This document shows positions 1 to 64,000 of a DNA stretch of 64,000 nt, in pieces. The position numbers were made by a program, and so were the translations under genes. The notes beneath the pieces are model-generated. The model worked only from the letters and a program-made list of their open reading frames with translations, was not told the DNA's origin and searched no databases. The stretch is from the NCBI RefSeq assembly GCF_000688335.1, contig NZ_JHZX01000001.1, positions 3,534,001 to 3,598,000 of the forward strand, written 5' to 3'. This DNA is from Sediminibacter sp. Hel_I_10 (GTDB taxonomy: Bacteria; Bacteroidota; Bacteroidia; Flavobacteriales; Flavobacteriaceae). Within the stretch, counting starts at the first letter, position 1, and each line of letters begins with the position of its first letter.

Positions 1-524
1 ATACCAACAACCGTATTTCTTCGATTACAGCACCTTTTGCTTCTTTCGAATTGGAGTACAATTCAAATGGGTTAATTAATGAGATAATAGATTATAGTGA
101 AAACGATGTTTATACGATGACTTACGATGGTGACATCCTTACAAGCATTACCATTCAAGATAGTGGTGAGCTGATACCTGTGTCTTATTCTAACGGTACA
201 TATAGTTTAAATAGTGCTGTATTTAGTAGTAATGAGCAAAACATGGTCGTAGATTTTAATGGTAGCGCCATAACCTATGTAAACATCCCTGGCCCCTTTG
301 CCAATCTTAAATTTCAACCAGCGCTCTTAATTTCAACCGAATTTTTTCCATATGCTGTGTATCTTTTTTCAGCACATGAAATTGCAACAATGGAATACGT
401 GTTCAGTGGAGTCACTTACACATTTACTACGGTTAGAGATGCCAATAATAATATCGTTTTAGCTGAATCTTTTGATGAATGGGGTGGAGAGGGTATTGAT
501 TATGCTATCGCGTATGAATTCTGA
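1..524 (+). CDS. Secreted protein, 5'-truncated by window edge
   Basis: The reading frame is open from base 3 to the stop at 524, so the true start lies before the window; the TTG at 51 is only the first internal start-like codon. The visible part has short beta-strand-like units of the form Tyr-x-x-Asn-Gly-Leu-Ile and Thr-Tyr-Asp-Gly-Asp-Ile-Leu-Thr-Ser-Ile. These resemble the YD-like repeats of Bacteroidota lipoproteins that carry one-line 'N-G-x-I-x-x-I' motifs. No catalytic motif is visible. It heads a run of small exported proteins on the same strand, 24 bases before the next gene. Function unknown; an envelope location is inferred from neighbours and composition only. Confidence 0.7.
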   Translation, partial: TNNRISSITAPFASFELEYNSNGLINEIIDYSENDVYTMTYDGDILTSITIQDSGELIPVSYSNGTYSLNSAVFSSNEQNMVVDFNGSAITYVNIPGPFANLKFQPALLISTEFFPYAVYLFSAHEIATMEYVFSGVTYTFTTVRDANNNIVLAESFDEWGGEGIDYAIAYEF

Positions 525-548
525 ACTATAAACAATTAAATCAACAAT

Positions 549-1217
549 ATGAAAACCGTATTAAACATTATAATCTTAGTTGCTGTCATGCAGCTGGCTG
601 CGCAAAACAATTGCTCTCCATTTTATCCTTCGGAAATAGGAACAACATTTACCATCCATCAGTTTGATAGACGCGATCGGCTCTCTACCATTTCAGAGTT
701 TAAAATAACGGAAGCATCAGCTAACCAAATGACCTTAAGTTCAACCTTGAAAGATGACGATGGCGACCCTATTTTCTCTGGGACATTTAAGGTGAAATGT
801 GAAGGAGGAACAACCACCTTAGAACCCGAAGCATTGGTCTCTGGCGCCATGATGGAACAATACCAAAATATGGAATACACCATAAGCGGGAATGGTATGA
901 GTTTTCCAAATACACTGTCTGTAGATCAAACCTTGCCAGATGGAGAGGTGTTTATGAAGGTAGACGCAGGTATGATTAATATGAGTACAACCGTAACGAT
1001 GACCGATAGAAAGGTCGTGCGTCAAGAATCAATTACTGTCCCCGCGGGCACTTTTGACTGCTACGTGATCACGTTTGCCAATACCATAAAAGTAGGACTA
1101 TCTAAAACCTACTATACCACACAATGGATTTCACAAGGTATCGGCATGGTCAAGGAAGAAACCAAAAAGGCAAATGGTAACCTGGTTTCCAAGAGTATTC
1201 TACAAAGTATTCAATAA
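549..1217 (+). CDS. Secreted TapB/DUF3108-like protein
   Basis: This 222-residue protein has a signal peptide ending near residue 19 (Leu-Ala-Ala-Gln). The mature part begins with Cys-Ser-Pro-Phe-Tyr-Pro and a 'GTTFTI' strand, followed by alternating beta strands. It contains the phrase 'VPAGTFDCYVI' near residue 160 and 'WISQGIGMVKEE' near residue 195. This pattern (N-terminal 'YP...GT', middle 'vpaGtFdc', C-terminal 'W...GiGlVk.E') is typical of DUF3108-like/TapB-type periplasmic beta proteins of flavobacteria. The biochemical role is unknown. It lies 46 bases before a beta-barrel gene, so the two may share a transcript. Confidence 0.75.
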   Translation: MKTVLNIIILVAVMQLAAQNNCSPFYPSEIGTTFTIHQFDRRDRLSTISEFKITEASANQMTLSSTLKDDDGDPIFSGTFKVKCEGGTTTLEPEALVSGAMMEQYQNMEYTISGNGMSFPNTLSVDQTLPDGEVFMKVDAGMINMSTTVTMTDRKVVRQESITVPAGTFDCYVITFANTIKVGLSKTYYTTQWISQGIGMVKEETKKANGNLVSKSILQSIQ

Positions 1218-1263
1218 CTAAAGCATCATTAACAATTAATCAACATTAAAACTATTTAAACAA

Positions 1264-1869
1264 ATGAAAACAGTAATCACAATTTTTGCATTAGTCTTTA
1301 TGTCCAGCTTAGCCCAGGGACAAGAATATGATTTTAACGCTAAAACCAAGGGTAGCTACTTTGCAAATGGCAGCGCCAGTATTTTTTCGACCACCAATAA
1401 GGTGGGAGATGACTCTTCCAATTCGTTCTCTATTGATTTTATGCCACGTGCTGGCTATTTTATTTCAGATAATCTAGCGGTTGGTTTAGGTTTAGTAGTA
1501 AGTAGTAACAAAGAAACAAGAGACGATTTATTTGGCGAACAAGAAATAACAACTACAGGTTTTGGGATCACGCCTTTGGCACGTTATTATTTCGAAAATA
1601 ACCTATTTGCCGAAGCAGCTATTGGTATAGGCTTTACAAAAACATCATTTGGAGGCGATACGCTACCGGGTTTAGAATCAGATATGAAGTCTAATTCATT
1701 TGGATTTAGAATAGGAGCAGGGTATGCGTTTTTTCTTGGCGATCACATAGCTGTCGAGCCATCTATTAATTATTCTTGGGAAGATATTAATCCAGAAGAC
1801 GCCCCATCAGATTATAAACAAAGTCTATCCTCTATTTTTCTGAATATTGGCATCACCGGCTTTTTTTAG
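1264..1869 (+). CDS. Outer-membrane beta-barrel protein (porin-like)
   Basis: The 201-residue product has a signal peptide cut after Ala-Gln-Gly-Gln (about residue 20). It is then built of amphipathic strands with repeated Gly-aromatic turns: 'RAGYFISDNLAVGLGL', 'ARYYFENNLFAEAAIG', 'FRIGAGYAFFLG'. It ends in Phe-Phe, as expected for an Omp insertion signal. This is the OMP_b-brl type eight-stranded barrel common in Bacteroidota. It resembles the protein at 30609-31220 in the opening 'KTTKG.WF/SYFANG' segment and in the 'F(V/I)(M/S)DNLA(I/V)G' strand, so they are probably paralogues. No specific substrate can be inferred. Confidence 0.85.
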   Translation: MKTVITIFALVFMSSLAQGQEYDFNAKTKGSYFANGSASIFSTTNKVGDDSSNSFSIDFMPRAGYFISDNLAVGLGLVVSSNKETRDDLFGEQEITTTGFGITPLARYYFENNLFAEAAIGIGFTKTSFGGDTLPGLESDMKSNSFGFRIGAGYAFFLGDHIAVEPSINYSWEDINPEDAPSDYKQSLSSIFLNIGITGFF

Positions 1870-1991
1870 AATTAGTGCATCATCTGGATTGTCACAGTTG
1901 AAGTGCCTAACAATTTAAATCTAATTTCTAAACTAAATATCAAGAGTCCGCTTTAAACACAGAGAATCATAAACTATTAAATATTACTAAT

Positions 1992-2567
1992 ATGAAAAAT
2001 CTAATTTTAAACACGAAACTTTTTTTAATGGCACTCGTTGCCGTATTTGCGCTATCCTGTTCTGGCGAAGACGGTAATGACGGCGCTCCTGGAGAGCAGG
2101 GACCTGCTGGAACCGATGGGGCCAATGGCAATGCCAATGTAAGCTTTTTAACATATGATATATCCTCAGTAAATGGCACCTATCATGACCAATTTGTTCC
2201 TGAAATTACAGCAAATGTTTTAGAAAATGACGTTATTTTAGGATATGTTGTTCCTAGTAATAATACCTCTCTTCCGTTACCTGCAATAGGAGATTATCTT
2301 GATTTTAGTATCGCCGTATTTATATCTTCAGAAAATTATTCTTTGGACTTTGTTGATAGGTTTGATGGTAGTAGTTATAACATTAATGCAGGCGATCTTA
2401 ATGAATTAAAAGTCGTCATTATTGAAAGTACATCAAATACCTCGGGAAGATCTGCAACATCAGGTAGCACCTCTAAAGAAAACATATTGCTAGAGCTGAA
2501 AAATGCAAATGTGGACATTTCAGATTATGATGCAGTCCTGACCTATTACGGTTTAACCAACAAATAG
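1992..2567 (+). CDS. Lipoprotein with collagen-like Gly-X-Y stretch
   Basis: The 191-residue protein has an SPII lipobox (Ala-Leu-Ser-Cys, Cys23). Directly after the lipidated Cys come about eight Gly-X-Y triplets (GED, GND, GAP, GEQ, GPA, GTD, GAN, GNA), a short collagen-like linker. The remaining part is a beta-rich domain with no motif I recognise. Flavobacterial lipoproteins often carry such a linker between the lipid anchor and the folded domain, presumably as a spacer from the membrane. A hairpin terminator follows at 2575. Confidence 0.75.
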   Translation: MKNLILNTKLFLMALVAVFALSCSGEDGNDGAPGEQGPAGTDGANGNANVSFLTYDISSVNGTYHDQFVPEITANVLENDVILGYVVPSNNTSLPLPAIGDYLDFSIAVFISSENYSLDFVDRFDGSSYNINAGDLNELKVVIIESTSNTSGRSATSGSTSKENILLELKNANVDISDYDAVLTYYGLTNK

Positions 2568-2574
2568 TTAGTCC

Positions 2575-2622
2575 AGACCGTAATGTACTGTTTGTAAGAC
2601 GGGAAATTGCGGTCTTTTTTTT
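2575..2622 (+). terminator. Rho-independent terminator
   Basis: The inverted repeat AGACCGTAAT / ATTGCGGTCT gives a ten-pair stem (one G-U) followed by eight T. It starts eight bases after the stop of the collagen-like lipoprotein gene, so it should end that transcript. Confidence 0.8.
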
Positions 2623-2641
2623 AACACTAAAACTTATAAAG

Positions 2642-3184
2642 ATGAAACCTTTTAAATTTTCAATGCTTACTCTATTGTTTTTGATATTTATAGCTTGTGA
2701 TACCGATGTGCCCGAAGTTGACAACGATCCACCCTCTTTTTCATTTAAGGTAACTGGTGATGGCTTTGACCGCACGTTTAGCCAAGACGATGACTTAGAA
2801 AATTTACAACTCAATTTAAAACATGATGCCAGATATGAGATGCTCTTTAGTAGTGCAGATAATGGAGGTGTTGAACATACCACACTGCGTTATGATGCAC
2901 AGCATATCGAGTTTGATAACGATCCGGTTTTTCCAGCAGAACCTTGGACGCAAGCGTTTTTTGGACTTAGCTTTTATGTGGATTGGGAAGGTGACCGAAA
3001 TAATGCGTTGACGGGTAATATATTATTGGGGTCATTCAAACCAAATGGAGAAAACGTTTCTACAAGTTTCACGTTTTACGTGAGAGATTTTGGCGGTGAG
3101 AGTAATAACTCAAATACCACAACGGCCGATCTTTCCATATTTATAGGGGATTTTGATACAGAAGTCATCACTCTTCCAAATTAA
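2642..3184 (+). CDS. Hypothetical lipoprotein
   Basis: The 180-residue protein opens with a short charged-hydrophobic signal and a lipobox ending at Cys19 (Phe-Ile-Ala-Cys), followed by an acidic tether rich in Asp/Val/Pro. The body has Gly-Asp-Gly-Phe-Asp strands, several aromatic residues and an acidic, Thr-rich C-terminus ending 'VITLPN'. I do not recognise a family. It sits behind a terminator hairpin and 10 bases before the next lipoprotein gene, so those two are probably co-transcribed. Confidence 0.65.
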   Translation: MKPFKFSMLTLLFLIFIACDTDVPEVDNDPPSFSFKVTGDGFDRTFSQDDDLENLQLNLKHDARYEMLFSSADNGGVEHTTLRYDAQHIEFDNDPVFPAEPWTQAFFGLSFYVDWEGDRNNALTGNILLGSFKPNGENVSTSFTFYVRDFGGESNNSNTTTADLSIFIGDFDTEVITLPN

Positions 3185-3194
3185 ATCCATTAAA

Positions 3195-3809
3195 ATGAAA
3201 AACACCATCATAGCAGTCATACTTCTCTTTTCAATAGGGTCTTGTAATCATAAAAAAAGTGATGCAACTATTACTCATAGCAAAAAGCCCTCAAGTGCAG
3301 TAGCATTAAAACAAACCACAAACGAAACAAAATCGAAAGATGTTTTTCTATGTAAAATCAATGGTAGAGATTGGAGTTATACAAAGGCATCAGGTCTTGT
3401 TGACTTAAACAGACAACGTCGTGCAAGAGAAGCGCGATTCACATTTACCAAACAATTGGATAAAGGTAAAGAGTATATCGCCTTGACGTATGATCTTGGA
3501 AGCATGGCGCTTATCGCAGCAGATTTTCAAATTAAAGTCCCAAATAATTCTGTTGGCATTTTAAATGCTTATTACGTTTTATCGCCTGAAATGTCAGATA
3601 AGTATCCCCAAGCAAGCCTCTCCGGAACAGTTACCCTTGATGGAGATGTGGCTGAAGGAAGTGCAAAAGTTGTGGATTTGCCAATACGCTGGGAGGCTAA
3701 TTTACTCGCTAACCCTGCTGATGCCAAAATATCTGTAACCGACTTAAATTTCAAAAATGTAGGGTATTCAGATTTGGAGAAAGACATGAAATTACTATTG
3801 AACGATTAG
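3195..3809 (+). CDS. Hypothetical lipoprotein
   Basis: The start chosen is the ATG at 3195, giving 'MKNTIIAVILLFSIGSC' with a lipobox at Cys17. An in-frame ATG at 3153 would put 14 unrelated residues before the signal peptide and overlap the previous gene. The mature protein has a basic Lys/Ser tether, then a beta-rich domain containing 'FLCKINGRDWSYTKASG'. That opening is often seen in flavobacterial DUF-type lipoproteins with a 'f.a.inG..W' strand. Function unknown. Confidence 0.65.
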   Translation: MKNTIIAVILLFSIGSCNHKKSDATITHSKKPSSAVALKQTTNETKSKDVFLCKINGRDWSYTKASGLVDLNRQRRAREARFTFTKQLDKGKEYIALTYDLGSMALIAADFQIKVPNNSVGILNAYYVLSPEMSDKYPQASLSGTVTLDGDVAEGSAKVVDLPIRWEANLLANPADAKISVTDLNFKNVGYSDLEKDMKLLLND

Positions 3810-3895
3810 TGAAATGGACTACGCTGCGCAATAGCAGCAGATAAAGTTCAGCAAGTGCTAGCTTAATACTGTCTTAAGAATTACAATTATATAAA

Positions 3896-3943
3896 AGCCC
3901 TTTTGATTTCGATTGCTATCGAGATCAAAAGGACTTTTTTTTA
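3896..3943 (+). terminator. Rho-independent terminator
   Basis: CCTTTTGAT and ATCAAAAGG pair around a short spacer, followed by a run of T. It ends the lipoprotein transcript of 2642-3809. Confidence 0.75.
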
Positions 3944-3998
3944 GTTTTTAAAGCAACCTTTTGAACTTTTTTGTATCTAATCTATAAAAGCACTAATT

Positions 3999-4403
3999 AT
4001 GAAATCCATTTGTATCGTTTTAACTTGCTTGTTGGTATTATCCTCTTGTTCAAATGATGACGACAATAGTAACCAAGAGACCTCAGAATTATTAGGCACT
4101 TGGCAGCTCATAGAAATCTATGCAGATCCTGGTGATGGTAGTGGTGATTTTATGACTGTGGATAGTGATAAAACGATATCTTTTGAAAGCGACGGAACAG
4201 TTGCTTCTAACGGAAGCCTTTGTGGCTTTTCTACAACAACAGGAGAAGTCACAACCGGCACTTATTCGGAAAGTGATAGCACCATAAGTGGCGAAGGCTG
4301 CTCTAATCAACAGTTTTTGACATCTTTTAATATGGAAAACGCGCGATTGATTTTGAGCTTTCCTTGTATTGAAGCCTGTCAAGAAAAATACATAAAACTC
4401 TAA
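3999..4403 (+). CDS. Lipocalin-like lipoprotein
   Basis: The protein has 134 residues with a lipobox at Cys17 (Val-Leu-Ser-Ser-Cys) and an Asp/Asn-rich tether. The mature part starts 'LLGTWQLIE', the classic opening strand of lipocalin-like (DUF4488/lipocalin_4) domains. It continues with 'ISFESDGTVASNG', a 'GTYSESDSTISG' turn and a Cys-rich tail. Such small barrels usually bind hydrophobic ligands or have unknown roles. Four cysteines in the second half (Gly-Cys-Ser, Phe-Pro-Cys, Ala-Cys) could form disulfides in the periplasm; that is inference. Confidence 0.7.
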   Translation: MKSICIVLTCLLVLSSCSNDDDNSNQETSELLGTWQLIEIYADPGDGSGDFMTVDSDKTISFESDGTVASNGSLCGFSTTTGEVTTGTYSESDSTISGEGCSNQQFLTSFNMENARLILSFPCIEACQEKYIKL

Positions 4404-4435
4404 TACATAAGTCAAACCTTTAAATCACAACTATT

Positions 4436-5017
4436 ATGAAACCAATTCTATTACTTTTAATCACTGTTCTTTTTTTTAATTGTTCAAAAGAGATCATAGA
4501 TCCACCAATGCCAGAAAGCCAGAACGATACGGTTTTGATGCTCAAGGTCGATTTTTTGAATGAAGTGTTTGAGGGCGGTAAAGAAATTATGGTCAACGAG
4601 CCTATTGCAGATTTTGACGTCACTTCTAACTATCAAGAACCTGGAGATTTTGGAGGCATTCAATTGTATTCGGCCAACTCCAATACACTGTTATTTGATG
4701 GTACTATAGTATGGATGGGTTTAGGAGAAGTGCAATATCCTTTGGAAATAGAATCACCTGCTAATTTTAGTACTTTGGAAGACGCCATAGAGCTTCCCGT
4801 AGCAGACCAATTTGAAAATGTAATGTATTCTGAATTTGCGTATTATCCTGAAGACATGGACCTCAGTACTATTTGGAACGCGATTGATGATTTGGCTTTG
4901 GTAAAAACGTATAGAGACGCTAATCCAGAAGCTAAAATTCAAATGTTTTTATACACCCCAAGTGTTGGTGTTGGTGATCCAGCTGAGTGGGATTGGATGA
5001 TTTTTATGAAGAACTAG
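4436..5017 (+). CDS. Hypothetical lipoprotein
   Basis: The 193-residue protein has a lipobox at Cys16 (Phe-Phe-Asn-Cys) followed by a Pro/acidic tether. The domain is acidic, with Trp/Tyr-rich strands and a C-terminal 'DPAEWDWMIFMKN'. No family is recognised. It follows the lipocalin-like gene by 32 bases and is likely in the same transcript. It converges with cysH, with an inverted repeat between them. Confidence 0.65.
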   Translation: MKPILLLLITVLFFNCSKEIIDPPMPESQNDTVLMLKVDFLNEVFEGGKEIMVNEPIADFDVTSNYQEPGDFGGIQLYSANSNTLLFDGTIVWMGLGEVQYPLEIESPANFSTLEDAIELPVADQFENVMYSEFAYYPEDMDLSTIWNAIDDLALVKTYRDANPEAKIQMFLYTPSVGVGDPAEWDWMIFMKN

Positions 5018-5033
5018 AAATACACTTCTCATT

Positions 5034-5075
5034 ACGGAATGTGAAAACACATTATAAATGAAGTCCACATTCCGT
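5034..5075. terminator. Inverted repeat between convergent genes, extending into cysH
   Basis: ACGGAATGTG at 5034-5043 and CACATTCCGT at 5066-5075 are exact complements and can form a ten-pair stem. The right arm lies inside the last codons of cysH, including the codon of its C-terminal Cys. The plus-strand side is followed only by TTTTAG and the minus side lacks a T run, so terminator function is tentative. Confidence 0.5.
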
Positions 5076-5753
5076 TTTAGGACTGTTGTTCCATCTACCG
5101 CTTCGGTCTTCACCGGGAACGGTACAGTGCTTACAGCCTATGGAATTATACCCTTTGGCTACCAATGGATGAAATGGCAAGTCATGCTCCTCAATATAGG
5201 CGTCACGCTGCTCTTTGGTAACATCCAATAAGGGGTAGAACTTTAGGATCTCACCTCTCAACTCAAAAATATCTAGAGTAGAGCGATGGTCACTTTGCCA
5301 ATCCATAAGCCCAGAAACCCAAACTTTATATTGGTTTTTGATAATGTCTAATGGTCTTACCTTGTTGATTGAGCAACAAAAATCAGGATTTTTTTTCCAA
5401 GTTTCGTCTTTTGAAGTAAAGTCATGCTCTTCTTTAAGAGCACTAATGGATTTTACATTAAGACCATAACGTTCAGTAAGTGCTTGTTTGTATTTTAAAG
5501 TGTCTTCAAAATGATAGCCAGTATCAATAAAAAAAACGGTTTGTTCGGTATTGATTTCAGAAAACAATTTCAACAAAAAAGCAGAGGTTGCGGCAAAAGA
5601 ACTCGTTAACATCACGTCAATAACATCGAAGTCCTGGTAGAGTTGCTTTATTCTTTGGGTTGCAGAGAGCGATTTGTATTTTTTGTTAAGTGCCTTGATT
5701 TCAGCATCTGAAATATTAGGAATCACTTTGTTTTCGGAAGAGGTTTCGAGCAT
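5052..5753 (-). CDS. cysH: Phosphoadenylyl/adenylyl-sulfate reductase
   Basis: This enzyme reduces APS or PAPS to sulfite with thioredoxin in assimilatory sulfate reduction. The sequence shows the adenine-nucleotide alpha-hydrolase fold with 'FFIDTGYHFEDTL'. It has the Cys-Cys pair in 'DFCCSINKVRPL' and the Cys-x2-Cys pair in 'GCKHCT' that together ligate a [4Fe-4S] cluster, and the C-terminal catalytic Cys in 'KTECGLHL'. The iron-sulfur ligands favour APS as substrate. The ATG at 5753 is preferred; a TTG at 5777 would add eight residues. No other sulfate-assimilation gene is adjacent. Confidence 0.9.
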   Translation of the reverse strand: MLETSSENKVIPNISDAEIKALNKKYKSLSATQRIKQLYQDFDVIDVMLTSSFAATSAFLLKLFSEINTEQTVFFIDTGYHFEDTLKYKQALTERYGLNVKSISALKEEHDFTSKDETWKKNPDFCCSINKVRPLDIIKNQYKVWVSGLMDWQSDHRSTLDIFELRGEILKFYPLLDVTKEQRDAYIEEHDLPFHPLVAKGYNSIGCKHCTVPGEDRSGRWNNSPKTECGLHL

Positions 5754-5813
5754 TGGGCTTGTAAAATCAGCGTGCAATTTACATTGTATTTTTATAACGT
5801 AAAGAGCAACGCT

Positions 5814-6077
5814 CTATTTTTTAGGATTCGGCAAATTAGGCTTTGCTTTTTGCTTTTTTGGTAAAGGTCCTCTTAAATGAATGATTAATCCATTAAGAAA
5901 ATTTCTTAAGATTTGATCTCCGCATTCCATATAATTAGGATGGTCTTCTCGTCTAAAAAGCGCATTAAGTTCACTTTTGGTGACTCTAAAATCAACTAAT
6001 TCCAATATCTTAATAATATCGTCATCACGCAATTTGTGAGCTACCCTTAATTTCTTGAAAATATCGTTATTGGTCAT
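5814..6077 (-). CDS. DUF1456 (YehS-like) protein, single repeat
   Basis: The start chosen is the ATG at 6077, giving 'MTNNDIFKKLRVAHKLRDDD', the canonical DUF1456 opening; an ATG 45 bases upstream adds an unrelated leader. The 87-residue protein has one helical DUF1456 unit ending 'LRNFLNGLIIHLRG' and a basic Lys/Pro tail. E. coli YehS, about 156 residues, carries two such units, so this is a one-unit form. The molecular function of the family is unknown. It stands between cysH and a ZIP transporter on the same strand. Confidence 0.8.
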   Translation of the reverse strand: MTNNDIFKKLRVAHKLRDDDIIKILELVDFRVTKSELNALFRREDHPNYMECGDQILRNFLNGLIIHLRGPLPKKQKAKPNLPNPKK

Positions 6078-6184
6078 GTCTAAACCTAAATTAGCTTCAA
6101 AAATAGTCAAAACCAACGACACTTGGTGTACAAGCCAATTTCAAGTTCAGTTTTAAGACTAAATTTCACAAAATAATAGTGTGT

Positions 6185-6859
6185 TTAAATAGAGAATGCA
6201 ATGGCCACTCCCAAGATAATAGCAATTAATTTAGACAGATTAAATTTATGACCTTCGCCAGTCTCAAAAAGGATGGTGGTAGAGATGTGTAGAAAAATAC
6301 CAATTACCAAAGCGTTGATTTTTGTCAATAATGCCACACTTAAATCTGTGGTATTGCTAAATAATGTCCCTAGTGGAGTCATAATTGAAAAAATAACCAA
6401 AAACACGGCAATTTGTAATTTTGTGAATTTAGACTGCAGTAAGAAAGCAGATACTAAAGCCGCAATGGGTATTTTGTGAACCAACACACCGTAAACCATA
6501 TCATTGTGATCATGTATGGGGAAGCCCTCGAGAAAACTGTGGATGCAAAGGCTAATAAATAACAACCAAGGAAATGCTTTATGATCACTATGGATGTGGA
6601 GGTGACCATGCTCGGCACCTTTTGAGAAAAACTCAAGGATAATTTGCAGTAAAATACCACCCATTATGTAAAGACCTATGGTCTTGGCCTCAAGATGCTC
6701 ATATACCTCTGGGAGTAGATCAAAAAACGTAAGTGCTAATAAAAACGCGCCACTAAAAGACAATATCAACTTAGTGGCTTTGGTTTTGGTGTTTTTTGTT
6801 AAGACGGCCAAGAGAATGCCCAGCCCAACAGCTAGAATAGGTAATAGATAAGACTTCAT
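6185..6859 (-). CDS. ZIP-family divalent metal transporter
   Basis: The 224-residue polytopic inner-membrane protein has about eight hydrophobic segments. The His-rich loop 'HGHLHIHSDH' lies between segments 3 and 4. The metal-pathway motifs are 'HSFLEGFPI' in segment 4 and 'HKIPIA' in segment 5, matching the HSxxDG and HExPHE signatures of ZIP importers, with Lys replacing the first Glu. It likely imports zinc or another divalent ion. Its start overlaps the stop of the upstream methyltransferase by one base (TAATG), so the two are translationally coupled. Confidence 0.85.
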   Translation of the reverse strand: MKSYLLPILAVGLGILLAVLTKNTKTKATKLILSFSGAFLLALTFFDLLPEVYEHLEAKTIGLYIMGGILLQIILEFFSKGAEHGHLHIHSDHKAFPWLLFISLCIHSFLEGFPIHDHNDMVYGVLVHKIPIAALVSAFLLQSKFTKLQIAVFLVIFSIMTPLGTLFSNTTDLSVALLTKINALVIGIFLHISTTILFETGEGHKFNLSKLIAIILGVAIAFSI

Positions 6860-7590
6860 TATTTAAAAATCATTACTAAACGTTCTGATGCGTTTTTTTG
6901 AAATTTTCTTAATTTATAATCGCCAAACACATCTAATAGATATACACCCGCTTCCTCAAACAACGTTTCAAAATCTGAAAGTGTCAATGCCTTAACACGT
7001 TCTTGGAACTGATAGGATTCACCTTCTGTAATAAAAGAGATGTCTTTGATGATGTATCCATCTTTGACATAACGTTTTTGATGAAAATCAATGCCATCAA
7101 CAGTTTTGGTGTCTTCTGGCACCAAATTTTCTATAATGTGATTCACGTTCATAAAATCAATCACACCAAAGCCAAACTCATTGATATCTGCTTGAATGGC
7201 TTTGATGGTTTTCAAATTATCAACCTCATTTTCAAAATAGCCAAAACTGGTAAACAAGTTAAATACGGCATCAAAGGTTTTATGGTAAGGCACGCACATG
7301 TCGTGAACTTCGAAATGAAGCAACTCATTTTCAAAATTTTTAGCATAGTCAATACTATTTTTAGATAAATCAACACCGGTAACGTCATATCCCAAAGAAT
7401 TGAGATATAAGGCGTGTCTGCCTTTGCCACAGGCTAAATCCAAAATGCTACCCTGTTCGGGTAGATTGAGATAATTGGTCAAATTATCCATAAACAATTG
7501 GGCCTCGTCATGATCTCTATCTTTATAAAGGAGATGATAAAATGGGGTGTCAAACCATGAGCTATACCATTGTTTAGTGCTTTTTGCCAT
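6859..7590 (-). CDS. Class I SAM-dependent methyltransferase
   Basis: The start chosen is the ATG at 7590 (MAKSTKQWYSSWFDTPFYH), because the 16 residues upstream do not fit the family. The protein shows SAM-binding motif I 'ILDLACGKGRHAL', an acidic motif II 'VTGVDLSK' and 'FDAVFNLFTSFGYF', which replaces the usual motif IV. This is the Methyltransf_25 type fold widespread in flavobacteria. The substrate is unknown. The coupled ZIP gene downstream gives no functional clue beyond co-transcription. Confidence 0.85.
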   Translation of the reverse strand: MAKSTKQWYSSWFDTPFYHLLYKDRDHDEAQLFMDNLTNYLNLPEQGSILDLACGKGRHALYLNSLGYDVTGVDLSKNSIDYAKNFENELLHFEVHDMCVPYHKTFDAVFNLFTSFGYFENEVDNLKTIKAIQADINEFGFGVIDFMNVNHIIENLVPEDTKTVDGIDFHQKRYVKDGYIIKDISFITEGESYQFQERVKALTLSDFETLFEEAGVYLLDVFGDYKLRKFQKNASERLVMIFK

Positions 7591-7681
7591 AATCGTTTCG
7601 TAAGAACAGAGCAATACCGTTTTCATTTCGCCCTGCAAGCCACAAAAATACTTTATTTTTACAATCTATTAGATTAAGAAG

Positions 7682-8842
7682 ATGGAGAATAATTATACGA
7701 TGGTTGCCAAAACCTTATTTGGTTTTGAAGATTTATTAGAACGTGAATTGCTACAATTGGGCGCAATGCACATTAAAAAAGGAGTGAGAAATGTGAGCTT
7801 TGAGGGTGATCTTGGCTTTATGTACAAATGTAATCTTGCGCTTAGAACGGCAATCAAGATTCTAAAACCCATTAAGACCTTTAAGGTCAAGGATGAACAA
7901 GACCTTTATGACCAAGTGTATAAAATGTCTTGGGAAAAATACATGAAATCCTCTGGTACATTAGCGGTAGATGCTACGGTGCATTCTGAAAAGTTTACAC
8001 ATTCAAAATACGTCGCTTTAAAGACAAAGGATGCCATTGTTGATAAATTTAGAGACACCACGGGTGAGCGACCCAATGTAGACTTAAGATTTCCTGATTT
8101 AAAGATCAATGTGCATATTGATAGAAATACATGCACGATATCTTTAGATTCTTCTGGAGAATCTTTGCATAGACGCGGGTATAAAACTGCTACCAACATC
8201 GCTCCAATCAATGAAGTATTGGCAGCAGGTTTGGTTATGCTCTCTGGTTGGGACGGCCAGTGCGACTTTATGGACCCGATGTGTGGTAGTGGTACCATTT
8301 TAGCAGAAGCGGCCATGATTGCCTGTAATATCCCACCAAATTTGATGCGTAAAGAATTTGCTTTTGAGCGTTGGCAGGATTGGGATGTGGATCTTTTTGA
8401 GAAAATAGAAGAATCGCTTTTGAATAAAACGAGAGACTTTCATCATAAAATAATTGGTTATGATACAGCTCCTAGCGCTGTTGCTAAGGCTAAAGACAAT
8501 GTGAAGAATGCGCACTTGGAGGAATTTATAAGCATTGAAAGACAAGATTTCTTTACAACCGAAAAAGCAGGAGACCATAAACTACATATTCTATTTAATC
8601 CACCTTACGGTGAGCGTTTGGATATTGATATGGAGAGTTTTTATAAATCTATTGGAGATACGCTCAAGCAAGGCTATCCAGGCACAGATGCTTGGTTTAT
8701 AACCTCTAACTTAGAAGCTTTAAAGCACGTGGGCTTGAGACCATCAAGAAAAATTCATGTATTCAATGCGAAACTAGAATCCAGACTTGTAAAATATGTG
8801 ATGTATGAAGGAAGTAAGAAAGCAAAATACCAAGATGATTGA
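7682..8842 (+). CDS. THUMP-domain RNA methyltransferase (RlmL N-half type)
   Basis: This is a predicted rRNA guanine-N2 methyltransferase of the UPF0020 family (386 residues). An N-terminal THUMP RNA-binding region spans about residues 60-160. The Rossmann domain has 'DPMCGSGT' (198-205) for SAM binding and the N6/N2-type catalytic motif 'NPPYG' (306-310). It corresponds to the m2G2445 half of E. coli RlmL and lacks the second methyltransferase module, like B. subtilis YpsC. Its neighbours across the convergent gap (DUF6048, DUF6452, RlmD) form a familiar flavobacterial grouping. Confidence 0.88.
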   Translation: MENNYTMVAKTLFGFEDLLERELLQLGAMHIKKGVRNVSFEGDLGFMYKCNLALRTAIKILKPIKTFKVKDEQDLYDQVYKMSWEKYMKSSGTLAVDATVHSEKFTHSKYVALKTKDAIVDKFRDTTGERPNVDLRFPDLKINVHIDRNTCTISLDSSGESLHRRGYKTATNIAPINEVLAAGLVMLSGWDGQCDFMDPMCGSGTILAEAAMIACNIPPNLMRKEFAFERWQDWDVDLFEKIEESLLNKTRDFHHKIIGYDTAPSAVAKAKDNVKNAHLEEFISIERQDFFTTEKAGDHKLHILFNPPYGERLDIDMESFYKSIGDTLKQGYPGTDAWFITSNLEALKHVGLRPSRKIHVFNAKLESRLVKYVMYEGSKKAKYQDD

Positions 8843-8863
8843 GACAGGCCAATCGTGAGTGGC

Positions 8864-8888
8864 TCTAAACGAACTGAACACGTTTAGA
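8864..8888. terminator. Hairpin between convergent genes
   Basis: TCTAAACG and CGTTTAGA flank a nine-base loop and form an eight-pair stem just after the THUMP methyltransferase gene and just before the end of the DUF6048 gene. The plus side is followed by TCTCAATTCTTTTC, a weak T tract, so it may act as a shared terminator. Confidence 0.5.
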
Positions 8889-8890
8889 TC

Positions 8891-9640
8891 TCAATTCTTT
8901 TCTTTTTCAACTACAACCTTCTTATCTTTTTTGTAAATAGGGATAAGGTAAGAAATATTATATCCAAAGCCTATGCCAATACTACCACTGTCGTAGGTTC
9001 GGTTAAATCCAGGGATGTATAGATTTTCAAAGCCTACAGGTTGATCTTGAGAGATTCTAGACTTAATTTGCATGTTTAGGCCAAGATAAAGGTTGCTAAA
9101 GAGCTCTGCCTTAATGCCTACAATAAGTTCGGCCCAAATAGCAGATAGGCCTTTAAATTCTTCGTTTGGTGTTTCGGTATAAGGATTGTCAAAAAAGGAT
9201 TGATTGGTGTCGTAAATCGTGAATTTATTGAGGGTTTGGCTAAAGGAGCTTACACCAACACGTCCTCCAAAATAAATCATATTCTGCATGTCTAGCCAGT
9301 TAGTATAAGAATTTAAATCTACGCCAGCTTTAAAGTAGTTTCCAGATGCTGTAACGTCTAGGTAATCTGTACTTATGGTTTTTTCCTCAGTGCCAAGCTC
9401 GCCAGCCAAATAAAGGTATTTTGAGAGTCGGTAGTCACCAGTGACCTCAAAACCTGTATAATCCTTGTCAACAAAGGAGCGTATCAATTTACCAACGTCG
9501 GCACCAAGCCTTAAACCATAGTTCTGTTTATAGATCAATGTATCATTAACCACTTCTTTGTCGTCGGTTTGCGCCATTGAAGCTGCTGAAATCAGCAACA
9601 TCAGAACAATGCTAATGATAGATGTATACCTGTGCTTCAT
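8891..9640 (-). CDS. DUF6048 outer-membrane barrel-like protein
   Basis: The 249-residue protein has a signal peptide (to about Ala-Met-Ala-Gln, residue 24). It then has strands of the type 'YGLRLGADVGKLIRSF', 'YLAGELGTEEKT', 'GNYFKAGVDLNSY' and a C-terminal 'SIGIGFGYNISYLIP', followed by a basic Lys/Glu tail. This matches the DUF6048 family of Bacteroidota. The start lies 28 bases inside the preceding DUF6452 gene, showing a tight two-gene unit. Outer-membrane location is inferred; the role is unknown. Confidence 0.8.
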   Translation of the reverse strand: MKHRYTSIISIVLMLLISAASMAQTDDKEVVNDTLIYKQNYGLRLGADVGKLIRSFVDKDYTGFEVTGDYRLSKYLYLAGELGTEEKTISTDYLDVTASGNYFKAGVDLNSYTNWLDMQNMIYFGGRVGVSSFSQTLNKFTIYDTNQSFFDNPYTETPNEEFKGLSAIWAELIVGIKAELFSNLYLGLNMQIKSRISQDQPVGFENLYIPGFNRTYDSGSIGIGFGYNISYLIPIYKKDKKVVVEKEKN

Positions 9641-10172
9641 CTTCGTTTTCTATAAAATCATTAACAATTTCAGAGTTCAAAGCCCAATTATCAGGATTAT
9701 TTGTTATAATAAAACTGCCATTTAAGCCAAAATCAAACACACTTTTATAACCGCATGCTCTTGACACATAAACAAAATTTCCAGTACATCTTATTTCAAT
9801 AATAACTTGTTCAGAATTTGTAGTGTCGTCATCATCATCTGCCAAATCTGAATTTTTCTCTAAAATATACCGTGTTGTCGTTAAAGTCCCTTGTTCTAAT
9901 ACACGCAAAGGCAATAACACAGATGAAGGGTCGGTTTCTTCTATGCTAAGCGTATCAATAGGTACACCAGCCTCATCGATACCAATAACTCGTAAACGCC
10001 TCACGGGCTTTAATTCATCTTGATTATTAATATCTCTAAACTCTATAAATAAGCGAGGCGTGGTTGAGGTGTCATTAGAACAAATATCATCTCGTTCACA
10101 GCTACCCGTTATTAGAAATGCCACGAATACGGCAATTAAAATAAAATAGGAATGGATTTTTTTAAAGTTCAA
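9612..10172 (-). CDS. DUF6452 lipoprotein
   Basis: The 186-residue lipoprotein has a lipobox ending at Cys25 (Ile-Thr-Gly-Ser-Cys). The mature protein opens 'ERDDIC', then 'PRLFIEFRDINNQDELKPV', the hallmark of DUF6452. Asp-rich loops and a 'CTGNFVYVSRACGYKSVFDFG' region supply three cysteines near the C-terminus. Its 3' end overlaps the DUF6048 gene start. The pair is consistently found between RlmD and the THUMP methyltransferase in flavobacteria, to my knowledge. A structural partnership at the outer membrane is plausible but unproven. Confidence 0.82.
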   Translation of the reverse strand: MNFKKIHSYFILIAVFVAFLITGSCERDDICSNDTSTTPRLFIEFRDINNQDELKPVRRLRVIGIDEAGVPIDTLSIEETDPSSVLLPLRVLEQGTLTTTRYILEKNSDLADDDDDTTNSEQVIIEIRCTGNFVYVSRACGYKSVFDFGLNGSFIITNNPDNWALNSEIVNDFIENEDEAQVYIYH

Positions 10173-10203
10173 GATTTACAAGGATTCATTTAATATTTGG
10201 TAC

Positions 10204-11616
10204 TTATTTTCGTTCTAAAAGAACAACATTTTCGACGTGATGGGTCTGAGGAAACATATCGACAGCCTGGGTTTTTATAATGGTATACTGCTCTTTCATT
10301 AAGGCTAAATCCCTCGCTTGAGTGGCGCTATTACAGCTCACATAAACAATCTTTTTAGGTAAAACATCTAATAACTGTTGCACTACATCTTTATGCATAC
10401 CATCTCTCGGCGGATCAGTAATAATTACATCGGGCTGACCGTGTTTGGCTATAAATTCAGAATTAAAAACAGTTTTCATATCTCCTACATAGAAGTCAAC
10501 GTTTTCAATTCCATTTAATTGTGCATTGGCCTTGGCGGCTAAAATGGCATCTGGCACAGATTCTACTCCAATGACTTTCTTAGCCTGTTTTGCAACAAAT
10601 TGTGCAATGGTACCCGTACCCGTATACAAATCATAAACCACTTCATCTCCTTTTAAGTCGGCAAAATCGCGGGTGATTTTATAGAGTTCAAAGGCTTGGT
10701 CAGAATTGGTTTGATAGAATGACTTGGCATTAATTTTAAACCTCAAGCCCTCCATTTTCTCAAAGATATGATCTTCACCTTTATAGCAAATCACCTCTTG
10801 ATCATAAATGGTGTCATTGGCTTTTTCATTAATGATGTATTGTAAGGAAGTGATCTGCGGAAATCGCTTTGCTACAAAATCTAGTAAAAGCTCACGCTTA
10901 GCTTGGTCATCTTTGAAAAACTGAACAACAACCATGATATCTCCAGTTGAAGACGTTCTGATCATTAAGGTTCTTAATAATCCAGTTTGTTGTCTTGTAT
11001 TAAAAAAATCTAGACCATTTTCTATAGAAAAAGTCTTGATTTCATTTCTAATGGCATTTGAAGGGTCTGCCTGCAGCCAACATTTTTCAATGTCCAGAAT
11101 TTTATCCCACATGCCAGGGATATGAAACCCTAGAGCATTTCGATCTCCTAAATTTTCATCAGACTGTATTTCTTCTTGAGTAAGCCATCGGCTATCGCTA
11201 AAAGAAAATTCCATTTTATTGCGGTAAAAATACTGTTCCGCAGAGCCTAAAATAGGGGTGACTTCTGGTAGGTCTAAATGTCCAATACGCTGTAGGTTAT
11301 TGGTCACTTCATTTTGCTTGTATTCCAATTGAAACTCGTAAGCCATATCTTGCCATTTACAGCCACCACAAACGCCGAAGTGTTGGCATTGTGGCTCGGT
11401 TCTTTTTTCGGAACGCTTATGAAAATGTACCGCTTTGCCCTCAAAGTAAGCCTTTCTTTTTTTGAAGGTCTGCACATCTACAACATCACCTGGTACGGCG
11501 TTTGATATAAAAATGACTCTGCCATCTGGTGCTTTGGCAATAGTTTTTCCTTTGGCGCCGGCATCAATCACCTCTATTTCTTCAAAAACTTGCCGCTTGT
11601 TATTTCGTCTTGACAT
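10204..11616 (-). CDS. rlmD: 23S rRNA (uracil-1939-C5)-methyltransferase
   Basis: The enzyme makes m5U in 23S rRNA. The 470-residue protein has an N-terminal TRAM RNA-binding domain (about residues 10-65) and [4Fe-4S] ligands Cys77-x5-Cys83-x2-Cys86 with a distant Cys179. Its SAM-binding domain has 'DPPRDGMHKDV' (401 onward) and the nucleophilic Cys428 in 'YVSCNSATQARDL'. All key residues of the RumA/TrmA family are present. A TATTTTTG box sits four bases upstream of the ATG (see the regulatory entry). Confidence 0.93.
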   Translation of the reverse strand: MSRRNNKRQVFEEIEVIDAGAKGKTIAKAPDGRVIFISNAVPGDVVDVQTFKKRKAYFEGKAVHFHKRSEKRTEPQCQHFGVCGGCKWQDMAYEFQLEYKQNEVTNNLQRIGHLDLPEVTPILGSAEQYFYRNKMEFSFSDSRWLTQEEIQSDENLGDRNALGFHIPGMWDKILDIEKCWLQADPSNAIRNEIKTFSIENGLDFFNTRQQTGLLRTLMIRTSSTGDIMVVVQFFKDDQAKRELLLDFVAKRFPQITSLQYIINEKANDTIYDQEVICYKGEDHIFEKMEGLRFKINAKSFYQTNSDQAFELYKITRDFADLKGDEVVYDLYTGTGTIAQFVAKQAKKVIGVESVPDAILAAKANAQLNGIENVDFYVGDMKTVFNSEFIAKHGQPDVIITDPPRDGMHKDVVQQLLDVLPKKIVYVSCNSATQARDLALMKEQYTIIKTQAVDMFPQTHHVENVVLLERK

Positions 11617-11620
11617 TTGG

Positions 11621-11628
11621 CAAAAATA
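11621..11628 (-). promoter_or_regulatory. -7-like box TATTTTTG before rlmD
   Basis: On the minus strand TATTTTTG matches the Bacteroidota -7 consensus TAnnTTTG exactly and ends four bases before the rlmD ATG. No clear TTTG -33 box is seen. If real, the transcript would be leaderless or nearly so. Confidence 0.45.
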
Positions 11629-11837
11629 GAATAATTGCTATGAAAACCTTCTAAATTTTGGTTAAGATTCAGTATTTTGCAAACCCTTAGGGATGATTTC
11701 TCTCCCACGCTGCTTTTCCGATTGATAACAACGCATGTACTACTGTAAACATCAGTCTGGAAGAATAAAGGTATAGAAGGAATGGACATTTTAGTGATCC
11801 ATTTTTCAATGGATTGTAACTTAAAAAATTTATTAAA

Positions 11838-13121
11838 ATGGCTGTTTTAGACCAGTTAACATCGCAAGAAGCGATCGATTTAGAAAACAAGTACGGTGCG
11901 CACAATTACCATCCATTACCTGTGGTATTGAGTAAAGGTGAGGGCGTTTTTGTGTGGGATGTAGAAGGTAAAAAATATTATGATTTTTTATCGGCATATT
12001 CCGCAGTAAATCAAGGACATTGTCACCCCAAAATTGTAGATGCCATGATGGCTCAAGCAAAAACCTTGAGTTTAACCTCAAGAGCATTTCATAACGACAT
12101 GTTGGGGCCTTATGAAAAATTTGCTTCAGAATACTTTCATTATGACAAATTGCTTCCAATGAATACAGGCGCAGAAGCAGTAGAAACGGCTTTGAAAATT
12201 TGTAGAAAATGGGCGTACGAAGTTAAAGGTATTCACGAAAATGAAGCTGAAATCATCGTGTGTGAAAATAATTTCCACGGAAGAACAACTACGATCATTT
12301 CTTTTAGTAATGATCCTGTGGCTAGAAAGAATTTTGGACCATATACCGACGGTTTCATCAAAATAGAATATGATAATCTGAAAGCCTTAGAGTCTGCCCT
12401 AGAAAATAACGCAAACATTGCGGGATTCTTGGTAGAGCCTATTCAAGGAGAAGCTGGTGTTTATGTACCAAGTGATAATTACCTTACCGAAGCAAAAGCA
12501 TTATGCGAAAAGCACAATGTACTCTTTATTGCCGACGAAGTTCAAACAGGTATTGCAAGAACGGGGCGTTTATTAGCAACTTGCGGAAACTGTAGTTGTG
12601 TAGATAAAAACTGTTCTGGCACTCCAGAAGTAAAAGCCGATATCCTTATTTTAGGAAAAGCCCTATCAGGAGGTGCTTACCCTGTCTCTGCGGTGCTGGC
12701 AAATGATGCTATTATGAATGTGATAAGACCTGGAAATCACGGGAGCACATTTGGAGGAAATCCTATTGCGGCAGCTGTTGCTATGGCAGCGCTTGAAGTT
12801 GTAAGGGATGAAGATCTTGCTGAGAACGCCTTTCAATTAGGAGAACTTTTTAGAAGTGAAATCAATAAATATATTGAGACCAGTTCTATAGTAAAATTGG
12901 TAAGAGGTAAAGGTTTGCTTAACGCCATTGTAATCAATGATGATGAAGAAAGTGAAACCGCTTGGAATATCTGTATGGCTTTACGTGACAACGGACTTCT
13001 AGCGAAGCCAACTCACGGTAATATTATTCGTTTTGCACCACCTTTGGTCATGACCAAAGAAGAGTTATTAGATTGTGTTACAATTATTACAAAAACGTTG
13101 AAGGACTTTGAAATAGAATAA
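11838..13121 (+). CDS. rocD: Ornithine--oxo-acid aminotransferase
   Basis: This PLP enzyme converts ornithine to glutamate semialdehyde in arginine/proline metabolism. The 427-residue protein has 'GAEAVETALK' (111-120), the PLP-stacking 'NNFHGRT', 'DEVQTGIARTG' (233-243) and the Schiff-base Lys274 in 'ILGKALSGG'. An insertion between 'GRLLAT' and the Lys carries Cys249, Cys252, Cys254 and Cys259, which makes the protein longer than the usual 400-410 residues. The upstream gap (11617-11837) contains a small hairpin, ATCCAT/ATGGAT near 11793, whose role is unclear. Confidence 0.93.
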   Translation: MAVLDQLTSQEAIDLENKYGAHNYHPLPVVLSKGEGVFVWDVEGKKYYDFLSAYSAVNQGHCHPKIVDAMMAQAKTLSLTSRAFHNDMLGPYEKFASEYFHYDKLLPMNTGAEAVETALKICRKWAYEVKGIHENEAEIIVCENNFHGRTTTIISFSNDPVARKNFGPYTDGFIKIEYDNLKALESALENNANIAGFLVEPIQGEAGVYVPSDNYLTEAKALCEKHNVLFIADEVQTGIARTGRLLATCGNCSCVDKNCSGTPEVKADILILGKALSGGAYPVSAVLANDAIMNVIRPGNHGSTFGGNPIAAAVAMAALEVVRDEDLAENAFQLGELFRSEINKYIETSSIVKLVRGKGLLNAIVINDDEESETAWNICMALRDNGLLAKPTHGNIIRFAPPLVMTKEELLDCVTIITKTLKDFEIE

Positions 13122-13137
13122 ATCCTATAGATTCTTA

Positions 13138-13180
13138 TAAAAAAAAGCCTCAATGCTAATATGCACTGAGGCTTTTTTGA
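13138..13180. terminator. Bidirectional terminator
   Basis: An A run, then GCCTCA...TGAGGC with an AGT/CACT-type extension, then a T run. It stands between the convergent rocD and CCC-motif genes and can end both. Confidence 0.85.
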
Positions 13181-13196
13181 TGTTGAAAAGAAAGGG

Positions 13197-13535
13197 TTAT
13201 TGCCCCATCATTTCTTGCATTCGTTCTTGCATTAATTCTTGATCTTGTAGCGTTTCCCATCCAAAAGTCATAACCATCCAAATCACAAATAGTAAATAGA
13301 TTACACTTAAGGAAAGACCAATAATTGCTAAAATTTTTCCAATTTTAACGTTTTGAAAGCCTGTATATAATTCTGGATTTTCGGCATATAGTTTTGTAGC
13401 TTTTTGAGCTAAAACTAAGGTGATGACACCTAAGACGATGCCTATAACTCCATAGCAACAGCAGGTCACTATAGATAAAATTCCTAATACTAAAATCAGG
13501 GTTGAGTTTTGTAATTGTTGCTGTTGTTGTTCCAT
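13197..13535 (-). CDS. CCC-motif membrane protein
   Basis: The 112-residue inner-membrane protein has a poly-Gln N-terminus. The first hydrophobic segment holds three adjacent cysteines ('IVTCCCYGVIGIVLGVI'), there is a loop 'AQKATKLYAENPE', and the second segment is 'KIGKILAIIGLSLSVIYLLFV'. It ends in a Met/Gln/Glu tail. This is the CCC-motif family, related in layout to DUF4190 proteins, of unknown function. It is the second gene of a pair with the DUF2752 protein upstream (25-base gap), an arrangement I know from other flavobacteria. Confidence 0.82.
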   Translation of the reverse strand: MEQQQQQLQNSTLILVLGILSIVTCCCYGVIGIVLGVITLVLAQKATKLYAENPELYTGFQNVKIGKILAIIGLSLSVIYLLFVIWMVMTFGWETLQDQELMQERMQEMMGQ

Positions 13536-13560
13536 TTTTTTTGATTGTTAAGTTGATTGT

Positions 13561-13848
13561 TTAGTTGAAAAAGGTCTTGTATATGAAATTACCCAAAATG
13601 AGAATGACATTAACCACAGCCAAAATAATAATAATATTATAGGCATACTTAAAATTCTTGAAGTAATTTAAGGTAATCACACCTAACAAAGCTGCCAAAC
13701 TATAGATAGCAGGATACATATGAAAAGCAGCGATGAAATCACCATTTAAGATGAAAGCAAGAGATCGTTGCATGCCACAGCCCATACAATCTAAGCCAAA
13801 GAGCTTTTTATTGAGACAAGGGAGCATGTAATCTTCTGGAGCTATCAT
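13561..13848 (-). CDS. DUF2752 membrane protein
   Basis: The 95-residue protein carries the DUF2752 signature: 'MLPCLNKKLFGLDCMGCGMQRSL' shortened around the Cys-x2-Cys motif 'CMGCGMQR', followed by 'LNGDFIAAFHMYP'. Two further hydrophobic segments follow. The family is membrane-embedded and of unknown function. It precedes the CCC-motif gene in what looks like a two-gene operon. Confidence 0.85.
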   Translation of the reverse strand: MIAPEDYMLPCLNKKLFGLDCMGCGMQRSLAFILNGDFIAAFHMYPAIYSLAALLGVITLNYFKNFKYAYNIIIILAVVNVILILGNFIYKTFFN

Positions 13849-13983
13849 GAGATCTAATTAGATGGAACAAATGTAATAATTCTTTCCAATTGTATATTTT
13901 TAATGAGATCAATTGATTTGTCTAGATTAATTTACGGTGTGATTAAAAATTTGTATAATTTCGAACATGCATAAATTTGTAGG

Positions 13984-14178
13984 ATGAAATTAAATAAAAC
14001 GATTAATTATTTATTAATAGTAATTGGCGCTGTAGTGGCAATCTATGCTAATGCTCAAGAAGAGCAAAATCAATACGTGCTCATTGGAGGCATCGTAGTT
14101 TTAATGGTGGGAGTTTACAGGATATCAAGAGGTATTCCTAGTAAAAATGATGATCAAAAACCGAATGAATCAGAATAA
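13984..14178 (+). CDS. Small two-segment membrane protein
   Basis: The 64-residue protein has two hydrophobic stretches (about residues 8-24 and 31-45) around the polar loop 'AQEEQNQ' and a charged C-terminal tail. I do not recognise a named family. Its stop overlaps the start of the Smr gene by one base (TAATG), so it is translationally coupled to it. An AT-rich stretch with TATAATTTCG lies about 15 bases upstream and could be part of a promoter. Confidence 0.7.
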   Translation: MKLNKTINYLLIVIGAVVAIYANAQEEQNQYVLIGGIVVLMVGVYRISRGIPSKNDDQKPNESE

Positions 14179-14735
14179 TGGCAGATTTTAAAAAAGGGGA
14201 TTTTGTCTCTGTTTTAGATGATGATATCAAGGGGCATGTCACTCGTGTTACCGGAGATCAAGTATTGATTGAAACTTCAGACGGGTTTGATATGGAGTTC
14301 GCTTCCAAAGATCTTATTAAAGAGCAACCTTTAGGGCATTCAATTTTTGAACATACCGATTTAGAAGCTGTTTTAGAAGAAAAAGAACAACATAAAAAGC
14401 GTACCTCAAATCGGACAAAACCAAAAGAACGTAATCTTCCTGCCATGGAGGTAGATTTGCACATTCATCAAATCACCACATCAAATCGGCGCATGACCAA
14501 TCATGAGATGCTCAGCTTACAGTTGGATACTGCTCGTCATAAATTAGAGTTTGCCATTAAAAACCGTATTCAAAAAGTCGTGTTTATTCACGGTGTAGGG
14601 GAAGGGGTTTTAAAAATGGAATTGGATTACCTATTTGGGCGCTACGATGATCTTAAGTTTTACGCGGCAGATTACCAAAAATATGGTTTAGGTGCTACTG
14701 AAGTTTATATTTTTCAGAACACAAAAGGATCTTAA
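14178..14735 (+). CDS. DUF2027/Smr-domain protein
   Basis: The 185-residue protein has an N-terminal beta domain with 'FKKGDFVSVLDDDIKGHVTR' (DUF2027-like, about residues 4-60) and a basic linker. The C-terminal Smr domain (about 90-182) has the nuclease-type motif 'VDLHIH' and the 'HGVGEGVLK' loop. Smr domains act as endonucleases on branched DNA or on stalled-ribosome mRNA; which applies here is unknown. Translational coupling with the small membrane protein is seen directly. Confidence 0.85.
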   Translation: MADFKKGDFVSVLDDDIKGHVTRVTGDQVLIETSDGFDMEFASKDLIKEQPLGHSIFEHTDLEAVLEEKEQHKKRTSNRTKPKERNLPAMEVDLHIHQITTSNRRMTNHEMLSLQLDTARHKLEFAIKNRIQKVVFIHGVGEGVLKMELDYLFGRYDDLKFYAADYQKYGLGATEVYIFQNTKGS

Positions 14736-14737
14736 CG

Positions 14738-15655
14738 TTATTCTTCTGGAATTGGTAATGGCCTAGTCATTTCATAAGTCCCTAGAATAATTTCGTCTGT
14801 GTTTAAAATTTCAATACTCGCATTACTAATTACAACAAAGATATTTAGGCTTCGTGTAAACTGAGTAAATATTAGATCATCTTGAGGGAAAGGCTCAGTT
14901 GCCAGAGGGTCTAAGTATCTGGGCGTGTTAATGTTTGGACTATTTTCATCAAAATCATCATTTAAAGATAAATTTCCGTTTTCGTCCTCATCTTTGGTCA
15001 TTACGTCATCACCATCATCATCGTTGTCTAAGTAGTTAGGGGTGCCGTCTTCATCTGTATCTAAAGCTATTAAAACACCATTTTCATCAATTTCAACAAC
15101 TTCGTTTATGGTAAGAACGTTATCATTATCATCATCAGCATCTTTATAATCAGGTAGGCCATCACCATCAGTATCTATGGCATCTGGGTAAGACCCATCT
15201 TCAGCTTGAAGTCCTCTGCCCTCAAGATCGGAAGGGATTCCATCGTTATCATCATCTTCAAATGTGGTTGTAAATGTCGCCACGGCACCAGCTGCGGCTT
15301 CGTAGTCTGAAATAATACTCACTCCGGGATCTGGTAAAACTTGACAAATCAGTGCGTCTGGATCACCATCATAGCTTCTATAATTGAAACGAATGGAACT
15401 GCCGTTTATGGTTAAAACCTTTTGAGAATTATTCGATGCTGGGTTGAAAATATCTCTATTTCCCGCTACAGGAAATAGCAAAGACACAGATTCACTGGGA
15501 TCTGTTTTTGTTTCATATAGAATGTAGGTGTCACCGTCGTCATCTCCACAGCGTTCAAGGTCTCTTTGAAAATCGAGTTCTACATCAATTACATCGCCAT
15601 CATCGCAAGAATAAAGTAATGTGGTTAAGCATAAAAAGAAAAGTAGGTATTTCAT
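14738..15655 (-). CDS. Lipoprotein with Asp-rich calcium-binding type repeats
   Basis: The 305-residue protein has a lipobox at Cys17 (Leu-Leu-Tyr-Ser-Cys) and a beta-type N-terminal region to about 130. There follows a stretch of thrombospondin type 3-like repeats: 'DTDGDGLPDYKDADDDND', 'DTDEDGTPNYLDNDDDGDD', 'DEDENGNLSLNDD'. These predict several bound calcium ions. A short C-terminal beta segment follows. It is common in marine Bacteroidota envelopes and its role is unknown. Its stop lies two bases from the convergent Smr gene stop, with no terminator between. Confidence 0.78.
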   Translation of the reverse strand: MKYLLFFLCLTTLLYSCDDGDVIDVELDFQRDLERCGDDDGDTYILYETKTDPSESVSLLFPVAGNRDIFNPASNNSQKVLTINGSSIRFNYRSYDGDPDALICQVLPDPGVSIISDYEAAAGAVATFTTTFEDDDNDGIPSDLEGRGLQAEDGSYPDAIDTDGDGLPDYKDADDDNDNVLTINEVVEIDENGVLIALDTDEDGTPNYLDNDDDGDDVMTKDEDENGNLSLNDDFDENSPNINTPRYLDPLATEPFPQDDLIFTQFTRSLNIFVVISNASIEILNTDEIILGTYEMTRPLPIPEE

Positions 15656-15734
15656 TGTACATGGTTTGAAGCAAAAATAAGAGAATTCCTTAATGAGAGG
15701 TCTGGCATTAACAAATTATTTATGAGTAGGGAAA

Positions 15735-15750
15735 TCAGTTTTAAAACTGA
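15735..15750. promoter_or_regulatory. 16-bp perfect palindrome, candidate operator
   Basis: TCAGTTTTAAAACTGA is fully self-complementary. It lies 40 bases upstream of the cysteine desulfurase start and 80 bases upstream of the divergent lipoprotein start. A CATCTTTG box at 15762-15769 (one mismatch to TAnnTTTG) puts the palindrome over the -33 region of the desulfurase promoter. Confidence 0.5.
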
Positions 15751-15789
15751 ATGGAAAATTGCATCTTTGTGCCAAGATTAATGTTTAGT

Positions 15790-16935
15790 ATGAAATCGGT
15801 ATATTTAGATAGTGCAGCCACCACACAAATGCGTGAGGAAGTTATTGATAAGATGCAAGAAGTTATGAGAAATAACTTTGGAAATGCATCATCATCCCAC
15901 AGCTTTGGTAGGCAATCCAAATCCTTAATAGAAGCGTCAAGAAAGCGTATTGCGTCGCATTTTAATGTTTCAGCATCTGAAATTGTTTTTACCTCTGGTG
16001 GTACTGAAGCAGATAATTTAGTGTTGCGAAGTGCTGTACGTGATTTAGGGGTTATTGAAATCATCAGTTCAAAAATTGAGCACCATGCTATTTTACATAC
16101 CATTGATCAACTCAAGGCAGAATTCGGTATTAAAGTAAGCTACGTGCAGATTGAAAAAAATGGTCATATTAACTACGATCATTTAGAGCAATTGCTTCAG
16201 TCTTCAAATAAAAAATTAGTGTCTTTAATGCACATTAATAATGAGGTTGGAAACATTTTGGATATAGAGCGCGTTGCTAAATTATGTAAGTCTCATAACA
16301 CTTTATTTCATAGCGATACCGTGCAATCTGTAGGACATTTCAAAATGGACTTACAAGAGATTCCTGTAGATTATATGGCAGCTAGCGCCCATAAATTTCA
16401 TGGACCTAAAGGTGTTGGATTTGCTTTTGTTCGTAAAAATAGCGGACTTAAGGCATCGATACACGGTGGGTCACAAGAACGAGGCTTGAGAGCTGGTACA
16501 GAGTGTGTGCACAATATTGTAGGTATGGATGAAGCTTTAGAAATAGCTTATAATCATCTAGAAACAGAAAAAGCCTACGTTGCAGATTTAAAAGCCTATT
16601 TTATTGATCAATTAGAAAAGAATCTTCCTGGGGTTCATTTTAATGGCATTTGTGCAGATCATGATCAAAGTACATATACCTTGATCAATGTGTGTTTGCC
16701 ATTTCCTGCCGAGAAAACAGCGCTTCTTCAATTTCAACTCGATTTAAAAGGAATCGCTTGTTCTAAAGGTAGTGCCTGTCAAAGTGGGAGCGCCAAGGGC
16801 TCTCATGTTCTTGCTGAAATTTTAGATGAAGAGCAACAGTTACGCCCATCGATGCGATTTTCTTTCAGTAGTTTTAATACCAAAGAAGATCTAGATTATG
16901 TCGTGGAAGTGTTGACTGAATTTGGTCAATCTTAG
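15790..16935 (+). CDS. Cysteine desulfurase
   Basis: This PLP enzyme takes sulfur from cysteine for Fe-S cluster or thiolation pathways. The ATG at 15790 (MKSVYLDSAATT) is the family's usual start; upstream in-frame ATG codons at 15751 and 15781 add unrelated residues. The protein has 381 residues with 'KIEHHAI' (His99 stacks on PLP), the Schiff-base Lys202 in 'SAHKFHGPKG' and the persulfide Cys330 in 'GSACQSGS', with a second Cys324 nearby. It is NifS/IscS-type. No isc or suf gene adjoins it; a palindrome lies in its promoter. Confidence 0.9.
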   Translation: MKSVYLDSAATTQMREEVIDKMQEVMRNNFGNASSSHSFGRQSKSLIEASRKRIASHFNVSASEIVFTSGGTEADNLVLRSAVRDLGVIEIISSKIEHHAILHTIDQLKAEFGIKVSYVQIEKNGHINYDHLEQLLQSSNKKLVSLMHINNEVGNILDIERVAKLCKSHNTLFHSDTVQSVGHFKMDLQEIPVDYMAASAHKFHGPKGVGFAFVRKNSGLKASIHGGSQERGLRAGTECVHNIVGMDEALEIAYNHLETEKAYVADLKAYFIDQLEKNLPGVHFNGICADHDQSTYTLINVCLPFPAEKTALLQFQLDLKGIACSKGSACQSGSAKGSHVLAEILDEEQQLRPSMRFSFSSFNTKEDLDYVVEVLTEFGQS

Positions 16936-16944
16936 GTTTAAGTG

Positions 16945-17331
16945 CTACCCAAAGCATACGGAATGTAAATAACGACCAGGAAAAAAGGTAAATCCTCCTG
17001 CTATAATAATTGCCCCAAAGTAAAGCAACAGCATTTTGCGTTTGTGTGATTTAACATCTCCTCTCTTAATGGCGAGATAGGCTGTGGGTACCGTCCAAAT
17101 AGTCAAAAAGCTAAAGAGGTGAATCCACCCGAAGTGGTTAAAAAGGGTAGGGCCAACATGGGCGCGCATAAATAAAGTGACTACAGCTGTAAATAACATC
17201 AACACCATGTAAATTCTTCCAATGGTTTTGTGAAATCGTGTTCCTTTTTTGAGTAATAAACTGATAGTGCCCAAAAGAAAGGCAGGAAATACCGTATACA
17301 GATGAATGAACATAAGCGTTTTATAATCCAT
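16945..17331 (-). CDS. DUF2306-like membrane protein
   Basis: The 128-residue polytopic protein has four hydrophobic segments. It contains 'FIHLYTVFPAFLLGTISLL', the basic 'KKGTRFHKTIGRIYM' loop typical of DUF2306, and 'HFGWIHLFSFLTIWT'. His residues in segments 1, 2 and 3 are typical of the family, which is of unknown function. It converges with the cysteine desulfurase and no terminator is evident in the 9-base gap. Confidence 0.8.
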   Translation of the reverse strand: MDYKTLMFIHLYTVFPAFLLGTISLLLKKGTRFHKTIGRIYMVLMLFTAVVTLFMRAHVGPTLFNHFGWIHLFSFLTIWTVPTAYLAIKRGDVKSHKRKMLLLYFGAIIIAGGFTFFPGRYLHSVCFG

Positions 17332-17429
17332 CTTGCTTATATGTAGTTGAAGGTTCTAAATAAATGTAATCATTTCAAGCTAAAACACTGAAAAGAAAAT
17401 TGCAAATCTTCTGAAGCGAAACGAGTGCC

Positions 17430-19907
17430 CTAAAACCTTGTGCTCAAGCGCACATTAAATACCCGGGGCGTCAAATAGTTGGGAATTGCAAATTGTCTTT
17501 TACTATACACGTCACGCACCCAAGTATTTGAAATTGTATTTTGAGCATCAAACATGTTATAGATCTCTACGCCAAGTGTGAGCTCCTTGAAAAACTGTTT
17601 CCAACTTTGAGTATAGGTTTTATTAGGATCTACCAAGACGTAAGAGACGCCTAAATCGGCACGTCTGTAATCTCTAAGTCGGGTTTGATAGTCATAAACA
17701 TCGGCATAACTCGGTGAACCACCAGGAACTCCAGTATTGTACACTAAATTGAGATACATTTTAAGATCTGGAATGTTGGGCACATAATCTTGAAAGAGAA
17801 TCCCAAACTTTAAGCGTTGGTCTGTTGGCCTAGAAATGTAGCCACGATCGTCAATATTTTCTTCTGTTTTGAGGTAACCAAAACTGAACCAACTTTCGGT
17901 GCCTGGCACAAATTCACCATTGAGTCTTAAATCAAGACCGTAAGCATAGGCTTTGGCATTATTTCTCGCACGGTACCGAATTCTGACATTTTCTAAAGTA
18001 TAAGGATTCACATCTGATAAACTTTTATAATAAGCCTCTGATACTAATTTGAATGGTCTATCCCAAAGCTTAAAGCTATACTCGTTGCCAACTACAAGAT
18101 GTACCGATTTTTGAGCTTTAACGTCTGGTTGTACTATGCCCGAAGAATCCCTAAGTTCTCTGTAGAAAGGCGGTTGATAATATAACCCACCAGCAATTCT
18201 AAAAAGCATGTCTTTTTCCCAATCTGGTTTTATAGCAAACTGAGCTCTCGGGCTCACCACAATTTGGCTACTTGAAGACACACCGTTTTCATTTGGGATA
18301 TCACTGTTGACATTCCATTGGTGTGCTCTAACACCTGCATTGTAAAACACTTCATTGTTTCCTAACATATCTCGCTTGCTCCATTGTGCATAGGCTTGCA
18401 GGCGGTCAATTTGAACACCGTTGGTAGCGCGTACATTTTGAAACGCCACTAGCGGACCTTCAAAAGGCTCATAAGGTTGATTGTTTGGGGTGTCAAAGAT
18501 TGGAGGTCTTACCGAAAATCCGGCACTATCAATCACTTCCCATTCAATCAAACGGTCTCTAATATCTTCATGCGTGTATTTAACAGACCACTCTAAGGTA
18601 CTATCATCCTTTAAATTATAATCTCCTTTGTGCTCCACGTTTACGATAATGGCATCCAAATCATTTCGGGCGTGCGTAAATTGAGAACCTATACCTTCTG
18701 AAAATTCAACTTCTCCTAAATTCTCGTCACCTATATTGCTGTTCACTTCACCGAGACGGTATTGGGCCAAGATGTCAAAATACTCTTGTTCGGTAGTGTG
18801 ATAGGTAGAAGCAATCAACTTCAAGGTCAAATCTTCAGAAGCAAAATAATTTGCTTTAAAAGCCCCAAAATTCGTGAAATAGCGGTCTTTCTCTTGGCCT
18901 TCATAAAACACTAAAAGCGCTACAGGCTCGTCAATGGTGCCAAAGTTGGTCTGTCTATTCTGAGGTTTAAAATTATATTTATTGAGCGAGACGTTTCCGA
19001 GGAAATTTAAGTGAAACTTATCACTAAACTTGTAGGTCAAATAGGTTTGTGCATCTGCAAAAACGGGGACCACATTGGTTTCAGTTTCTAAAGAATTTAG
19101 AAATAAGCTATTATCCCGATAACGCAGTCCTACAATACCTGAAAATTTTGAATCCTTACTCACCGCTTCTGCAGCTATACTTCCTCCTAAGAGACTGGCT
19201 TCTGCACGTATGCCGAAATTAATAGGCGTTCTATAAGTAATGTCTAAAACAGAGGAGAGTTTGTCACCATACTTGGCTTGAAATCCACCTGCTGAAAATT
19301 CAACATTTTGAACCAAATCGGTATTGACAAAGCTTAATCCTTCTTGTTGTCCTGACCGAATCAAGAAAGGACGATAGATTTCGATATCATTGACATAGAC
19401 TAAATTTTCATCAAAATTTCCGCCACGAACCGAATATTGGGTACTTAATTCGTTGGAAATATTAACTCCTGGAAGTGTTTTTAAGATGTTTTCAACCCCG
19501 GGCTGTGCGCCTTTAATGGTACGAAGTACTTCTGGAGCTATGGTGGTAACGCCGTCCACTTTTTGACGGGTATTGGTATTGATGACTACGGCGGCTATTT
19601 GCTCAACCTGTTTATTCATCACAGGATTAAACTCAATGGTTTGACCGTTTTTGAGATTGAAAACAGCTTCAACCTTCTGGTGGGAGATATGTGTAAAACT
19701 AACGGTAATGTCTTGATCTATGGGGATTTTTAACTCATAAAACCCATTCTCGTTAGAAGTGGTTCCTGTTAAGCCAGCAATGATGCTCGCATTGGCAATT
19801 GGCATTTGGTCATCGTCTAAAATAACGCCTTTAATAGTGGCACGCTGCGCATTTCCGAAGAAAGAAAAGCAAAAGAGAACAATGAAGAGGTGAAGTGCTT
19901 GTTTCAA
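17430..19907 (-). CDS. TonB-dependent receptor
   Basis: This is an 825-residue outer-membrane active transporter. A signal peptide ends at about residue 20 (Gly-Asn-Ala-Gln). A carboxypeptidase-like regulatory domain (about 22-105) follows with 'ATIKGVILDDDQMPIANASI'. The plug domain has 'QPGVENILKTLPGVN' and 'STQYSVRGGNFDENLVYVNDIE' (long run abbreviated). The beta-barrel ends 'RVFNVRLSTRF' with terminal Phe. The substrate is unknown; no SusD partner is present, so it is not a typical glycan locus. An M23 peptidase gene lies 11 bases upstream on the same strand, suggesting co-transcription. Confidence 0.9.
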   Translation of the reverse strand: MKQALHLFIVLFCFSFFGNAQRATIKGVILDDDQMPIANASIIAGLTGTTSNENGFYELKIPIDQDITVSFTHISHQKVEAVFNLKNGQTIEFNPVMNKQVEQIAAVVINTNTRQKVDGVTTIAPEVLRTIKGAQPGVENILKTLPGVNISNELSTQYSVRGGNFDENLVYVNDIEIYRPFLIRSGQQEGLSFVNTDLVQNVEFSAGGFQAKYGDKLSSVLDITYRTPINFGIRAEASLLGGSIAAEAVSKDSKFSGIVGLRYRDNSLFLNSLETETNVVPVFADAQTYLTYKFSDKFHLNFLGNVSLNKYNFKPQNRQTNFGTIDEPVALLVFYEGQEKDRYFTNFGAFKANYFASEDLTLKLIASTYHTTEQEYFDILAQYRLGEVNSNIGDENLGEVEFSEGIGSQFTHARNDLDAIIVNVEHKGDYNLKDDSTLEWSVKYTHEDIRDRLIEWEVIDSAGFSVRPPIFDTPNNQPYEPFEGPLVAFQNVRATNGVQIDRLQAYAQWSKRDMLGNNEVFYNAGVRAHQWNVNSDIPNENGVSSSSQIVVSPRAQFAIKPDWEKDMLFRIAGGLYYQPPFYRELRDSSGIVQPDVKAQKSVHLVVGNEYSFKLWDRPFKLVSEAYYKSLSDVNPYTLENVRIRYRARNNAKAYAYGLDLRLNGEFVPGTESWFSFGYLKTEENIDDRGYISRPTDQRLKFGILFQDYVPNIPDLKMYLNLVYNTGVPGGSPSYADVYDYQTRLRDYRRADLGVSYVLVDPNKTYTQSWKQFFKELTLGVEIYNMFDAQNTISNTWVRDVYSKRQFAIPNYLTPRVFNVRLSTRF

Positions 19908-19918
19908 GATGGTTGGGT

Positions 19919-21604
19919 TTACTTTCTAAAGAAGGTCGCTTCAAATGTAGAACTATTTCCTACATTATCGGTAACGATGAGTTTGAATTTGTTTTCGGTA
20001 TCGGTGCTAATTTGATAGTCAAAATTATAGGTCAACGTACTGTTCTTGTATTCATATTCCATGAGAATCCATTTGCCGTTGATGGTGGCACGGTAATTAC
20101 TAATGCCAGAAAGATCGTCACTAATTTTAAGTTTAAGCTCATTAAATTTACTTAGCCATTGGCCATCACGAAAGTTTGAAGGCGTTATTTTTGGGCTTGT
20201 ATCATCTGTAGCTAAGGCGAAAGTACCCAAGGTTTTTGACTGTGCCGATAATTTATTGCCCAATCGTTTTGTGTTGAGATAACTTGGTCTTTGATAGTAA
20301 CCATGAAGCTGTGCAATAAACAATTTGTTTTTGTCTCCATCGGCATAATTACTAATGTCAAACTGGATACTGAAATTTTTCATTAAAGGAATCACGTCTT
20401 TATGCAACCTTAGGGTGTCATTTCTTACACTAAAATCAATATGGAAATCTTCGTAAAAAGTCTCCGGATAAAAATTTACGGAAATATTACCTTCTTCTAG
20501 TGTGTTATTTTCATTCGCCTTAATGTATTGATTGGGCATGAGCTCATAGTTTTCGAGAATCTCTTTTGGTGCTTTTCCTTTAATTGGGATGTTTAACCAA
20601 GTTTCATTGCCTTTAAAATCCTGAACACGAACCCGGTACACTGCGTCTGTGCTATCTTCGATTTTAAGATAGCCTTCATTTTGAACATCTTGAAACATAC
20701 TCAAGCTGTTTCCGGGTTGCACAAACAATTTTTGGATGCGATCGTAATCTGTTTTATAAATTTCGTAATCAATATAGCGATTGAGATGTTTGGTTTCTGA
20801 AAAGCTAAAACGCTTGAAGTCTATTTCAAAATTCTTAAAACCATTAAAGAAGGTTTGAATATTGCTCACACCATTTTTGTTGGGGGCATAATCCAGTTGA
20901 TCTACACTTTCAATCCCAAAACCAACGTCTCCATGTGCTTCAATTGGTTCTACAGAATAATCGCCATTGTTACTAGGGATCAAGCGTAATTCTGTTCTCG
21001 TTTTTAATTGATTAACGTGAGCATTTCTGTCTTTTGGATAGGCATAAACTGAAGAAATGGTAGGTGCTTTCGTATCGGCAACGTCATAGCCAAAAAGAAG
21101 TGGATTTATTGGGCGCTCTGAATTATCACGTATTTCAAAATGTAAATGGGGTCCGCCAGAACTTCCGGTATTTCCAGAAATAGCCACTAAGTCTCCTTTT
21201 GAAATGGGAAGCTCAGTAGGAGCAGGGAACATCTCTACCTCGTAGCTTTCCTTTTGGTATTGACAATCCTTGATGTATTTTTGAATGGTAGGTGAAAATT
21301 TGTCAAGGTGCGCGTAGACGCTCACATAGCCATTTGGATGTGTGATATAAAGCGCTTTTCCGTAACCATAGTGCGAAATGTTAATTCTACTTACATAGCC
21401 ATCTGCAACGCCATAAACATTTAAGCCAGTACGCTGTTGGGTCTTGATATCTAATCCAGAGTGAAAATGATTGGAACGCAATTCTCCAAATGTGCCGGCA
21501 AGCACCAAATCAATATCTAACGGACTCCTAAAATAATCTTGTGGATACTGTGCTCGGGCAGTATGAAACTGAAAACAAAGGAGAAGTAATAGAAAGTATT
21601 TCAT
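19919..21604 (-). CDS. M23 family metallopeptidase
   Basis: The 561-residue secreted protein has a signal peptide ending near Ala-Arg-Ala-Gln (residue 19). The LytM domain is near the N-terminus, with the zinc ligands in 'HFHSGLDIK' (His-x3-Asp) and 'HLHFEIRD' (His-x-His) around residues 45-160. A 400-residue beta-rich C-terminal part, including Ig-like strands 'KLKISDDLSGISNYRA', probably binds the envelope. All catalytic residues are present, so it is predicted to cut peptidoglycan cross-links. It lies directly upstream of the TonB receptor gene. Confidence 0.88.
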   Translation of the reverse strand: MKYFLLLLLCFQFHTARAQYPQDYFRSPLDIDLVLAGTFGELRSNHFHSGLDIKTQQRTGLNVYGVADGYVSRINISHYGYGKALYITHPNGYVSVYAHLDKFSPTIQKYIKDCQYQKESYEVEMFPAPTELPISKGDLVAISGNTGSSGGPHLHFEIRDNSERPINPLLFGYDVADTKAPTISSVYAYPKDRNAHVNQLKTRTELRLIPSNNGDYSVEPIEAHGDVGFGIESVDQLDYAPNKNGVSNIQTFFNGFKNFEIDFKRFSFSETKHLNRYIDYEIYKTDYDRIQKLFVQPGNSLSMFQDVQNEGYLKIEDSTDAVYRVRVQDFKGNETWLNIPIKGKAPKEILENYELMPNQYIKANENNTLEEGNISVNFYPETFYEDFHIDFSVRNDTLRLHKDVIPLMKNFSIQFDISNYADGDKNKLFIAQLHGYYQRPSYLNTKRLGNKLSAQSKTLGTFALATDDTSPKITPSNFRDGQWLSKFNELKLKISDDLSGISNYRATINGKWILMEYEYKNSTLTYNFDYQISTDTENKFKLIVTDNVGNSSTFEATFFRK

Positions 21605-21752
21605 AGATTTTAGTAGACTGCTAAAGTATCAATAACAATATTATCTTCAAAATGACGATTGCATAAAAGAAGGGATTGGATCAATACATAATTCAATAAC
21701 TGCATAAATCAAATTTTATGATAAAACAATTGTGATTTTTGATTAGGTATGT

Positions 21753-21760
21753 TAACTTTG
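21753..21760 (+). promoter_or_regulatory. -7 box TAACTTTG before the zapA operon
   Basis: TAACTTTG fits TAnnTTTG exactly, 24 bases upstream of the ATG at 21785. No well-spaced -33 box is obvious. Confidence 0.5.
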
Positions 21761-21784
21761 TTTTTGCAGTATTGAAATTTGCCC

Positions 21785-22075
21785 ATGAGTAAAATTGAGG
21801 ATATTGTTGATTCCCTAGAAAATAAAATCAGCAAGTTGCTTCATAAGATGGAAGTCTTAAAGCAAACCAACGATAGATTATCTAAGGATTTGGCACATCA
21901 AGAGCTAAAAAGTCTAGAACAACAACAGCAGTTAGATGCTTGGGTTGAAAAATACGATGCACTCAAGATGGCAAATTCGTTACTTGGCAGTAGCGATAAT
22001 AACAGAGAAACAAAGCTCAAAATAAACACATTAATAAGAGATATTGATCATTGTATTGCTCAATTATCTGAATAG
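21785..22075 (+). CDS. Small coiled-coil protein upstream of zapA
   Basis: The ATG at 21785 is preferred over a TTG two codons upstream. The 96-residue protein is nearly all coiled coil ('SLENKISKLLHKMEVLKQTN', then Gln/Leu-rich heptads). Such a gene sits directly before zapA throughout flavobacteria. Its size and context suggest a ZapB-like partner at the division ring, but no sequence match to ZapB is claimed. Confidence 0.78.
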   Translation: MSKIEDIVDSLENKISKLLHKMEVLKQTNDRLSKDLAHQELKSLEQQQQLDAWVEKYDALKMANSLLGSSDNNRETKLKINTLIRDIDHCIAQLSE

Positions 22076-22095
22076 TAGTTTAGACAACATAATCA

Positions 22096-22389
22096 ATGGC
22101 AGATCCATTAAAAATAAAGCTATCTATAGCAAATAGGGTTTATCCATTGACGATAGCACCAAGCCAAGAAGAAGGGCTGCGAAGCGCAGCAAAAAAAATT
22201 GAGGCAATGATTGGTCAATTTGAGCAAAATTATTCTGTTCGAGATAAACAAGATGTATTGGCAATGTGCGCATTGCAATTTGCATCTCAAGTAGAACAAA
22301 AAACAATAGATAAAGCAAATGTAAGTGAAGAAGTAGAGCAAAAGTTAGAGTCTTTAAATCAGCTACTTCACGATCATTTAACCGCTTAG
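22096..22389 (+). CDS. zapA: Cell division protein ZapA
   Basis: The 97-residue protein matches ZapA in size and pattern: 'KIKLSIANRVYPLTIAPSQE' at the N-terminus, 'LRSAAKKIEAMIGQFE' and a C-terminal coiled coil for tetramer formation. ZapA bundles FtsZ filaments at midcell. It follows the coiled-coil gene by 20 bases and is followed by an ncRNA-like region, the same neighbourhood in which proteobacterial 6S RNA lies. Confidence 0.9.
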   Translation: MADPLKIKLSIANRVYPLTIAPSQEEGLRSAAKKIEAMIGQFEQNYSVRDKQDVLAMCALQFASQVEQKTIDKANVSEEVEQKLESLNQLLHDHLTA

Positions 22390-22404
22390 CGTTCTTTAAA
22401 ATAA

Positions 22405-22620
22405 AAAAGGTTACTGCCTACATTAGTTATTTATATTTGATAAACTCAACGTTAATTCTTTAAAAAGGGTGAGTTTAAGTTGTAAAATCGGGCTGTCAAT
22501 TATAAGCTATCGAACTTGTTTCGGTACTTTTTTTTAGGACAGATTTTTGATCAGCTTGTTAGCCCTAAACTTGTTTTTAAGGAGTTTATGCAAAATTCTA
22601 AACTGGTGTAGGCTTTTTTG
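22405..22620 (+). ncRNA. ssrS: Candidate 6S RNA (SsrS)
   Basis: The 320-base gap between zapA and rny folds into a long rod. The closing stem pairs GCCTACATT (22416-22424) with GGTGTAGGC (22605-22613) and is followed by a T run. Nested inside are TAAACTC (22441-22447) with GAGTTTA (22582-22588), AGTTTA (22472-22477) with TAAACT (22566-22571), and GGGCT (22490-22494) with AGCCC (22561-22565). AAGCT/AGCTT and CGAA/TTCG close the tip. Length, rod shape and position downstream of zapA fit 6S RNA, which sequesters RNA polymerase. No covariance search was possible, and the ends are approximate. Confidence 0.68.
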
Positions 22621-22628
22621 TATAAAAA

Positions 22629-22657
22629 AATCAACAATTTAAAGCGCATTGTTGATT
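22629..22657. promoter_or_regulatory. 10-bp inverted repeat over rny -33 region
   Basis: AATCAACAAT (22629-22638) and ATTGTTGATT (22648-22657) are exact complements. The right arm includes a TTG at 22652-22654 that could be the -33 element of the rny promoter. On the minus strand the stem is followed by seven T, so it could also be a minus-strand terminator. Confidence 0.45.
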
Positions 22658-22677
22658 AATTAAGTAACAACCGTTGC

Positions 22678-22685
22678 TAGCTTTG
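22678..22685 (+). promoter_or_regulatory. -7 box TAGCTTTG before rny
   Basis: TAGCTTTG matches TAnnTTTG exactly and lies 24 bases upstream of the rny ATG, with a TTG 23 bases further upstream. Confidence 0.55.
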
Positions 22686-22709
22686 ATTTAATATAACTAA
22701 CTAAATATC

Positions 22710-24287
22710 ATGGATATAAGTACAATTGCATTTATTGTTGCAGGATTGGTTCTAGGCATAGGTCTAGGCTATATTATTGCCAAAACATTAGAAAAAAATA
22801 ACGCTTCAAAACTCATACAGAGTGCTAAAGATGAAGCAGCTTCCATTCTAAAACAAGCCAAAAGTGATGGTGAATCGCTAAAAAAGGATAAAATATTACA
22901 AGCAAAAGAGAAATTTATTGAGTTGAAGTCTGAGCATGAGAAAGTCATTAACTCCCGAGATAAAAAAATTGCCGATGCTGAAAAGCGTATAAGAGATAAA
23001 GAGTCTCAATTATCTAGTGAATTAGCGAAAAACAAAAAGAATAATCAAAGTTTAGAAGCTAAAAATAAAGATTACGATTTCAGAATAGAATATCTAGATA
23101 AGAAAAAAGAAGAAATTGATAAAGCGCATAAAAGCCAGATTAAGCAACTTGAGGTCATTTCAAGCCTATCTGCAGAAGACGCTAAGTCGCAGTTGATAGA
23201 ATCACTTAAAAGCGAGGCTAAGACCGATGCTATGAGTTACATTCAGGATACGCTGGAAGAAGCGAAATTAACCGCCCAACAAGATGCTAGAAAAATTATC
23301 ATCAACACCATTCAGCGTATAGGTACCGAGGAGGCTATTGATAACTGTGTGTCTGTATTTAATATTGAATCTGATGATGTTAAGGGACGAATCATTGGTC
23401 GCGAAGGACGAAATATTCGTGCCATTGAAGCTGCTACAGGTGTCGAAATTATTGTTGATGATACGCCAGAGGCTATTATTCTGTCTTGTTTTGATTCTGT
23501 ACGTCGTGAAGTTGCAAGATTGTCCCTACATAAATTAGTGACCGATGGTAGAATTCACCCAGCACGTATTGAGGAGATTGTTGGTAAAACACAAAAACAA
23601 ATCGAACAAGAAATCGTAGAAGTTGGAAAACGTACGGTTATTGATCTTGGTATTCACGGGCTTCACCCAGAATTGATTAAGATGGTAGGGCGTATGAAAT
23701 ACCGTTCTTCTTACGGACAAAATTTACTGCAACACTCTCGTGAAGTTGCTAAACTTTGCGGCGTTATGGCTGCAGAATTAGGGCTTAACCCTAAACTAGC
23801 AAAACGTGCAGGTCTTTTACATGATATTGGTAAAGTGCCTTCTTCTGAAGCAGACATGGAAACACCTCATGCTATTTTAGGAATGCAGTGGGCTGAAAAA
23901 CATGGCGAAAAGCCTGAGGTTTGTAACGCCATTGGAGCGCACCACGATGAAATTGAAATGACCACCTTGTTATCGCCAATCGTTCAGGTTTGTGATGCGA
24001 TCTCAGGAGCAAGACCAGGAGCAAGACGCCAAGTATTGGATAGTTACATTCAAAGATTGAAAGATTTGGAAGATGTTGCTTTCGGTTTTAGTGGGGTTAA
24101 CAAAGCTTATGCTATTCAAGCAGGACGAGAGTTGCGTGTTATGGTAGAAAGCGAAAAGGTTTCCGATGAGAGAGCGGCAACATTATCATTTGAGATTTCT
24201 CAAAAAATTCAAACAGACATGACTTATCCTGGTCAGGTTAAAGTGACCGTTATTAGAGAAACTAGAGCTGTCAACATCGCCAAATAG
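22710..24287 (+). CDS. rny: Ribonuclease Y
   Basis: This membrane-anchored endoribonuclease initiates mRNA decay. The 525-residue protein has one N-terminal transmembrane segment (about 5-23), a long Lys/Glu coiled coil (25-190), a KH domain with '[19 protein letters not shown]' (about 224-242), and an HD domain with '[10 protein letters not shown]' and 'LLHDIGKVP' carrying the metal-binding His-Asp pair. The length is standard. It sits behind its own -7 box and a terminator follows at 24312. Confidence 0.95.
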
Positions 24288-24311
24288 AAATATCAATTAT
24301 AGAAGTTCAAT

Positions 24312-24342
24312 AAAAATCCGGTATTGTACCGGATTTTTTTTT
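24312..24342 (+). terminator. Rho-independent terminator of rny
   Basis: ATCCGGTA and TACCGGAT pair tightly and are followed by a long T run. Confidence 0.88.
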
Positions 24343-24488
24343 GTGCTGTTCTCAGCAGACTTGATTAAAATGATTCTGCTTTTTTTTTGAAATGAGAACT
24401 TTTTTATGATGACATGTTCAATAGACTGCGATGTTTAAGAAAATTAAAGACAAATTTTCATTCAACATTAACTATTAATTCATTAATC

Positions 24489-26177
24489 ATGAAAAGATTC
24501 AATTACTTTCTGTCGGTTTCCCTCGCTTTACAATTCATTTTTTGTGTCAGTTGCGACAATGAAGACGCCAACAATCCTAATGAACCAGACAATCCCGATC
24601 CTGAATTAGAATATGCTTTAGGTTGGAACGGTCAAGATGATTTGGGTGCTATTCCTGCATCAACCAATTTTAGTTTTGGTAATACCAACTTACCTTCTTC
24701 GGTAGATCTGGTTCCTAAATTTCCTCCAATAGGAGATCAAGGTCAGTATGGAACATGTGTGTCTTGGGCAGTAGGTTATAATATTAAGACCGCTTTAAAC
24801 GGAATGAGTAATGGGTTTTCCACATCACAATTAGCTTCCCCTAGTAACCAATTTAGTCCCAAAGATCTATTTACTGCAATTCCTGATAATCAAAAGGGGC
24901 AAAATTGTAGCGGTACTAATTTTTCAGATGCACTTTCTCTACTTCAGGATAGAGGGGTAGCCACGATGCAAACCGTTCCTTATAGTACGTTGGGAGATTG
25001 TTCTAGCAGTAATGTTCAATCTAATTGGACGACAGAGGCTAATGAAAATAAAATACAGTATTGGAGAAAAATAGAGGCGAGCACTCAGAGTATCAAGCAA
25101 AATTTAGCCAATAATATTCCTGTTATTCTCGGTGCTAAATTAGCAGATAATTTTATGAGCTGGAATAGTGATGTTGTTTTGTCTTCTAGTACCTCCTATA
25201 ACAATGTTGGTCAACACGCCTACCACGCCATGGTTATTGCTGGATATGATGATTCAAAAGGTGCTAATGGTGCATTTAAGGTGATCAACTCATGGGGCGA
25301 TTTTTGGGGAGATAACGGCTATGTTTGGATAGATTATAATTATATGATCAATGAATTTTGTACAAGCTTTGATGGCGACAAACCTCTGTTTATTGCTTCA
25401 GATCAAGAGGGTGGCGATAATACGCCACCAGATAATACAGATCCAAATGTAAGCGGTGTTGATGTAGCGCCTTGGATTTTTGCAGATTATTCTACAGCTC
25501 AGTTTAGTGGTATCCCTAATGAAAGAGCAATTGATTTTAATATTTATAATATTGGAAACCAAGCGGCGTCGCCAAATTCTGATTGGTCCATCTACTACAT
25601 ATATTTTAATGCATTTGATGCAAATGATTACGGAGTCATTTATTATGATCAATTTAATACGTCAATCGCTGCAAATACGTACGATTGCCCAACAGCTTAT
25701 AACTGTGTTTTTAATCTCTCTATTCCTTCGGGCTCTAGTTTTACTCAAACGGCATGGGGATTGGAAAGCCAAGTAAGATCCTACTATATGCCTGAATTAT
25801 CTGGATATTATTATTTGGTGTTGATTGCTGATGCTGAAGATAAATTTGACGAACAAGATGAAATGAACAATCTCTTTTATACAACAATTGATCCGAAATA
25901 TTTTGAAAACGGATACAGTTCCAGATCTTCTCAAGAAGTGAATATTAGCACCGATGGCGCTAGCCAATTTAAATTTTTAAATTCCGAAGCGCCTAATTTT
26001 CAGAATTTGAAGACTAATAGTCATCAAACAGTAGTAACTGATGATTTTAAAAATGCCTATACTCAAAAGGAAATCTTAGAATTTATTAAAAAAGAAACTA
26101 AAAACGGACATATCGATACTAAAATTAACGAGTATATCCAACAGTCTAAAGATAGCTACTACGGAAAACAAAAGTAA
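24489..26177 (+). CDS. Papain-family (C1) cysteine peptidase lipoprotein
   Basis: The start is the ATG at 24489 (MKRFNYFLSV); an in-frame ATG 75 bases upstream gives a basic leader that spoils the signal peptide. The lipobox Cys is residue 22, followed by an Asn/Pro/Asp tether. The peptidase domain has oxyanion Gln84, catalytic Cys90 in 'YGTCVSWA', His246 in 'YHAMVIAGYD' and Asn267 in 'VINSWGDFWG'. All four are intact. From about 345 to 480 a CARDB-like beta domain follows, then an acidic/basic C-terminal tail. It is a surface or periplasmic protease, with substrate unknown. Confidence 0.88.
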   Translation: MKRFNYFLSVSLALQFIFCVSCDNEDANNPNEPDNPDPELEYALGWNGQDDLGAIPASTNFSFGNTNLPSSVDLVPKFPPIGDQGQYGTCVSWAVGYNIKTALNGMSNGFSTSQLASPSNQFSPKDLFTAIPDNQKGQNCSGTNFSDALSLLQDRGVATMQTVPYSTLGDCSSSNVQSNWTTEANENKIQYWRKIEASTQSIKQNLANNIPVILGAKLADNFMSWNSDVVLSSSTSYNNVGQHAYHAMVIAGYDDSKGANGAFKVINSWGDFWGDNGYVWIDYNYMINEFCTSFDGDKPLFIASDQEGGDNTPPDNTDPNVSGVDVAPWIFADYSTAQFSGIPNERAIDFNIYNIGNQAASPNSDWSIYYIYFNAFDANDYGVIYYDQFNTSIAANTYDCPTAYNCVFNLSIPSGSSFTQTAWGLESQVRSYYMPELSGYYYLVLIADAEDKFDEQDEMNNLFYTTIDPKYFENGYSSRSSQEVNISTDGASQFKFLNSEAPNFQNLKTNSHQTVVTDDFKNAYTQKEILEFIKKETKNGHIDTKINEYIQQSKDSYYGKQK

Positions 26178-26187
26178 TCTCATCTCT

Positions 26188-26235
26188 AATGCTTCAAGAC
26201 TTATGCTAGTGAATTTTTATAGGTCTTGAAGCATT
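26188..26235 (+). terminator. 13-bp perfect stem, U-tract-free hairpin
   Basis: AATGCTTCAAGAC (26188-26200) and GTCTTGAAGCATT (26223-26235) are exact complements with a 22-base loop. No T run follows, so it may be a terminator of an atypical kind or an mRNA 3'-end stabiliser between two lipoprotein genes. Confidence 0.5.
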
Positions 26236-26253
26236 ATCATAAGAACTAAAAGT

Positions 26254-27138
26254 ATGAAACCATTTGTTATGGTATGGATTGCGTTAATACAATTGTCTTG
26301 CGCAACCCCAAATTCTCCAACCAAAGAGAATAGGAGTATGAAAGCCCTTATAAAGAATGATCAGCCTGTTTATTTTGAAAATGAGACGTTTAATGAGCGT
26401 ATTGATTTTACTTCATTTTTAGATAAGCATTTGATAAGTGAAGGTATTTATAAGGTAAAGGTCAATTCAGGAATCACTTTTAAAAACTGCATTTTTAATA
26501 AGCCAGTCACTGCTTTTAAAACAATACAAAACGGAAGTACTGTATTGGCTAGTTTTGGAGGAAACGTATCTTTTATAAATTGTATTTTTAAAGACACTGT
26601 CAATTTTAGGGGAAGCAGCATCTATGGAAGAACGGATTTCACGAGATCCACCTTTCGCGTAGAAGGCAACTTTGAAGAATTAAACTGCCATGAAAATGCA
26701 TTTTTTAATGGCTGTATCTTTGAGGGGCCAGCGCGATTTCAAAATTCATTTTTCAATCAAAAAAGTAATTTTATGAGTGTAGAATGTTATGATGCAATTA
26801 GCTTTCAGAATGCATTGTTTAATTCTGAACTACAATTTGGTGCAGGTAAGTTTTTTAAGTATGCAGATTTCACCCTCATAGATTGTAGGGGTAAAGTGTT
26901 TTTTAATTATGCTGAATTTAAAGGTAAAGCGGAATTTAGCTATGCGATTTTTGCTCAAGATTTTGATTTTGTCAACACTAATAGTCATACAGTCAATTTT
27001 AATAGTGCTCGTTTTTTAGGAATGGTACGTTTTAATAAGGCTGAAGTGAAATCATCTATAAATTTAAAGGATGCTTATTTTCTCTTTGAAACGCCAGATA
27101 TCGATAGTTCAACTCAAAAACTACCCTATTCAAAGTAA
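26254..27138 (+). CDS. Pentapeptide-repeat lipoprotein
   Basis: The 294-residue protein has a lipobox at Cys16 (Leu-Ser-Cys). From about residue 70 to 280 it is made of five-residue-phased units with Phe or Asn at the centre, e.g. 'FKNCIF', 'VSFINCIFKDTVNFRGS', 'ARFQNSFFNQKSNF', 'VFFNYAEFKGKAEFSYAIF'. This predicts a right-handed quadrilateral beta helix. Pentapeptide proteins with a lipid anchor are uncommon compared with cytosolic ones; the role is unknown. It follows the papain-like lipoprotein across a strong hairpin. Confidence 0.8.
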   Translation: MKPFVMVWIALIQLSCATPNSPTKENRSMKALIKNDQPVYFENETFNERIDFTSFLDKHLISEGIYKVKVNSGITFKNCIFNKPVTAFKTIQNGSTVLASFGGNVSFINCIFKDTVNFRGSSIYGRTDFTRSTFRVEGNFEELNCHENAFFNGCIFEGPARFQNSFFNQKSNFMSVECYDAISFQNALFNSELQFGAGKFFKYADFTLIDCRGKVFFNYAEFKGKAEFSYAIFAQDFDFVNTNSHTVNFNSARFLGMVRFNKAEVKSSINLKDAYFLFETPDIDSSTQKLPYSK

Positions 27139-27146
27139 TCTGTTTA

Positions 27147-28061
27147 TCAGCTGTCTTTTCTAGGATGAAATTTAAGAAGTGTATCTTTTAAATGCGACCT
27201 GTCTAAATGCATATAAATTTCGGTAGTGGTAATGCTCTCGTGACCCAGCATGAGTTGAATGGATCTAAGGTCGGCGCCGTTTTCTAATAAGTGCGTCGCA
27301 AAAGAATGTCTAAAGGTGTGAGGAGAAATCGTTTTATTGAGGTTAATTGCTTTTGCTAAATTCTTGATTATCGTAAAAATCATAGCCCTAGTGAGTTGCT
27401 TACCCCTATTGTTCAGAAAAAGCGTGTCATTATATTTAGCATCTATAGACATGTGTTTTCTAATATCCATCCAAATTAATATCAATTTTTGAGTGGTATG
27501 ATTAATAGGGACAAAGCGCTGTTTGTCGCCTTTGCCAGTGACTTTGATAAAGCCTTCGTCAAAAAAAAGATCAGATATTTTAAGGTTGATGAGTTCGCTC
27601 ACCCTAAGTCCGCAACTGTAAAGTGTTTCTAAAATAGTTCTGTTACGTTCTCCAATATTTACGCCATTAAAGGTGCGTGTCAAATCTATAGCAGAAATCA
27701 AATGATCAATATCCTTAATGCTCAAGGTATCTGGTAGCTTTCTGCCAATTTTGGGCGACTCTATCAAATCTAAAGGATTGGTCTCCCTGTAATCTTCAAA
27801 TATTAAATAATCAAAAAAACTGCGGAGTCCAGAGATCAAGCGAGCTCTGGATCTGGCATTAAGTGATTTTGAAACCTCATAAATAAACCCTTGAATGATC
27901 TCGTGATCAATTTTTATTGGAGAACTAGTGATGACATTTCTTTCTAAATACGATATCAATTTAAGAACATCAAACTCATAATTGTTCACAGAGTTTGTAG
28001 ACAGACCTCTTTCGATTTTGAGATAGTATTTATAATCGTTTAGAGCTTGTGGCCAAAGCAT
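27147..28061 (-). CDS. xerD: Tyrosine recombinase XerD
   Basis: This site-specific recombinase resolves chromosome dimers. The 304-residue protein has an N-terminal SAM-like core-binding domain (about 1-95) and the catalytic set Arg153 ('GLRVSELI'), Lys177 ('TGKGDKQR'), His248/Arg251 ('SPHTFRHSF'), His274 ('LGHES') and nucleophile Tyr283 ('EIYMHL'). All are intact. No attachment site or cargo is visible beside it, and the size is that of a core Xer protein rather than an integrase. To my knowledge aroQ lies next to it in many flavobacteria; here they are 3.2 kb apart. Confidence 0.92.
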   Translation of the reverse strand: MLWPQALNDYKYYLKIERGLSTNSVNNYEFDVLKLISYLERNVITSSPIKIDHEIIQGFIYEVSKSLNARSRARLISGLRSFFDYLIFEDYRETNPLDLIESPKIGRKLPDTLSIKDIDHLISAIDLTRTFNGVNIGERNRTILETLYSCGLRVSELINLKISDLFFDEGFIKVTGKGDKQRFVPINHTTQKLILIWMDIRKHMSIDAKYNDTLFLNNRGKQLTRAMIFTIIKNLAKAINLNKTISPHTFRHSFATHLLENGADLRSIQLMLGHESITTTEIYMHLDRSHLKDTLLKFHPRKDS

Positions 28062-28130
28062 ATGAGGATTGTTCTTTAGGATAGTGTAACCAATATCATC
28101 ACAAATATAAATTTTTAAAAACTCAAAAAA

Positions 28131-28655
28131 ATGAAAACATCCATTGTATTAGTAACCACAGTATTATTTATGTCTTTAATGAGTCAGGCACAAGACGTTC
28201 GATTTGGAGCAAAAGCAGGAGTGAACTTCTCTAAATTTGGAGGAGATGTCATTGCTGATGGCCGAACCAGTTTCCATATTGGAGCCTTGGCTGACATTCC
28301 CATAAGTGAAACCTTCCATGTGCAACCTGAATTGCTTTATTCTGGAGAGGGTTCAGAAGACCTTAATGCTAACTTTATAAGAATTATTGGAGTTGCAAAG
28401 TATTACGTTCTAGAAGGCTTCAGTTTAGAGGCTGGTCCGCAGTTTGGTATAAGGGTTTCGGCAGATGAGGTGGTAGATGCCAATACCAAAGGCTTTGATT
28501 TTGGCTTAGCCCTAGGAGGTGGTTACGAATTGCCTGATATTGGTTTGCTTTTTGGATTAAGATATCATATTGGTATTGCCAACCTCGCAAGTAATGAAAC
28601 ATTTGATACAAATTTAGGGACCTTCCAAGTGAGTATTGGGTATATGTTTAACTAG
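28131..28655 (+). CDS. Outer-membrane beta-barrel protein (PorT-type)
   Basis: The 174-residue protein has a signal peptide ending Ser-Gln-Ala-Gln (about residue 20), then 'VRFGAKAGVNFSKFGGD', 'FHVQPELLYSGEG', 'FSLEAGPQFGIRVSA' and 'FQVSIGYMFN'. This is the order typical of the outer-membrane beta-barrel family OMP_b-brl_2 ('f.iqPELlYs..G', 'l..GP.fg'). It resembles the protein at 31740-32225. Divergent from xerD. No ligand can be inferred. Confidence 0.85.
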   Translation: MKTSIVLVTTVLFMSLMSQAQDVRFGAKAGVNFSKFGGDVIADGRTSFHIGALADIPISETFHVQPELLYSGEGSEDLNANFIRIIGVAKYYVLEGFSLEAGPQFGIRVSADEVVDANTKGFDFGLALGGGYELPDIGLLFGLRYHIGIANLASNETFDTNLGTFQVSIGYMFN

Positions 28656-28673
28656 TGGACTTGAGATAAGACC

Positions 28674-28712
28674 AAAAAAAAGCCCTCACTTTTAAAGTAG
28701 AGGGCTTCTTAA
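28674..28712. terminator. Bidirectional terminator
   Basis: An A run precedes AGCCCTCACTTT...AAAGTAGAGGGCT, a stem that can end the plus-strand barrel gene (weak T tract) and the minus-strand TM2 pseudogene (T run on the complement). Confidence 0.75.
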
Positions 28713-28725
28713 ATAATGTGAGTTT

Positions 28726-29014
28726 TTAATAATTATCGGTAAGGATATTGATTAAGTCAACTAAAGCCCAAATACCATCTGTGAGCTGCAAAAGGCCAAA
28801 GAAATACCAATAGAGCAACGGCTACCCATTTGTCGTCTCCAGCTTTTGCCGCAGGAGAATAAAATTCACCAGATGCAACATTAATGTCAGAACTTTGAGA
28901 AGCCTCTACATTTTCAATAACTGTTGCAGCAGTTCTTTTCACAGGAAACGACGCGTAGCTAAAAGATACAGCCGTTACAAAGAACAAAAACGTAAGTAAA
29001 AGTTTTAATTTTAT
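28726..29014 (-). pseudogene. TM2-domain protein gene, disrupted
   Basis: On the minus strand a signal-peptide-like segment 'KLKLLLTFLFFVTAVSFSYA' is in frame with 'DDKWVAVALLVFLWPFAAHR' and 'WYLG', the first half of a TM2 domain. It then runs to a stop. The expected C-terminus 'GIWALVDLINILTDNY' is present immediately downstream but in another frame, ending at the TAA at 28726-28728. The piece that should lie between (second TM2 turn) is absent. The codon where ATG is expected (29012-29014) reads ATA and follows a TAG. I read this as a decayed gene: start lost plus an internal deletion at a short repeat. Confidence 0.75.
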
Positions 29015-29041
29015 CTACGTCCGATTTATAATTTTTAAAGG

Positions 29042-29705
29042 ATAGTAGCAATAACATTGACATCAGGATATATCCTACTCTGTTTATTTGTGTTTACTTC
29101 GATACACATTTTTGTTCAAGACAACAGTGAATTTGTGGGCATTGTCAAAGTCTAGAATTCAGCAAAGATTTCTTGTAAGATTGTTAAGGCGCCTTACTTT
29201 AAAAGCGGGTTTAAGGTTCTGTAGTCTGATAGTCAAGAATGCATCAGTGATAGGATTTACTTGAATTCTGTTGAGAATATAGACAAACGGGTTGAAAAAG
29301 TGAGCTGGTTAACAAAGAGATCAAGTTAGGTACATGACCGTATAAAAGAGAAAGCAAAAGGTTTAAAAATTCTAGATAAGGACAAAAACAATGTACTGTT
29401 CAAATCTCAAATTCGAGTGTTTTTTCTAAAGCAGATACGGTAATCCTTAAGTTTTTTGATGGAGGTCAAGAAGATGGAGATATTATTTCTATTAATATCA
29501 ATAATAACAGACTCTTGAGTAATTATAAGGTTACCAAGATACCTTATTTGTTAGAGGTGCCACTATCCACAAAAAAACAATCATTAAGATTACGGTAACC
29601 TCTAAAGGTGCTATTGTTACCAATACGGCCATTGTAGATATTAGTGATGGTGAGAATGGGCTTAGAGCAGTTACCAATCTCAATAGAGAAGAAGAGACCT
29701 TTTAA
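29042..29705 (+). pseudogene. Decayed secreted-protein gene
   Basis: A frame from about 29042 encodes a signal-peptide-like 'YILLCLFVFTSIHIFVQD' and then 'NSEFVGIVKV', interrupted by TAG codons at 29153, 29222 and 29327. Between and after them coding-like text persists ('CISDRIYLNSVENIDKRVEK', 'RIKEKAKGLKILDKDKNNV'). A frameshift near 29400-29420 leads into 'DGGQEDGDIISININNNRLL', and another at the A run near 29575 into 'IIKITVTSKGAIVTNTAIVD' and a TAA at 29703. The 'eDGDiIsi.iNn..l..ny.vt' pattern recurs at the C-terminus of secreted flavobacterial proteins. Clear pseudogene; exact family unknown. Confidence 0.72.
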
Positions 29706-29750
29706 ATTTTTTAAAAAATAATTTCAGTTAGCACTTGGCATTAGTATTTA

Positions 29751-29850
29751 ATTGTTGATAACCTTAGTATTTTTATCTTTGATATTCAGCTCTTTATTGA
29801 TAAATGTTTATAAAATTGTTAATAACCTAGAGATTTTTCTTTCATTTCAG
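29751..29850 (+). repeat. Imperfect direct repeat with -7 box
   Basis: Two copies of about 36-39 bases start ATTGTTGATAACCT (29751) and ATTGTTAATAACCT (29815) and both end TTCAG. The first contains TATCTTTG at 29774-29781, an exact TAnnTTTG box; the second has TTTTCTTTC at the same place. The copies lie upstream of the barrel gene at 29901. The rest of the 29706-29900 gap is AT-rich with nothing else evident. Confidence 0.6.
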
Positions 29851-29900
29851 GAAAAAATGTTTTTAGTTTGCACTAATCAATTTTTAAAAACTCTTTTATT

Positions 29901-30407
29901 ATGAAAAAATTAATGTTATGTGCTGCTATTGCAGTATTTGGATTGACTAACGTCAATGCGCAAGAATTTAATGTAGGTGCTAGTGCGGGATTACCAATCG
30001 GTGATGCCGGTGATTTTGCAACTTTTAGTGTTTTACTAGATGTCAATTATTTGTGGGAGGTTTCTGATAAGTTTGAGGCTGGCGCAGCTATAGGTTTTTC
30101 TCATTCTTTTGGAGAAGATCAATCTGTTTCTATCGGAGACTTTGAAGTTGAAAGTGAGGCTCAAGATATTAGTTTTCTTCCAATAGGAGCTGCGGGAAGA
30201 TTTAATGTTTCAGAGTCATTCACTATTGGCGCTGATATTGGATATGCAGTAGGAATTAACGATGGTAATGATGGGGGATTTTATTATGCTCCTAAACTGC
30301 AATATGGAGTAAGTGAATCACTAGATATTGTCGCTGCTTACAGAGGAGTAAGTGTTGAAGGTGGATCTTTTGACATTGTTTCTCTAGGAGTTGAATTTGG
30401 GTTTTAA
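29901..30407 (+). CDS. Outer-membrane beta-barrel protein
   Basis: The 168-residue protein has a signal peptide 'MKKLMLCAAIAVFGLTNVNA' cut before Gln. Strands include 'FNVGASAGLPIGDAGDF', 'FEAGAAIGFSHSFGED' and 'FTIGADIGYAVGINDG', with terminal 'LGVEFGF'. The signal peptide is nearly the same as in the next gene ('AIAVFGLTN' in both), while the barrels differ, pointing to an old tandem duplication or shared leader. A terminator follows at 30433. Confidence 0.85.
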   Translation: MKKLMLCAAIAVFGLTNVNAQEFNVGASAGLPIGDAGDFATFSVLLDVNYLWEVSDKFEAGAAIGFSHSFGEDQSVSIGDFEVESEAQDISFLPIGAAGRFNVSESFTIGADIGYAVGINDGNDGGFYYAPKLQYGVSESLDIVAAYRGVSVEGGSFDIVSLGVEFGF

Positions 30408-30432
30408 TCCACCTCTAATCTAAAGAATTTAC

Positions 30433-30467
30433 GACCGATAAAATATATGTTTTATCGGTTTTTTTAT
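30433..30467 (+). terminator. Rho-independent terminator
   Basis: CCGATAAAA and TTTTATCGG pair around a six-base loop, followed by seven T. Confidence 0.88.
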
Positions 30468-30608
30468 GAAATACTGTCTTATTAAATAATATCTATCTTG
30501 TTTTATTTTAAATATATTAAAATTTAATATAACAGCTTTTCTTTTATAAAATACTATAAAACATATCTACTTTTATCGCTAAATAAACTTAACAAAACAC
30601 TACTTGGT

Positions 30609-31220
30609 ATGAAAAAACTATTATTTATGACTGCAATTGCGGTTTTTGGATTAACAAACTTAAGTGCTCAAGAGGAGAACTTAAGTAAAACAACTAAAGG
30701 TACCTGGTTCTTTGGTGCAGATGCGGGCATTACTTTTGCAGCTAACAAAACAACAGCAGAATTTGACGGTCAAGATGTTGGTGTTGATTCTAAAGTTTCA
30801 ACAGTTTCAATTACCCCAAGTGCAAACTATTTTGTTATGGATAACTTAGCCATTGGATTAGATCTTTTATTTTCTAGCACTAAAACTGAAGAAGAATTTG
30901 ATGGACTTGATGTTGAATTCAAAGGGACTACTTTTGCGGCAATTCCAAATGCAACTTATTTTTTTGGAGAGGGCAGCTTTAGACCATATTTAGGAGCTGG
31001 AGTTGGGTATTTATCTACTGGATCTGACGATGATATAACCAAGTTTAGTGGTTTAGTAATTAAAGGTCAAGGAGGAGTCGCTTATTTTATTAACACCTCA
31101 GTAGCTTTAAATCTTGGTGTGGAATATTTAAATGCAAATTTAAAAAATAAAGAAGAGAGCGATTTTGAAAATAAATCGAACACGCTTGGCGTAGGTTTAG
31201 GATTTTCTTTCTTTTTGTAG
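30609..31220 (+). CDS. Outer-membrane beta-barrel protein
   Basis: The 203-residue protein has a signal peptide ending Leu-Ser-Ala-Gln (about residue 21), then 'TKGTWFFGADAGITFAANK', 'SITPSANYFVMDNLAIGLDL', 'YLGAGVGYLSTGSDDD' and the C-terminal 'NTLGVGLGFSFFL'. It shares its leader with the preceding gene and its barrel pattern with the protein at 1264-1869. A 200-base AT-rich spacer separates it from the preceding gene, so it probably has its own promoter. Function beyond membrane insertion unknown. Confidence 0.85.
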   Translation: MKKLLFMTAIAVFGLTNLSAQEENLSKTTKGTWFFGADAGITFAANKTTAEFDGQDVGVDSKVSTVSITPSANYFVMDNLAIGLDLLFSSTKTEEEFDGLDVEFKGTTFAAIPNATYFFGEGSFRPYLGAGVGYLSTGSDDDITKFSGLVIKGQGGVAYFINTSVALNLGVEYLNANLKNKEESDFENKSNTLGVGLGFSFFL

Positions 31221-31239
31221 TACACAAAATAATAATTTA

Positions 31240-31272
31240 AAAAAACCGAAGCTTTAATGCTTCGGTTTTTTT
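31240..31272 (+). terminator. Rho-independent terminator
   Basis: ACCGAAGC and GCTTCGGT pair around a five-base loop with a T run after and an A run before. Confidence 0.88.
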
Positions 31273-31287
31273 ATGTTCATTTTTTAA

Positions 31288-31295
31288 TATCTTTA
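31288..31295 (+). promoter_or_regulatory. -7-like box TATCTTTA before aroQ
   Basis: TATCTTTA differs from TAnnTTTG only at the last base and ends four bases before the aroQ ATG, the same spacing as at rlmD and the DUF4159 gene. Confidence 0.4.
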
Positions 31296-31299
31296 GCTT

Positions 31300-31716
31300 A
31301 TGAAGAAATTGATGATTATAAATGGTCCCAACCTAAACCTATTAGGAAAGCGAGAAACGAATATCTACGGAAACATGTCTTTTACAGACTTTTTTGAGAC
31401 GGTTGCTAAAAAATATCCAGAGGTTAAGATTGAGCATTTTCAATCTAATATAGAAGGAGAACTCATAGATAAAATTCAAGAAGTAGGGTTTAGCTATGAT
31501 GGTATTATTCTAAATGCAGCGGCTTATACCCATACGTCTGTTGGAATTGGTGATGCCGTTAAAGCCATCGAAACTCCTGTGGTAGAGGTTCATATTTCCA
31601 ATACATTCTCAAGAGAAGAGTTTAGACATCATTCATATATTTCTCCAAACTCTAGAGGCGTGATTTTGGGGTTTGGGTTACAAAGTTATGAACTGGCCAT
31701 TCATAGTTTTCTATAA
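31300..31716 (+). CDS. aroQ: Type II 3-dehydroquinate dehydratase
   Basis: This dodecameric enzyme removes water from 3-dehydroquinate in the shikimate pathway. The 138-residue protein shows 'INGPNLNLLGKRETNIYG' with the catalytic Arg20 and Tyr25, 'LNAAAYTHTSVGIGDA' and 'VEVHISNTFSREEFRHHS' with the catalytic His. The length is normal. It sits immediately behind the barrel cluster, with a strong terminator between, so it is transcribed separately. Confidence 0.94.
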   Translation: MKKLMIINGPNLNLLGKRETNIYGNMSFTDFFETVAKKYPEVKIEHFQSNIEGELIDKIQEVGFSYDGIILNAAAYTHTSVGIGDAVKAIETPVVEVHISNTFSREEFRHHSYISPNSRGVILGFGLQSYELAIHSFL

Positions 31717-31739
31717 TTATAAAAGATGAACTAAAGATC

Positions 31740-32225
31740 TTGAAAACGCTGTTTTACGCCATAACGCTATATTTATGTTGCATACAACTAAGTATGTCAC
31801 AAGCTAAATCTGTAGATTTCGGTATTAAAGGTGGGCTCAATCTTACCTTTTTTAAGGTAGAACAAGCCAACTTTGGTCCAAACGTTCAATCGGAAACCGG
31901 CTATTACGGTGGCGCTTTTCTAGATTTTGAAATTGATGATTTTTTATCGATTCAGCCAGAACTGCTCTATATCGGACTCAATGATTTTAGATTTTTGAAT
32001 GCCCCTATTTATGCTAAATATACTGTTGCACAAGATTTGAATCTCATGGTAGGTCCTAGTCTTAATTATTTTTTCGATTTTTTTACCAATAAATTCAAAG
32101 TGCGTGGAGACGTTTGTGCGTCTTATAACATGTCGCCTACCTTTGATTTCCATATCAAATATACCTTAGGGTTTGTGGTGCTTGCTCCAAATGGATTATT
32201 CTTTGGCATCGGTTGTAGATTCTAA
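31740..32225 (+). CDS. Outer-membrane beta-barrel protein (PorT-type)
   Basis: Translation must begin at the TTG at 31740, because no ATG gives the signal peptide 'MKTLFYAITLYLCCIQLSMS'. The 161-residue barrel has 'VDFGIKGGLNLTFFKVE', 'LSIQPELLYIGLNDF', 'LNLMVGPSLNYFFDF' and ends 'LFFGIGCRF'. It is the same family as the protein at 28131. It starts 23 bases after aroQ and may be co-transcribed with it. Confidence 0.8.
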   Translation: MKTLFYAITLYLCCIQLSMSQAKSVDFGIKGGLNLTFFKVEQANFGPNVQSETGYYGGAFLDFEIDDFLSIQPELLYIGLNDFRFLNAPIYAKYTVAQDLNLMVGPSLNYFFDFFTNKFKVRGDVCASYNMSPTFDFHIKYTLGFVVLAPNGLFFGIGCRF

Positions 32226-32304
32226 AGAGATCCCGCTTTACAACATCCATTTTTTATATCTTTACCTCAAGAAATTACAAGTAAAAACTTATAACACATA
32301 ACTC

Positions 32305-33996
32305 ATGAGCGACGATAAAAAAGTCATCTTCTCAATGTCTGGACTTACCAAGACATTTCCATCAGCAAATACGCCAGTACTTAAAAATATATACCTCAGT
32401 TTTTTCTATGGTGCCAAAATTGGTATTCTAGGTCTTAATGGCTCGGGAAAATCAACCTTATTAAAAATTATAGCAGGGGTTGATAAAAATTATCAAGGAG
32501 ACGTTGTCTTTGCTCCAGGTTACACAGTGGGCTATTTGGAACAAGAGCCGCAATTGGATGAAGAGAAAACAGTTATGGACATTGTACGCGAAGGTGCTGC
32601 GGAAACCGTCGCTATTTTAGATGAGTACAATAGTATTAATGATCAATTTGGTTTAGAGGAAGTCTATAGCAATCCTGATAAAATGGAAAAACTGATGAAC
32701 CGTCAGGCTGTACTTCAAGATCAAATAGATGCTGCAAATGCTTGGGAATTAGACACCAAATTAGAAATTGCTATGGATGCCTTAAGAACTCCAGAGGGCG
32801 ATAAAAAAATTAAAGTATTATCTGGGGGAGAGCGCCGTAGAGTGGCTTTGTGTCGTTTATTGTTGAAAGAGCCAGACGTATTACTTTTAGATGAGCCTAC
32901 TAACCACTTAGATGCAGAATCTGTACATTGGTTAGAGCATCATCTCGCACAATATAAGGGGACGGTTATCGCCGTAACACACGATAGGTACTTTTTGGAT
33001 AATGTTGCAGGTTGGATTTTAGAGTTAGATAGAGGTGAGGGGATTCCTTGGAAAGGAAACTATAGCTCATGGTTAGACCAAAAATCTAAGCGTATGGCTC
33101 AAGAGAGCAAGACAGCTTCCAAACGTCAAAAGACTTTAGAAAGAGAGTTAGAATGGGTTCGTCAAGGAGCAAAAGGGCGTCAAACCAAACAGAAGGCCCG
33201 TTTGAATAACTATGATAAACTGATGAGTCAAGATCAAAAGCAATTGGATGAAAAACTTGAAATTTATATTCCAAATGGTCCGCGCTTAGGAACCAATGTT
33301 ATTGAGGCCAAAGGTGTGAGTAAGGCCTATGGAGATAAGTTATTATATGAAGATCTCAACTTTAACCTGCCTCAAGCGGGAATTGTAGGAGTGATTGGTC
33401 CTAACGGAGCTGGTAAAACCACAATTTTCAGAATGATTATGGGAGAGGAAACTCCTGAAAAAGGTGAATTTGTAGTTGGTGATACAGCAAAGATCGCTTA
33501 TGTAGATCAAGCGCATTCCAATATCAATGCTGAAAAATCAATTTGGCAAAACTTTAGCGATGAACAAGAGTTGGTGATGATGGGAGGAAAGCAGGTGAAC
33601 TCTAGAGCGTACTTGAGTCGTTTTAATTTCTCTGGAAGTGAACAGAATAAGACCGTAAAATTACTATCTGGTGGAGAGCGTAACCGCTTACATTTGGCCA
33701 TGACCTTAAAAGAAGAAGGTAACGTGTTACTACTAGATGAGCCTACCAATGATCTTGATGTAAATACGTTAAGAGCTTTAGAGGAAGGTCTGGAAAATTT
33801 TGCAGGTTGTGCTGTTGTCATTTCTCACGATAGATGGTTTTTAGATAGAGTCTGTACGCACATTCTTGCGTTTGAAGGTAATAGCCAGGTCTATTTCTTT
33901 GAGGGAAGTTTCTCAGATTATGAGGAAAACAAGAAAAAGAGATTGGGTGGTGATATTATGCCAAAACGTATTAAATATAAAAAACTGGTGCGCTAA
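32305..33996 (+). CDS. ettA: ABC-F translational throttle EttA
   Basis: The 563-residue ABC-F protein binds the ribosomal E site and gates entry into elongation according to ATP/ADP. The first cassette has Walker A 'GLNGSGKS' (43-50), signature 'LSGGERRRVAL' and Walker B 'LLLDEPTNHLD'. A basic linker rich in Lys/Arg and Gln ('RQGAKGRQTKQKARL') follows. The second cassette has 'GPNGAGKT', 'LSGGERNRLHL' and 'LLLDEPTNDLD'. Length and 'YKGTVIAVTHDRYFLD' fit EttA rather than Uup. A TATCTTTA box lies near 32260 and a terminator follows the gene. Confidence 0.93.
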   Translation: MSDDKKVIFSMSGLTKTFPSANTPVLKNIYLSFFYGAKIGILGLNGSGKSTLLKIIAGVDKNYQGDVVFAPGYTVGYLEQEPQLDEEKTVMDIVREGAAETVAILDEYNSINDQFGLEEVYSNPDKMEKLMNRQAVLQDQIDAANAWELDTKLEIAMDALRTPEGDKKIKVLSGGERRRVALCRLLLKEPDVLLLDEPTNHLDAESVHWLEHHLAQYKGTVIAVTHDRYFLDNVAGWILELDRGEGIPWKGNYSSWLDQKSKRMAQESKTASKRQKTLERELEWVRQGAKGRQTKQKARLNNYDKLMSQDQKQLDEKLEIYIPNGPRLGTNVIEAKGVSKAYGDKLLYEDLNFNLPQAGIVGVIGPNGAGKTTIFRMIMGEETPEKGEFVVGDTAKIAYVDQAHSNINAEKSIWQNFSDEQELVMMGGKQVNSRAYLSRFNFSGSEQNKTVKLLSGGERNRLHLAMTLKEEGNVLLLDEPTNDLDVNTLRALEEGLENFAGCAVVISHDRWFLDRVCTHILAFEGNSQVYFFEGSFSDYEENKKKRLGGDIMPKRIKYKKLVR

Positions 33997-34017
33997 TAGC
34001 ATTTTAGTTTAAATGAA

Positions 34018-34056
34018 GAATCCCGCAAAACAACTGTTTCGCGGGATTTTTTTATA
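34018..34056 (+). terminator. Rho-independent terminator of ettA
   Basis: TCCCGCAAAA and TTTCGCGGGA pair (one bulge) and are followed by a T run. Confidence 0.85.
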
Positions 34057-34072
34057 ATAGAGTGTGTTTTGT

Positions 34073-34309
34073 TTAGCTGTTTGTATTGTCGTAGAGATGT
34101 CCTTCTGTAAAATCACGATAGGCCTGATCATTTTTCTTCTTAAATGCGCTATTGTCTAATAAACGTTTATTCTCTGCTTTCAGTTTAAACATTTTAATCA
34201 CCGCTACTCCTATAAAAATAGCAAAAACAACGGTAGTTACAATAAGTACAATAGTCAGTTGAGTGGTACTCACAAGAGCGAAATTTGCGATTTTGAATGT
34301 AGGTATCAT
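34073..34309 (-). CDS. Small single-span membrane protein
   Basis: The 78-residue protein has one hydrophobic segment (about 18-40, 'LTIVLIVTTVVFAIFIGVAV') followed by a charged helix with Lys/Glu/Asn and a C-terminal 'DFTEGHLYDNTNS'. The topology with a short N-terminus and cytosolic tail is inferred from the positive residues after the segment. No family is recognised. The ATG at 34309 is the only sensible start. Confidence 0.6.
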   Translation of the reverse strand: MIPTFKIANFALVSTTQLTIVLIVTTVVFAIFIGVAVIKMFKLKAENKRLLDNSAFKKKNDQAYRDFTEGHLYDNTNS

Positions 34310-34422
34310 GATTTAGATTTTTACTTGGGCAAATCAAATATACACTTTTATTTTAAACGCCAAGTACTTCGCTTTAAAAAAGTTATCGGCCTAAGAACAA
34401 ATTATAGTTAAGTTTTAAGGAC

Positions 34423-35220
34423 TTATTCGTACCAATTGAGTTGTACAACCTCAATACTTTCATCGCCTTGATTCACAAGTGTTTTGAATTTATCAACATC
34501 ACTCAATCCTTCTGTACCTCTATAGTGGTAAGGATAGACTTTAGCAGGTTTAAACTCTAAAACAGCGCTTACAGCACTTTCAATTGGCATAGTGTAAGGT
34601 AAGTTCATGCATACAAAAGCAATGTCAATATCTTTTAAATTACGCATCTCTGGGATATCCTCTGTATCTCCAGAAATATATACCCGATCATCTCCTAGAG
34701 TTACCACATAACCATTACCACGGCCTTTAGTATGAAACTTTAAAGCTTCTTCACGTAAATTATACATAGGGATCGCTTCAACAGTATATCCATTTACAGT
34801 TTTGGTGTCGCCATTGTTCATAACGGTAAGTGTTCCGTATTTCAAATCTTCAGGAAACTGATCTACTACAGCTTGTGGAGCTACAATTGTAGCTTTCGAA
34901 AGATCTAAGGCCTTTAAGGTTTCGATGTCTAAATGGTCACCGTGTATGTCGGTAAGCATTACAATTTCTGGACTTGTATATTCAGAAAAAGCTTCTTTTC
35001 CGCCTGTAGGGTCTACATAAATAGCATTGTCACCATAGGTCAATACCATTGTGGCATGAGAAATAGGAGAAATTTCAAGCGATTTCTGTGTGGTTTCTTC
35101 TTGTTTGGTCATGCTAGATGCATCTGATGTCATATCCTGACTCACGTTATCTTTTTTATCAGACTTACAAGAGGTCATTAATGTGATGCAAGACATAAGT
35201 AAAAGTAAATTCGTTTTCAT
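34423..35220 (-). CDS. Metallo-beta-lactamase-fold lipoprotein hydrolase
   Basis: The 265-residue protein has a lipobox at Cys18 (Met-Thr-Ser-Cys). The MBL domain carries 'ISHATMVLTYGDNAIYVDPT', the metal motif 'LTDIHGDHLDIET' (a variant HxxDH), 'VYISGDTED' with the bridging Asp, and 'YPYHYRGT' with the last His. This UlaG/YtnP-like subgroup is often annotated only as MBL-fold hydrolase. A periplasmic or surface location follows from the lipobox. Substrate unknown. Confidence 0.87.
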   Translation of the reverse strand: MKTNLLLLMSCITLMTSCKSDKKDNVSQDMTSDASSMTKQEETTQKSLEISPISHATMVLTYGDNAIYVDPTGGKEAFSEYTSPEIVMLTDIHGDHLDIETLKALDLSKATIVAPQAVVDQFPEDLKYGTLTVMNNGDTKTVNGYTVEAIPMYNLREEALKFHTKGRGNGYVVTLGDDRVYISGDTEDIPEMRNLKDIDIAFVCMNLPYTMPIESAVSAVLEFKPAKVYPYHYRGTEGLSDVDKFKTLVNQGDESIEVVQLNWYE

Positions 35221-35404
35221 AGCTATTAGTTAGTGTTTTAAATGATATGGAAAGATAGTGACAATTCATTATTCTTTAAAATTTGTAACAAATAATTAAG
35301 TTTCTCTACTTATTATTTGGACACTTAATAATTTTTTTTGCGATATTTTTTATCGAAATTGCTTGTCCATTCTATAATTGTTCAACTAAAATACATAGCA
35401 CAAC

Positions 35405-36745
35405 ATGTCTGACGATTTTGATTTACTTGAAACCAATACCAACGAAAAAAGTGAAAAGGTAGATGTCAATTGGGGTAAAGCCATTGACACCATGAAATCC
35501 AAACTAGCACAAGAAGATGATCCCGAAAGTCGTCAGAAAATATTGAATGCCACTTTAGATGATGTGGTTCATATGGCTGAAAAGGATAGAACAACCCTAT
35601 TAGATGCCATTAAGGACTTAACCGATTATCAAGATGAAGTCGGCATTCTCTTTGAAAACTTTTCTTCACTTAATGCTAATGAGCAAAAGGTAATTGATGA
35701 TGCCATCAAGCGTCTAGAGCGTGCTAAGGTAGAATTAGAAGATGCTGAAGCAAAACCAGATACCTGGTGGAATAATCTCTGGGGAAGAAAAAGTAAAATC
35801 AAGGAGGCAGAGCAAGAATTGCAAAACGCACAAAAAGATAGAGATGCGGCAGATAACAAAGCCAAATCGATGTTTCAAGACCGAATTGAAAATGCCGATG
35901 TGCAAACCTTGTTAAACGAGCTGAGTTTTAAATCCCAAGCCGCCGTAACCCGATTAAAAAATCGTGAAGTAGAAATCAAGGAAGTAGAAGATAAACTGCA
36001 AACCGCAATTGTTGAGGCCACAAAAAATCACACAAGAGCTTTAGAGAAGAAAAAAGAGGTTGAAGCTAAATTAGAAGAAAAATATGCAGCACTCAAACAA
36101 GCGCGTCAAGCCTTGGAGGAGATTGTTGACAAGCAATCTGCAGATTATGCACAAGCCATTGGCAAGGTTACTGGTTTGGAGCAGGAAGTAGAAGAATTAG
36201 AAGGACTTAAAAACGCCTATACAACGTTGGCCGCTTCTAAAGATAGTTTTGTACACAAGCATAACTTAACCATTAAGGTGTTGACTTCACTAAGAAGTAA
36301 TTTACAAACGCATCGCGCAAAACTGAAGAGTGATACCGAGGAACGTCTCAAATATTACGATGGTTACGTGGTGGCGCTTAAGGCTAGAACCGATCAAGAA
36401 TTCGCTGCCATTCTAGAGCATCTCGGTGTTAAAACCGATGAGCATATAGGAGAAACCTTAGCATCTATGCATACAGCAAGTGCCAGAGCACGTCAAGAAA
36501 TGATGGATAATATTCCTGTACACGAAAAAGTGATGCAAGGGGTCTACAGTAGTTATGCCGAAGCTTTACAAGAAATTAGAGCGAAAGATGTTGATATTCA
36601 AAAGAACTTTGCTGAACGTTATGGTATTGATATGAAAGAGATCTTTGAAGATTACTATAAGGCAGATGCCAATGCACCTTCTGCAGGCACAGCACCTCAA
36701 GCTACACCAGCAAAAGGAGCAGATAGTGAGGATTTACTGAGCTAA
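35405..36745 (+). CDS. Cytosolic coiled-coil protein, first gene of the AAA block
   Basis: The 446-residue protein has no signal or membrane segment. An acidic N-terminus (1-25) is followed by helical heptads from about 30 to 345, including 'KPDTWWNNLWGRKSKIKEAE', and a conserved-looking helical C-terminal part ('SLRSNLQTHRAKLKSDTEER', 'KYYDGYVVALKARTDQEFAA'). It ends in a Pro/Ala-rich tail. The layout recalls TelA-type stress proteins but I see no clear match. It heads a co-directional set with an AAA ATPase and may be its partner or scaffold; that is inference. The 184-base leader contains an AT-rich stretch with a small CGATA/TATCG hairpin at 35342. Confidence 0.85.
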   Translation: MSDDFDLLETNTNEKSEKVDVNWGKAIDTMKSKLAQEDDPESRQKILNATLDDVVHMAEKDRTTLLDAIKDLTDYQDEVGILFENFSSLNANEQKVIDDAIKRLERAKVELEDAEAKPDTWWNNLWGRKSKIKEAEQELQNAQKDRDAADNKAKSMFQDRIENADVQTLLNELSFKSQAAVTRLKNREVEIKEVEDKLQTAIVEATKNHTRALEKKKEVEAKLEEKYAALKQARQALEEIVDKQSADYAQAIGKVTGLEQEVEELEGLKNAYTTLAASKDSFVHKHNLTIKVLTSLRSNLQTHRAKLKSDTEERLKYYDGYVVALKARTDQEFAAILEHLGVKTDEHIGETLASMHTASARARQEMMDNIPVHEKVMQGVYSSYAEALQEIRAKDVDIQKNFAERYGIDMKEIFEDYYKADANAPSAGTAPQATPAKGADSEDLLS

Positions 36746-36778
36746 TAGAAATTTTATTTCACCATTTGATACATCACT

Positions 36779-36815
36779 TAAAGCGGAAGTAGTTTAACAA
36801 TCGCTTTCGCTTTTA
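36779..36815 (+). terminator. Hairpin between first and second genes of the block
   Basis: TAAAGCGGAAG and CTTTCGCTTTTA-type arms pair with a 17-base loop and a weak TTTTAAATTT tail. It could be a partial terminator setting the ratio of the coiled-coil protein to the downstream proteins. Confidence 0.5.
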
Positions 36816-36893
36816 AATTTATTTATAGTCTTAAACTTGTTTGATTATTAAGTCTTAACAAGAGGTATCAGCTAATTGTTTATAATTTAAATC

Positions 36894-37940
36894 ATGATCG
36901 TAACGCCATTAGATTCCGCAATTTTAGATTCTAAAGAGCAATATGTTTTCTATCACAAAAAGGTCGATTTCGTATTGAAGGAATTAATTGTAAGCGTTCA
37001 AAAGCATCGACTTTGTACAGAACAAGAACTTATTGTGTTTAAACAATATTGCGATTTGTTACTATATTCCATTGAGGCCATGCGCGTGAAATACATGTAT
37101 GACGACGAGGACAACATGAAGGTGGATCTTACCGATTCTGGATTTCCAAATTATTTAGAGTTTCGCTATCTATTTAACGATTTAGCCTTACGTGAAAATT
37201 ATTTGCATAAATTGAAATCGGTTGAGCAACTTCAAGATGAATTTTTAGAACAACTGCTTCGGAAAAAGGAGCCCATTAAAAAGGATAAGCTCTTTCAAGC
37301 GGCTTCAATTGTATACTACACCTCTGTTGAACAGAAATATATTTTTAACAGATTTGTACAAGGCAAAATTATTGAGGCTCCGCAAGGTGCGGCAGGAGCG
37401 TATATGACCAGTTGGAGTTTTTATGACGTATCGCATAACAGACCCTTTGTCTGCTTTATGTATTTTGATTATGATGGCAAGTCTATGGAGGCAGATCGGC
37501 CAGGGATTTATGAGGTACTGAAAAACGCAGCAGATCGCGATATGGACTTAGATACCATGGCCTACGGAATTGATCGGAAATTAGCAGACGTGAAACCCAA
37601 ATACATCAAACGCATTGATCTTGGACCATTTCATAATGTTTTTGCAAAGGACGAGAACGACATTACACATGCTATTTTAAAAAGCATCGCCCAAAAGGAA
37701 ATTCCTCTAGAATCTTTTGCCATATCTCTAAAAATCGATGAGGTATACTCAAAAAGTGAATTTAAAGAAGGGAATTACTTTAGTAAACAAACGCTTCAAA
37801 ACTGGGATACGGTTTTAAAAAACAACTATGTTTTTGCACCACACCGTATCATTCAACTGCTGTATAGTAAAACTCCAGAAATCATGAACCGTTTAGCGAA
37901 AGCACCGTTTGAGGTGGCGAGTTTGAATCTTAAAAATTAA
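36894..37940 (+). CDS. Unrecognised cytosolic protein
   Basis: The 348-residue protein has no signal or membrane segment. The first 150 residues look helical and the rest mixed alpha/beta, with 'SWSFYDVSHNRPFVCFMYFD' around 170-190 and 'YIKRIDLGPFHNVFAKDEND' around 240. No nucleotide-binding or catalytic motif is seen. It lies between the coiled-coil gene and the AAA ATPase gene (57-base gap to the latter) and so is likely part of the same pathway or complex. I cannot assign a family. Confidence 0.85.
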   Translation: MIVTPLDSAILDSKEQYVFYHKKVDFVLKELIVSVQKHRLCTEQELIVFKQYCDLLLYSIEAMRVKYMYDDEDNMKVDLTDSGFPNYLEFRYLFNDLALRENYLHKLKSVEQLQDEFLEQLLRKKEPIKKDKLFQAASIVYYTSVEQKYIFNRFVQGKIIEAPQGAAGAYMTSWSFYDVSHNRPFVCFMYFDYDGKSMEADRPGIYEVLKNAADRDMDLDTMAYGIDRKLADVKPKYIKRIDLGPFHNVFAKDENDITHAILKSIAQKEIPLESFAISLKIDEVYSKSEFKEGNYFSKQTLQNWDTVLKNNYVFAPHRIIQLLYSKTPEIMNRLAKAPFEVASLNLKN

Positions 37941-37997
37941 ATACCAGTTGACCTACTCAAATCGAGCATTCGGTTTGTCTAAACTAAAAACTTAACG

Positions 37998-39959
37998 ATG
38001 GAACATAACTCAACATTTCCCATAAAACAAAATGAACTCGATATGCTTCGTGATGAAGCGACCTCTTACATTAAAAGTGTACAGTGGGAGCAAGGGCAAC
38101 GTGCAAAAAGTAAGGATAAGGATGCTAAAGATGAATCCATTCTACTGTATCTCTCCAGAGCAAAAGGTAATGGCGGAGCAGAAGCGACCTCGGTTTCAAA
38201 AACAATTTTAGAGCTTAAAAAACGTTTATTGCCAGAGTCCATTGCCATTCCCTTGTACTTAAATCAAATGCTTTATGCGGTGCAAGAAGGGATTACTTTA
38301 GGGATTTGGATTAAGGATAGTTATTATGATGCTTCAGGACTTTCGAGTTTAAGTGAGAACAAATCGGCATTAGACAATTCCGGAAAGCGGGAATACGAAA
38401 GTAAGATGCAAACCGCAACGGCGTTTCAATTGTTTTCTACAGCGTATAAAATTCTTCATGACTTAAAACCAATAGCTTCCGATGATTTGAGTGTGATGCG
38501 CAACAAGTTCGCAGGGCTTCCAGAAGTGTCGCTAATGTCGCCTTTAAAAGGAATTTCCTGTGCCTTATTTTACTTTGATAAATATTTGGGACACCCCGAG
38601 ATCATTAAAACCGATAAGGATGTCATTGATTTTAGCGTTGTTTATTTTGAAGCGCTCATCGCTGAGATTCAAATGCGTAAAAGCAGTTTGGAGTATACAG
38701 AAACCATTGTTGACCGCACTTATAAATTAGAGAAAAGTGAATTTGCCATTTCAGGCTGGGACAATGTATTTCAAGGAGCAGCCAAAAGTGTAGAATTTAA
38801 TAAGATTAGATTCGATCAAATTGTTGGAAACAGAGATGCCAAACACTTTGCACGCCGTTTAACCGAGCGTCTATTGAGCTATGATTTTACAGCTAAGAAA
38901 AATCCGTTTCAAGAACTTGGCGGGTTTATGCCAGTGTTTATGGGTTACGGTATTCCTGGAACAGGAAAAAGTATGCTCATTGCGGCCATTGCTACAAGGT
39001 TAAAAGAGCACTGCGATAACTTAGACATTCCGTTTTTGTTCCATCCTATGCCAGATACGCTGATTTCAACCTTTCAAGGTGGTTCTGCCGAAAAGATGGT
39101 GGATTGGATGAAGCCCTTACAAGATCCATCTAAGTTGATATTTGCTCCTATTGATGACGCTGAAAATAATCTGCAAGAGCGTACCGCACAGGGTGTTTCC
39201 GCAGGAGTGAAAGAAGTGATTGGCGTGTTTTTGAGATATACCGAAGGCGCCTATGCTGTAAACTACGGCAATAGTTCTATTGGTTTATTTACAAATCTTC
39301 CCGAGATGTTAGATAAAGCCGTGATATCAAGAGTACAAGGGCGGTTTAAAATTGATGGTGCAAGGAACGAGCATGATTTTTTAGATCAAGATCATTTATG
39401 GTGGCGTAAGTTTGAGGAGACCATGCCCAATTTTGTAAATATGGAAGGGCCTGAAAATTATGACTATTTAAAGAATCAAGGTTTGGCCAAGAATATGGGA
39501 GAGATCTTAAAGGTGGTAAATAAGCCTACCGAGGAGCGTATGAAACAAGTTTATAACACGGTAGATCAGCAATACAATGCCAACGAACATTTGTTTTATG
39601 CCAATTTGTATAAAGAGGTTCAAGAAGTCTTTCCGTTTTTCTCTTCTCGAGATGTGCGAAACATTCAAAGTGCGATTTCATTAAGATTAACCGATTTTGA
39701 TTTGGATGAATATTGGTTTGAAAATCCAGACATCTACTTTAAGAAGGATTATGACACCAAATTTGGCATGCTACAGGAATTGATGCGCGCCAATATGAAA
39801 GGTTTAAATTTTTCTGAAATTAGACGGCAAGAAGTGGTGCGTTATTTAGACAATGTGGCCACCATTGCAGATACCGATTTTAAACGTAAGGTCGAGGCTA
39901 GGGTAAATCAACTCAACGTTGAGCTAGAAGCAAAAAGTCAGTTTGGAAAACAATATTAG
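37998..39959 (+). CDS. AAA-family ATPase
   Basis: The 653-residue protein has a 300-residue helical N-terminal region, then one AAA module. Walker A is 'GYGIPGTGKS' (316-325), the Walker B-like strand is 'LIFAPIDDAEN' (380-390, with Asp-Asp instead of Asp-Glu), the sensor 1 Asn is in 'GLFTNLPEM', and a putative Arg finger is Arg445 in 'VISRVQGRF'. A 180-residue helical C-terminus follows. A pore-loop-like 'TFQGGSAEKM' (358-367) suggests a remodelling ATPase. Its neighbours (coiled-coil and 348-residue proteins upstream, Nudix pair downstream) are its probable partners. Confidence 0.88.
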   Translation: MEHNSTFPIKQNELDMLRDEATSYIKSVQWEQGQRAKSKDKDAKDESILLYLSRAKGNGGAEATSVSKTILELKKRLLPESIAIPLYLNQMLYAVQEGITLGIWIKDSYYDASGLSSLSENKSALDNSGKREYESKMQTATAFQLFSTAYKILHDLKPIASDDLSVMRNKFAGLPEVSLMSPLKGISCALFYFDKYLGHPEIIKTDKDVIDFSVVYFEALIAEIQMRKSSLEYTETIVDRTYKLEKSEFAISGWDNVFQGAAKSVEFNKIRFDQIVGNRDAKHFARRLTERLLSYDFTAKKNPFQELGGFMPVFMGYGIPGTGKSMLIAAIATRLKEHCDNLDIPFLFHPMPDTLISTFQGGSAEKMVDWMKPLQDPSKLIFAPIDDAENNLQERTAQGVSAGVKEVIGVFLRYTEGAYAVNYGNSSIGLFTNLPEMLDKAVISRVQGRFKIDGARNEHDFLDQDHLWWRKFEETMPNFVNMEGPENYDYLKNQGLAKNMGEILKVVNKPTEERMKQVYNTVDQQYNANEHLFYANLYKEVQEVFPFFSSRDVRNIQSAISLRLTDFDLDEYWFENPDIYFKKDYDTKFGMLQELMRANMKGLNFSEIRRQEVVRYLDNVATIADTDFKRKVEARVNQLNVELEAKSQFGKQY

Positions 39960-40030
39960 CGTTTTGACATAAAAGGAGAATCCAATTTCTTTTAAGTTCT
40001 AAACGCACCGTAATAATTTAGAAACAACGC

Positions 40031-40609
40031 ATGCAAAGATTAAAAAATATAACACACCATTTACTGTCTAATGATTGGGCTACTTTAAACAGGATTGATT
40101 ACGATTATCAGTTTGATGACGGCTCTTGGAAACGGATTTCGAGAGAGTGCTATAACCGCGGAAATGGGACAGCTATTTTACTCTACAACATGGAGAAATC
40201 AACCCTTATTCTAACCAAGCAGTTTCGAATGCCAGCCTACGAGAACAATCAAGAAGAGGGCATGAGCATTGAGGTTTGTGCCGGAGCATTAGATAAAAAT
40301 GAAGATCCTGAAACGTGTATTATCAGAGAAGTTGAGGAGGAGACAGGCTACAAGATCAATAGTGCGTCGCTGGTTCTGGAAACATATATGTCACCTGGAG
40401 CCATGACTGAAAAATTATACCTTTTTACTTCGGAATATACCGATGCCATGAAAATTGACACGGGTGGCGGATTGGAGAGCGAAAACGAAGAAATAGAAGT
40501 CATGGAATTGCATATTTCCGAAGTGTTAAAGATGATTGATAACAAGGACATTATCGATGCCAAAACCATCATGTTGATTCAATTTGCACAAATTCATAAG
40601 CTACTGTAA
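40031..40609 (+). CDS. Nudix hydrolase, NudK-like
   Basis: The 192-residue protein has a complete Nudix box: Gly-x5-Glu-x7-Arg-Glu-Val-x-Glu-Glu-x-Gly starting in 'GALDKNEDPETC' near residue 88. The N-terminal strand pattern 'FDDGSWKRISRECYNRGNG' and 'LTKQFRMPAYENN' matches the GDP-mannose/ADP-ribose pyrophosphatase (NudK/NudF) branch. All metal-binding Glu residues are present. Its stop overlaps the start of the next gene by one base (TAATG), so the two are made together. A nucleotide-sugar or ADP-ribose-like substrate is inferred from the branch only. Confidence 0.9.
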   Translation: MQRLKNITHHLLSNDWATLNRIDYDYQFDDGSWKRISRECYNRGNGTAILLYNMEKSTLILTKQFRMPAYENNQEEGMSIEVCAGALDKNEDPETCIIREVEEETGYKINSASLVLETYMSPGAMTEKLYLFTSEYTDAMKIDTGGGLESENEEIEVMELHISEVLKMIDNKDIIDAKTIMLIQFAQIHKLL

Positions 40610-41844
40610 TGCAAAAATTAAAAGCGGCAAACTTATACTTAAGTGAACTTATTCCCATTTCAGGAAAGTTGGTAGAACGTTACAACAAATGCCTCAAGAA
40701 GCTAGGGTTTTCTGAAACCAAACTTGAGAAGTTTTCTATTGACGGCATGGGCTGGAGCCCAGAAATTTCCGAAGAGAAAGGAGAACCCTATTATTTATGT
40801 AACGGAGAGTCTAATCCGCACGCCATTATCATTACTCCGCTACAACATAAAAAACCATTATACATGCCCTTTCATACGTTTGATAGGGACATGATGACGC
40901 TTATTTTTAAAACCTATGGCAGTAAAATTAATGACATTACTAGAGATTCCGCCATTTGCATAGATTTTGATCAAAAGATCGATGCGTTTTATGAGCCCTT
41001 AGATGTCTTAAAATATAAAAACGTAACCATAAGATTTCACCTTATTGACAATCTTGACAACGTACGGGAAACACAACTGCAGCTTATTGATAAATTTAAA
41101 CGAGGTAATAACTTTATTGATGAGGGGCTTCATGCTCAATTATTGGAATCTGCCAGAAGATATGGCGATCTACGAACTCGAGATTTATCCCTAGAAGAGC
41201 TACAATTTGAAACAAACTCCTTTTACACCAAATCATTTGGAGGTGTTTATGTACTGCGCGATTTTATTGCGCCCATGGTTGTGTTTGAGGATATGAAATG
41301 GTATAAGGAAGCCATAAAAGATACCCTTCAAGACGTAATTATCTTTCATATATCACAACCAGAGCTTATGGAAAAGCTACGTGATCATATCATTATTGCT
41401 TATGATTTAGAAGATGTTGTTAAAGAAGCACGCTATGAGCGGATTAAAAAATTTATGTTTGCCCAATATTTAAAAGATACCAGTCATCCTATAAAAGATA
41501 TACTTAACGATCAATTGCTGTTTAAAAGTTATCTCAATAAAATGGATATTGATACAAGAAAACGGGTAATGAGCGTTGAGCGTTATCTCGAAAAATTAGA
41601 AACGAGTAATCAATTTAAAATTGCAGATATTGTAGACAACGACCTGTTTGAAGCAATGCATGAACCACATTCGAGCCTACATCCCAAACATCAGGATTTG
41701 ATCTGGAAGTTATTAATGAATATTTCAGCAAAGGACGTCCTCTTTTTGTATTGGTATGACAAGCTGCAGTTCTACAAAGCTTATGATACTTGGGACGAAT
41801 CCTTGAAAGACTGGGCGATTGAGCAGATTAAATCCTATATTTGA
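40609..41844 (+). CDS. Unrecognised protein translationally coupled to Nudix
   Basis: The 411-residue protein has no signal peptide or membrane span. It starts on the overlapping TAATG after the Nudix gene. Notable stretches are 'SIDGMGWSPEISEEKGEPYY', 'AICIDFDQKIDAFYEPLDVL' and 'DVVKEARYERIKKFMFAQYL', with a helical C-terminal half. It may be a DUF6638-type protein, but I cannot confirm this. The coupling suggests it acts on or with the Nudix product. It ends the cytosolic part of the block and is followed by a 246-base gap. Confidence 0.82.
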   Translation: MQKLKAANLYLSELIPISGKLVERYNKCLKKLGFSETKLEKFSIDGMGWSPEISEEKGEPYYLCNGESNPHAIIITPLQHKKPLYMPFHTFDRDMMTLIFKTYGSKINDITRDSAICIDFDQKIDAFYEPLDVLKYKNVTIRFHLIDNLDNVRETQLQLIDKFKRGNNFIDEGLHAQLLESARRYGDLRTRDLSLEELQFETNSFYTKSFGGVYVLRDFIAPMVVFEDMKWYKEAIKDTLQDVIIFHISQPELMEKLRDHIIIAYDLEDVVKEARYERIKKFMFAQYLKDTSHPIKDILNDQLLFKSYLNKMDIDTRKRVMSVERYLEKLETSNQFKIADIVDNDLFEAMHEPHSSLHPKHQDLIWKLLMNISAKDVLFLYWYDKLQFYKAYDTWDESLKDWAIEQIKSYI

Positions 41845-42024
41845 GTTGTTTTTTAAGATTATTCCTACATTTATATTGTGATAATCTCAAAAATAGACCT
41901 TTATTTTTGCGAAAAAATCGTTTTTTGAAGCTAAAAAAGTGCTCTTTGATTGTTCAAGTTTTATATCTTTAAAAAAATTAGAGTGTTTACCGATGTTGCC
42001 ATCATATTTGAATTAAACAGAACT

Positions 42025-42075
42025 TAATTAGGTGTAACTTTTATAGCATACGACTTACTAATTAGGTGCTAACTT
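42025..42075 (+). repeat. Tandem direct repeats before membrane genes
   Basis: TAATTAGGTGTAACTT (42025-42040) and TAATTAGGTGCTAACTT (42059-42075) are the same apart from one inserted C and lie 34 bases apart, ending 16 bases before the ATG at 42091. The spacing of about three helical turns suggests protein binding on one DNA face. Confidence 0.55.
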
Positions 42076-42090
42076 CTAAAGTTATAAATT

Positions 42091-42627
42091 ATGGGACTTG
42101 AAATTGTCATATTTATTGCTGCTATTTTATTTGGAATTTTCCTCTATTGGAGAGAATCTAACGGAAATGGAGCCTATCGATTATTAAATAAATTGGTGAA
42201 TAGTAAAGCGCTACAGATGAAATCTACCAGTAAAAAAGGATTTATCTATCAACGCTCTTTTTTACCCCGCTTTCTCTTTGTAGTCTCTTTCTTCTTATTG
42301 ATAGCGGTAGTTATTGAATTTCTAACACCCTTACAGGTTCTTGTTAATTATCAAGGACTTTCTGCATTTTGCTCTGTAATTTTTGGGACATTGATAGGTA
42401 CATATATTGCCGATTTCGTATTAAAATCTACAGAGGTCATTGAAACACAAAGTGAAACTTTAGAAGATCGGTTTGATGACGTTTTTGTAAAAGGAAAAGA
42501 AATGTATGCAGATTTAAAAAATAAAGATAATAAGGCCGTAGAAGAAGCCAAAGAAGAAATAAAAAATGAGCCAGATCCTAACAAAAAATCAGCACGAGAG
42601 CGCTTAAAGGATAAAGGCCTTATGTAA
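42091..42627 (+). CDS. Inner-membrane protein, unrecognised
   Basis: The 178-residue protein has hydrophobic segments at about 4-18, 60-78 and 88-110. A long charged, Lys/Glu-rich cytosolic tail follows (about 115-178, 'EDRFDDVFVKGKEMYADLKN' and 'EEAKEEIKNEPDPNKKSARE'), which probably forms a helix. No family is recognised. It starts a set of three membrane genes in the same direction as the AAA block, just downstream of a pair of direct repeats. Confidence 0.75.
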   Translation: MGLEIVIFIAAILFGIFLYWRESNGNGAYRLLNKLVNSKALQMKSTSKKGFIYQRSFLPRFLFVVSFFLLIAVVIEFLTPLQVLVNYQGLSAFCSVIFGTLIGTYIADFVLKSTEVIETQSETLEDRFDDVFVKGKEMYADLKNKDNKAVEEAKEEIKNEPDPNKKSARERLKDKGLM

Positions 42628-42656
42628 GACATCTTCAACCAAAAAAACCAAAACTT

Positions 42657-42950
42657 ATGCAGAACCAATCAATTGCTATGTCCACAACGATCGAAAAGAA
42701 GAAAACCAAATTTAAGAAGAAAAAGTACCGGCGATACTTCAGGTATTTTTTATTGGGTATCGCTTTTATGCTACTTGCCTTGCAACTCTATTTTAGTGAC
42801 TTTCAAAATATCTGGAAGTTTGATAACATGCTACCCATTGCAGTGCTTGTTGCCATTATCTTAAGCTTAATCGTTATGATTTTTAGAAGTAAACGCTACC
42901 ATGCCAGAAAAAGAGCATTAAAACGTAAACAAAAATTAGTTAAAAAATGA
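42657..42950 (+). CDS. Small basic membrane protein
   Basis: The 97-residue protein has a very basic N-terminus (KKKTKFKKKKYRRYFRY), two hydrophobic segments (about 32-47 and 59-78) and a basic C-terminal tail. An in-frame ATG at 42678 would remove seven residues, and either is possible. Both ends should be cytosolic by the positive-inside rule. No family is recognised. It lies 29 bases after the previous membrane gene. Confidence 0.68.
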   Translation: MQNQSIAMSTTIEKKKTKFKKKKYRRYFRYFLLGIAFMLLALQLYFSDFQNIWKFDNMLPIAVLVAIILSLIVMIFRSKRYHARKRALKRKQKLVKK

Positions 42951-43107
42951 CAATTGTAAAGAAGGAATCCTTTCTATTAAGAATATTGTAATCGCTTAAG
43001 TATTGATTGAAAGTACTCTACCTCATATGTTGTATTATTATTTTAAAATAGTCAATATATACTTAATAGTAAGACGCCTAAAGACATTTAATAAAATTTA
43101 AAAGTAA

Positions 43108-44802
43108 ATGATTAAGACCTATTGGAATAAGGGAAAGAAGCAAAAAGTCATTACGGTTTTGTTGATTTTGATTGTGGTGATAGCCTTGTTTATATTGCGA
43201 GATGACTATCAACCCGCTTTACTATTTGTGCGCAAATATATTTTTGTAATCTTAGTAAGTGCTTTGGTGCTCTTTTTTGGTCTTAGAAGCTTTAGAAGTT
43301 CGCCGAGTACAGGTAAACGATTGGGCATTTTGGCGTTACTCATTGGTTTTTTTGCGCTTCTTTATGCTGTGGGGTGGCATTTAAAACTTTACGATTATAT
43401 GAAGACTTATAACGTTTTTAATAATCTCAATAGGGTTGAAATTAATGAATTGCCTCTAACTCAAAATGAACGCATTCAGCCACTTCGTAATATTTTTTCT
43501 ATGGCAAATGAAAGTGTTGGAGAAACAAAGGATGTCTCTCTGCCTCATTTGGTTAGGGTGGATGATCAAAATAAATGGACCATGGCCATTCAGCCTTCAG
43601 AAAAATATACCTTACAGCAAATAAGTGATAATACAGAAGAGGTGTTTTCTGTTTCAAGCACCACACCATTTCCTCGTTTTTCTGCGGAAAACAGAATTCC
43701 TGTAACCTTCTCAATAGGAGAATCTTTAAAATTTAGTCGGAACACTTATAATGCAGTGGTACAACGATTTAATCCGTGGATGCTGCTCAATTATGAGCCT
43801 AGTGATACTTACTACATGAAAAATGACCAAGGAAATTGGGTGCAAGTGGTGAGTTTGATTAAATGGAAAGGGTTTTTCTTCCCCTATCCAAGTTTTGGAG
43901 GAGTGATGGTGATTGAAAGTGGAGCACATGATTTTAATGATTATCTAGAGCGTATCGCCATAGGTATGGGAACTTATATTGCTCCAGAAGAGATGAAAAA
44001 CCATCCTTACTTAACTAAGCAAAACACACTTGCGGAGAAGGTATCAAGGCTTCAGGCAGAATCCTTGAAATTTTTAGGTGGTTTTAGCGATCCGTTACCG
44101 TGGAATATGGAAACGGCGGTTAAAATTCCCAATCTGCCTGATGATCAAAATCAACAGCCCTTTGTCACCGATTTTGATTTTGCGGGTGCCGAGAATGATG
44201 CCTACAGCGGACTCTACCATTGGTTTGGTCTAGAGCCTGTGGGAGCAGAGCGTACCAGTTTAACTTACAGTGTATTTATACCTGCTGACGGTACAGACAA
44301 ACTTTATTATTACGATCACGCCTCTAAAAAAGAAGGGTACGCGGGAGTTTCTGCAATGCCTCTAAAAGTTATTGAATCTCGTAAGGAGTTTGATTGGTCT
44401 GTAAATAAACCTGTAGAATTTAGACCTTACATTAAAGATATTGCAGGCCGTAAACGTTTGTTTTTCTTAGGAACAATCTCTGCAATACGGGATACTGCGG
44501 CTGGACAATTTGATGGCTCTGCTACACCAGATTTGGCGCTAATAGATAGTGAATATAGAGATGTGATTTGGATAGATGTTAAGCATCCGAGTACTTGGGA
44601 TAAAGAAGTTTATGATCAACTTAATGAAGCTTGGCGCACAAGTGAAGGTATAGGGTATTATTACGAAGAGGAGTTGGAAGATAAGGATGTTCAGCAGACT
44701 ATGGACTCTATTTCGGCCATCCCTATCGAAAATCAAAACGATAAGGAAATTCAACGCCTACAAAGACAACTGGATTCTCTCAAGGGAGTCAATACCCAGT
44801 AA
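43108..44802 (+). CDS. Large membrane-anchored protein, unrecognised
   Basis: The 564-residue protein has three hydrophobic segments in the first 95 residues (about 15-31, 43-57, 73-89). A large soluble domain of about 450 residues follows, with 'NPWMLLNYEPSDTYYMKNDQ', 'FFFPYPSFGGVMVIESG' and 'SGLYHWFGLEPVGAERTSLT'. The C-terminal 50 residues are acidic with a Gln/Leu helix. The soluble part should face the periplasm if the N-terminus is inside (KGKKQK leader). No catalytic motif is seen. It is the last and largest of the membrane genes behind the AAA block. Confidence 0.8.
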   Translation: MIKTYWNKGKKQKVITVLLILIVVIALFILRDDYQPALLFVRKYIFVILVSALVLFFGLRSFRSSPSTGKRLGILALLIGFFALLYAVGWHLKLYDYMKTYNVFNNLNRVEINELPLTQNERIQPLRNIFSMANESVGETKDVSLPHLVRVDDQNKWTMAIQPSEKYTLQQISDNTEEVFSVSSTTPFPRFSAENRIPVTFSIGESLKFSRNTYNAVVQRFNPWMLLNYEPSDTYYMKNDQGNWVQVVSLIKWKGFFFPYPSFGGVMVIESGAHDFNDYLERIAIGMGTYIAPEEMKNHPYLTKQNTLAEKVSRLQAESLKFLGGFSDPLPWNMETAVKIPNLPDDQNQQPFVTDFDFAGAENDAYSGLYHWFGLEPVGAERTSLTYSVFIPADGTDKLYYYDHASKKEGYAGVSAMPLKVIESRKEFDWSVNKPVEFRPYIKDIAGRKRLFFLGTISAIRDTAAGQFDGSATPDLALIDSEYRDVIWIDVKHPSTWDKEVYDQLNEAWRTSEGIGYYYEEELEDKDVQQTMDSISAIPIENQNDKEIQRLQRQLDSLKGVNTQ

Positions 44803-44956
44803 GCCTCTGCAAATCTAAGTTGCATTTTCTAAGATTTAAGTTCAAACGGTTTACTTCAAAAGGATTTTATGTGATTTGAATAGTCCGTTTGGATCCATTT
44901 ATCGGTAAATCTTGTAACACGATACTCAAAAACGATACCTATAGATAAAGTCTTTT

Positions 44957-45448
44957 ATGGGATATCTGGGTTTTGGTAAGTCGAGTGGGGTTTACAAACA
45001 AAGACCCAGAAAAGCGTTTTCCAAAAGATCACGGTCCAAATCACGTAATAGCATTCCACTATATAGAGCAAGCTTCAAACTTCAGCCTTCTAAAAAAAGC
45101 AGTCGATTCAATAGTTTCATTGTTATTATAGCAGTAGTTATTAGTGTTGTTGTATTTAGTATCTTTTATAATAAATTTGAATCTTATTCTAATAAGTTTG
45201 AAAAGGAAAAAGTTCGAAACATTAAAAACAGTAATAACAGCGCTTTTATCTTTTTAGTGGACTCAGGAAAATCAAGACTTCTAAGCCATAAGTACAAGGG
45301 CGCTTATACTGAATTTAAATTGGCTTATAACATTAATCCAAAGGATGCAGAATTAAACCAACTGATCATTGAAACCTTAAGTATTCTTTGTGAGGACGAA
45401 CACTACTACTGCAAAGAACTTGAGATTTTTTGGAATACAAATAGTTGA
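44957..45448 (+). CDS. Single-span protein with short helical C-terminal domain
   Basis: The 163-residue protein has a basic Arg/Ser-rich N-terminus (RPRKAFSKRSRSKSRN), one transmembrane segment (about 53-71) and a C-terminal part 'YKGAYTEFKLAYNINPKDAE' that looks like one TPR unit, ending with several cysteines. The long basic N-terminus resembles a nucleic-acid or membrane-surface binding stretch. No family is recognised. It follows the large membrane protein on the same strand after 154 bases. Confidence 0.65.
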   Translation: MGYLGFGKSSGVYKQRPRKAFSKRSRSKSRNSIPLYRASFKLQPSKKSSRFNSFIVIIAVVISVVVFSIFYNKFESYSNKFEKEKVRNIKNSNNSAFIFLVDSGKSRLLSHKYKGAYTEFKLAYNINPKDAELNQLIIETLSILCEDEHYYCKELEIFWNTNS

Positions 45449-45492
45449 TTAAATTCAGTTGAAGTGTGTTGACCCCAAAGATAAACTTTCTA

Positions 45493-46542
45493 TTAAGACG
45501 TTTCTTCCGAAGAAATATGATCTCGAGAATGAGCTCTTATAAAGTCTGTAATTAAATAGGAAATAAGTTTCCCTACTTGACCTTCATTTTCAGCTGTTGG
45601 TGAAGCTTCGCAAATGTGAAGGTATTTCGTGTTTTTTTGAGATCCAAAAAAATGAACAAAGCGCCTGGCGTGTAAGGTTGAAAACCCACTTGGTGTCATT
45701 GCGCTACTAGAGGTTTTTGCTATAGCGTCACAGTCTATTTCTATACCCAAAGGACCCTCGCCTAAGTGTTCTAGGGCAGTTTCCATTTCATCATTAAGTA
45801 AAAGCTCCTTACGTATGGCTATAGTTTCAAACGTATTGTAGGCCACCCCAACTTTAGCATTTAATTTTTTAAAAATTGCTTCTGAAGTATAGTTTTCATG
45901 GAGGCCAAAAGCAAAATATTTTTTAATGAAACCTTCATTATAGGCATAAGAAAAGCCATTGCCACTGTGACGTCCTTCTTCAGCTCTAAAATCATGATGC
46001 GCATCAAAATTGATAACACTTAATTGCTTTTTAAGAGCAAGTGCTGTACCCTTAATATTTCCATAGGCATTGTTATGTCCGCCTCCAATAATAATTGGAA
46101 TTTTACCAGCGCTAACAATGGTTGACACTAAATGGTTGACATGAATATCAATGGTCTCAACCCACTTCCTGGCTAATTTCAAATCTGATTTAGACGATGG
46201 ATCCATCGTTTTGAGTTGTTCTTGATAATCATTAAATTCTAAGTGTCCTAAAATCAGAGTTTTAATGGCTGTATTGTAGTCATTATTTTGTGTATTTAAC
46301 AAAATTTTAATTGTAGATTGCCATGCTTTTGAAGTACCGATTTTACCGAGATTTGCGAAAACTCCGATATCTTCCTGAATTCCAAAAATAACATACGTCA
46401 CGTCTAATTTTAGCAGTTGTTCGTATATAGAGGTAGGATGATTGGAAAGGACGCGAACGCGCTCTCCAAATTTGGTTTCTTTGGGCCGTTTATTGGTAAG
46501 CTGACTGCAGTTTGTCGATGTAAAGGGTGTTAGATGGATCAT
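45493..46542 (-). CDS. hutG: Formimidoylglutamase
   Basis: This arginase-fold enzyme splits N-formimidoyl-glutamate to glutamate and formamide in histidine degradation. The 349-residue protein has the binuclear manganese ligands His156 ('GGGHNNAYG'), Asp180, His182 and Asp184 ('NFDAHHDFR'), and Asp270/Asp272 ('EIDCDAI'). All are present. hutI lies nearby on the same strand, separated by one plus-strand gene, which supports the Hut assignment over agmatinase. hutH and hutU are not in the window. Confidence 0.85.
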   Translation of the reverse strand: MIHLTPFTSTNCSQLTNKRPKETKFGERVRVLSNHPTSIYEQLLKLDVTYVIFGIQEDIGVFANLGKIGTSKAWQSTIKILLNTQNNDYNTAIKTLILGHLEFNDYQEQLKTMDPSSKSDLKLARKWVETIDIHVNHLVSTIVSAGKIPIIIGGGHNNAYGNIKGTALALKKQLSVINFDAHHDFRAEEGRHSGNGFSYAYNEGFIKKYFAFGLHENYTSEAIFKKLNAKVGVAYNTFETIAIRKELLLNDEMETALEHLGEGPLGIEIDCDAIAKTSSSAMTPSGFSTLHARRFVHFFGSQKNTKYLHICEASPTAENEGQVGKLISYLITDFIRAHSRDHISSEETS

Positions 46543-46629
46543 TTTAATAAAATTTCATTACTTTGGAGCGTCTCGAATACTAGTCAATTTAATTATTAAG
46601 TTTAACAAAAACTAAAAAACAATCAACTT

Positions 46630-47511
46630 ATGGAAAATTCAAGTAATAAAGGTACTGGCTTAAAAGTAGCGGTAGGTATTTTGGTAGTTCTATTTTTAGG
46701 AACGGCCTTCTATACGTTATCACTGTATAATGAGAAGCAAGAAAATGAAGCTGTTTTAGAAAAGGAAAAGCAGCAGGTCATGTCAGATTTAAATACCATG
46801 GCTAAGCAATATGATGTGGCTATTGGTGAAAATGAACAGGCCAATCAAGATTTAGTAGAAGCCAAGCAGCGCATCATGGGTTTAATGGATTCTCTTAAGG
46901 TATCACAGAATAGCGTTAACAGTTTGTGGGGTTACAAAAAGAAATTTTTATCCCTTCAAAAAGAAATGGACGTTTTGTTGACCGAAAACGAAAAACTGAA
47001 GGTAGAGAACTCTCTTTTAGCAACCTCTTTGGATAGTACAAATACGCAATTGGCAGAACGTAATGTGTTTAGCGATTCTTTATTGGTACAAAACACACAG
47101 TTATCTCAAGTAGTTGAGAATGCTGCGGTTTTGCAGACTGTTGATTTAAAAGGCTTTGGAGTGATTGAAAGGAGCTCTGGTAAATTGATCCCAACAGAGA
47201 GAGCAAGACGTAGTGACAAAATTAGAATTTGTTTTACCATAGCAAAAAACACCTTGGTGGGTGCAGGTGATAAAGAACTATATGTTCAAGTACTAGATCC
47301 TAGTAATAATGTATTAGGTGCTAATGAGCAAATAGAATTTGATAATAAGGTGCTTAACTACAGCGTGGTGAGTAAGTTTAACTACGAAAATAAAAACTTA
47401 AACATTTGTGAGTTTGTTGCGCCAAGTGATGAGTTTGAAGAAGGACGTTATATTGTAAATGTTTTTAATAAAAAAGATTTGATTTCGTCTTCAGAATTTA
47501 CATTGAGATAA
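46630..47511 (+). CDS. Membrane-anchored coiled-coil protein
   Basis: The 293-residue protein has one N-terminal transmembrane segment (about 12-30), coiled coil to about 170 ('LQKEMDVLLTENEKLKVENS') and a C-terminal beta domain with 'IRICFTIAKNTLVGAGDKEL'. I recognise the layout as a conserved flavobacterial protein sometimes misnamed ParA, but it has no Walker motif. It lies between two hut genes on the opposite strand. A terminator follows at 47536. Confidence 0.8.
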   Translation: MENSSNKGTGLKVAVGILVVLFLGTAFYTLSLYNEKQENEAVLEKEKQQVMSDLNTMAKQYDVAIGENEQANQDLVEAKQRIMGLMDSLKVSQNSVNSLWGYKKKFLSLQKEMDVLLTENEKLKVENSLLATSLDSTNTQLAERNVFSDSLLVQNTQLSQVVENAAVLQTVDLKGFGVIERSSGKLIPTERARRSDKIRICFTIAKNTLVGAGDKELYVQVLDPSNNVLGANEQIEFDNKVLNYSVVSKFNYENKNLNICEFVAPSDEFEEGRYIVNVFNKKDLISSSEFTLR

Positions 47512-47535
47512 AAAACCACTATTATTTTATAGTAA

Positions 47536-47568
47536 AAACCCCAAGAAGCAACGCTTGGGGTTTTTTTA
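47536..47568. terminator. Bidirectional terminator
   Basis: AACCCCAAG and CTTGGGGTT pair with a nine-base loop, flanked by an A run and a T run, between the convergent coiled-coil gene and hutI. Confidence 0.85.
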
Positions 47569-47588
47569 TGTTCAACCTGAAAAGGATT

Positions 47589-48863
47589 TTATATTAACGC
47601 TCGGTTCTTTTTGAGGGTGTCTTCATTTTCAAAAATGAGTCCGTTGATGATTACGGTGTCAATATGGTTATTGCCAAAGGCATAAGGAATATGTTGGTAA
47701 TTAGGAATGGCTTTAGTTATCACCAAATTCGCCTTCTTCCCTCTACAAATACTACCGTATTGATTAGAAATTCCCATGGCATATGCACCATTAATAGTCG
47801 CCGCGTTGATGGCTTCCTCTGGTGTCATATTCATTTTAATACAAGCCGTACTCACTACAAAATTCATATTTCCGCTAGGCGTAGACCCAGGATTATAATC
47901 TGTAGCTAAAGCCACAGGTAAGCCGGCGTCCATGAGTCGTCTTACGGGTGTATAAGGAATACTTAGAAAAAATGAGCATGAAGGCAAAGCAACAGGCATC
48001 GTATCGCTGTCTTTTAAGGCAGAAATATCTTGATCATTAAGTTCTTCCAGATGATCCACAGAAAGCGCTTTATGTTCTACGGCCAAAGCCACGCCTCCAA
48101 AAGCATTAAATTGATTGACGTGTATTTTAGGGGTTAGTCTGTATGCTTTAGCGGCTTCTAGTATGCGGTTGGTATCTTCAAGGTCAAAGTAACCTTTCTC
48201 ACAAAAAACGTCAATATATTCAGCAAGGTTTTGTGTACTTACCTTCGGAATCAGGTCTTCAATAATCAGGTCTACAAAACCAGTTTTGTTGTTTTTATAA
48301 GCTTCAGGAAGTGCATGTGCTGCAAGTAACGTAGCCTTCACTAATACCGGGAATTCTTTTTTGAGACGCTTGATGACTCTCAGCATCTTAAGTTCTGCTT
48401 CAACAGTAAGTCCGTAGCCAGATTTAATTTCAATGGCGCCAGTGCCCATAGCGATCACTTCCTTAAGACGTTTTGAGGCTTGTGCATACAATTTGTCTTC
48501 TGATGTATCTTGAAGCATCTTTGCAGAGTTGAGAATGCCACCACCGCGATTGGCAATTTCAGCATAAGTCAATCCGTTAATTCTATCTACAAACTCTAAG
48601 GTTCTATCACCTGCATAAACAATATGGGTATGAGAGTCGCACCAAGCAGGCATGACTATTTTTCCTGTGGCATCAATAACTTCATCGGCGTCAATGTCTA
48701 CATAATCTTCCATGGTTCCAAATTCTACTATGGTATCATGGTCTATAAGTAAATATGCATTTTCCAAAATGGGAAGTGTTTTCATGTCACTTCCTTTAAC
48801 GACGGTTACATTTGTTTCACGTACTTGTACGAGTTGCTTGATATTGATAATAAGTAAGGACAT
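47589..48863 (-). CDS. hutI: Imidazolonepropionase
   Basis: This amidohydrolase opens 4-imidazolone-5-propanoate to formimidoyl-glutamate, the step before HutG. The 424-residue protein has the metal-binding His78 and His80 in 'WCDSHTHIVYAG', 'GTGAIEIKSGYGLT', 'KIHVNQFNAFGG' with a further His and 'VALATDYNPGSTPSGNM' with the catalytic Asp. Length and motifs fit the family. It is on the same strand as hutG with one opposite-strand gene between them. Confidence 0.93.
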   Translation of the reverse strand: MSLLIINIKQLVQVRETNVTVVKGSDMKTLPILENAYLLIDHDTIVEFGTMEDYVDIDADEVIDATGKIVMPAWCDSHTHIVYAGDRTLEFVDRINGLTYAEIANRGGGILNSAKMLQDTSEDKLYAQASKRLKEVIAMGTGAIEIKSGYGLTVEAELKMLRVIKRLKKEFPVLVKATLLAAHALPEAYKNNKTGFVDLIIEDLIPKVSTQNLAEYIDVFCEKGYFDLEDTNRILEAAKAYRLTPKIHVNQFNAFGGVALAVEHKALSVDHLEELNDQDISALKDSDTMPVALPSCSFFLSIPYTPVRRLMDAGLPVALATDYNPGSTPSGNMNFVVSTACIKMNMTPEEAINAATINGAYAMGISNQYGSICRGKKANLVITKAIPNYQHIPYAFGNNHIDTVIINGLIFENEDTLKKNRALI

Positions 48864-48969
48864 AGTAAAGTGTTATCTGATAAAAGTACCAAAATTATCC
48901 GTTTTATAAAAAATGGACAGTCACTAGTTCTCAGATTGCTGTTTTAGGTACGTTACGTAGAACGTATGG

Positions 48970-49425
48970 TTACTCTGTTAAAATCTGTGCAGTGTGATCT
49001 TTGGTTTTTACTTTAGTAATCACATCTTCAATAATTCCCTTTTCATCAATAACAAAGGTTGTTCTGTGGATGCCGTCATAGGTTTTGCCCATAAACTTTT
49101 TTGGTCCCCAAACGCCGAATGCATTAATGACTTCTTTGTCTTCATCGGCCAATAACGGATATTGAAAATCGTATTTATTTTTAAAGTTAGATTGTCTTTT
49201 CTCGCTGTCTGCACTTACACCTAGAATGTCATAACCTTTAGATTTAAAGCGTTCATAATTATCATTTAAATTACACGCTTCTGCTGTACAACCAGGCGTA
49301 CTTGCTTTAGGATAGAAGAAAACCACTAATTTTTTTCCTTTGTAATCTGAAAGTGATCGGGTCTGTCCTTGCTCATCTGTTGCTGTAAAATCTGGAGCTT
49401 TATCTCCTGCCTTTAATTGTGTCAT
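48970..49425 (-). CDS. bcp: Thioredoxin-dependent thiol peroxidase (Bcp/PrxQ)
   Basis: The enzyme reduces hydroperoxides with thioredoxin. The 151-residue protein has 'KAGDKAPDFTATDEQG', the peroxidatic Cys46 in 'STPGCTAEAC' and resolving Cys51 five residues later, the PrxQ arrangement. The length is standard. It is divergent from nth with only 45 bases between the starts, so the promoters must overlap. Confidence 0.93.
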   Translation of the reverse strand: MTQLKAGDKAPDFTATDEQGQTRSLSDYKGKKLVVFFYPKASTPGCTAEACNLNDNYERFKSKGYDILGVSADSEKRQSNFKNKYDFQYPLLADEDKEVINAFGVWGPKKFMGKTYDGIHRTTFVIDEKGIIEDVITKVKTKDHTAQILTE

Positions 49426-49470
49426 ATTCGTTATTTTTGTTTGAAACTTAATATCCTAAAAATACAATTA

Positions 49471-50127
49471 ATGACTAAGCAGAAAAAGGTAGAATTTGTT
49501 ATTAATACGTTAAAAGAGTTATATCCTGTAATACCTGTGCCTTTAGATCATAAAGATCCCTATACTTTGCTCATTGCGGTACTAATGTCTGCTCAAAGCA
49601 CAGATGTTCGGGTCAATCAAATTACGCCGCTACTTTTTGCTAAGGCCGATAATCCTTATGATATGGTAAAGCTCTCTGCGGAAGAGATTAGAGAGATTAT
49701 TAAGCCAGTAGGTCTGTCTCCAATGAAAAGTAAAGGCATCTACGGACTTTCTAAAATATTGATAGAACAGCATGACGGAAAAGTACCAAGAATCTACGAA
49801 GCTTTAGAGGCACTGCCCGCAGTTGGCCATAAAACAGCAGCCGTGGTTTTATCTCAAGCCTTTGGTATCCCTGCGTTTCCTGTAGATACGCATATTCATA
49901 GACTGATGTATCGATGGAATTTGACCAACGGAAAAAACGTAGTGCAAACCGAAAAGGATGCAAAACGTTTATTCCCTAAGGAGCTTTGGAATGACTTGCA
50001 TCTTCAAATTATTTGGTACGGCAGAGAGTATTCGCCGGCACGCGGCTGGGATCTAAGTAAAGATCTTATCACGTCTACCGTGGGGAGAAAATCTGTATTA
50101 GAAGCCTATCACAAGGGTAAAAAATAA
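49471..50127 (+). CDS. nth: Endonuclease III, lacking the Fe-S cluster
   Basis: This base-excision DNA glycosylase/AP lyase removes oxidised pyrimidines. The ATG at 49471 is chosen because the 18 upstream in-frame residues overlap the bcp region and do not fit. The 218-residue protein has helix-hairpin-helix 'LEALPAVGHKTAAVV' with catalytic Lys121 and 'FPVDTHIHRL' with catalytic Asp139. The C-terminal region 'WYGREYSPARGWDLSKD' replaces the Cys-x6-Cys-x2-Cys-x5-Cys cluster motif; the protein has no Cys at all. A TATTTTTG box lies at 49432. Confidence 0.88.
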   Translation: MTKQKKVEFVINTLKELYPVIPVPLDHKDPYTLLIAVLMSAQSTDVRVNQITPLLFAKADNPYDMVKLSAEEIREIIKPVGLSPMKSKGIYGLSKILIEQHDGKVPRIYEALEALPAVGHKTAAVVLSQAFGIPAFPVDTHIHRLMYRWNLTNGKNVVQTEKDAKRLFPKELWNDLHLQIIWYGREYSPARGWDLSKDLITSTVGRKSVLEAYHKGKK

Positions 50128-50204
50128 ACTAAGCTTACCATTTGCTTTCTAGAGTTAAAGAAATGTAATGGTATAATTCTTGATAGCTAAGATAAAAGCC
50201 ATTC

Positions 50205-50747
50205 ATGAAAAGAATAACTACTATCGTTCTGCTATTATGCTTTATGTCCTGTGTTCCTGTTCGTATTGCTCCCAAAATTGAAAGTCACAAAATCATGGTG
50301 GCCAAAAAGTTTAAACGGCAATTGCCAAGAGAGACGTCTTTTATTTTTGAAGATCCAAAGGATGCCTATGAGTTTTATGATTACATCAATACCAAGTTTC
50401 AATTAAATGATTTAGACGTAGATTTAAATACGCCCTTTCAAATTGAAGGAGAAACCTTTTTCTTATCTTACCAAGAGGCTGAGATTTCAGATAAAACACT
50501 TAATGTGCCCTTAGTTCTTATTGATGCAAAACGCGATGGTTCTGGTAATTCAAGGCTTTTTGAAGGCCAATATGTTTCAAGAAAAGGCAATTGGTACTTG
50601 GTGTTGAATGTTTATGATGAGGCACTTAAAAATTGTCTGCTAGAGGATCATCCGTATAAAGACAAAGTCATTAACTATCTTGAAAACATGAGGATAGAAT
50701 ATTTATCTACAAGTAACTATCTTGACGTGCTCTTTTCAGCAAAATAA
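50205..50747 (+). CDS. Hypothetical lipoprotein
   Basis: The 180-residue protein has a lipobox at Cys16 (Phe-Met-Ser-Cys) and a mature part with 'IAPKIESHKIMVAKKFKRQL', 'SFIFEDPKDAYEFYDYINTK' and 'NWYLVLNVYDEALKNCLLED'. I know this type as an uncharacterised flavobacterial lipoprotein near bcp/nth but cannot name a family. It starts 77 bases after nth on the same strand. Confidence 0.75.
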   Translation: MKRITTIVLLLCFMSCVPVRIAPKIESHKIMVAKKFKRQLPRETSFIFEDPKDAYEFYDYINTKFQLNDLDVDLNTPFQIEGETFFLSYQEAEISDKTLNVPLVLIDAKRDGSGNSRLFEGQYVSRKGNWYLVLNVYDEALKNCLLEDHPYKDKVINYLENMRIEYLSTSNYLDVLFSAK

Positions 50748-50764
50748 GGAAATCTGGCAGCTTT

Positions 50765-51946
50765 TTAATTGATCTTCTCGCAACTAATGATGCTGTTTTT
50801 TTGATTTAAATCTGTGGTAAAAAAGAGGTAGTCTGTTCCACCATCTTTAATATTTAATTTTTTACGAATCTGCTGTACGGTATCAGGAAAATTTCTTGTA
50901 GTCACATTTGCCTTTTTAATCCCGGTAGCTTTAAATTCCTTTTTATTGTAAGATAAAACAGATTTGATTTTAAAGCTTCTGCCCGGAAATTCAACCAATT
51001 GGTCACTTGTATAGAGATGAGAATGCTGGTGCAACTTATCTAGATTTAGTACATCTGAAACCGATTTAAAAGCGCCAGATTTTAGGATAGCCGCATTTGG
51101 TTCATACAAATAGGAGCGTGGCAGGCTGTATTGAACTTCGCAAGAGGCTTCATCTTTTAACTTAAATGAAAAAAACTCAGATGCTACTTTTTTGAGATTT
51201 ACCGTTTTGACTTCAATTGGAGCTGTATTGTTTTTTTCTAAAATCCAAAGTAATTCTTTAACCTCATTGTCAACGGCGATGATGTGAATGCATTTTACAA
51301 ATTTCAGTTCTTTAATCCCAACGCTCAGATCTAAAAGTGGCGACGTTTTAATGGCGACGTTTTGAGTATGCTCAAAAATAGCATCGAGATGTTTTGGAAT
51401 ATTGGGCAAACAATCTTCTAAGAAAAACACTTTCCCCTTGCTATCATGACGTCTCGAAGGATCTACATAAAGCCAATCAAATTTTTGATCAAGATGCTGC
51501 AATGCAGAGATGCCATCTTTACAAACTGTTGTAACCCCATTAGCCTGAAGTTGTGTGAAATTATGCTGAGCAATTTTTGACAATTCAGTATTAATTTCAC
51601 AATGTACAACGGCATCAAATTGTTTCGAAAAATAGTAACTGTCTACTCCAAATCCTCCAGTGATATCAATTAGGGTTTTACCCTTGATTAATTGGGACTT
51701 GTATTCTGCAGTTTGTTCTGACGAGGTTTGTTCAATATTAAGTTTATTTGGAAAATAAACGTTTTCAGAAGCAAACCAAGACGGTAACTTTAATTGAGAT
51801 TTCTTTTTGGCTTCAATCTGTTCAATAAGCTCCAAAGTAGTGACGTTTTCAAAATGCGTCCCTTTAAATAATAGTTTTGGGATTTCTGTATCAAGGTGCT
51901 CGTTGATAAAATTCTGGACGTCGGTATTTAAAATGGAAAGGTTCAA
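50765..51946 (-). CDS. SAM-dependent methyltransferase with THUMP-like C-terminus
   Basis: The 393-residue protein has a Rossmann domain with 'LIDITGGFGVDSYYFSKQF' (motif I) and 'WLYVDPSRRHDSKGKVFFL' (DPxRR catalytic-type motif). Its C-terminal THUMP-like region ends 'VRKKLNIKDGGTDYLFFT'-type text. This is the PG_1098-like family, which probably methylates RNA. It is one of four RNA-modifying or envelope genes in the minus-strand run 50765-55055. Substrate unknown. Confidence 0.85.
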   Translation of the reverse strand: MNLSILNTDVQNFINEHLDTEIPKLLFKGTHFENVTTLELIEQIEAKKKSQLKLPSWFASENVYFPNKLNIEQTSSEQTAEYKSQLIKGKTLIDITGGFGVDSYYFSKQFDAVVHCEINTELSKIAQHNFTQLQANGVTTVCKDGISALQHLDQKFDWLYVDPSRRHDSKGKVFFLEDCLPNIPKHLDAIFEHTQNVAIKTSPLLDLSVGIKELKFVKCIHIIAVDNEVKELLWILEKNNTAPIEVKTVNLKKVASEFFSFKLKDEASCEVQYSLPRSYLYEPNAAILKSGAFKSVSDVLNLDKLHQHSHLYTSDQLVEFPGRSFKIKSVLSYNKKEFKATGIKKANVTTRNFPDTVQQIRKKLNIKDGGTDYLFFTTDLNQKNSIISCEKIN

Positions 51947-51955
51947 AATGTAAGA

Positions 51956-53044
51956 TTAAAGTCCTTGGGTCAATTTTTTTACAAATTTATAATCTGATAA
52001 AAATTCCTTTAAAATCACTTTAATGGCTGTGTAAGCTGGTACGGCTACAATCATGCCAACTACTCCAAAGAGCAAACCAGCAATAATGATGATTAAAAAG
52101 ATTTCTAGGGGGTGGGATTTCACACTTTTCGAAAATATAAATGGTTGGCTAAAAAAATTATCAATGAGTTGACCTACTCCAATGACAATAAGCGTGTACA
52201 GCATCTTGGGTAGAATAATGTCACTAAAACTTGCGCCTAAGTTATTGGTCATCACTAAAAAGATCATCAGGAAAGCACCAATCAACGGCCCTAAATACGG
52301 GATGATATTTATGAGAGCACAAAGAAATGCAATGACTACGGCGTTCTTAACACCCACAATCAAGAGCCCAACCATATAAATTAAAAAGATGATAAACAAC
52401 TGCATAAAGAGCCCCACAAAATACCGAGATAATAGTGCTGAAATTTTATGAATAGATCGTTTTGTTTTCAATTCATTTTTTGTGGGAACGGCAGCTAAAA
52501 TACTCTGTTGCATCAAACCAGAATCTTTAAGAAAGAAAAAAGCGATAAAGAGTACAGACATTAAACCAATACTAAAACTGCCTAGTCCAGAGACAAGACT
52601 ATTAAGAAAGTCGGGAATAATCCCATAATCTAAATTAGAAAGAACCTTGGAATCCTTGATGGCCTGTTCGGCGTCAATCTGATTGATTTGTAAAAAATCG
52701 ACAGACTGCAGGTAAAGATCTTCAATGTTAGTTTTTAAGGACTCAATATCTAAGAGCGATAAGTTTTGCCCTTGTTCTATAAGCAGCGGAATCAATAAAC
52801 TAATCATACCGGCTAATACCCCAATGATAAGAAGCATTGTGCTTATAACCGCCAAGATATTGCTAAATTTTAAACGCTTTCTTAAAAAAATAACGACAGG
52901 TCTACCAATAAGAGAAATAACAGCGGCAATAACAATGTAAACAATTACAGATTGAATTTCATAAAGCAGATATATCAATACTGCAATAAGCACTATGGTG
53001 CCAAAAGCCCTTAAAATTCCATTGGCAATAGTTTTAGAAGTCAT
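51956..53044 (-). CDS. AI-2E family transporter (PerM-like)
   Basis: The 362-residue polytopic membrane protein has about eight hydrophobic segments. It contains the family's 'ALINIIPYLGPLIGAFLMI' and the C-terminal 'HPLEIFLIIIIAGLLFGVVG' motif. The central hydrophilic region 'LSLLDIESLKTNIEDLYLQS' is also typical. Members export small solutes or ions (AI-2, Na+/H+); the substrate here is unknown. It lies nine bases upstream of the methyltransferase gene on the same strand. Confidence 0.88.
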   Translation of the reverse strand: MTSKTIANGILRAFGTIVLIAVLIYLLYEIQSVIVYIVIAAVISLIGRPVVIFLRKRLKFSNILAVISTMLLIIGVLAGMISLLIPLLIEQGQNLSLLDIESLKTNIEDLYLQSVDFLQINQIDAEQAIKDSKVLSNLDYGIIPDFLNSLVSGLGSFSIGLMSVLFIAFFFLKDSGLMQQSILAAVPTKNELKTKRSIHKISALLSRYFVGLFMQLFIIFLIYMVGLLIVGVKNAVVIAFLCALINIIPYLGPLIGAFLMIFLVMTNNLGASFSDIILPKMLYTLIVIGVGQLIDNFFSQPFIFSKSVKSHPLEIFLIIIIAGLLFGVVGMIVAVPAYTAIKVILKEFLSDYKFVKKLTQGL

Positions 53045-53078
53045 GGATTGGTTGTTGATGTGTAAATATAAAAAGACT

Positions 53079-53579
53079 TCAGCTAAGTTGCTTTGTCATT
53101 TCATATAAAGTAATACTGGTTGCTTGAACCACATTCATACTACTATTTTGACCAAACATTTCGATGTGTACCACATGATCCATAGCATCTAAAACCGCTT
53201 GAGAGATGCCAAAATTTTCATCGCCAATAATTAATGCTAAGGGCTTTTGCTTCGGAAATGTGAGGGACATTAAATTGGAACTCTTAGAAGTGATTTCTAA
53301 GGCAACACAATAGTATCCCTTCAATTTTAAGTATGTAATGGCGTTCTCAATATGCTCAATTTCTTGAAAATTAACAGCTTTCTCTGCAGATCTGGAAGTT
53401 TTGGTCATTTTTCTACCTCTGGGGATGGCGCTCCCGCAAAAAATGATGTGCTCTACACCAAAGGCATCAGCAGTTCTAAAAAGGCTGCCCACATTTGGTG
53501 CATTGGTAACATTGTCACACACCAAAGTGATTGGAAATTGCTTCTTTTTAAAATTACTGTTGTAGTGGTTGAGCTGCAT
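53079..53579 (-). CDS. SpoU-family RNA 2'-O-methyltransferase
   Basis: The 166-residue SPOUT enzyme has the three motifs: 'NAPNVGSLFRTADAFG', 'LALIIGDENFGIS' and 'SSMNVVQATSITLYEM'. The trefoil-knot core is complete and there is no extra substrate domain, as in TrmL/TrmH-type short members. It probably methylates a tRNA or rRNA ribose; which one cannot be told from sequence alone. Confidence 0.88.
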   Translation of the reverse strand: MQLNHYNSNFKKKQFPITLVCDNVTNAPNVGSLFRTADAFGVEHIIFCGSAIPRGRKMTKTSRSAEKAVNFQEIEHIENAITYLKLKGYYCVALEITSKSSNLMSLTFPKQKPLALIIGDENFGISQAVLDAMDHVVHIEMFGQNSSMNVVQATSITLYEMTKQLS

Positions 53580-53614
53580 GAGAGATGAGGTCCTAAAGAA
53601 TTTTGTTGAGCAGA

Positions 53615-54286
53615 TTAATTCTCGAAAGCATATTTTACAATATTGGCGCCCATTTTGAGTGCTTTTTCTCTCACTTCTGCAGGATCATTATGTACTTCTG
53701 TGTCTTCCCATCCGTCACCAAGATCACTTTCAAAAGTAAATAACACGATGAGTCTACTTTTATCGAAAAGACCAAACGCTTGAGCGCGTTTACCATCGTG
53801 CTCATGAATTTTTGGTAATCCTTCTGGGAAATCATAAGCACTGCTAAAAATAGGGTGTGTTTTGGGTAATTCTACCAAATCCTGATTAGGAAATACTTTT
53901 TTCAGTTCCTTCGTGATGTAAGGTGCCATTCCATAATTATCATCAATATGTATAAATCCTCCAGAAAGTAAATAGTTGCGTAGGTTTTCGGCATCTTCAT
54001 CGCTAAAAAATACGTTGCCGTGACCGGTAAGATGTAACAGCGGATATTGAAAGATATCTGTGCTACCAAGTTCTACAACGTCAGGTTTAGCCTTCATCTT
54101 CGTGTTGATATTGGCATTGCAATACGTGATCAAATTTGGAATGGAGGTTGGATTTCCATACCAATCACCACCGCCTTTGTATTTTACTACTGCTAAGTCT
54201 TGCGCAGTGCTAAATAGTGTAGCAAAACTAAAAAGAAGTATAAAAAGGGCGTTGCGTGGTCTTAAACAAATCGAGTTCTTCGTCAT
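53615..54286 (-). CDS. DUF4159 protein
   Basis: The ATG at 54286 is chosen (MTKNSICLRPRNALFILLFS); an upstream in-frame ATG adds twelve residues. The 223-residue protein has a signal peptide ending Ser-Thr-Ala-Gln and the DUF4159 fold, with 'LAVVKYKGGGDWYGNPTSIP', 'LLHLTGHGNVFFSDEDAENL' and 'GGFIHIDDNYG'. The family resembles a glutamine-amidotransferase-like Rossmann fold and is of unknown function. A TATTTTTG box ends four bases upstream of the ATG. Confidence 0.85.
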   Translation of the reverse strand: MTKNSICLRPRNALFILLFSFATLFSTAQDLAVVKYKGGGDWYGNPTSIPNLITYCNANINTKMKAKPDVVELGSTDIFQYPLLHLTGHGNVFFSDEDAENLRNYLLSGGFIHIDDNYGMAPYITKELKKVFPNQDLVELPKTHPIFSSAYDFPEGLPKIHEHDGKRAQAFGLFDKSRLIVLFTFESDLGDGWEDTEVHNDPAEVREKALKMGANIVKYAFEN

Positions 54287-54290
54287 ATCC

Positions 54291-54298
54291 CAAAAATA
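54291..54298 (-). promoter_or_regulatory. -7-like box TATTTTTG before DUF4159 gene
   Basis: TATTTTTG on the minus strand ends four bases before the ATG at 54286, the same spacing as at rlmD. Confidence 0.45.
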
Positions 54299-54347
54299 AA
54301 ACTTTGGCTTTATGAAACACATCCTTTTAACGTTATTTATATTGGTT

Positions 54348-55055
54348 TTACTCTTGATTTACAAAAGCAACCGAATGACAGGCAGCAATGGCTGCTGTTT
54401 CTGTTCTTAAGCGTGTATCTCCAAGAGTTACGGGCTTGAAGCTTTGAGCCAATGCGGTTTCAATTTCTGAAGCGCTAAAATCGCCTTCTGGTCCAATTAA
54501 AATTAAAATAGATTGCCGCGGTTGTAATTGACTTTTGAGCGAAATCTTTTTGGTGTCTTCACAATGCGCAATAAATTTATGTGCATCATGATGTTGTTCA
54601 ATAAATTCCTTAAAAGGCAAAGCATCGTTTAACACCGGCATATGGCAATGAAGCGATTGTTTGACGGCCGATTGTATGATGCGTTCAAAACGGTCTTTTT
54701 TGATTACACGACGCTCGCTATTCTCGCAAATTATGGGCGTTATACTGTCAATGCCTATTTCCGTAGCTTTTTCTAAAAACCATTCGTAACGGTCGTTCAT
54801 TTTAGTAGGAGCTACTGCTAAGTGCAGTTGGTACGGATGTTTAGGCTGTAATGCTGCGGAAATGATCTTGGCCTCACAATGGTTTATGGTTGCCATTGTA
54901 ATTTCCGCGGAAAATAGCCAGCCTTTACCATTTGTAATTTGTAGTAGATCTCCAGTAGATCTTCTTAAGACTTTGACAATATGCCTGCTTTCGTCTTTTG
55001 AAAAGACAAACGAGGTATCCGTTTCTGAAAGATCAGCATTATAGAATAATTGCAT
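54348..55055 (-). CDS. rsmE: 16S rRNA (uracil-1498-N3)-methyltransferase
   Basis: This SPOUT enzyme makes m3U1498 in 16S rRNA. The 235-residue protein has the N-terminal PUA-like domain ('HIVKVLRRSTGDLLQITNGK'), 'LAVAPTKMNDRYEWFLEKAT', 'LILIGPEGDFSASEIETA' and the C-terminal knot motif 'VTLGDTRLRTETAAIAA'. All match RsmE. Its ATG overlaps the stop of the parvulin gene upstream (TAATG), so the two are coupled. Confidence 0.93.
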   Translation of the reverse strand: MQLFYNADLSETDTSFVFSKDESRHIVKVLRRSTGDLLQITNGKGWLFSAEITMATINHCEAKIISAALQPKHPYQLHLAVAPTKMNDRYEWFLEKATEIGIDSITPIICENSERRVIKKDRFERIIQSAVKQSLHCHMPVLNDALPFKEFIEQHHDAHKFIAHCEDTKKISLKSQLQPRQSILILIGPEGDFSASEIETALAQSFKPVTLGDTRLRTETAAIAACHSVAFVNQE

Positions 55056-55696
55056 TACAGTCGGGGTTCAGTCACTTTAAGCACTTTTACTTCCTCTATG
55101 AGCTTTCTGTCTTGGGTTAATACCACCACATAATAGGCCTCTTGCTCAGGAATATCTACAGTAAAAATATCATTGGTGTGATAGTCTCCAGAAAAAAGTT
55201 GCGTTTCAATGTCTATTGGTAAGTCGCCCTGAGTTACCCAACCGAGATCACCTCCTTTTTTAGCGGTTTGATCCATAGAATACATACGTGCCAAATCTGA
55301 AAACTTAAATCCTTTGTTATATTTAGAAATGATGTTGTTTCTGGTGGCGTTGATCTGATTCAGGTCTGTCTCATTTCCGTCTAGGTAAATGCAACTTGCT
55401 TTATAGTAAGGCGTGCTGGTCTTATCGATGACCTTGTAATAGGTGCGTTGCGGACTGTTTTTATCAAACTTTTTACCGCCAACACTCATACTAAAAAGCT
55501 CCTTGGCTAAACGCGTATGGTGTTTTTCTTTATTAAATGTAATGACTTTGCCTTTGGCAGATTTATTCTTTTCAAGAAACTGTTGGGCGTCTGTTTCTGT
55601 TTGAATAGAATCTAATGATTTTTCAAAGAGGTCTGCTTGAGAAAAGGAATAAGATGCTGTAAGAGAACAAGCAGCAAATAGTAGGGTTTTAAACAT
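55055..55696 (-). CDS. Secreted parvulin-type peptidyl-prolyl isomerase
   Basis: The 213-residue protein has a signal peptide ending Tyr-Ser-Phe-Ser-Gln (about residue 20). A C-terminal rotamase domain (about 95-200) shows 'FKFSDLARMYSMDQTAKKGG' and 'DLGWVTQGDLP', the PpiC/SurA signature. It may help fold outer-membrane proteins in the periplasm. It is coupled to rsmE downstream. A TAAATTTG box on the minus strand (55725-55732) lies 28 bases upstream of the ATG. Confidence 0.85.
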   Translation of the reverse strand: MFKTLLFAACSLTASYSFSQADLFEKSLDSIQTETDAQQFLEKNKSAKGKVITFNKEKHHTRLAKELFSMSVGGKKFDKNSPQRTYYKVIDKTSTPYYKASCIYLDGNETDLNQINATRNNIISKYNKGFKFSDLARMYSMDQTAKKGGDLGWVTQGDLPIDIETQLFSGDYHTNDIFTVDIPEQEAYYVVVLTQDRKLIEEVKVLKVTEPRL

Positions 55697-55724
55697 GATG
55701 TAGGGTTTTTGGTTATTGTAATAA

Positions 55725-55732
55725 CAAATTTA
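55725..55732 (-). promoter_or_regulatory. -7 box TAAATTTG before parvulin gene
   Basis: TAAATTTG on the minus strand matches TAnnTTTG exactly, 28 bases upstream of the ATG at 55696. No clear -33 box. Confidence 0.45.
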
Positions 55733-55837
55733 AAAGGATAGCTATAGTAAGTTGAAGCCATGTCTTTAAGTTTTTAAGAAATCACTGTTAATAACTTTGA
55801 AATTCAGTTTTTAAACTGCTTATAACAAGTTGATTAA

Positions 55838-56218
55838 CTATTTCGCAGCGATAGCGCTAATCTCAACATTCACAAATTTCGGGAGATTGGCCACTTCAAC
55901 CGTTTCTCTTGCGGGTGCCGTAAGTGCATTAAAATAAGTAGCATAAATGGCATTGATCTTACCAAAGTTGTTCATGTCACTTATAAAAATAGAGGTTTTT
56001 ATTATATTTTCAAAAGTCATATCGGCAGCTTCAAGAACGGCTTTTAAATTGTCCATCACTTGTTTGGTTTCTGCTTCAATAGAGTCTAGCACGAGTTCTC
56101 CCGTTTCTACATTAATGGCGATCTGGCCAGAAGTAAATAACATATTGCCAGTTAACACAGCTTGATTATAAGGACCAATCGGTTCTGGTGCTTTTTTAGT
56201 GTTGATTATGCTTTTCAT
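55838..56218 (-). CDS. ridA: RidA-family enamine/imine deaminase
   Basis: The 126-residue trimeric protein hydrolyses reactive enamines such as 2-aminoacrylate. It has 'PEPIGPYNQAVLTGNMLFTS', 'GQIAINVETGELV', and the catalytic Arg in 'APARETVEVANLP'. The length is standard. It lies 56 bases downstream of lptD and is probably read from the same transcript. Confidence 0.93.
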   Translation of the reverse strand: MKSIINTKKAPEPIGPYNQAVLTGNMLFTSGQIAINVETGELVLDSIEAETKQVMDNLKAVLEAADMTFENIIKTSIFISDMNNFGKINAIYATYFNALTAPARETVEVANLPKFVNVEISAIAAK

Positions 56219-56274
56219 AAGTATCGTGATTTAAGTGATGATTCGATAGTGACGACGTTTAAAAACAATTTTTA

Positions 56275-59007
56275 TTATAACTGTTGGTCTGGCTGTCTTC
56301 GTTTGTCGTATTTCAAGTCTTTTAACAGACTAGATTTAATCCCAATAAAGAAATTCCATTGTGCATATCGCCCAAAAGGAACATAGCTAAAATTCATTCT
56401 CCAACTTAACAGGTCGCGTTCAAAACGAAATTGGGTTTGTGTAAATCCTGCATTTACAAAATCATAACCAGAAGAGACGCCAACAGACCATCTAGGAGAC
56501 AGTTCCACATCACCAGAAAACATCAAAGAAGTATTGGTAATTTGGTTTTGCCTTGCTGCATTGCTGTAGTTTGCCGCAAACATCAGGTTCAGGTTCCAAG
56601 GTATGGAATAGTTATAATACTCAGAAAGTTTGTCTTCTTTAGGATCTTCATCTTCGGTGTCTGAAAGCCGTTGATCTGCAAAATCCTGAGTTTTACCAAA
56701 GAGGTCATCATCTCGTCCACCACTCCTTAAAGATTCTTGCCTGCCATTATCGCTATCAGGTTCTTTTTTAAAAGATTCACTGGAAATAGCATAACTCATG
56801 TTAAGATTAGCCGAGGTTAGTCTAAACAAACTTCCGCCATTTTTAATGTTGAGTTGATCAATTCTTCGATTGTTGTTGTTAAGCGCATAGGGATCTAAGG
56901 TCGCCCCAAAATTAATGCTCATTTTGCTGTCAAAAATCTGTGTCCCACCAGACATACGAACCGGACTAAGGCGCAGTGAGTCTCCTGCAAAATTATAGGA
57001 GGTAGAAAAATTAAGATTATTTAAAAGAATCACTTTTTTAGGTTCTGTAGCAGTACTGTCTTTATCTCTTACTTTGGCTTCAAAATTATTGCCTAAGGAA
57101 AGTCCCATTGAGCTCGAATAGTTCTTGTTTGGCGTTCCAAAAAGCGCTCCTTCAAATCTTGTATAGTCTTCTCTTCTCAAATCTCCCGTTGTAGTACCAT
57201 TGGCATCAATAACTTCAAAGGTGTCGTAGTATTCATCAAAAGCAGGATTAATGTTGTAGCTTATCGATGGGCGCATGACGTGTCTAATTTTTTGAATTTT
57301 AGGATCTTTGCCTTTCTTTTCAAAATCGAACATACCGTAAACCGTTGTACCAATGCTTGTACTCAGATTATAGGTAAAAAAACGATCAAAGCCATCAAGT
57401 TCTTCAGTTACCACATCACCTTCCTCATCACCAAACTTTCTAACCGTATTAAGAGTCCAATTTTCCTCTAAATTGCTACTGGCACTCATGCTGAAATACT
57501 TAAATACTTTGAAATTGGTGGTGATAGGCACAGAATGTACCGCTCCAACTTTTGCACCATCAAACATGCCTGGTTTAAAAAACAAGGAGTCAGTGGTTTG
57601 AATTCTGTTTTCTGCCCTAACGTTGTATTGTAAGTTGATGTTTTCAATAATGCCTTTTTTGGTTCCCACTTTTGGGGCAAAAGGAAAAATTCGACCGACA
57701 CTACCTTGAAATGTAGGTAAGGTCATATTCACCACTTGAGTATTTGTGTTTTGACTGTGGGTTGCAGTAACGCTCATGTTTACTTGCGGTTCGCCTTGAA
57801 ACGTTTTTGAATAGGAGACCGATGAGTTTAAGGAGTTGTTTTGGGTCTGCGCCAAATTCACTTGATTGATGGATTGTTGGAAATAACGGCTACTTCCCAA
57901 GTTTACCGATGCCGAAAATCGTGAACTCGGGCTGGCTTTTGCATCTTGACTATGTGACCATCTAATGTTATAGATAGTAGATTTTGAGAAATCAGGAAAT
58001 CCCCGTTCACTATTGATTAAGTTTTCATATCGAATGCTCAAATTTCCTCTAAACTTGTAACGAAGTGCATAACTGTTTTCAAATCGTAACCCGTAACTAC
58101 CGTTGGTGTAATAATCCCCCAGAACAGCCAGATCAAAGTAATCGCTTATCGCAAAATAATAACCACCGTTCTGAAGATTATAGCCTCTATCTGCGCTTCC
58201 TAAACTTTGTCCAGGGGTTGGGATGATCACTCCAGAGGTCTGTTTTTTTGACATTGGAAAATAGGCAAAGGGCAACCCAATAGGTGTTGGCACATCATAT
58301 ATAAATAAATTGGTCAATCCCGTGACCACTTTTTTTCCAGGAACCACCTTGGCTTTTCTCATCAGAAAATAGTATTCTGGGTCGTCTAAGTTTTCTGAAG
58401 TGGTATAACGACCGTTTTTAATAAAGAATACAGAATCATTCTCTTTTTTAGTGATTTCGGAGATAATGGTACCTCCGCTTTGTTCTGTTTTAGAGTTATA
58501 GATGAGTGCCTTTTTAGTTTCGGTGTTAAATATAATAGAGTCGGGTTCTATTTTATTGGCACCTTGAGTAAAAATAGGGGCTTGGGTATAAACACCAGCA
58601 GAATCTTTTAATCTTCCGGCATAAACGAGGTTTTTGGTATGATCTATCACAATAATTCCAGAGGTGATATTCATATCCCCATAATCTACTTCTGCTTTAT
58701 TATAAAGTGTCGTTTGATTAAGTCTTTGATTAAGCGTGACGTAATCTTGAGCCTTGTAATTGACCGTGCCAGTGAGAAATTCTTTTTTCTTCGGAAGCGA
58801 GTCGTTTTTGATACTGTCGGCCAACTTAATGTTTAGTGGCGGTGTAACGATACTGTCTTGCGCTATTGGCATAGGCTCAATAGGATCAAATGCAGATACC
58901 GCTTTGATAGGTTCTTGAGATCTTGGCAGGTCCTGTGCGAAGCAAAACATGTTGATAAACATGGTAAAACTTAGGGCCAAAAGTATGTGAAAGCTCTTTG
59001 TCTGCAA
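56275..59007 (-). CDS. lptD: LPS-assembly protein LptD
   Basis: This outer-membrane barrel and plug inserts lipopolysaccharide. The start is placed at the TTG at 59007, which gives the signal peptide 'MQTKSFHILLALSFTMFINM' ending before Gln. The longer frame to 59058 starts on a TTG that is itself part of a TAAGTTTG promoter box. The 910-residue protein has an N-terminal OstA-like domain ('GDMNITSGIIVIDHTKNLVY', 'KVVTGLTNLFIYDVPTPIGL'-type text) and a large barrel with an acidic Asp/Glu-rich insert (about 800-830). The length is typical for Bacteroidota LptD. Divergent from the amidase gene. Confidence 0.9.
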   Translation of the reverse strand: MQTKSFHILLALSFTMFINMFCFAQDLPRSQEPIKAVSAFDPIEPMPIAQDSIVTPPLNIKLADSIKNDSLPKKKEFLTGTVNYKAQDYVTLNQRLNQTTLYNKAEVDYGDMNITSGIIVIDHTKNLVYAGRLKDSAGVYTQAPIFTQGANKIEPDSIIFNTETKKALIYNSKTEQSGGTIISEITKKENDSVFFIKNGRYTTSENLDDPEYYFLMRKAKVVPGKKVVTGLTNLFIYDVPTPIGLPFAYFPMSKKQTSGVIIPTPGQSLGSADRGYNLQNGGYYFAISDYFDLAVLGDYYTNGSYGLRFENSYALRYKFRGNLSIRYENLINSERGFPDFSKSTIYNIRWSHSQDAKASPSSRFSASVNLGSSRYFQQSINQVNLAQTQNNSLNSSVSYSKTFQGEPQVNMSVTATHSQNTNTQVVNMTLPTFQGSVGRIFPFAPKVGTKKGIIENINLQYNVRAENRIQTTDSLFFKPGMFDGAKVGAVHSVPITTNFKVFKYFSMSASSNLEENWTLNTVRKFGDEEGDVVTEELDGFDRFFTYNLSTSIGTTVYGMFDFEKKGKDPKIQKIRHVMRPSISYNINPAFDEYYDTFEVIDANGTTTGDLRREDYTRFEGALFGTPNKNYSSSMGLSLGNNFEAKVRDKDSTATEPKKVILLNNLNFSTSYNFAGDSLRLSPVRMSGGTQIFDSKMSINFGATLDPYALNNNNRRIDQLNIKNGGSLFRLTSANLNMSYAISSESFKKEPDSDNGRQESLRSGGRDDDLFGKTQDFADQRLSDTEDEDPKEDKLSEYYNYSIPWNLNLMFAANYSNAARQNQITNTSLMFSGDVELSPRWSVGVSSGYDFVNAGFTQTQFRFERDLLSWRMNFSYVPFGRYAQWNFFIGIKSSLLKDLKYDKRRQPDQQL

Positions 59008-59055
59008 CGCTTTTAAATGTATTTTTGCTAAAGTATGGCTCGGTTTTTGAAATGC

Positions 59056-59063
59056 CAAACTTA
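59056..59063 (-). promoter_or_regulatory. -7 box TAAGTTTG before lptD
   Basis: TAAGTTTG on the minus strand matches TAnnTTTG exactly. It lies 48 bases upstream of the TTG at 59007 and overlaps the alternative TTG at 59058. Confidence 0.5.
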
Positions 59064-59182
59064 CATATATTTTTTATGATTAAATTATAATTGAATCTAT
59101 TTGTAACGATGATCTTTTTTTGAGAAAGTGATACCTGAAAGCGTTATAAAATAAACCGAGAACTAAAACCGTTAACTCCTTT

Positions 59183-60301
59183 ATGAAAACGTCCCTCAAC
59201 TTTATATTAGTATTAGTTGCTACAACATTTATTAGTTTTTTAACACCTGCCGAAGCTTTTCAGAAATCGAAAGACAAGTTTGTGGTCGTTCTTGATGCTG
59301 GTCACGGCGGCCATGACTCGGGAAACCTTGGAAGTGGTTACAGAGAAAAAGAAATTGCACTTAAAATTGTGCTAGCCGTAGGTAATGCCCTCAAAGAAAA
59401 TAAAGGGATTCAAGTCATTTACACTAGAGATTCAGACAAATTCGTGACTTTAAGAGGTAGAGCAAAAATAGCGAATGACGCTGATGCCGATCTTTTTGTT
59501 TCTGTGCACTGTAATGCCCATAATTCTGCTGCCAATGGTACTGAAACTTTTGTACTGGGTTTGCATGCCAACCAACGTAACTTTGAAATAGCTAAAAAAG
59601 AAAACGAGGTAATTTTCTTAGAGTCTGATTATGAAAAGCATTATGAAGGCTTTGATCCAAAGTCTCCAGAATCGTTAATTGGTCTTACCTTAATTCAAGA
59701 GGAATATCTAGATCAAAGTATTAGACTGGCACGATCTATTGAAGATAGCTTTCAAAATAGACATAAAAGAAAAAGTAGAGGTGTAAAACAAGCCGGTTTT
59801 TGGGTGCTTCACAACACGTATATGCCAAGCGTTTTGGTAGAGACAGGTTTTTTAACCTATGATAAGGAAGGCGCTTTTCTGAATTCGCTTAGCGGACAAG
59901 CAAAAATGGCAGAATCTATTACAGATGCGATTTTAGCTTATAAAAAGCAGTTGGATATGAATATTGGTGAAGGGATTTATCAAGAAAACGCCAACCAAGT
60001 GGAAGCTGCGCTTGAAGAGCAACCGCAAGTATTTAATGACATCATGTTTAAGGTTCAGATAGCGGCAAGTTCTAAGGAGTTAGACCCTAAACCCTATAAC
60101 TTTAATGGTTTAGATGCTATCTCTAGAGAAAAGATAGGATCGCTTTATAAATATTATTTTGGTCAAACTTCAGATTATACAGAGGTAAAGCGTCTAGAAC
60201 TTCAAGCTAAATTGAAAGGCTATAAGAGTGCTTTTATAGTGGCTACCAAAGATGGTGAGCTTATTGATCTTTCTGAGGCCTTAAAATCTGCATCTAACTG
60301 A
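59183..60301 (+). CDS. N-acetylmuramoyl-L-alanine amidase (Amidase_3)
   Basis: This zinc amidase cleaves peptidoglycan stem peptides from the glycan. The 372-residue protein has a signal peptide (to about Ala25) and the Amidase_3 domain (about 33-250). Zinc ligands are His41 in 'LDAGHGGHDSG', Glu56 in 'YREKEIAL' and the His in 'FVSVHCNAH'; the catalytic Glu is in 'SVLVETGFLTY'. A C-terminal SPOR-like segment ('FKVQIAASSKELDPKPYNF') probably binds denuded glycan at the septum. It precedes an MCE-type gene. Confidence 0.92.
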   Translation: MKTSLNFILVLVATTFISFLTPAEAFQKSKDKFVVVLDAGHGGHDSGNLGSGYREKEIALKIVLAVGNALKENKGIQVIYTRDSDKFVTLRGRAKIANDADADLFVSVHCNAHNSAANGTETFVLGLHANQRNFEIAKKENEVIFLESDYEKHYEGFDPKSPESLIGLTLIQEEYLDQSIRLARSIEDSFQNRHKRKSRGVKQAGFWVLHNTYMPSVLVETGFLTYDKEGAFLNSLSGQAKMAESITDAILAYKKQLDMNIGEGIYQENANQVEAALEEQPQVFNDIMFKVQIAASSKELDPKPYNFNGLDAISREKIGSLYKYYFGQTSDYTEVKRLELQAKLKGYKSAFIVATKDGELIDLSEALKSASN

Positions 60302-60498
60302 TATACTTTAAAACGTATTGCTGATTGAGTTGTTCTATAGAAAAGAAGCATGCGTTCTTTTGCGGTCCGTTTATCGAATATCCAACCCAAATGCACTTTA
60401 GTTGAACTCAATTGCGATAATTTTGTCTAAAATCTAAAAAGTTTAAACTAGTTCAATAGATTTATTCCTAATTTTGTTTTAATCAAATATAAAAGATT

Positions 60499-61461
60499 TT
60501 GAAAATTTCAAGAGAAGTAAAAACGGCAATACTGGTGATATCAGGGATTGTTCTGTTTGTTTATTTATTCAATTATCTTAAAGGAGAAAATCTCTTGGAC
60601 GATTCAAGAATCTACTATGCCGTTTATGATAATGTTGAAGGTCTTGCCCCATCGACACCAGTAACGATTAGTGGTTTTAACGTAGGCAAAGTTATGGACA
60701 TCACCTTTAAAGGCGATGGCAGCGCGCAGCTTTTGGTCAAGATAATGATTGAAAATGACTATGAATTTTCTAAGAATAGCAAAGCAGAGCTTAAAGATCT
60801 AGGATTAATAGGAGGTAAGGGTATTGAAATTATTCCTGTTTTTGATGGTGCTCCTACGGCTGAGTCTGGAGATTATCTTACAGCTACAACTAAAGCTGGT
60901 TTGACAGAGTTGGTCAATAAGCGTCTAACACCACTTCAAGAAAAAATTGAAGTTGTAATGACTGATGCAGATTCATTATTAACAAATGTCAATGAGATTT
61001 TTGACGAAGACACAAAAACAAATCTTAGAACCAGCATAGCAGATTTAGCTGCAACTATTGCTGCTTTCAAAACAACTTCGGCCACCTTAAACAAGTTTAT
61101 GGATGGCAATCAAGAAAAATTAGCGTCTACTATAAGTAATTTTGAAAATACTTCAGATAATTTTTCTAAATTTTCTGATAGTTTGGCAGACTTAAGATTA
61201 GCTCAAACTGTAAAAGAACTTCAAGGTACAGTGGCAAGTTTTGACCAATTAATTGCTAATATTGAAAATGGAGAAGGTACTATTGGTAAATTACTTAAAG
61301 ACGAAGGATTGTATGACAATCTCGAAGGTGCCGCCAAACAAATGGAAGATTTACTTCAGGATTTAAAACTTAATCCGAAACGTTATGTTCATTTTTCAGT
61401 CTTCGGTAAAAAGCCAAAACGCTATGATGCTGATGGTAACGAAATTGAAGAAGAAGACTAA
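60499..61461 (+). CDS. MlaD/MCE-domain lipid transport protein
   Basis: The only start giving the usual opening 'MKISREVKTAILVISGIVLF' is the TTG at 60499. The 320-residue protein has one N-terminal transmembrane segment (about 9-25), an MCE domain (about 35-115, 'YAVYDNVEGLAPSTPVTISG', 'LKDLGLIGGKGIEI'), then a coiled-coil region and an acidic C-terminus. MCE proteins carry phospholipids between the inner and outer membranes. No mlaE/mlaF gene is adjacent in the window. It is co-directional with the amidase. Confidence 0.88.
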   Translation: MKISREVKTAILVISGIVLFVYLFNYLKGENLLDDSRIYYAVYDNVEGLAPSTPVTISGFNVGKVMDITFKGDGSAQLLVKIMIENDYEFSKNSKAELKDLGLIGGKGIEIIPVFDGAPTAESGDYLTATTKAGLTELVNKRLTPLQEKIEVVMTDADSLLTNVNEIFDEDTKTNLRTSIADLAATIAAFKTTSATLNKFMDGNQEKLASTISNFENTSDNFSKFSDSLADLRLAQTVKELQGTVASFDQLIANIENGEGTIGKLLKDEGLYDNLEGAAKQMEDLLQDLKLNPKRYVHFSVFGKKPKRYDADGNEIEEED

Positions 61462-61475
61462 TAAACCAACCTTAT

Positions 61476-62813
61476 ATGGCTTACTTACCACAGATTTTAT
61501 TTGCTATTGCTCTTATCGCAGGCTTAGGCTATTTTGCTTTTAATGTCAAAAAATTAAGACGAAACATTAAACTCGGTAGAACTGTTGATGTAAGTGATGA
61601 TAAGTCACAGCGTTGGAAGAATATGGCCCGTATTGCGCTAGGTCAAAGTAAAATGGTTACGCGACCTATTGCAGGGTTTCTTCACGTTATTGTCTATGTT
61701 GGCTTTGTGGTCATCAATATTGAAGTGCTAGAAATTATGATTGATGGGCTATTGGGCACTCACCGTATTTTCGCTCCACTAGGTTTTACCTATGATGTTT
61801 TAATTGGCTCTTTTGAAATTCTAGCCTTTTTGGTTTTGGTGGCTGTCATCGTATTCTGGATACGGAGAAATGTCATTAAAATTAAACGGTTTATCAGTAA
61901 AGATCTTAAAGGCTGGCCTAAATCAGATGGAAATATCATTCTGTATTTTGAAGTAGTGCTCATGTGTCTATTTCTAACCATGAATGGTGCCGATTTACAA
62001 TTACAACTTAATGGTGCAGACCATTATGCCACCGCAGGCTCATTTCCTATAAGTCAGTATTTATTGCCATTATTTGATGGTCTTTCTAACGCTACATTAA
62101 TTATTGTAGAGCGCACAGCCTGGTGGTTACATATCTTAGGAATTTTGGTGTTTTTGAATTACCTCTATTTTTCAAAACATTTACACATTTTATTGGCTTT
62201 TCCAAATACATACTACGGAAGAGTTAAGCCTCAAGGGCAGTTTGAGAATTTAGAAGCGGTTACCAACGAGGTAAAATTAATGATGGATCCTGATGCTGAT
62301 CCATTTGCAGCACCCGATCCTGCTACTGAAGACGAAGCAGATGTGCCTGCCAAATTTGGAGCCAGTGACGTCCAAGACTTAAGTTGGGTTAACTTATTGA
62401 GTGCTTACACCTGTACAGAGTGTGGTAGATGTACGAGTGAATGTCCTGCCAACCAAACCGGTAAAAAATTATCGCCTAGAAAAATCATGATGGATACCCG
62501 TGATCGTCTTGAGGAAGTAGGAAAAAATATAGATGCCAACAAAGGCGCTTTTAAGGACGACGGCAAACAACTATTAAACGATTATATTACTACCGAAGAG
62601 CTTTGGGCGTGTACCAGTTGTAACGCTTGTGTAGAGGCTTGTCCTGTAAGTATTAGTCCTTTGGATATTATCATGCAAATGCGACAGTACTTGGTCATGG
62701 AGCAAAGTGCTGCACCAATGGAGCTTAATAATATGATGACCAATGTAGAGAACAATGGTGCGCCTTGGCCATATAATCAAATGGATCGTCTCAATTGGAA
62801 AAATGAAGCATAA
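61476..62813 (+). CDS. Membrane (Fe-S)-binding oxidoreductase subunit (HdrC-like)
   Basis: The 445-residue protein has about five transmembrane segments in the first 245 residues and then two [4Fe-4S] motifs: 'CTECGRCTSECP' and 'CTSCNACVEACP' (about 310-390). It resembles the ferredoxin-type subunit of heterodisulfide-reductase-like or glycolate/lactate oxidase-type complexes, fused to a cytochrome b-like membrane part. The partial gene at 63762 encodes the matching CCG-domain subunit. Membrane electron transfer is inferred; the donor is unknown. Confidence 0.9.
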   Translation: MAYLPQILFAIALIAGLGYFAFNVKKLRRNIKLGRTVDVSDDKSQRWKNMARIALGQSKMVTRPIAGFLHVIVYVGFVVINIEVLEIMIDGLLGTHRIFAPLGFTYDVLIGSFEILAFLVLVAVIVFWIRRNVIKIKRFISKDLKGWPKSDGNIILYFEVVLMCLFLTMNGADLQLQLNGADHYATAGSFPISQYLLPLFDGLSNATLIIVERTAWWLHILGILVFLNYLYFSKHLHILLAFPNTYYGRVKPQGQFENLEAVTNEVKLMMDPDADPFAAPDPATEDEADVPAKFGASDVQDLSWVNLLSAYTCTECGRCTSECPANQTGKKLSPRKIMMDTRDRLEEVGKNIDANKGAFKDDGKQLLNDYITTEELWACTSCNACVEACPVSISPLDIIMQMRQYLVMEQSAAPMELNNMMTNVENNGAPWPYNQMDRLNWKNEA

Positions 62814-62816
62814 CCC

Positions 62817-63170
62817 ATGCATTACTTAAAAGAAACATATCAATATGCGATTTTAATGATGCTTTTCATGTGTGCTTTTTTGTCTCAAGGGCAATCCTTT
62901 CGTCAAGATTCTTTACAAATTAAGGCATACACGCTGATAGAATATAAGAACAACGAATTTAAGAACATTCAATTGTTAAAAGTACTTTGTGATTACTGTT
63001 CCGAAGCACAGTCAAAAGCCATAGGAGACGAGGCCGTGAGACGTTCCTACAATGATCGTTACAGTCCAGACAATAGAATGAAGGACGGCCAGAAAAAACT
63101 AGCTGTTTTTATACGTATTGCAAAATCAGATTTTGCAGCCATTGAAGAAATACATACTATTGATAATTAA
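62817..63170 (+). CDS. Hypothetical secreted protein
   Basis: The 117-residue protein starts three bases after the Fe-S gene stop. It has a signal peptide-like segment ending near Ser-Gln-Gly-Gln (about residue 26), then a short helical domain with 'CDYCSEAQSKAIGDEAVRRS' containing a Cys-x2-Cys. The C-terminus is 'AAIEEIHTIDN'. No family is recognised. It and the HAD gene stand between the two Fe-S protein genes. Confidence 0.7.
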   Translation: MHYLKETYQYAILMMLFMCAFLSQGQSFRQDSLQIKAYTLIEYKNNEFKNIQLLKVLCDYCSEAQSKAIGDEAVRRSYNDRYSPDNRMKDGQKKLAVFIRIAKSDFAAIEEIHTIDN

Positions 63171-63215
63171 ATCGAAGTCTAATTATAAAACGTTCCGTTG
63201 CTGCGGAAAGAGAAT

Positions 63216-63662
63216 ATGAAAAGAGAAGAAGCAGATAAATTATTGCACGACAAGGTTGAAGGTGGAGAGAAGGTAAGTCCGGTGCTACCAAAAGGCGTTA
63301 AGAATTACCTTATTGACATTGATGGGACCATTACAGAAGATGTTCCTAATGAAGAGCCAGAGCGCATGTCAACTTGCGAGCCTTATCCAGATGCGTTGGC
63401 TACCTGTAATAAATGGTACGATAAAGGACATATGATTTGTTTTTTTACCTCAAGAACCGAAGATCACCGTGAGGTAACTGAGGCTTGGCTTAAAAAACAT
63501 GGTTTTAAATTTCATTCCCTTTTGATGGGCAAACCTAGAGGAGGAAATTACCATTGGATAGACAACCATTTGGTGAAAGCCACACGTTACCAAGGGAAAT
63601 TTACAGATTTAGTCAATAAAAATGTGACCATCGAAGTATTTGATGATGGCCATCACGACTAA
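63216..63662 (+). CDS. HAD-like phosphatase domain protein
   Basis: The ATG at 63216 gives a 148-residue protein; the earlier in-frame start at 63198 overlaps a small TTCCG/CGGAA hairpin. It has the HAD motif I 'YLIDIDGTITED' with the nucleophile Asp, 'FFTSRTEDHREVTEAWL' (motif II-like) and 'KPRGGNYHWIDNH' (Lys of motif III region), ending 'FDDGHHD'. It is a compact HAD (LNS2-like); flavobacterial homologues are often labelled phosphoheptose isomerase without support. Substrate unknown. Confidence 0.82.
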   Translation: MKREEADKLLHDKVEGGEKVSPVLPKGVKNYLIDIDGTITEDVPNEEPERMSTCEPYPDALATCNKWYDKGHMICFFTSRTEDHREVTEAWLKKHGFKFHSLLMGKPRGGNYHWIDNHLVKATRYQGKFTDLVNKNVTIEVFDDGHHD

Positions 63663-63761
63663 ATCAATTCAATAGAATATTAAATCCTAAGTTTCTCAAA
63701 GCGTCTACTTGTAATAGCTAGGCTATTTAGAAACAACACTATTTAAATTAATACACTCCAT

Positions 63762-64000
63762 ATGAGCGAACAACTGAGAGTACCCACGATGGCAGAGTTT
63801 ATGGCAGAAGGAAAACAACCTGAAGTTTTATTTTGGGTAGGCTGTGCTGGAAGTTTTGATGATAGAGCTAAAAAAATCACTAAAGCTTTCGTGAGATTAC
63901 TCAATAAAGCGAAGGTAGATTTTGCTGTTCTAGGAACCGAAGAAAGTTGTACAGGTGATCCTGCAAAACGCGCTGGGAATGAATTTTTATTTCAAATGCA
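63762..64000 (+). CDS. (Fe-S)-binding protein with CCG domain, 3'-truncated
   Basis: The ATG at 63762 opens a frame that stays open to the window end. The visible 79 residues include '[16 protein letters not shown]' and '[15 protein letters not shown]', both typical of the CCG (HdrB/GlpC-type) cysteine-rich domain that binds an unusual [4Fe-4S] cluster. It is the expected partner of the membrane Fe-S subunit at 61476. Confidence 0.85.

Follow-up and report, generated by a model that had tools for sequence, protein, structure and literature searches.

A conserved gene set joining an AAA ATPase to a coiled-coil protein in Flavobacteriaceae, Vibrio and rhizobia

Genes at the locus

The window, i.e., the whole stretch of 64,000 nucleotides of Sediminibacter sp. 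Hel_I_10 that was analysed, holds the cassette listed in Table 1. The five co-directional genes of the original prediction were confirmed by their ORF coordinates, all on the plus strand; as a unit they are real but incompletely delimited, in that the conserved cluster reaches position 44802 and adds M178 and M564, and the Nudix gene (NUD) among the five looks optional. The gene order CC, P348, AAA ATPase, DUF6638, M178, M564 was found in 83 rows (82 distinct loci), and every absence of a core or membrane gene in these rows corresponds to a truncated locus (CC is present in 81 of the 83, M178 in 80, and M564 in 79). M97 was found in one row. The frequencies of promoter-like and terminator-like sites at the locus, and of a Bacteroidota-type -7 motif in the form that we assumed for the scan, were not above chance.

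Table 1. Genes and sequence features of the cassette, with positions in the window
Feature	Position	Strand	Description
CC	35405..36745	+	446-aa coiled-coil protein, core gene 1
CC C-terminal tail	36665..36742	+	variable stretch with conserved acidic-dileucine tip
P348	36894..37940	+	348 aa, no known family, core gene 2
AAA ATPase	37998..39959	+	653 aa, core gene 3; long N-terminal region, then one AAA module
ATPase Walker A (GIPGTGKS)	38949..38972	+	conserved residues in 84 orthologues
ATPase pore-loop-1-like motif [FY]QG	39072..39080	+	from conservation and alignment to a VCP-like ATPase
ATPase Walker B Asp-Asp	39153..39158	+	usual catalytic Glu replaced by Asp
NUD	40031..40609	+	192-aa YffH/AdpP-type Nudix hydrolase, apparent optional passenger
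DUF6638 protein	40609..41844	+	411 aa, PF20343, core gene 4
M178	42091..42627	+	small, hydrophobic segments; belongs to the Flavobacteriaceae form
M97	42657..42950	+	97 aa, two hydrophobic segments, not conserved
M564	43108..44802	+	large conserved domain besides three hydrophobic segments at the N-terminus; belongs to the Flavobacteriaceae form

An AAA ATPase of the classic type

The call of a 653-residue single-module AAA ATPase was borne out by a PF00004 match above the curated Pfam cut-off (36.1 against 21.2 bits), and a PDB profile search returned VCP-like, Cdc48, proteasomal, and Vps4 ATPases as the best matches, all over the AAA module only. With this classic group (VCP/Cdc48, Vps4, proteasomal Rpt) the protein shares a Walker A motif, an aromatic-Gln-Gly motif resembling a pore loop, a sensor-1 Asn, and two arginines. 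The Walker A residues G318, G323, and K324, the Walker B residues D386 and D387, and what we take to be the sensor-1 Asn and two arginine fingers are conserved in 84 of 84 ATPases (the Walker labels being likewise our assignments), and residue 325 is Ser in 81 and Thr in 3. The [FY]QG motif, with F in 81 and Y in 3 and with Q and G in all 84, aligns, in a VCP-like ATPase, with the Tyr-x-Gly that serves as a pore loop. The ATPase differs from the classic group in its own long N-terminal region before the single module, in that neither an MIT nor a protease domain was found in it by Pfam, and in Walker B, where its Asp-Asp aligns with the Asp-Glu of the VCP-like ATPase; judging from the sequence, this Asp in place of Glu in 84/84 could mean weak or unusual hydrolysis.

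Coiled-coil protein and two further core proteins

The coiled-coil character proposed for the 446-residue protein held up against shuffled sequences, with a heptad (3.5-residue) periodicity of z = 5.1 in the best of four hand-chosen segments and of z = 2.1 to 4.8 in 77-residue windows over residues 1 to 287, and weaker beyond. CC orthologues have a mean pairwise identity of 86%, and residues 261-360 are nearly invariant, both of which fit extensive contacts; that CC assembles is suggested by its coiled-coil character alone. The linker is variable (conservation 0.64 in 78 rows) and leads to a tip that reads DD[LM]L[SG] in most orthologues. The wider C-terminal pattern [DE][DE][LM]L followed by at most one S, G, or N was seen in 77 of 78 orthologues, the remaining one being NDLLS, and CC alone ends in this acidic-dileucine pattern among the 74 window frames of 100 or more residues. 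The tip was not found in the three proteobacterial CC proteins aligned.

The 348-residue protein stays without a family, as first described, with no Pfam match over cut-off and none in NCBIfam or PDB. The 411-residue protein, by contrast, had been put down as lacking any nameable motif and turned out to belong to a named family, DUF6638 (PF20343, E 3.8e-34; 118.7 against a curated cut-off of 27 bits). Profiles of both found nothing in PDB at E values up to 1, and their invariant residues, inspected by eye, suggest no recognisable catalytic site. Three of the four core proteins are without known function, and two without a family name in the libraries searched. Neither DUF6638 (PF20343) nor a description of such an operon type was found in the literature searched, preprints and most subscription journals being outside its scope.

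A Vps4-like module beside a long helical protein, in a unit with membrane proteins, resembles the ESCRT-III/Vps4 and PspA/Vipp1 systems, but sequence comparison does not reveal CC as a PspA or Snf7 protein, and we know of no counterpart of P348 and DUF6638 in those systems. Against a profile built from 28 of 30 PspA proteins fetched, three CC profiles gave probabilities of 12.0, 1.2, and 3.7%, none significant, and CC as an ESCRT-III-superfamily partner is not supported by this sequence comparison (at most 12.0%, and no Pfam match). A strict ESCRT-III/Vps4-like or phage-shock-like membrane-remodelling system, with CC as a highly diverged PspA or Snf7 homologue, would agree with Vps4 turning up in the PDB search with the ATPase, with the membrane proteins of the unit in Flavobacteriaceae, and with the reported co-occurrence, in some bacterial cases, of PspA and Snf7 genes with AAA+ ATPases (PMC11237479). 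It is nevertheless distinctly unlikely, as the PspA set split against itself reached 99.0% where CC reached at most 12.0%, and no PspA, Snf7, or MIT Pfam match at E <= 1 was obtained for the window and Vibrio/Sinorhizobium proteins scanned (for MIT, the ATPases of the window, L038, and L039).

CC is also like the proteins of TelA/XpaC and Ter loci as a cytoplasmic helical protein, a resemblance to TelA that was judged by eye only. Kinship with TelA/XpaC was rejected on profile comparison: the probability of CC against a four-sequence TelA alignment was 0.1-0.2%, and TelA had no match in the window's genome. Similarly, M178 gave 0.2% against the gene beside TelA in locus L125 (a putative XpaC, by position), and M564 gave 0.3% against a two-sequence DUF2333 alignment; in the literature searched, TelA/XpaC led to one Listeria paper, and DUF2333 appears in one Pseudomonas T6SS paper.

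Membrane proteins of the Flavobacteriaceae form

M178 has three hydrophobic segments and a JAB match below cut-off (E 0.15). M564 was present in all 10 system genomes asked and had no match in plasmids or phages; outside its hydrophobic segments lies a large and highly conserved domain. Its profile gave no PDB match, and three single-sequence PDB matches at E 0.38-0.47 were taken as chance. A DUF4199 match was found in 25 of 31 M564 members (best 3.8e-6) and falls below cut-off in the window protein, where it spans the hydrophobic N-terminus. One weak, partial M564 match (genome G072, E 7.8e-4) lies in an unrelated neighbourhood, as judged by eye from the ORFs, and was set aside. Neither M178 nor M564 had a match in the proteobacterial loci L038-L040, and since the CC tip is likewise absent from the three proteobacterial CC proteins, membrane attachment may be lineage-specific.

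Distribution and co-retention of the gene set

Among 279 genomes of the window's family, the ATPase was found in 85 and DUF6638 in 84, all 84 being shared, and in the 85th ATPase genome DUF6638 is cut off after 43 residues by a contig end. A sample of 247 Bacteroidota genomes had the full-length ATPase, DUF6638, P348, and M564 in one identical set of 4, which all belong to the window's family and include the window's genome itself; the other 31 of 35 ATPase matches were partial, with identities of 32% or less, and were left out when counting the system. Conservation of the neighbourhood holds in that the genes are neighbours elsewhere and across phyla, but in the Bacteroidota sample only these 4 of the 247 carry the system. 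Outside the phylum, six records had the first four genes in order, three from Vibrio (L038, L140, L142) and three from Rhizobiaceae, namely Sinorhizobium, Shinella, and R. leguminosarum (L039, L040, L141). Lineage-separated profiles from Bacteroidota and proteobacteria matched each other for CC (E 1.4e-9, 96.4%), P348 (E 3.3e-16), the AAA ATPase (E 7.1e-48), and DUF6638 (E 4.7e-30), and the profiles of L038-L040 matched like with like only. Downstream of the cassette, mfd is the next gene in Vibrio; a DUF2333 protein without profile similarity to M564 is encoded there in L039 and L040, and no such downstream protein was detected in R. leguminosarum.

Gene linkage of the set is strongly supported. 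The originally proposed system of an undescribed AAA ATPase and its coiled-coil partner is supported as well, its genes adjoining in other genomes. That these are merely neighbouring housekeeping genes without functional coupling would suit the intergenic spacers, which are frequently long and contain genes of no related kind. This reading is contradicted for six of the genes and fits the Nudix gene: the co-retention in 84/84, the order conserved across phyla, and a genome (G318) in which CC-P348-AAA, DUF6638-M178, and M564 lie at three distant places and the set is still complete make it extremely unlikely, and the dispersed set of that genome indicates that retention does not depend on adjacency.

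The patchy presence within the family (85/279) could also suggest an anti-phage or other defence system, as could the Sinorhizobium copy, which contains an insertion sequence and a gene with an endonuclease domain, and a weak PADLOC match of the ATPase to IetA (6.2e-6), which is at the level of the AAA module. IetA works with a subtilisin-like partner, the subtilase IetS, and no subtilase match at E <= 1 was found among the ten proteins encoded from 34423 to 45448; the MoxR/RavA-ViaA type, defined by a VWA-domain partner, was set aside as well, none of the 10 proteins scanned matching VWA at E <= 1. There is little positive evidence for a defence role, which we consider highly improbable: the ATPase has a single match in each genome that carries it in the family sample, in surroundings that recur (of the 83 rows, 57 have an ABC-F gene on the upstream side and 44 a hutG-like gene on the downstream side, gene names by eye), it was unmatched in 50,697 phage records and in a pattern-limited scan of viral contigs, and the locus has no fixed effector-like enzyme.

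The Nudix gene

NUD was rightly called a Nudix hydrolase, with a Nudix domain over the Pfam cut-off (PF00293) and membership in TIGR00052 (YffH/AdpP; 143.5 against 79.55 bits, E 5.6e-42), and its NudK score of 181.6 bits falls short of the equivalog cut-off of 234. It is a member of a known group, the NudK/YffH-AdpP Nudix hydrolases, but not a fixed part of the system. NUD is present in 57 of 83 rows, and in the 18 genomes that were accessed by way of named loci the link looked tight, the 11 picked as lacking NUD at the locus having none elsewhere and the 7 picked as having it holding one each. This apparent link was undone by a wider, non-random set of listed genomes, comprising 42 of the 85 system genomes and 38 without the system: the family was at the locus in 18 of the 42, elsewhere only in 7, and absent in 17, and it was present in 26 of the 38. 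The suggested "coupled Nudix pair" and "nucleotide-processing arm" find no support in these counts. The one-base overlap of NUD with the DUF6638 gene is present in the window, as described, but is not conserved, with an overlap in 7 of 51 relatives; the AAA-NUD junction overlaps in 29 of 54 (gene starts in both counts were chosen by script). For most core proteins, it is NUD whose pairwise distances show the poorest agreement (r 0.46 against the ATPase), a weak result given that M178 has the same correlation of 0.46. Overall, NUD looks like an optional passenger.

Proposed mechanism

We hypothesize, with a probability of roughly one half, that the locus encodes one dedicated ATP-driven machine, in which a threading AAA ATPase remodels a dedicated coiled-coil assembly that is held at the inner membrane in Flavobacteriaceae. 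The core would consist of the classic-type ATPase and three fixed partners (CC, P348, and the DUF6638 protein). The coiled coils of CC may form a scaffold or filament, and P348 and DUF6638 could be adaptors placing the ATPase on it, so that the ATPase would thread and remodel or disassemble the CC assembly. M178 and M564 would hold this assembly at the inner membrane in Flavobacteriaceae, perhaps by contact with the conserved tip of the flexible CC tail. What the sequences show is the linkage and joint retention of the genes, homology across phyla, and the motifs of the ATPase; that the proteins form a complex, in which direction the ATPase acts, how the membrane comes in, and what the system does in the cell are inferred.

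A bolder version, in which the locus would be a second, independent bacterial analogue of ESCRT-III/Vps4, is unlikely in our estimate. CC would then form membrane-associated filaments of a new fold, from which the ATPase with P348 and DUF6638 would extract subunits to reshape or repair the inner membrane, and M178 and M564 would be a lineage-specific receptor reading the acidic-dileucine tail. Possible, if on the doubtful side, is that the ATPase serves one specific client as a chaperone or activase and that the complex of the four proteins puts together or repairs a single enzyme or membrane complex elsewhere, with CC as a rigid adaptor and not the substrate. The long N-terminal region and three fixed partners of the ATPase, the large conserved domain of M564, and the lack of a second enzyme fixed in the locus are all in keeping with it, but no client gene lies consistently beside the cassette, genes inserted in the cassette are miscellaneous, and flanking genes vary between lineages. 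Retention of the four-gene AAA set in Flavobacteriaceae, Vibrio, and rhizobia, even when scattered, points to a cell function that we did not find described, and the hosts include cultured marine bacteria as well as soil rhizobia.

Composition of the gene set in the window

The window (3534001-3598000) lies in a 4.1 Mb single-contig genome, and its reading frames bear out the five genes originally predicted there, namely those for a coiled-coil protein (CC), the protein P348, an AAA ATPase (AAA; PF00004), a Nudix hydrolase, and a fifth protein assigned by Pfam to DUF6638. The last was among three proteins that the original prediction had left as unknowns; the other two, CC (which shows heptad periodicity) and P348, did stay without a family match (P348 against Pfam, NCBIfam, and PDB). 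Downstream on the same strand are genes for M178, M97, and M564, all with hydrophobic segments (three each in M178 and M564), and directly upstream of CC is a gene for a divergent metallo-beta-lactamase-fold protein (Table).

The closest PDB matches of the ATPase, over its AAA module, were VCP-like, Cdc48, proteasomal, and Vps4 ATPases. Across 84 ATPase sequences (the window, 80 named loci, and three from Proteobacteria), the Walker A Gly-Lys, Walker B Asp-Asp, sensor Asn, and two arginines are kept, and an aromatic-Gln-Gly motif is conserved at the pore-loop position; all 84 carry an Asp after the Walker B Asp, where a VCP-like ATPase has Glu.

Table. Coordinates of features and occurrence of genes in the compared loci
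Feature	Description	Position	Loci (of 83)
CC	446-aa coiled-coil protein		81
P348	348-aa protein		82
AAA	653-aa ATPase		83
Nudix	192-aa hydrolase, YffH/AdpP subfamily		57
DUF6638	411-aa protein		82
M178	178-aa protein		80
M97	97-aa protein		1
M564	564-aa protein		79
Metallo-beta-lactamase-fold gene	upstream of CC	window 34423-35220	27
Asp after Walker B Asp	in AAA	window 39153-39158	
Junction insertion	Sinorhizobium meliloti	L039:11914-13659	
~9 kb junction stretch	uncultured Tenacibaculum	L042:5714-14838; L117:11951-21087	
Dispersed operon	genome G318	L143; L144; G318:C1:2678135-2679721	

Conservation and co-retention of the unit

We compared 83 loci (80 named and three from further genomes), of which 82 are distinct because L042 and L117, equal in length (282827), are apparently one contig. 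As the top 80 among at least 546 relatives, the named loci are biased to close ones. The gene order is CC, P348, AAA, (Nudix), DUF6638, M178, M564, and every locus missing any of the six genes other than Nudix is cut by a contig end or by the edge of the retrieved sequence. Neighborhood conservation had been proposed as a check on the system, and CC, P348, AAA, and DUF6638 are indeed neighbors in other genomes, both in these loci and in six Vibrio or Rhizobiaceae records; linkage of the genes is shown. Recurrent flanks, named by eye, are an ABC-F gene upstream (57/83) and a hutG-like gene downstream (44/83).

An evenly drawn sample of 247 Bacteroidota, the window's genome among them, yielded the same four genomes for the full-length ATPase, for DUF6638, for P348, and for M564, all in the window's family. 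Within that family (279 genomes), the ATPase occurred in 85 and DUF6638 in 84, the two sets being identical except for G511, whose contig stops 43 residues into DUF6638. The ATPase and DUF6638 are separated by ≤2 kb in 79 of 84 genomes, by ≤10 kb in 83, and by 752 kb in G318, where CC-P348-AAA, DUF6638-M178, and M564 lie at three places on one contig with all six genes kept. M564 was present in 10/10 system genomes queried (in G511 as a fragment on a separate contig). Together, the co-retention counts, the dispersal in G318, and the constancy of M564 make functional linkage of the gene set very likely, and we put the probability that the six genes work together at about 0.95. The dispersed operon of G318 represents a natural test of such linkage.

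Gaps within the cassette in L045-L124 often contain unrelated small genes. A spacer family of ~140 aa, with a four-helix look by eye, occupies 17 places in these loci; other spacer genes, again by eye, resemble toxin-antitoxin or GIY-YIG-like genes.

Occurrence beyond Bacteroidota

Proteobacteria were sampled through a plasmid collection only, in which the ATPase was found in ten records (Vibrio 4, Sinorhizobium 4, Shinella 1, Rhizobium 1). All six records examined have the order CC, P348, AAA, DUF6638, assigned by similarity in L038, L039, L040, and L141, and by annotated position and length in L140 and L142, beside the same genes as in L038. When the Bacteroidota loci and L038-L040 were each given their own profiles, the two sets matched for CC (E 1.4e-9), P348 (3.3e-16), AAA (7.1e-48), and DUF6638 (4.7e-30); the twelve mismatched profile pairs reached ≤10.1% probability. 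By BLAST, the window's CC had the Vibrio CC as its sole match (9e-8). The Vibrio and window DUF6638 proteins are weakly similar over 55 residues (E 2.8e-6), the record's own annotation being DUF6638, and a direct DUF6638 search of the collection matched rhizobial and not Vibrio records.

M178 and M564 had no match in L038, L039, or L040. A DUF2333 protein adjoins DUF6638 in L039 and L040, showed no profile similarity to M564, and was not detected in L141. The ATPase had no match in phage records or, scanned by two peptide patterns, in viral contigs.

The Nudix gene

The coupling of the Nudix gene to the system, as originally predicted, did not hold up. Among 42 system genomes, the Nudix family was ≤3 kb from the ATPase in 18, elsewhere only in 7, and absent from 17, and it was present in 26 of 38 genomes without the system; Nudix is thus a common gene which, in some members of the window's family, came to lie between ATPase and DUF6638. 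L038-L040 gave no Nudix match, the ATPase and DUF6638 matches in L141 are ~50 bases apart, and gene overlaps around the Nudix gene vary among relatives. Where lineages hold the gene there, a machine-linked role is possible, though not needed.

At the junction where many Flavobacteriaceae carry Nudix, S. meliloti has an ISRm16 transposase together with a gene that encodes an endonuclease domain. In an uncultured Tenacibaculum, Nudix shares the ~9 kb between ATPase and DUF6638 with a reading frame of 1490 aa.

Possible mechanism and relation to known systems

The ATPase is the sole enzyme fixed in the unit, and its three fixed partners (CC, P348, DUF6638) are apparently non-catalytic. With its threading-type module, the simplest mechanism would be that the ATPase remodels a coiled-coil assembly of CC, at the membrane in Flavobacteriaceae, to which we give even odds; CC assembly, threading, and the biological role are inferred.

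The last ~25 residues of CC are variable and end in an acidic dileucine tip, [DE][DE][LM]L plus at most one residue in 77 of 78 proteins (the remaining one ends NDLLS), also seen in the distant G318 and G388. This pattern is specific to CC among 74 window frames of ≥100 residues, and a tip of this kind, tethered by a variable stretch, would be typical of docking peptides. It was not found in three aligned proteobacterial CC proteins; as M178 and M564 likewise had no match in those loci (L038-L040), we suggest that the CC tail binds M178 and M564.

Judged by sequence, the unit lacks a defining feature of each of the Vps4/ESCRT-III, PspA, TelA/XpaC, IetAS, and MoxR-VWA systems. Passages of a survey (PMC11237479) report that bacterial PspA or Snf7 genes sometimes adjoin AAA+ ATPases and do not describe the set CC, P348, AAA, DUF6638; no mention of DUF6638 or PF20343 was found in the open-access library searched. 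The window's genome had no PspA or TelA match, and PspA is present in another system genome (G088), so PspA and the system are not mutually exclusive.
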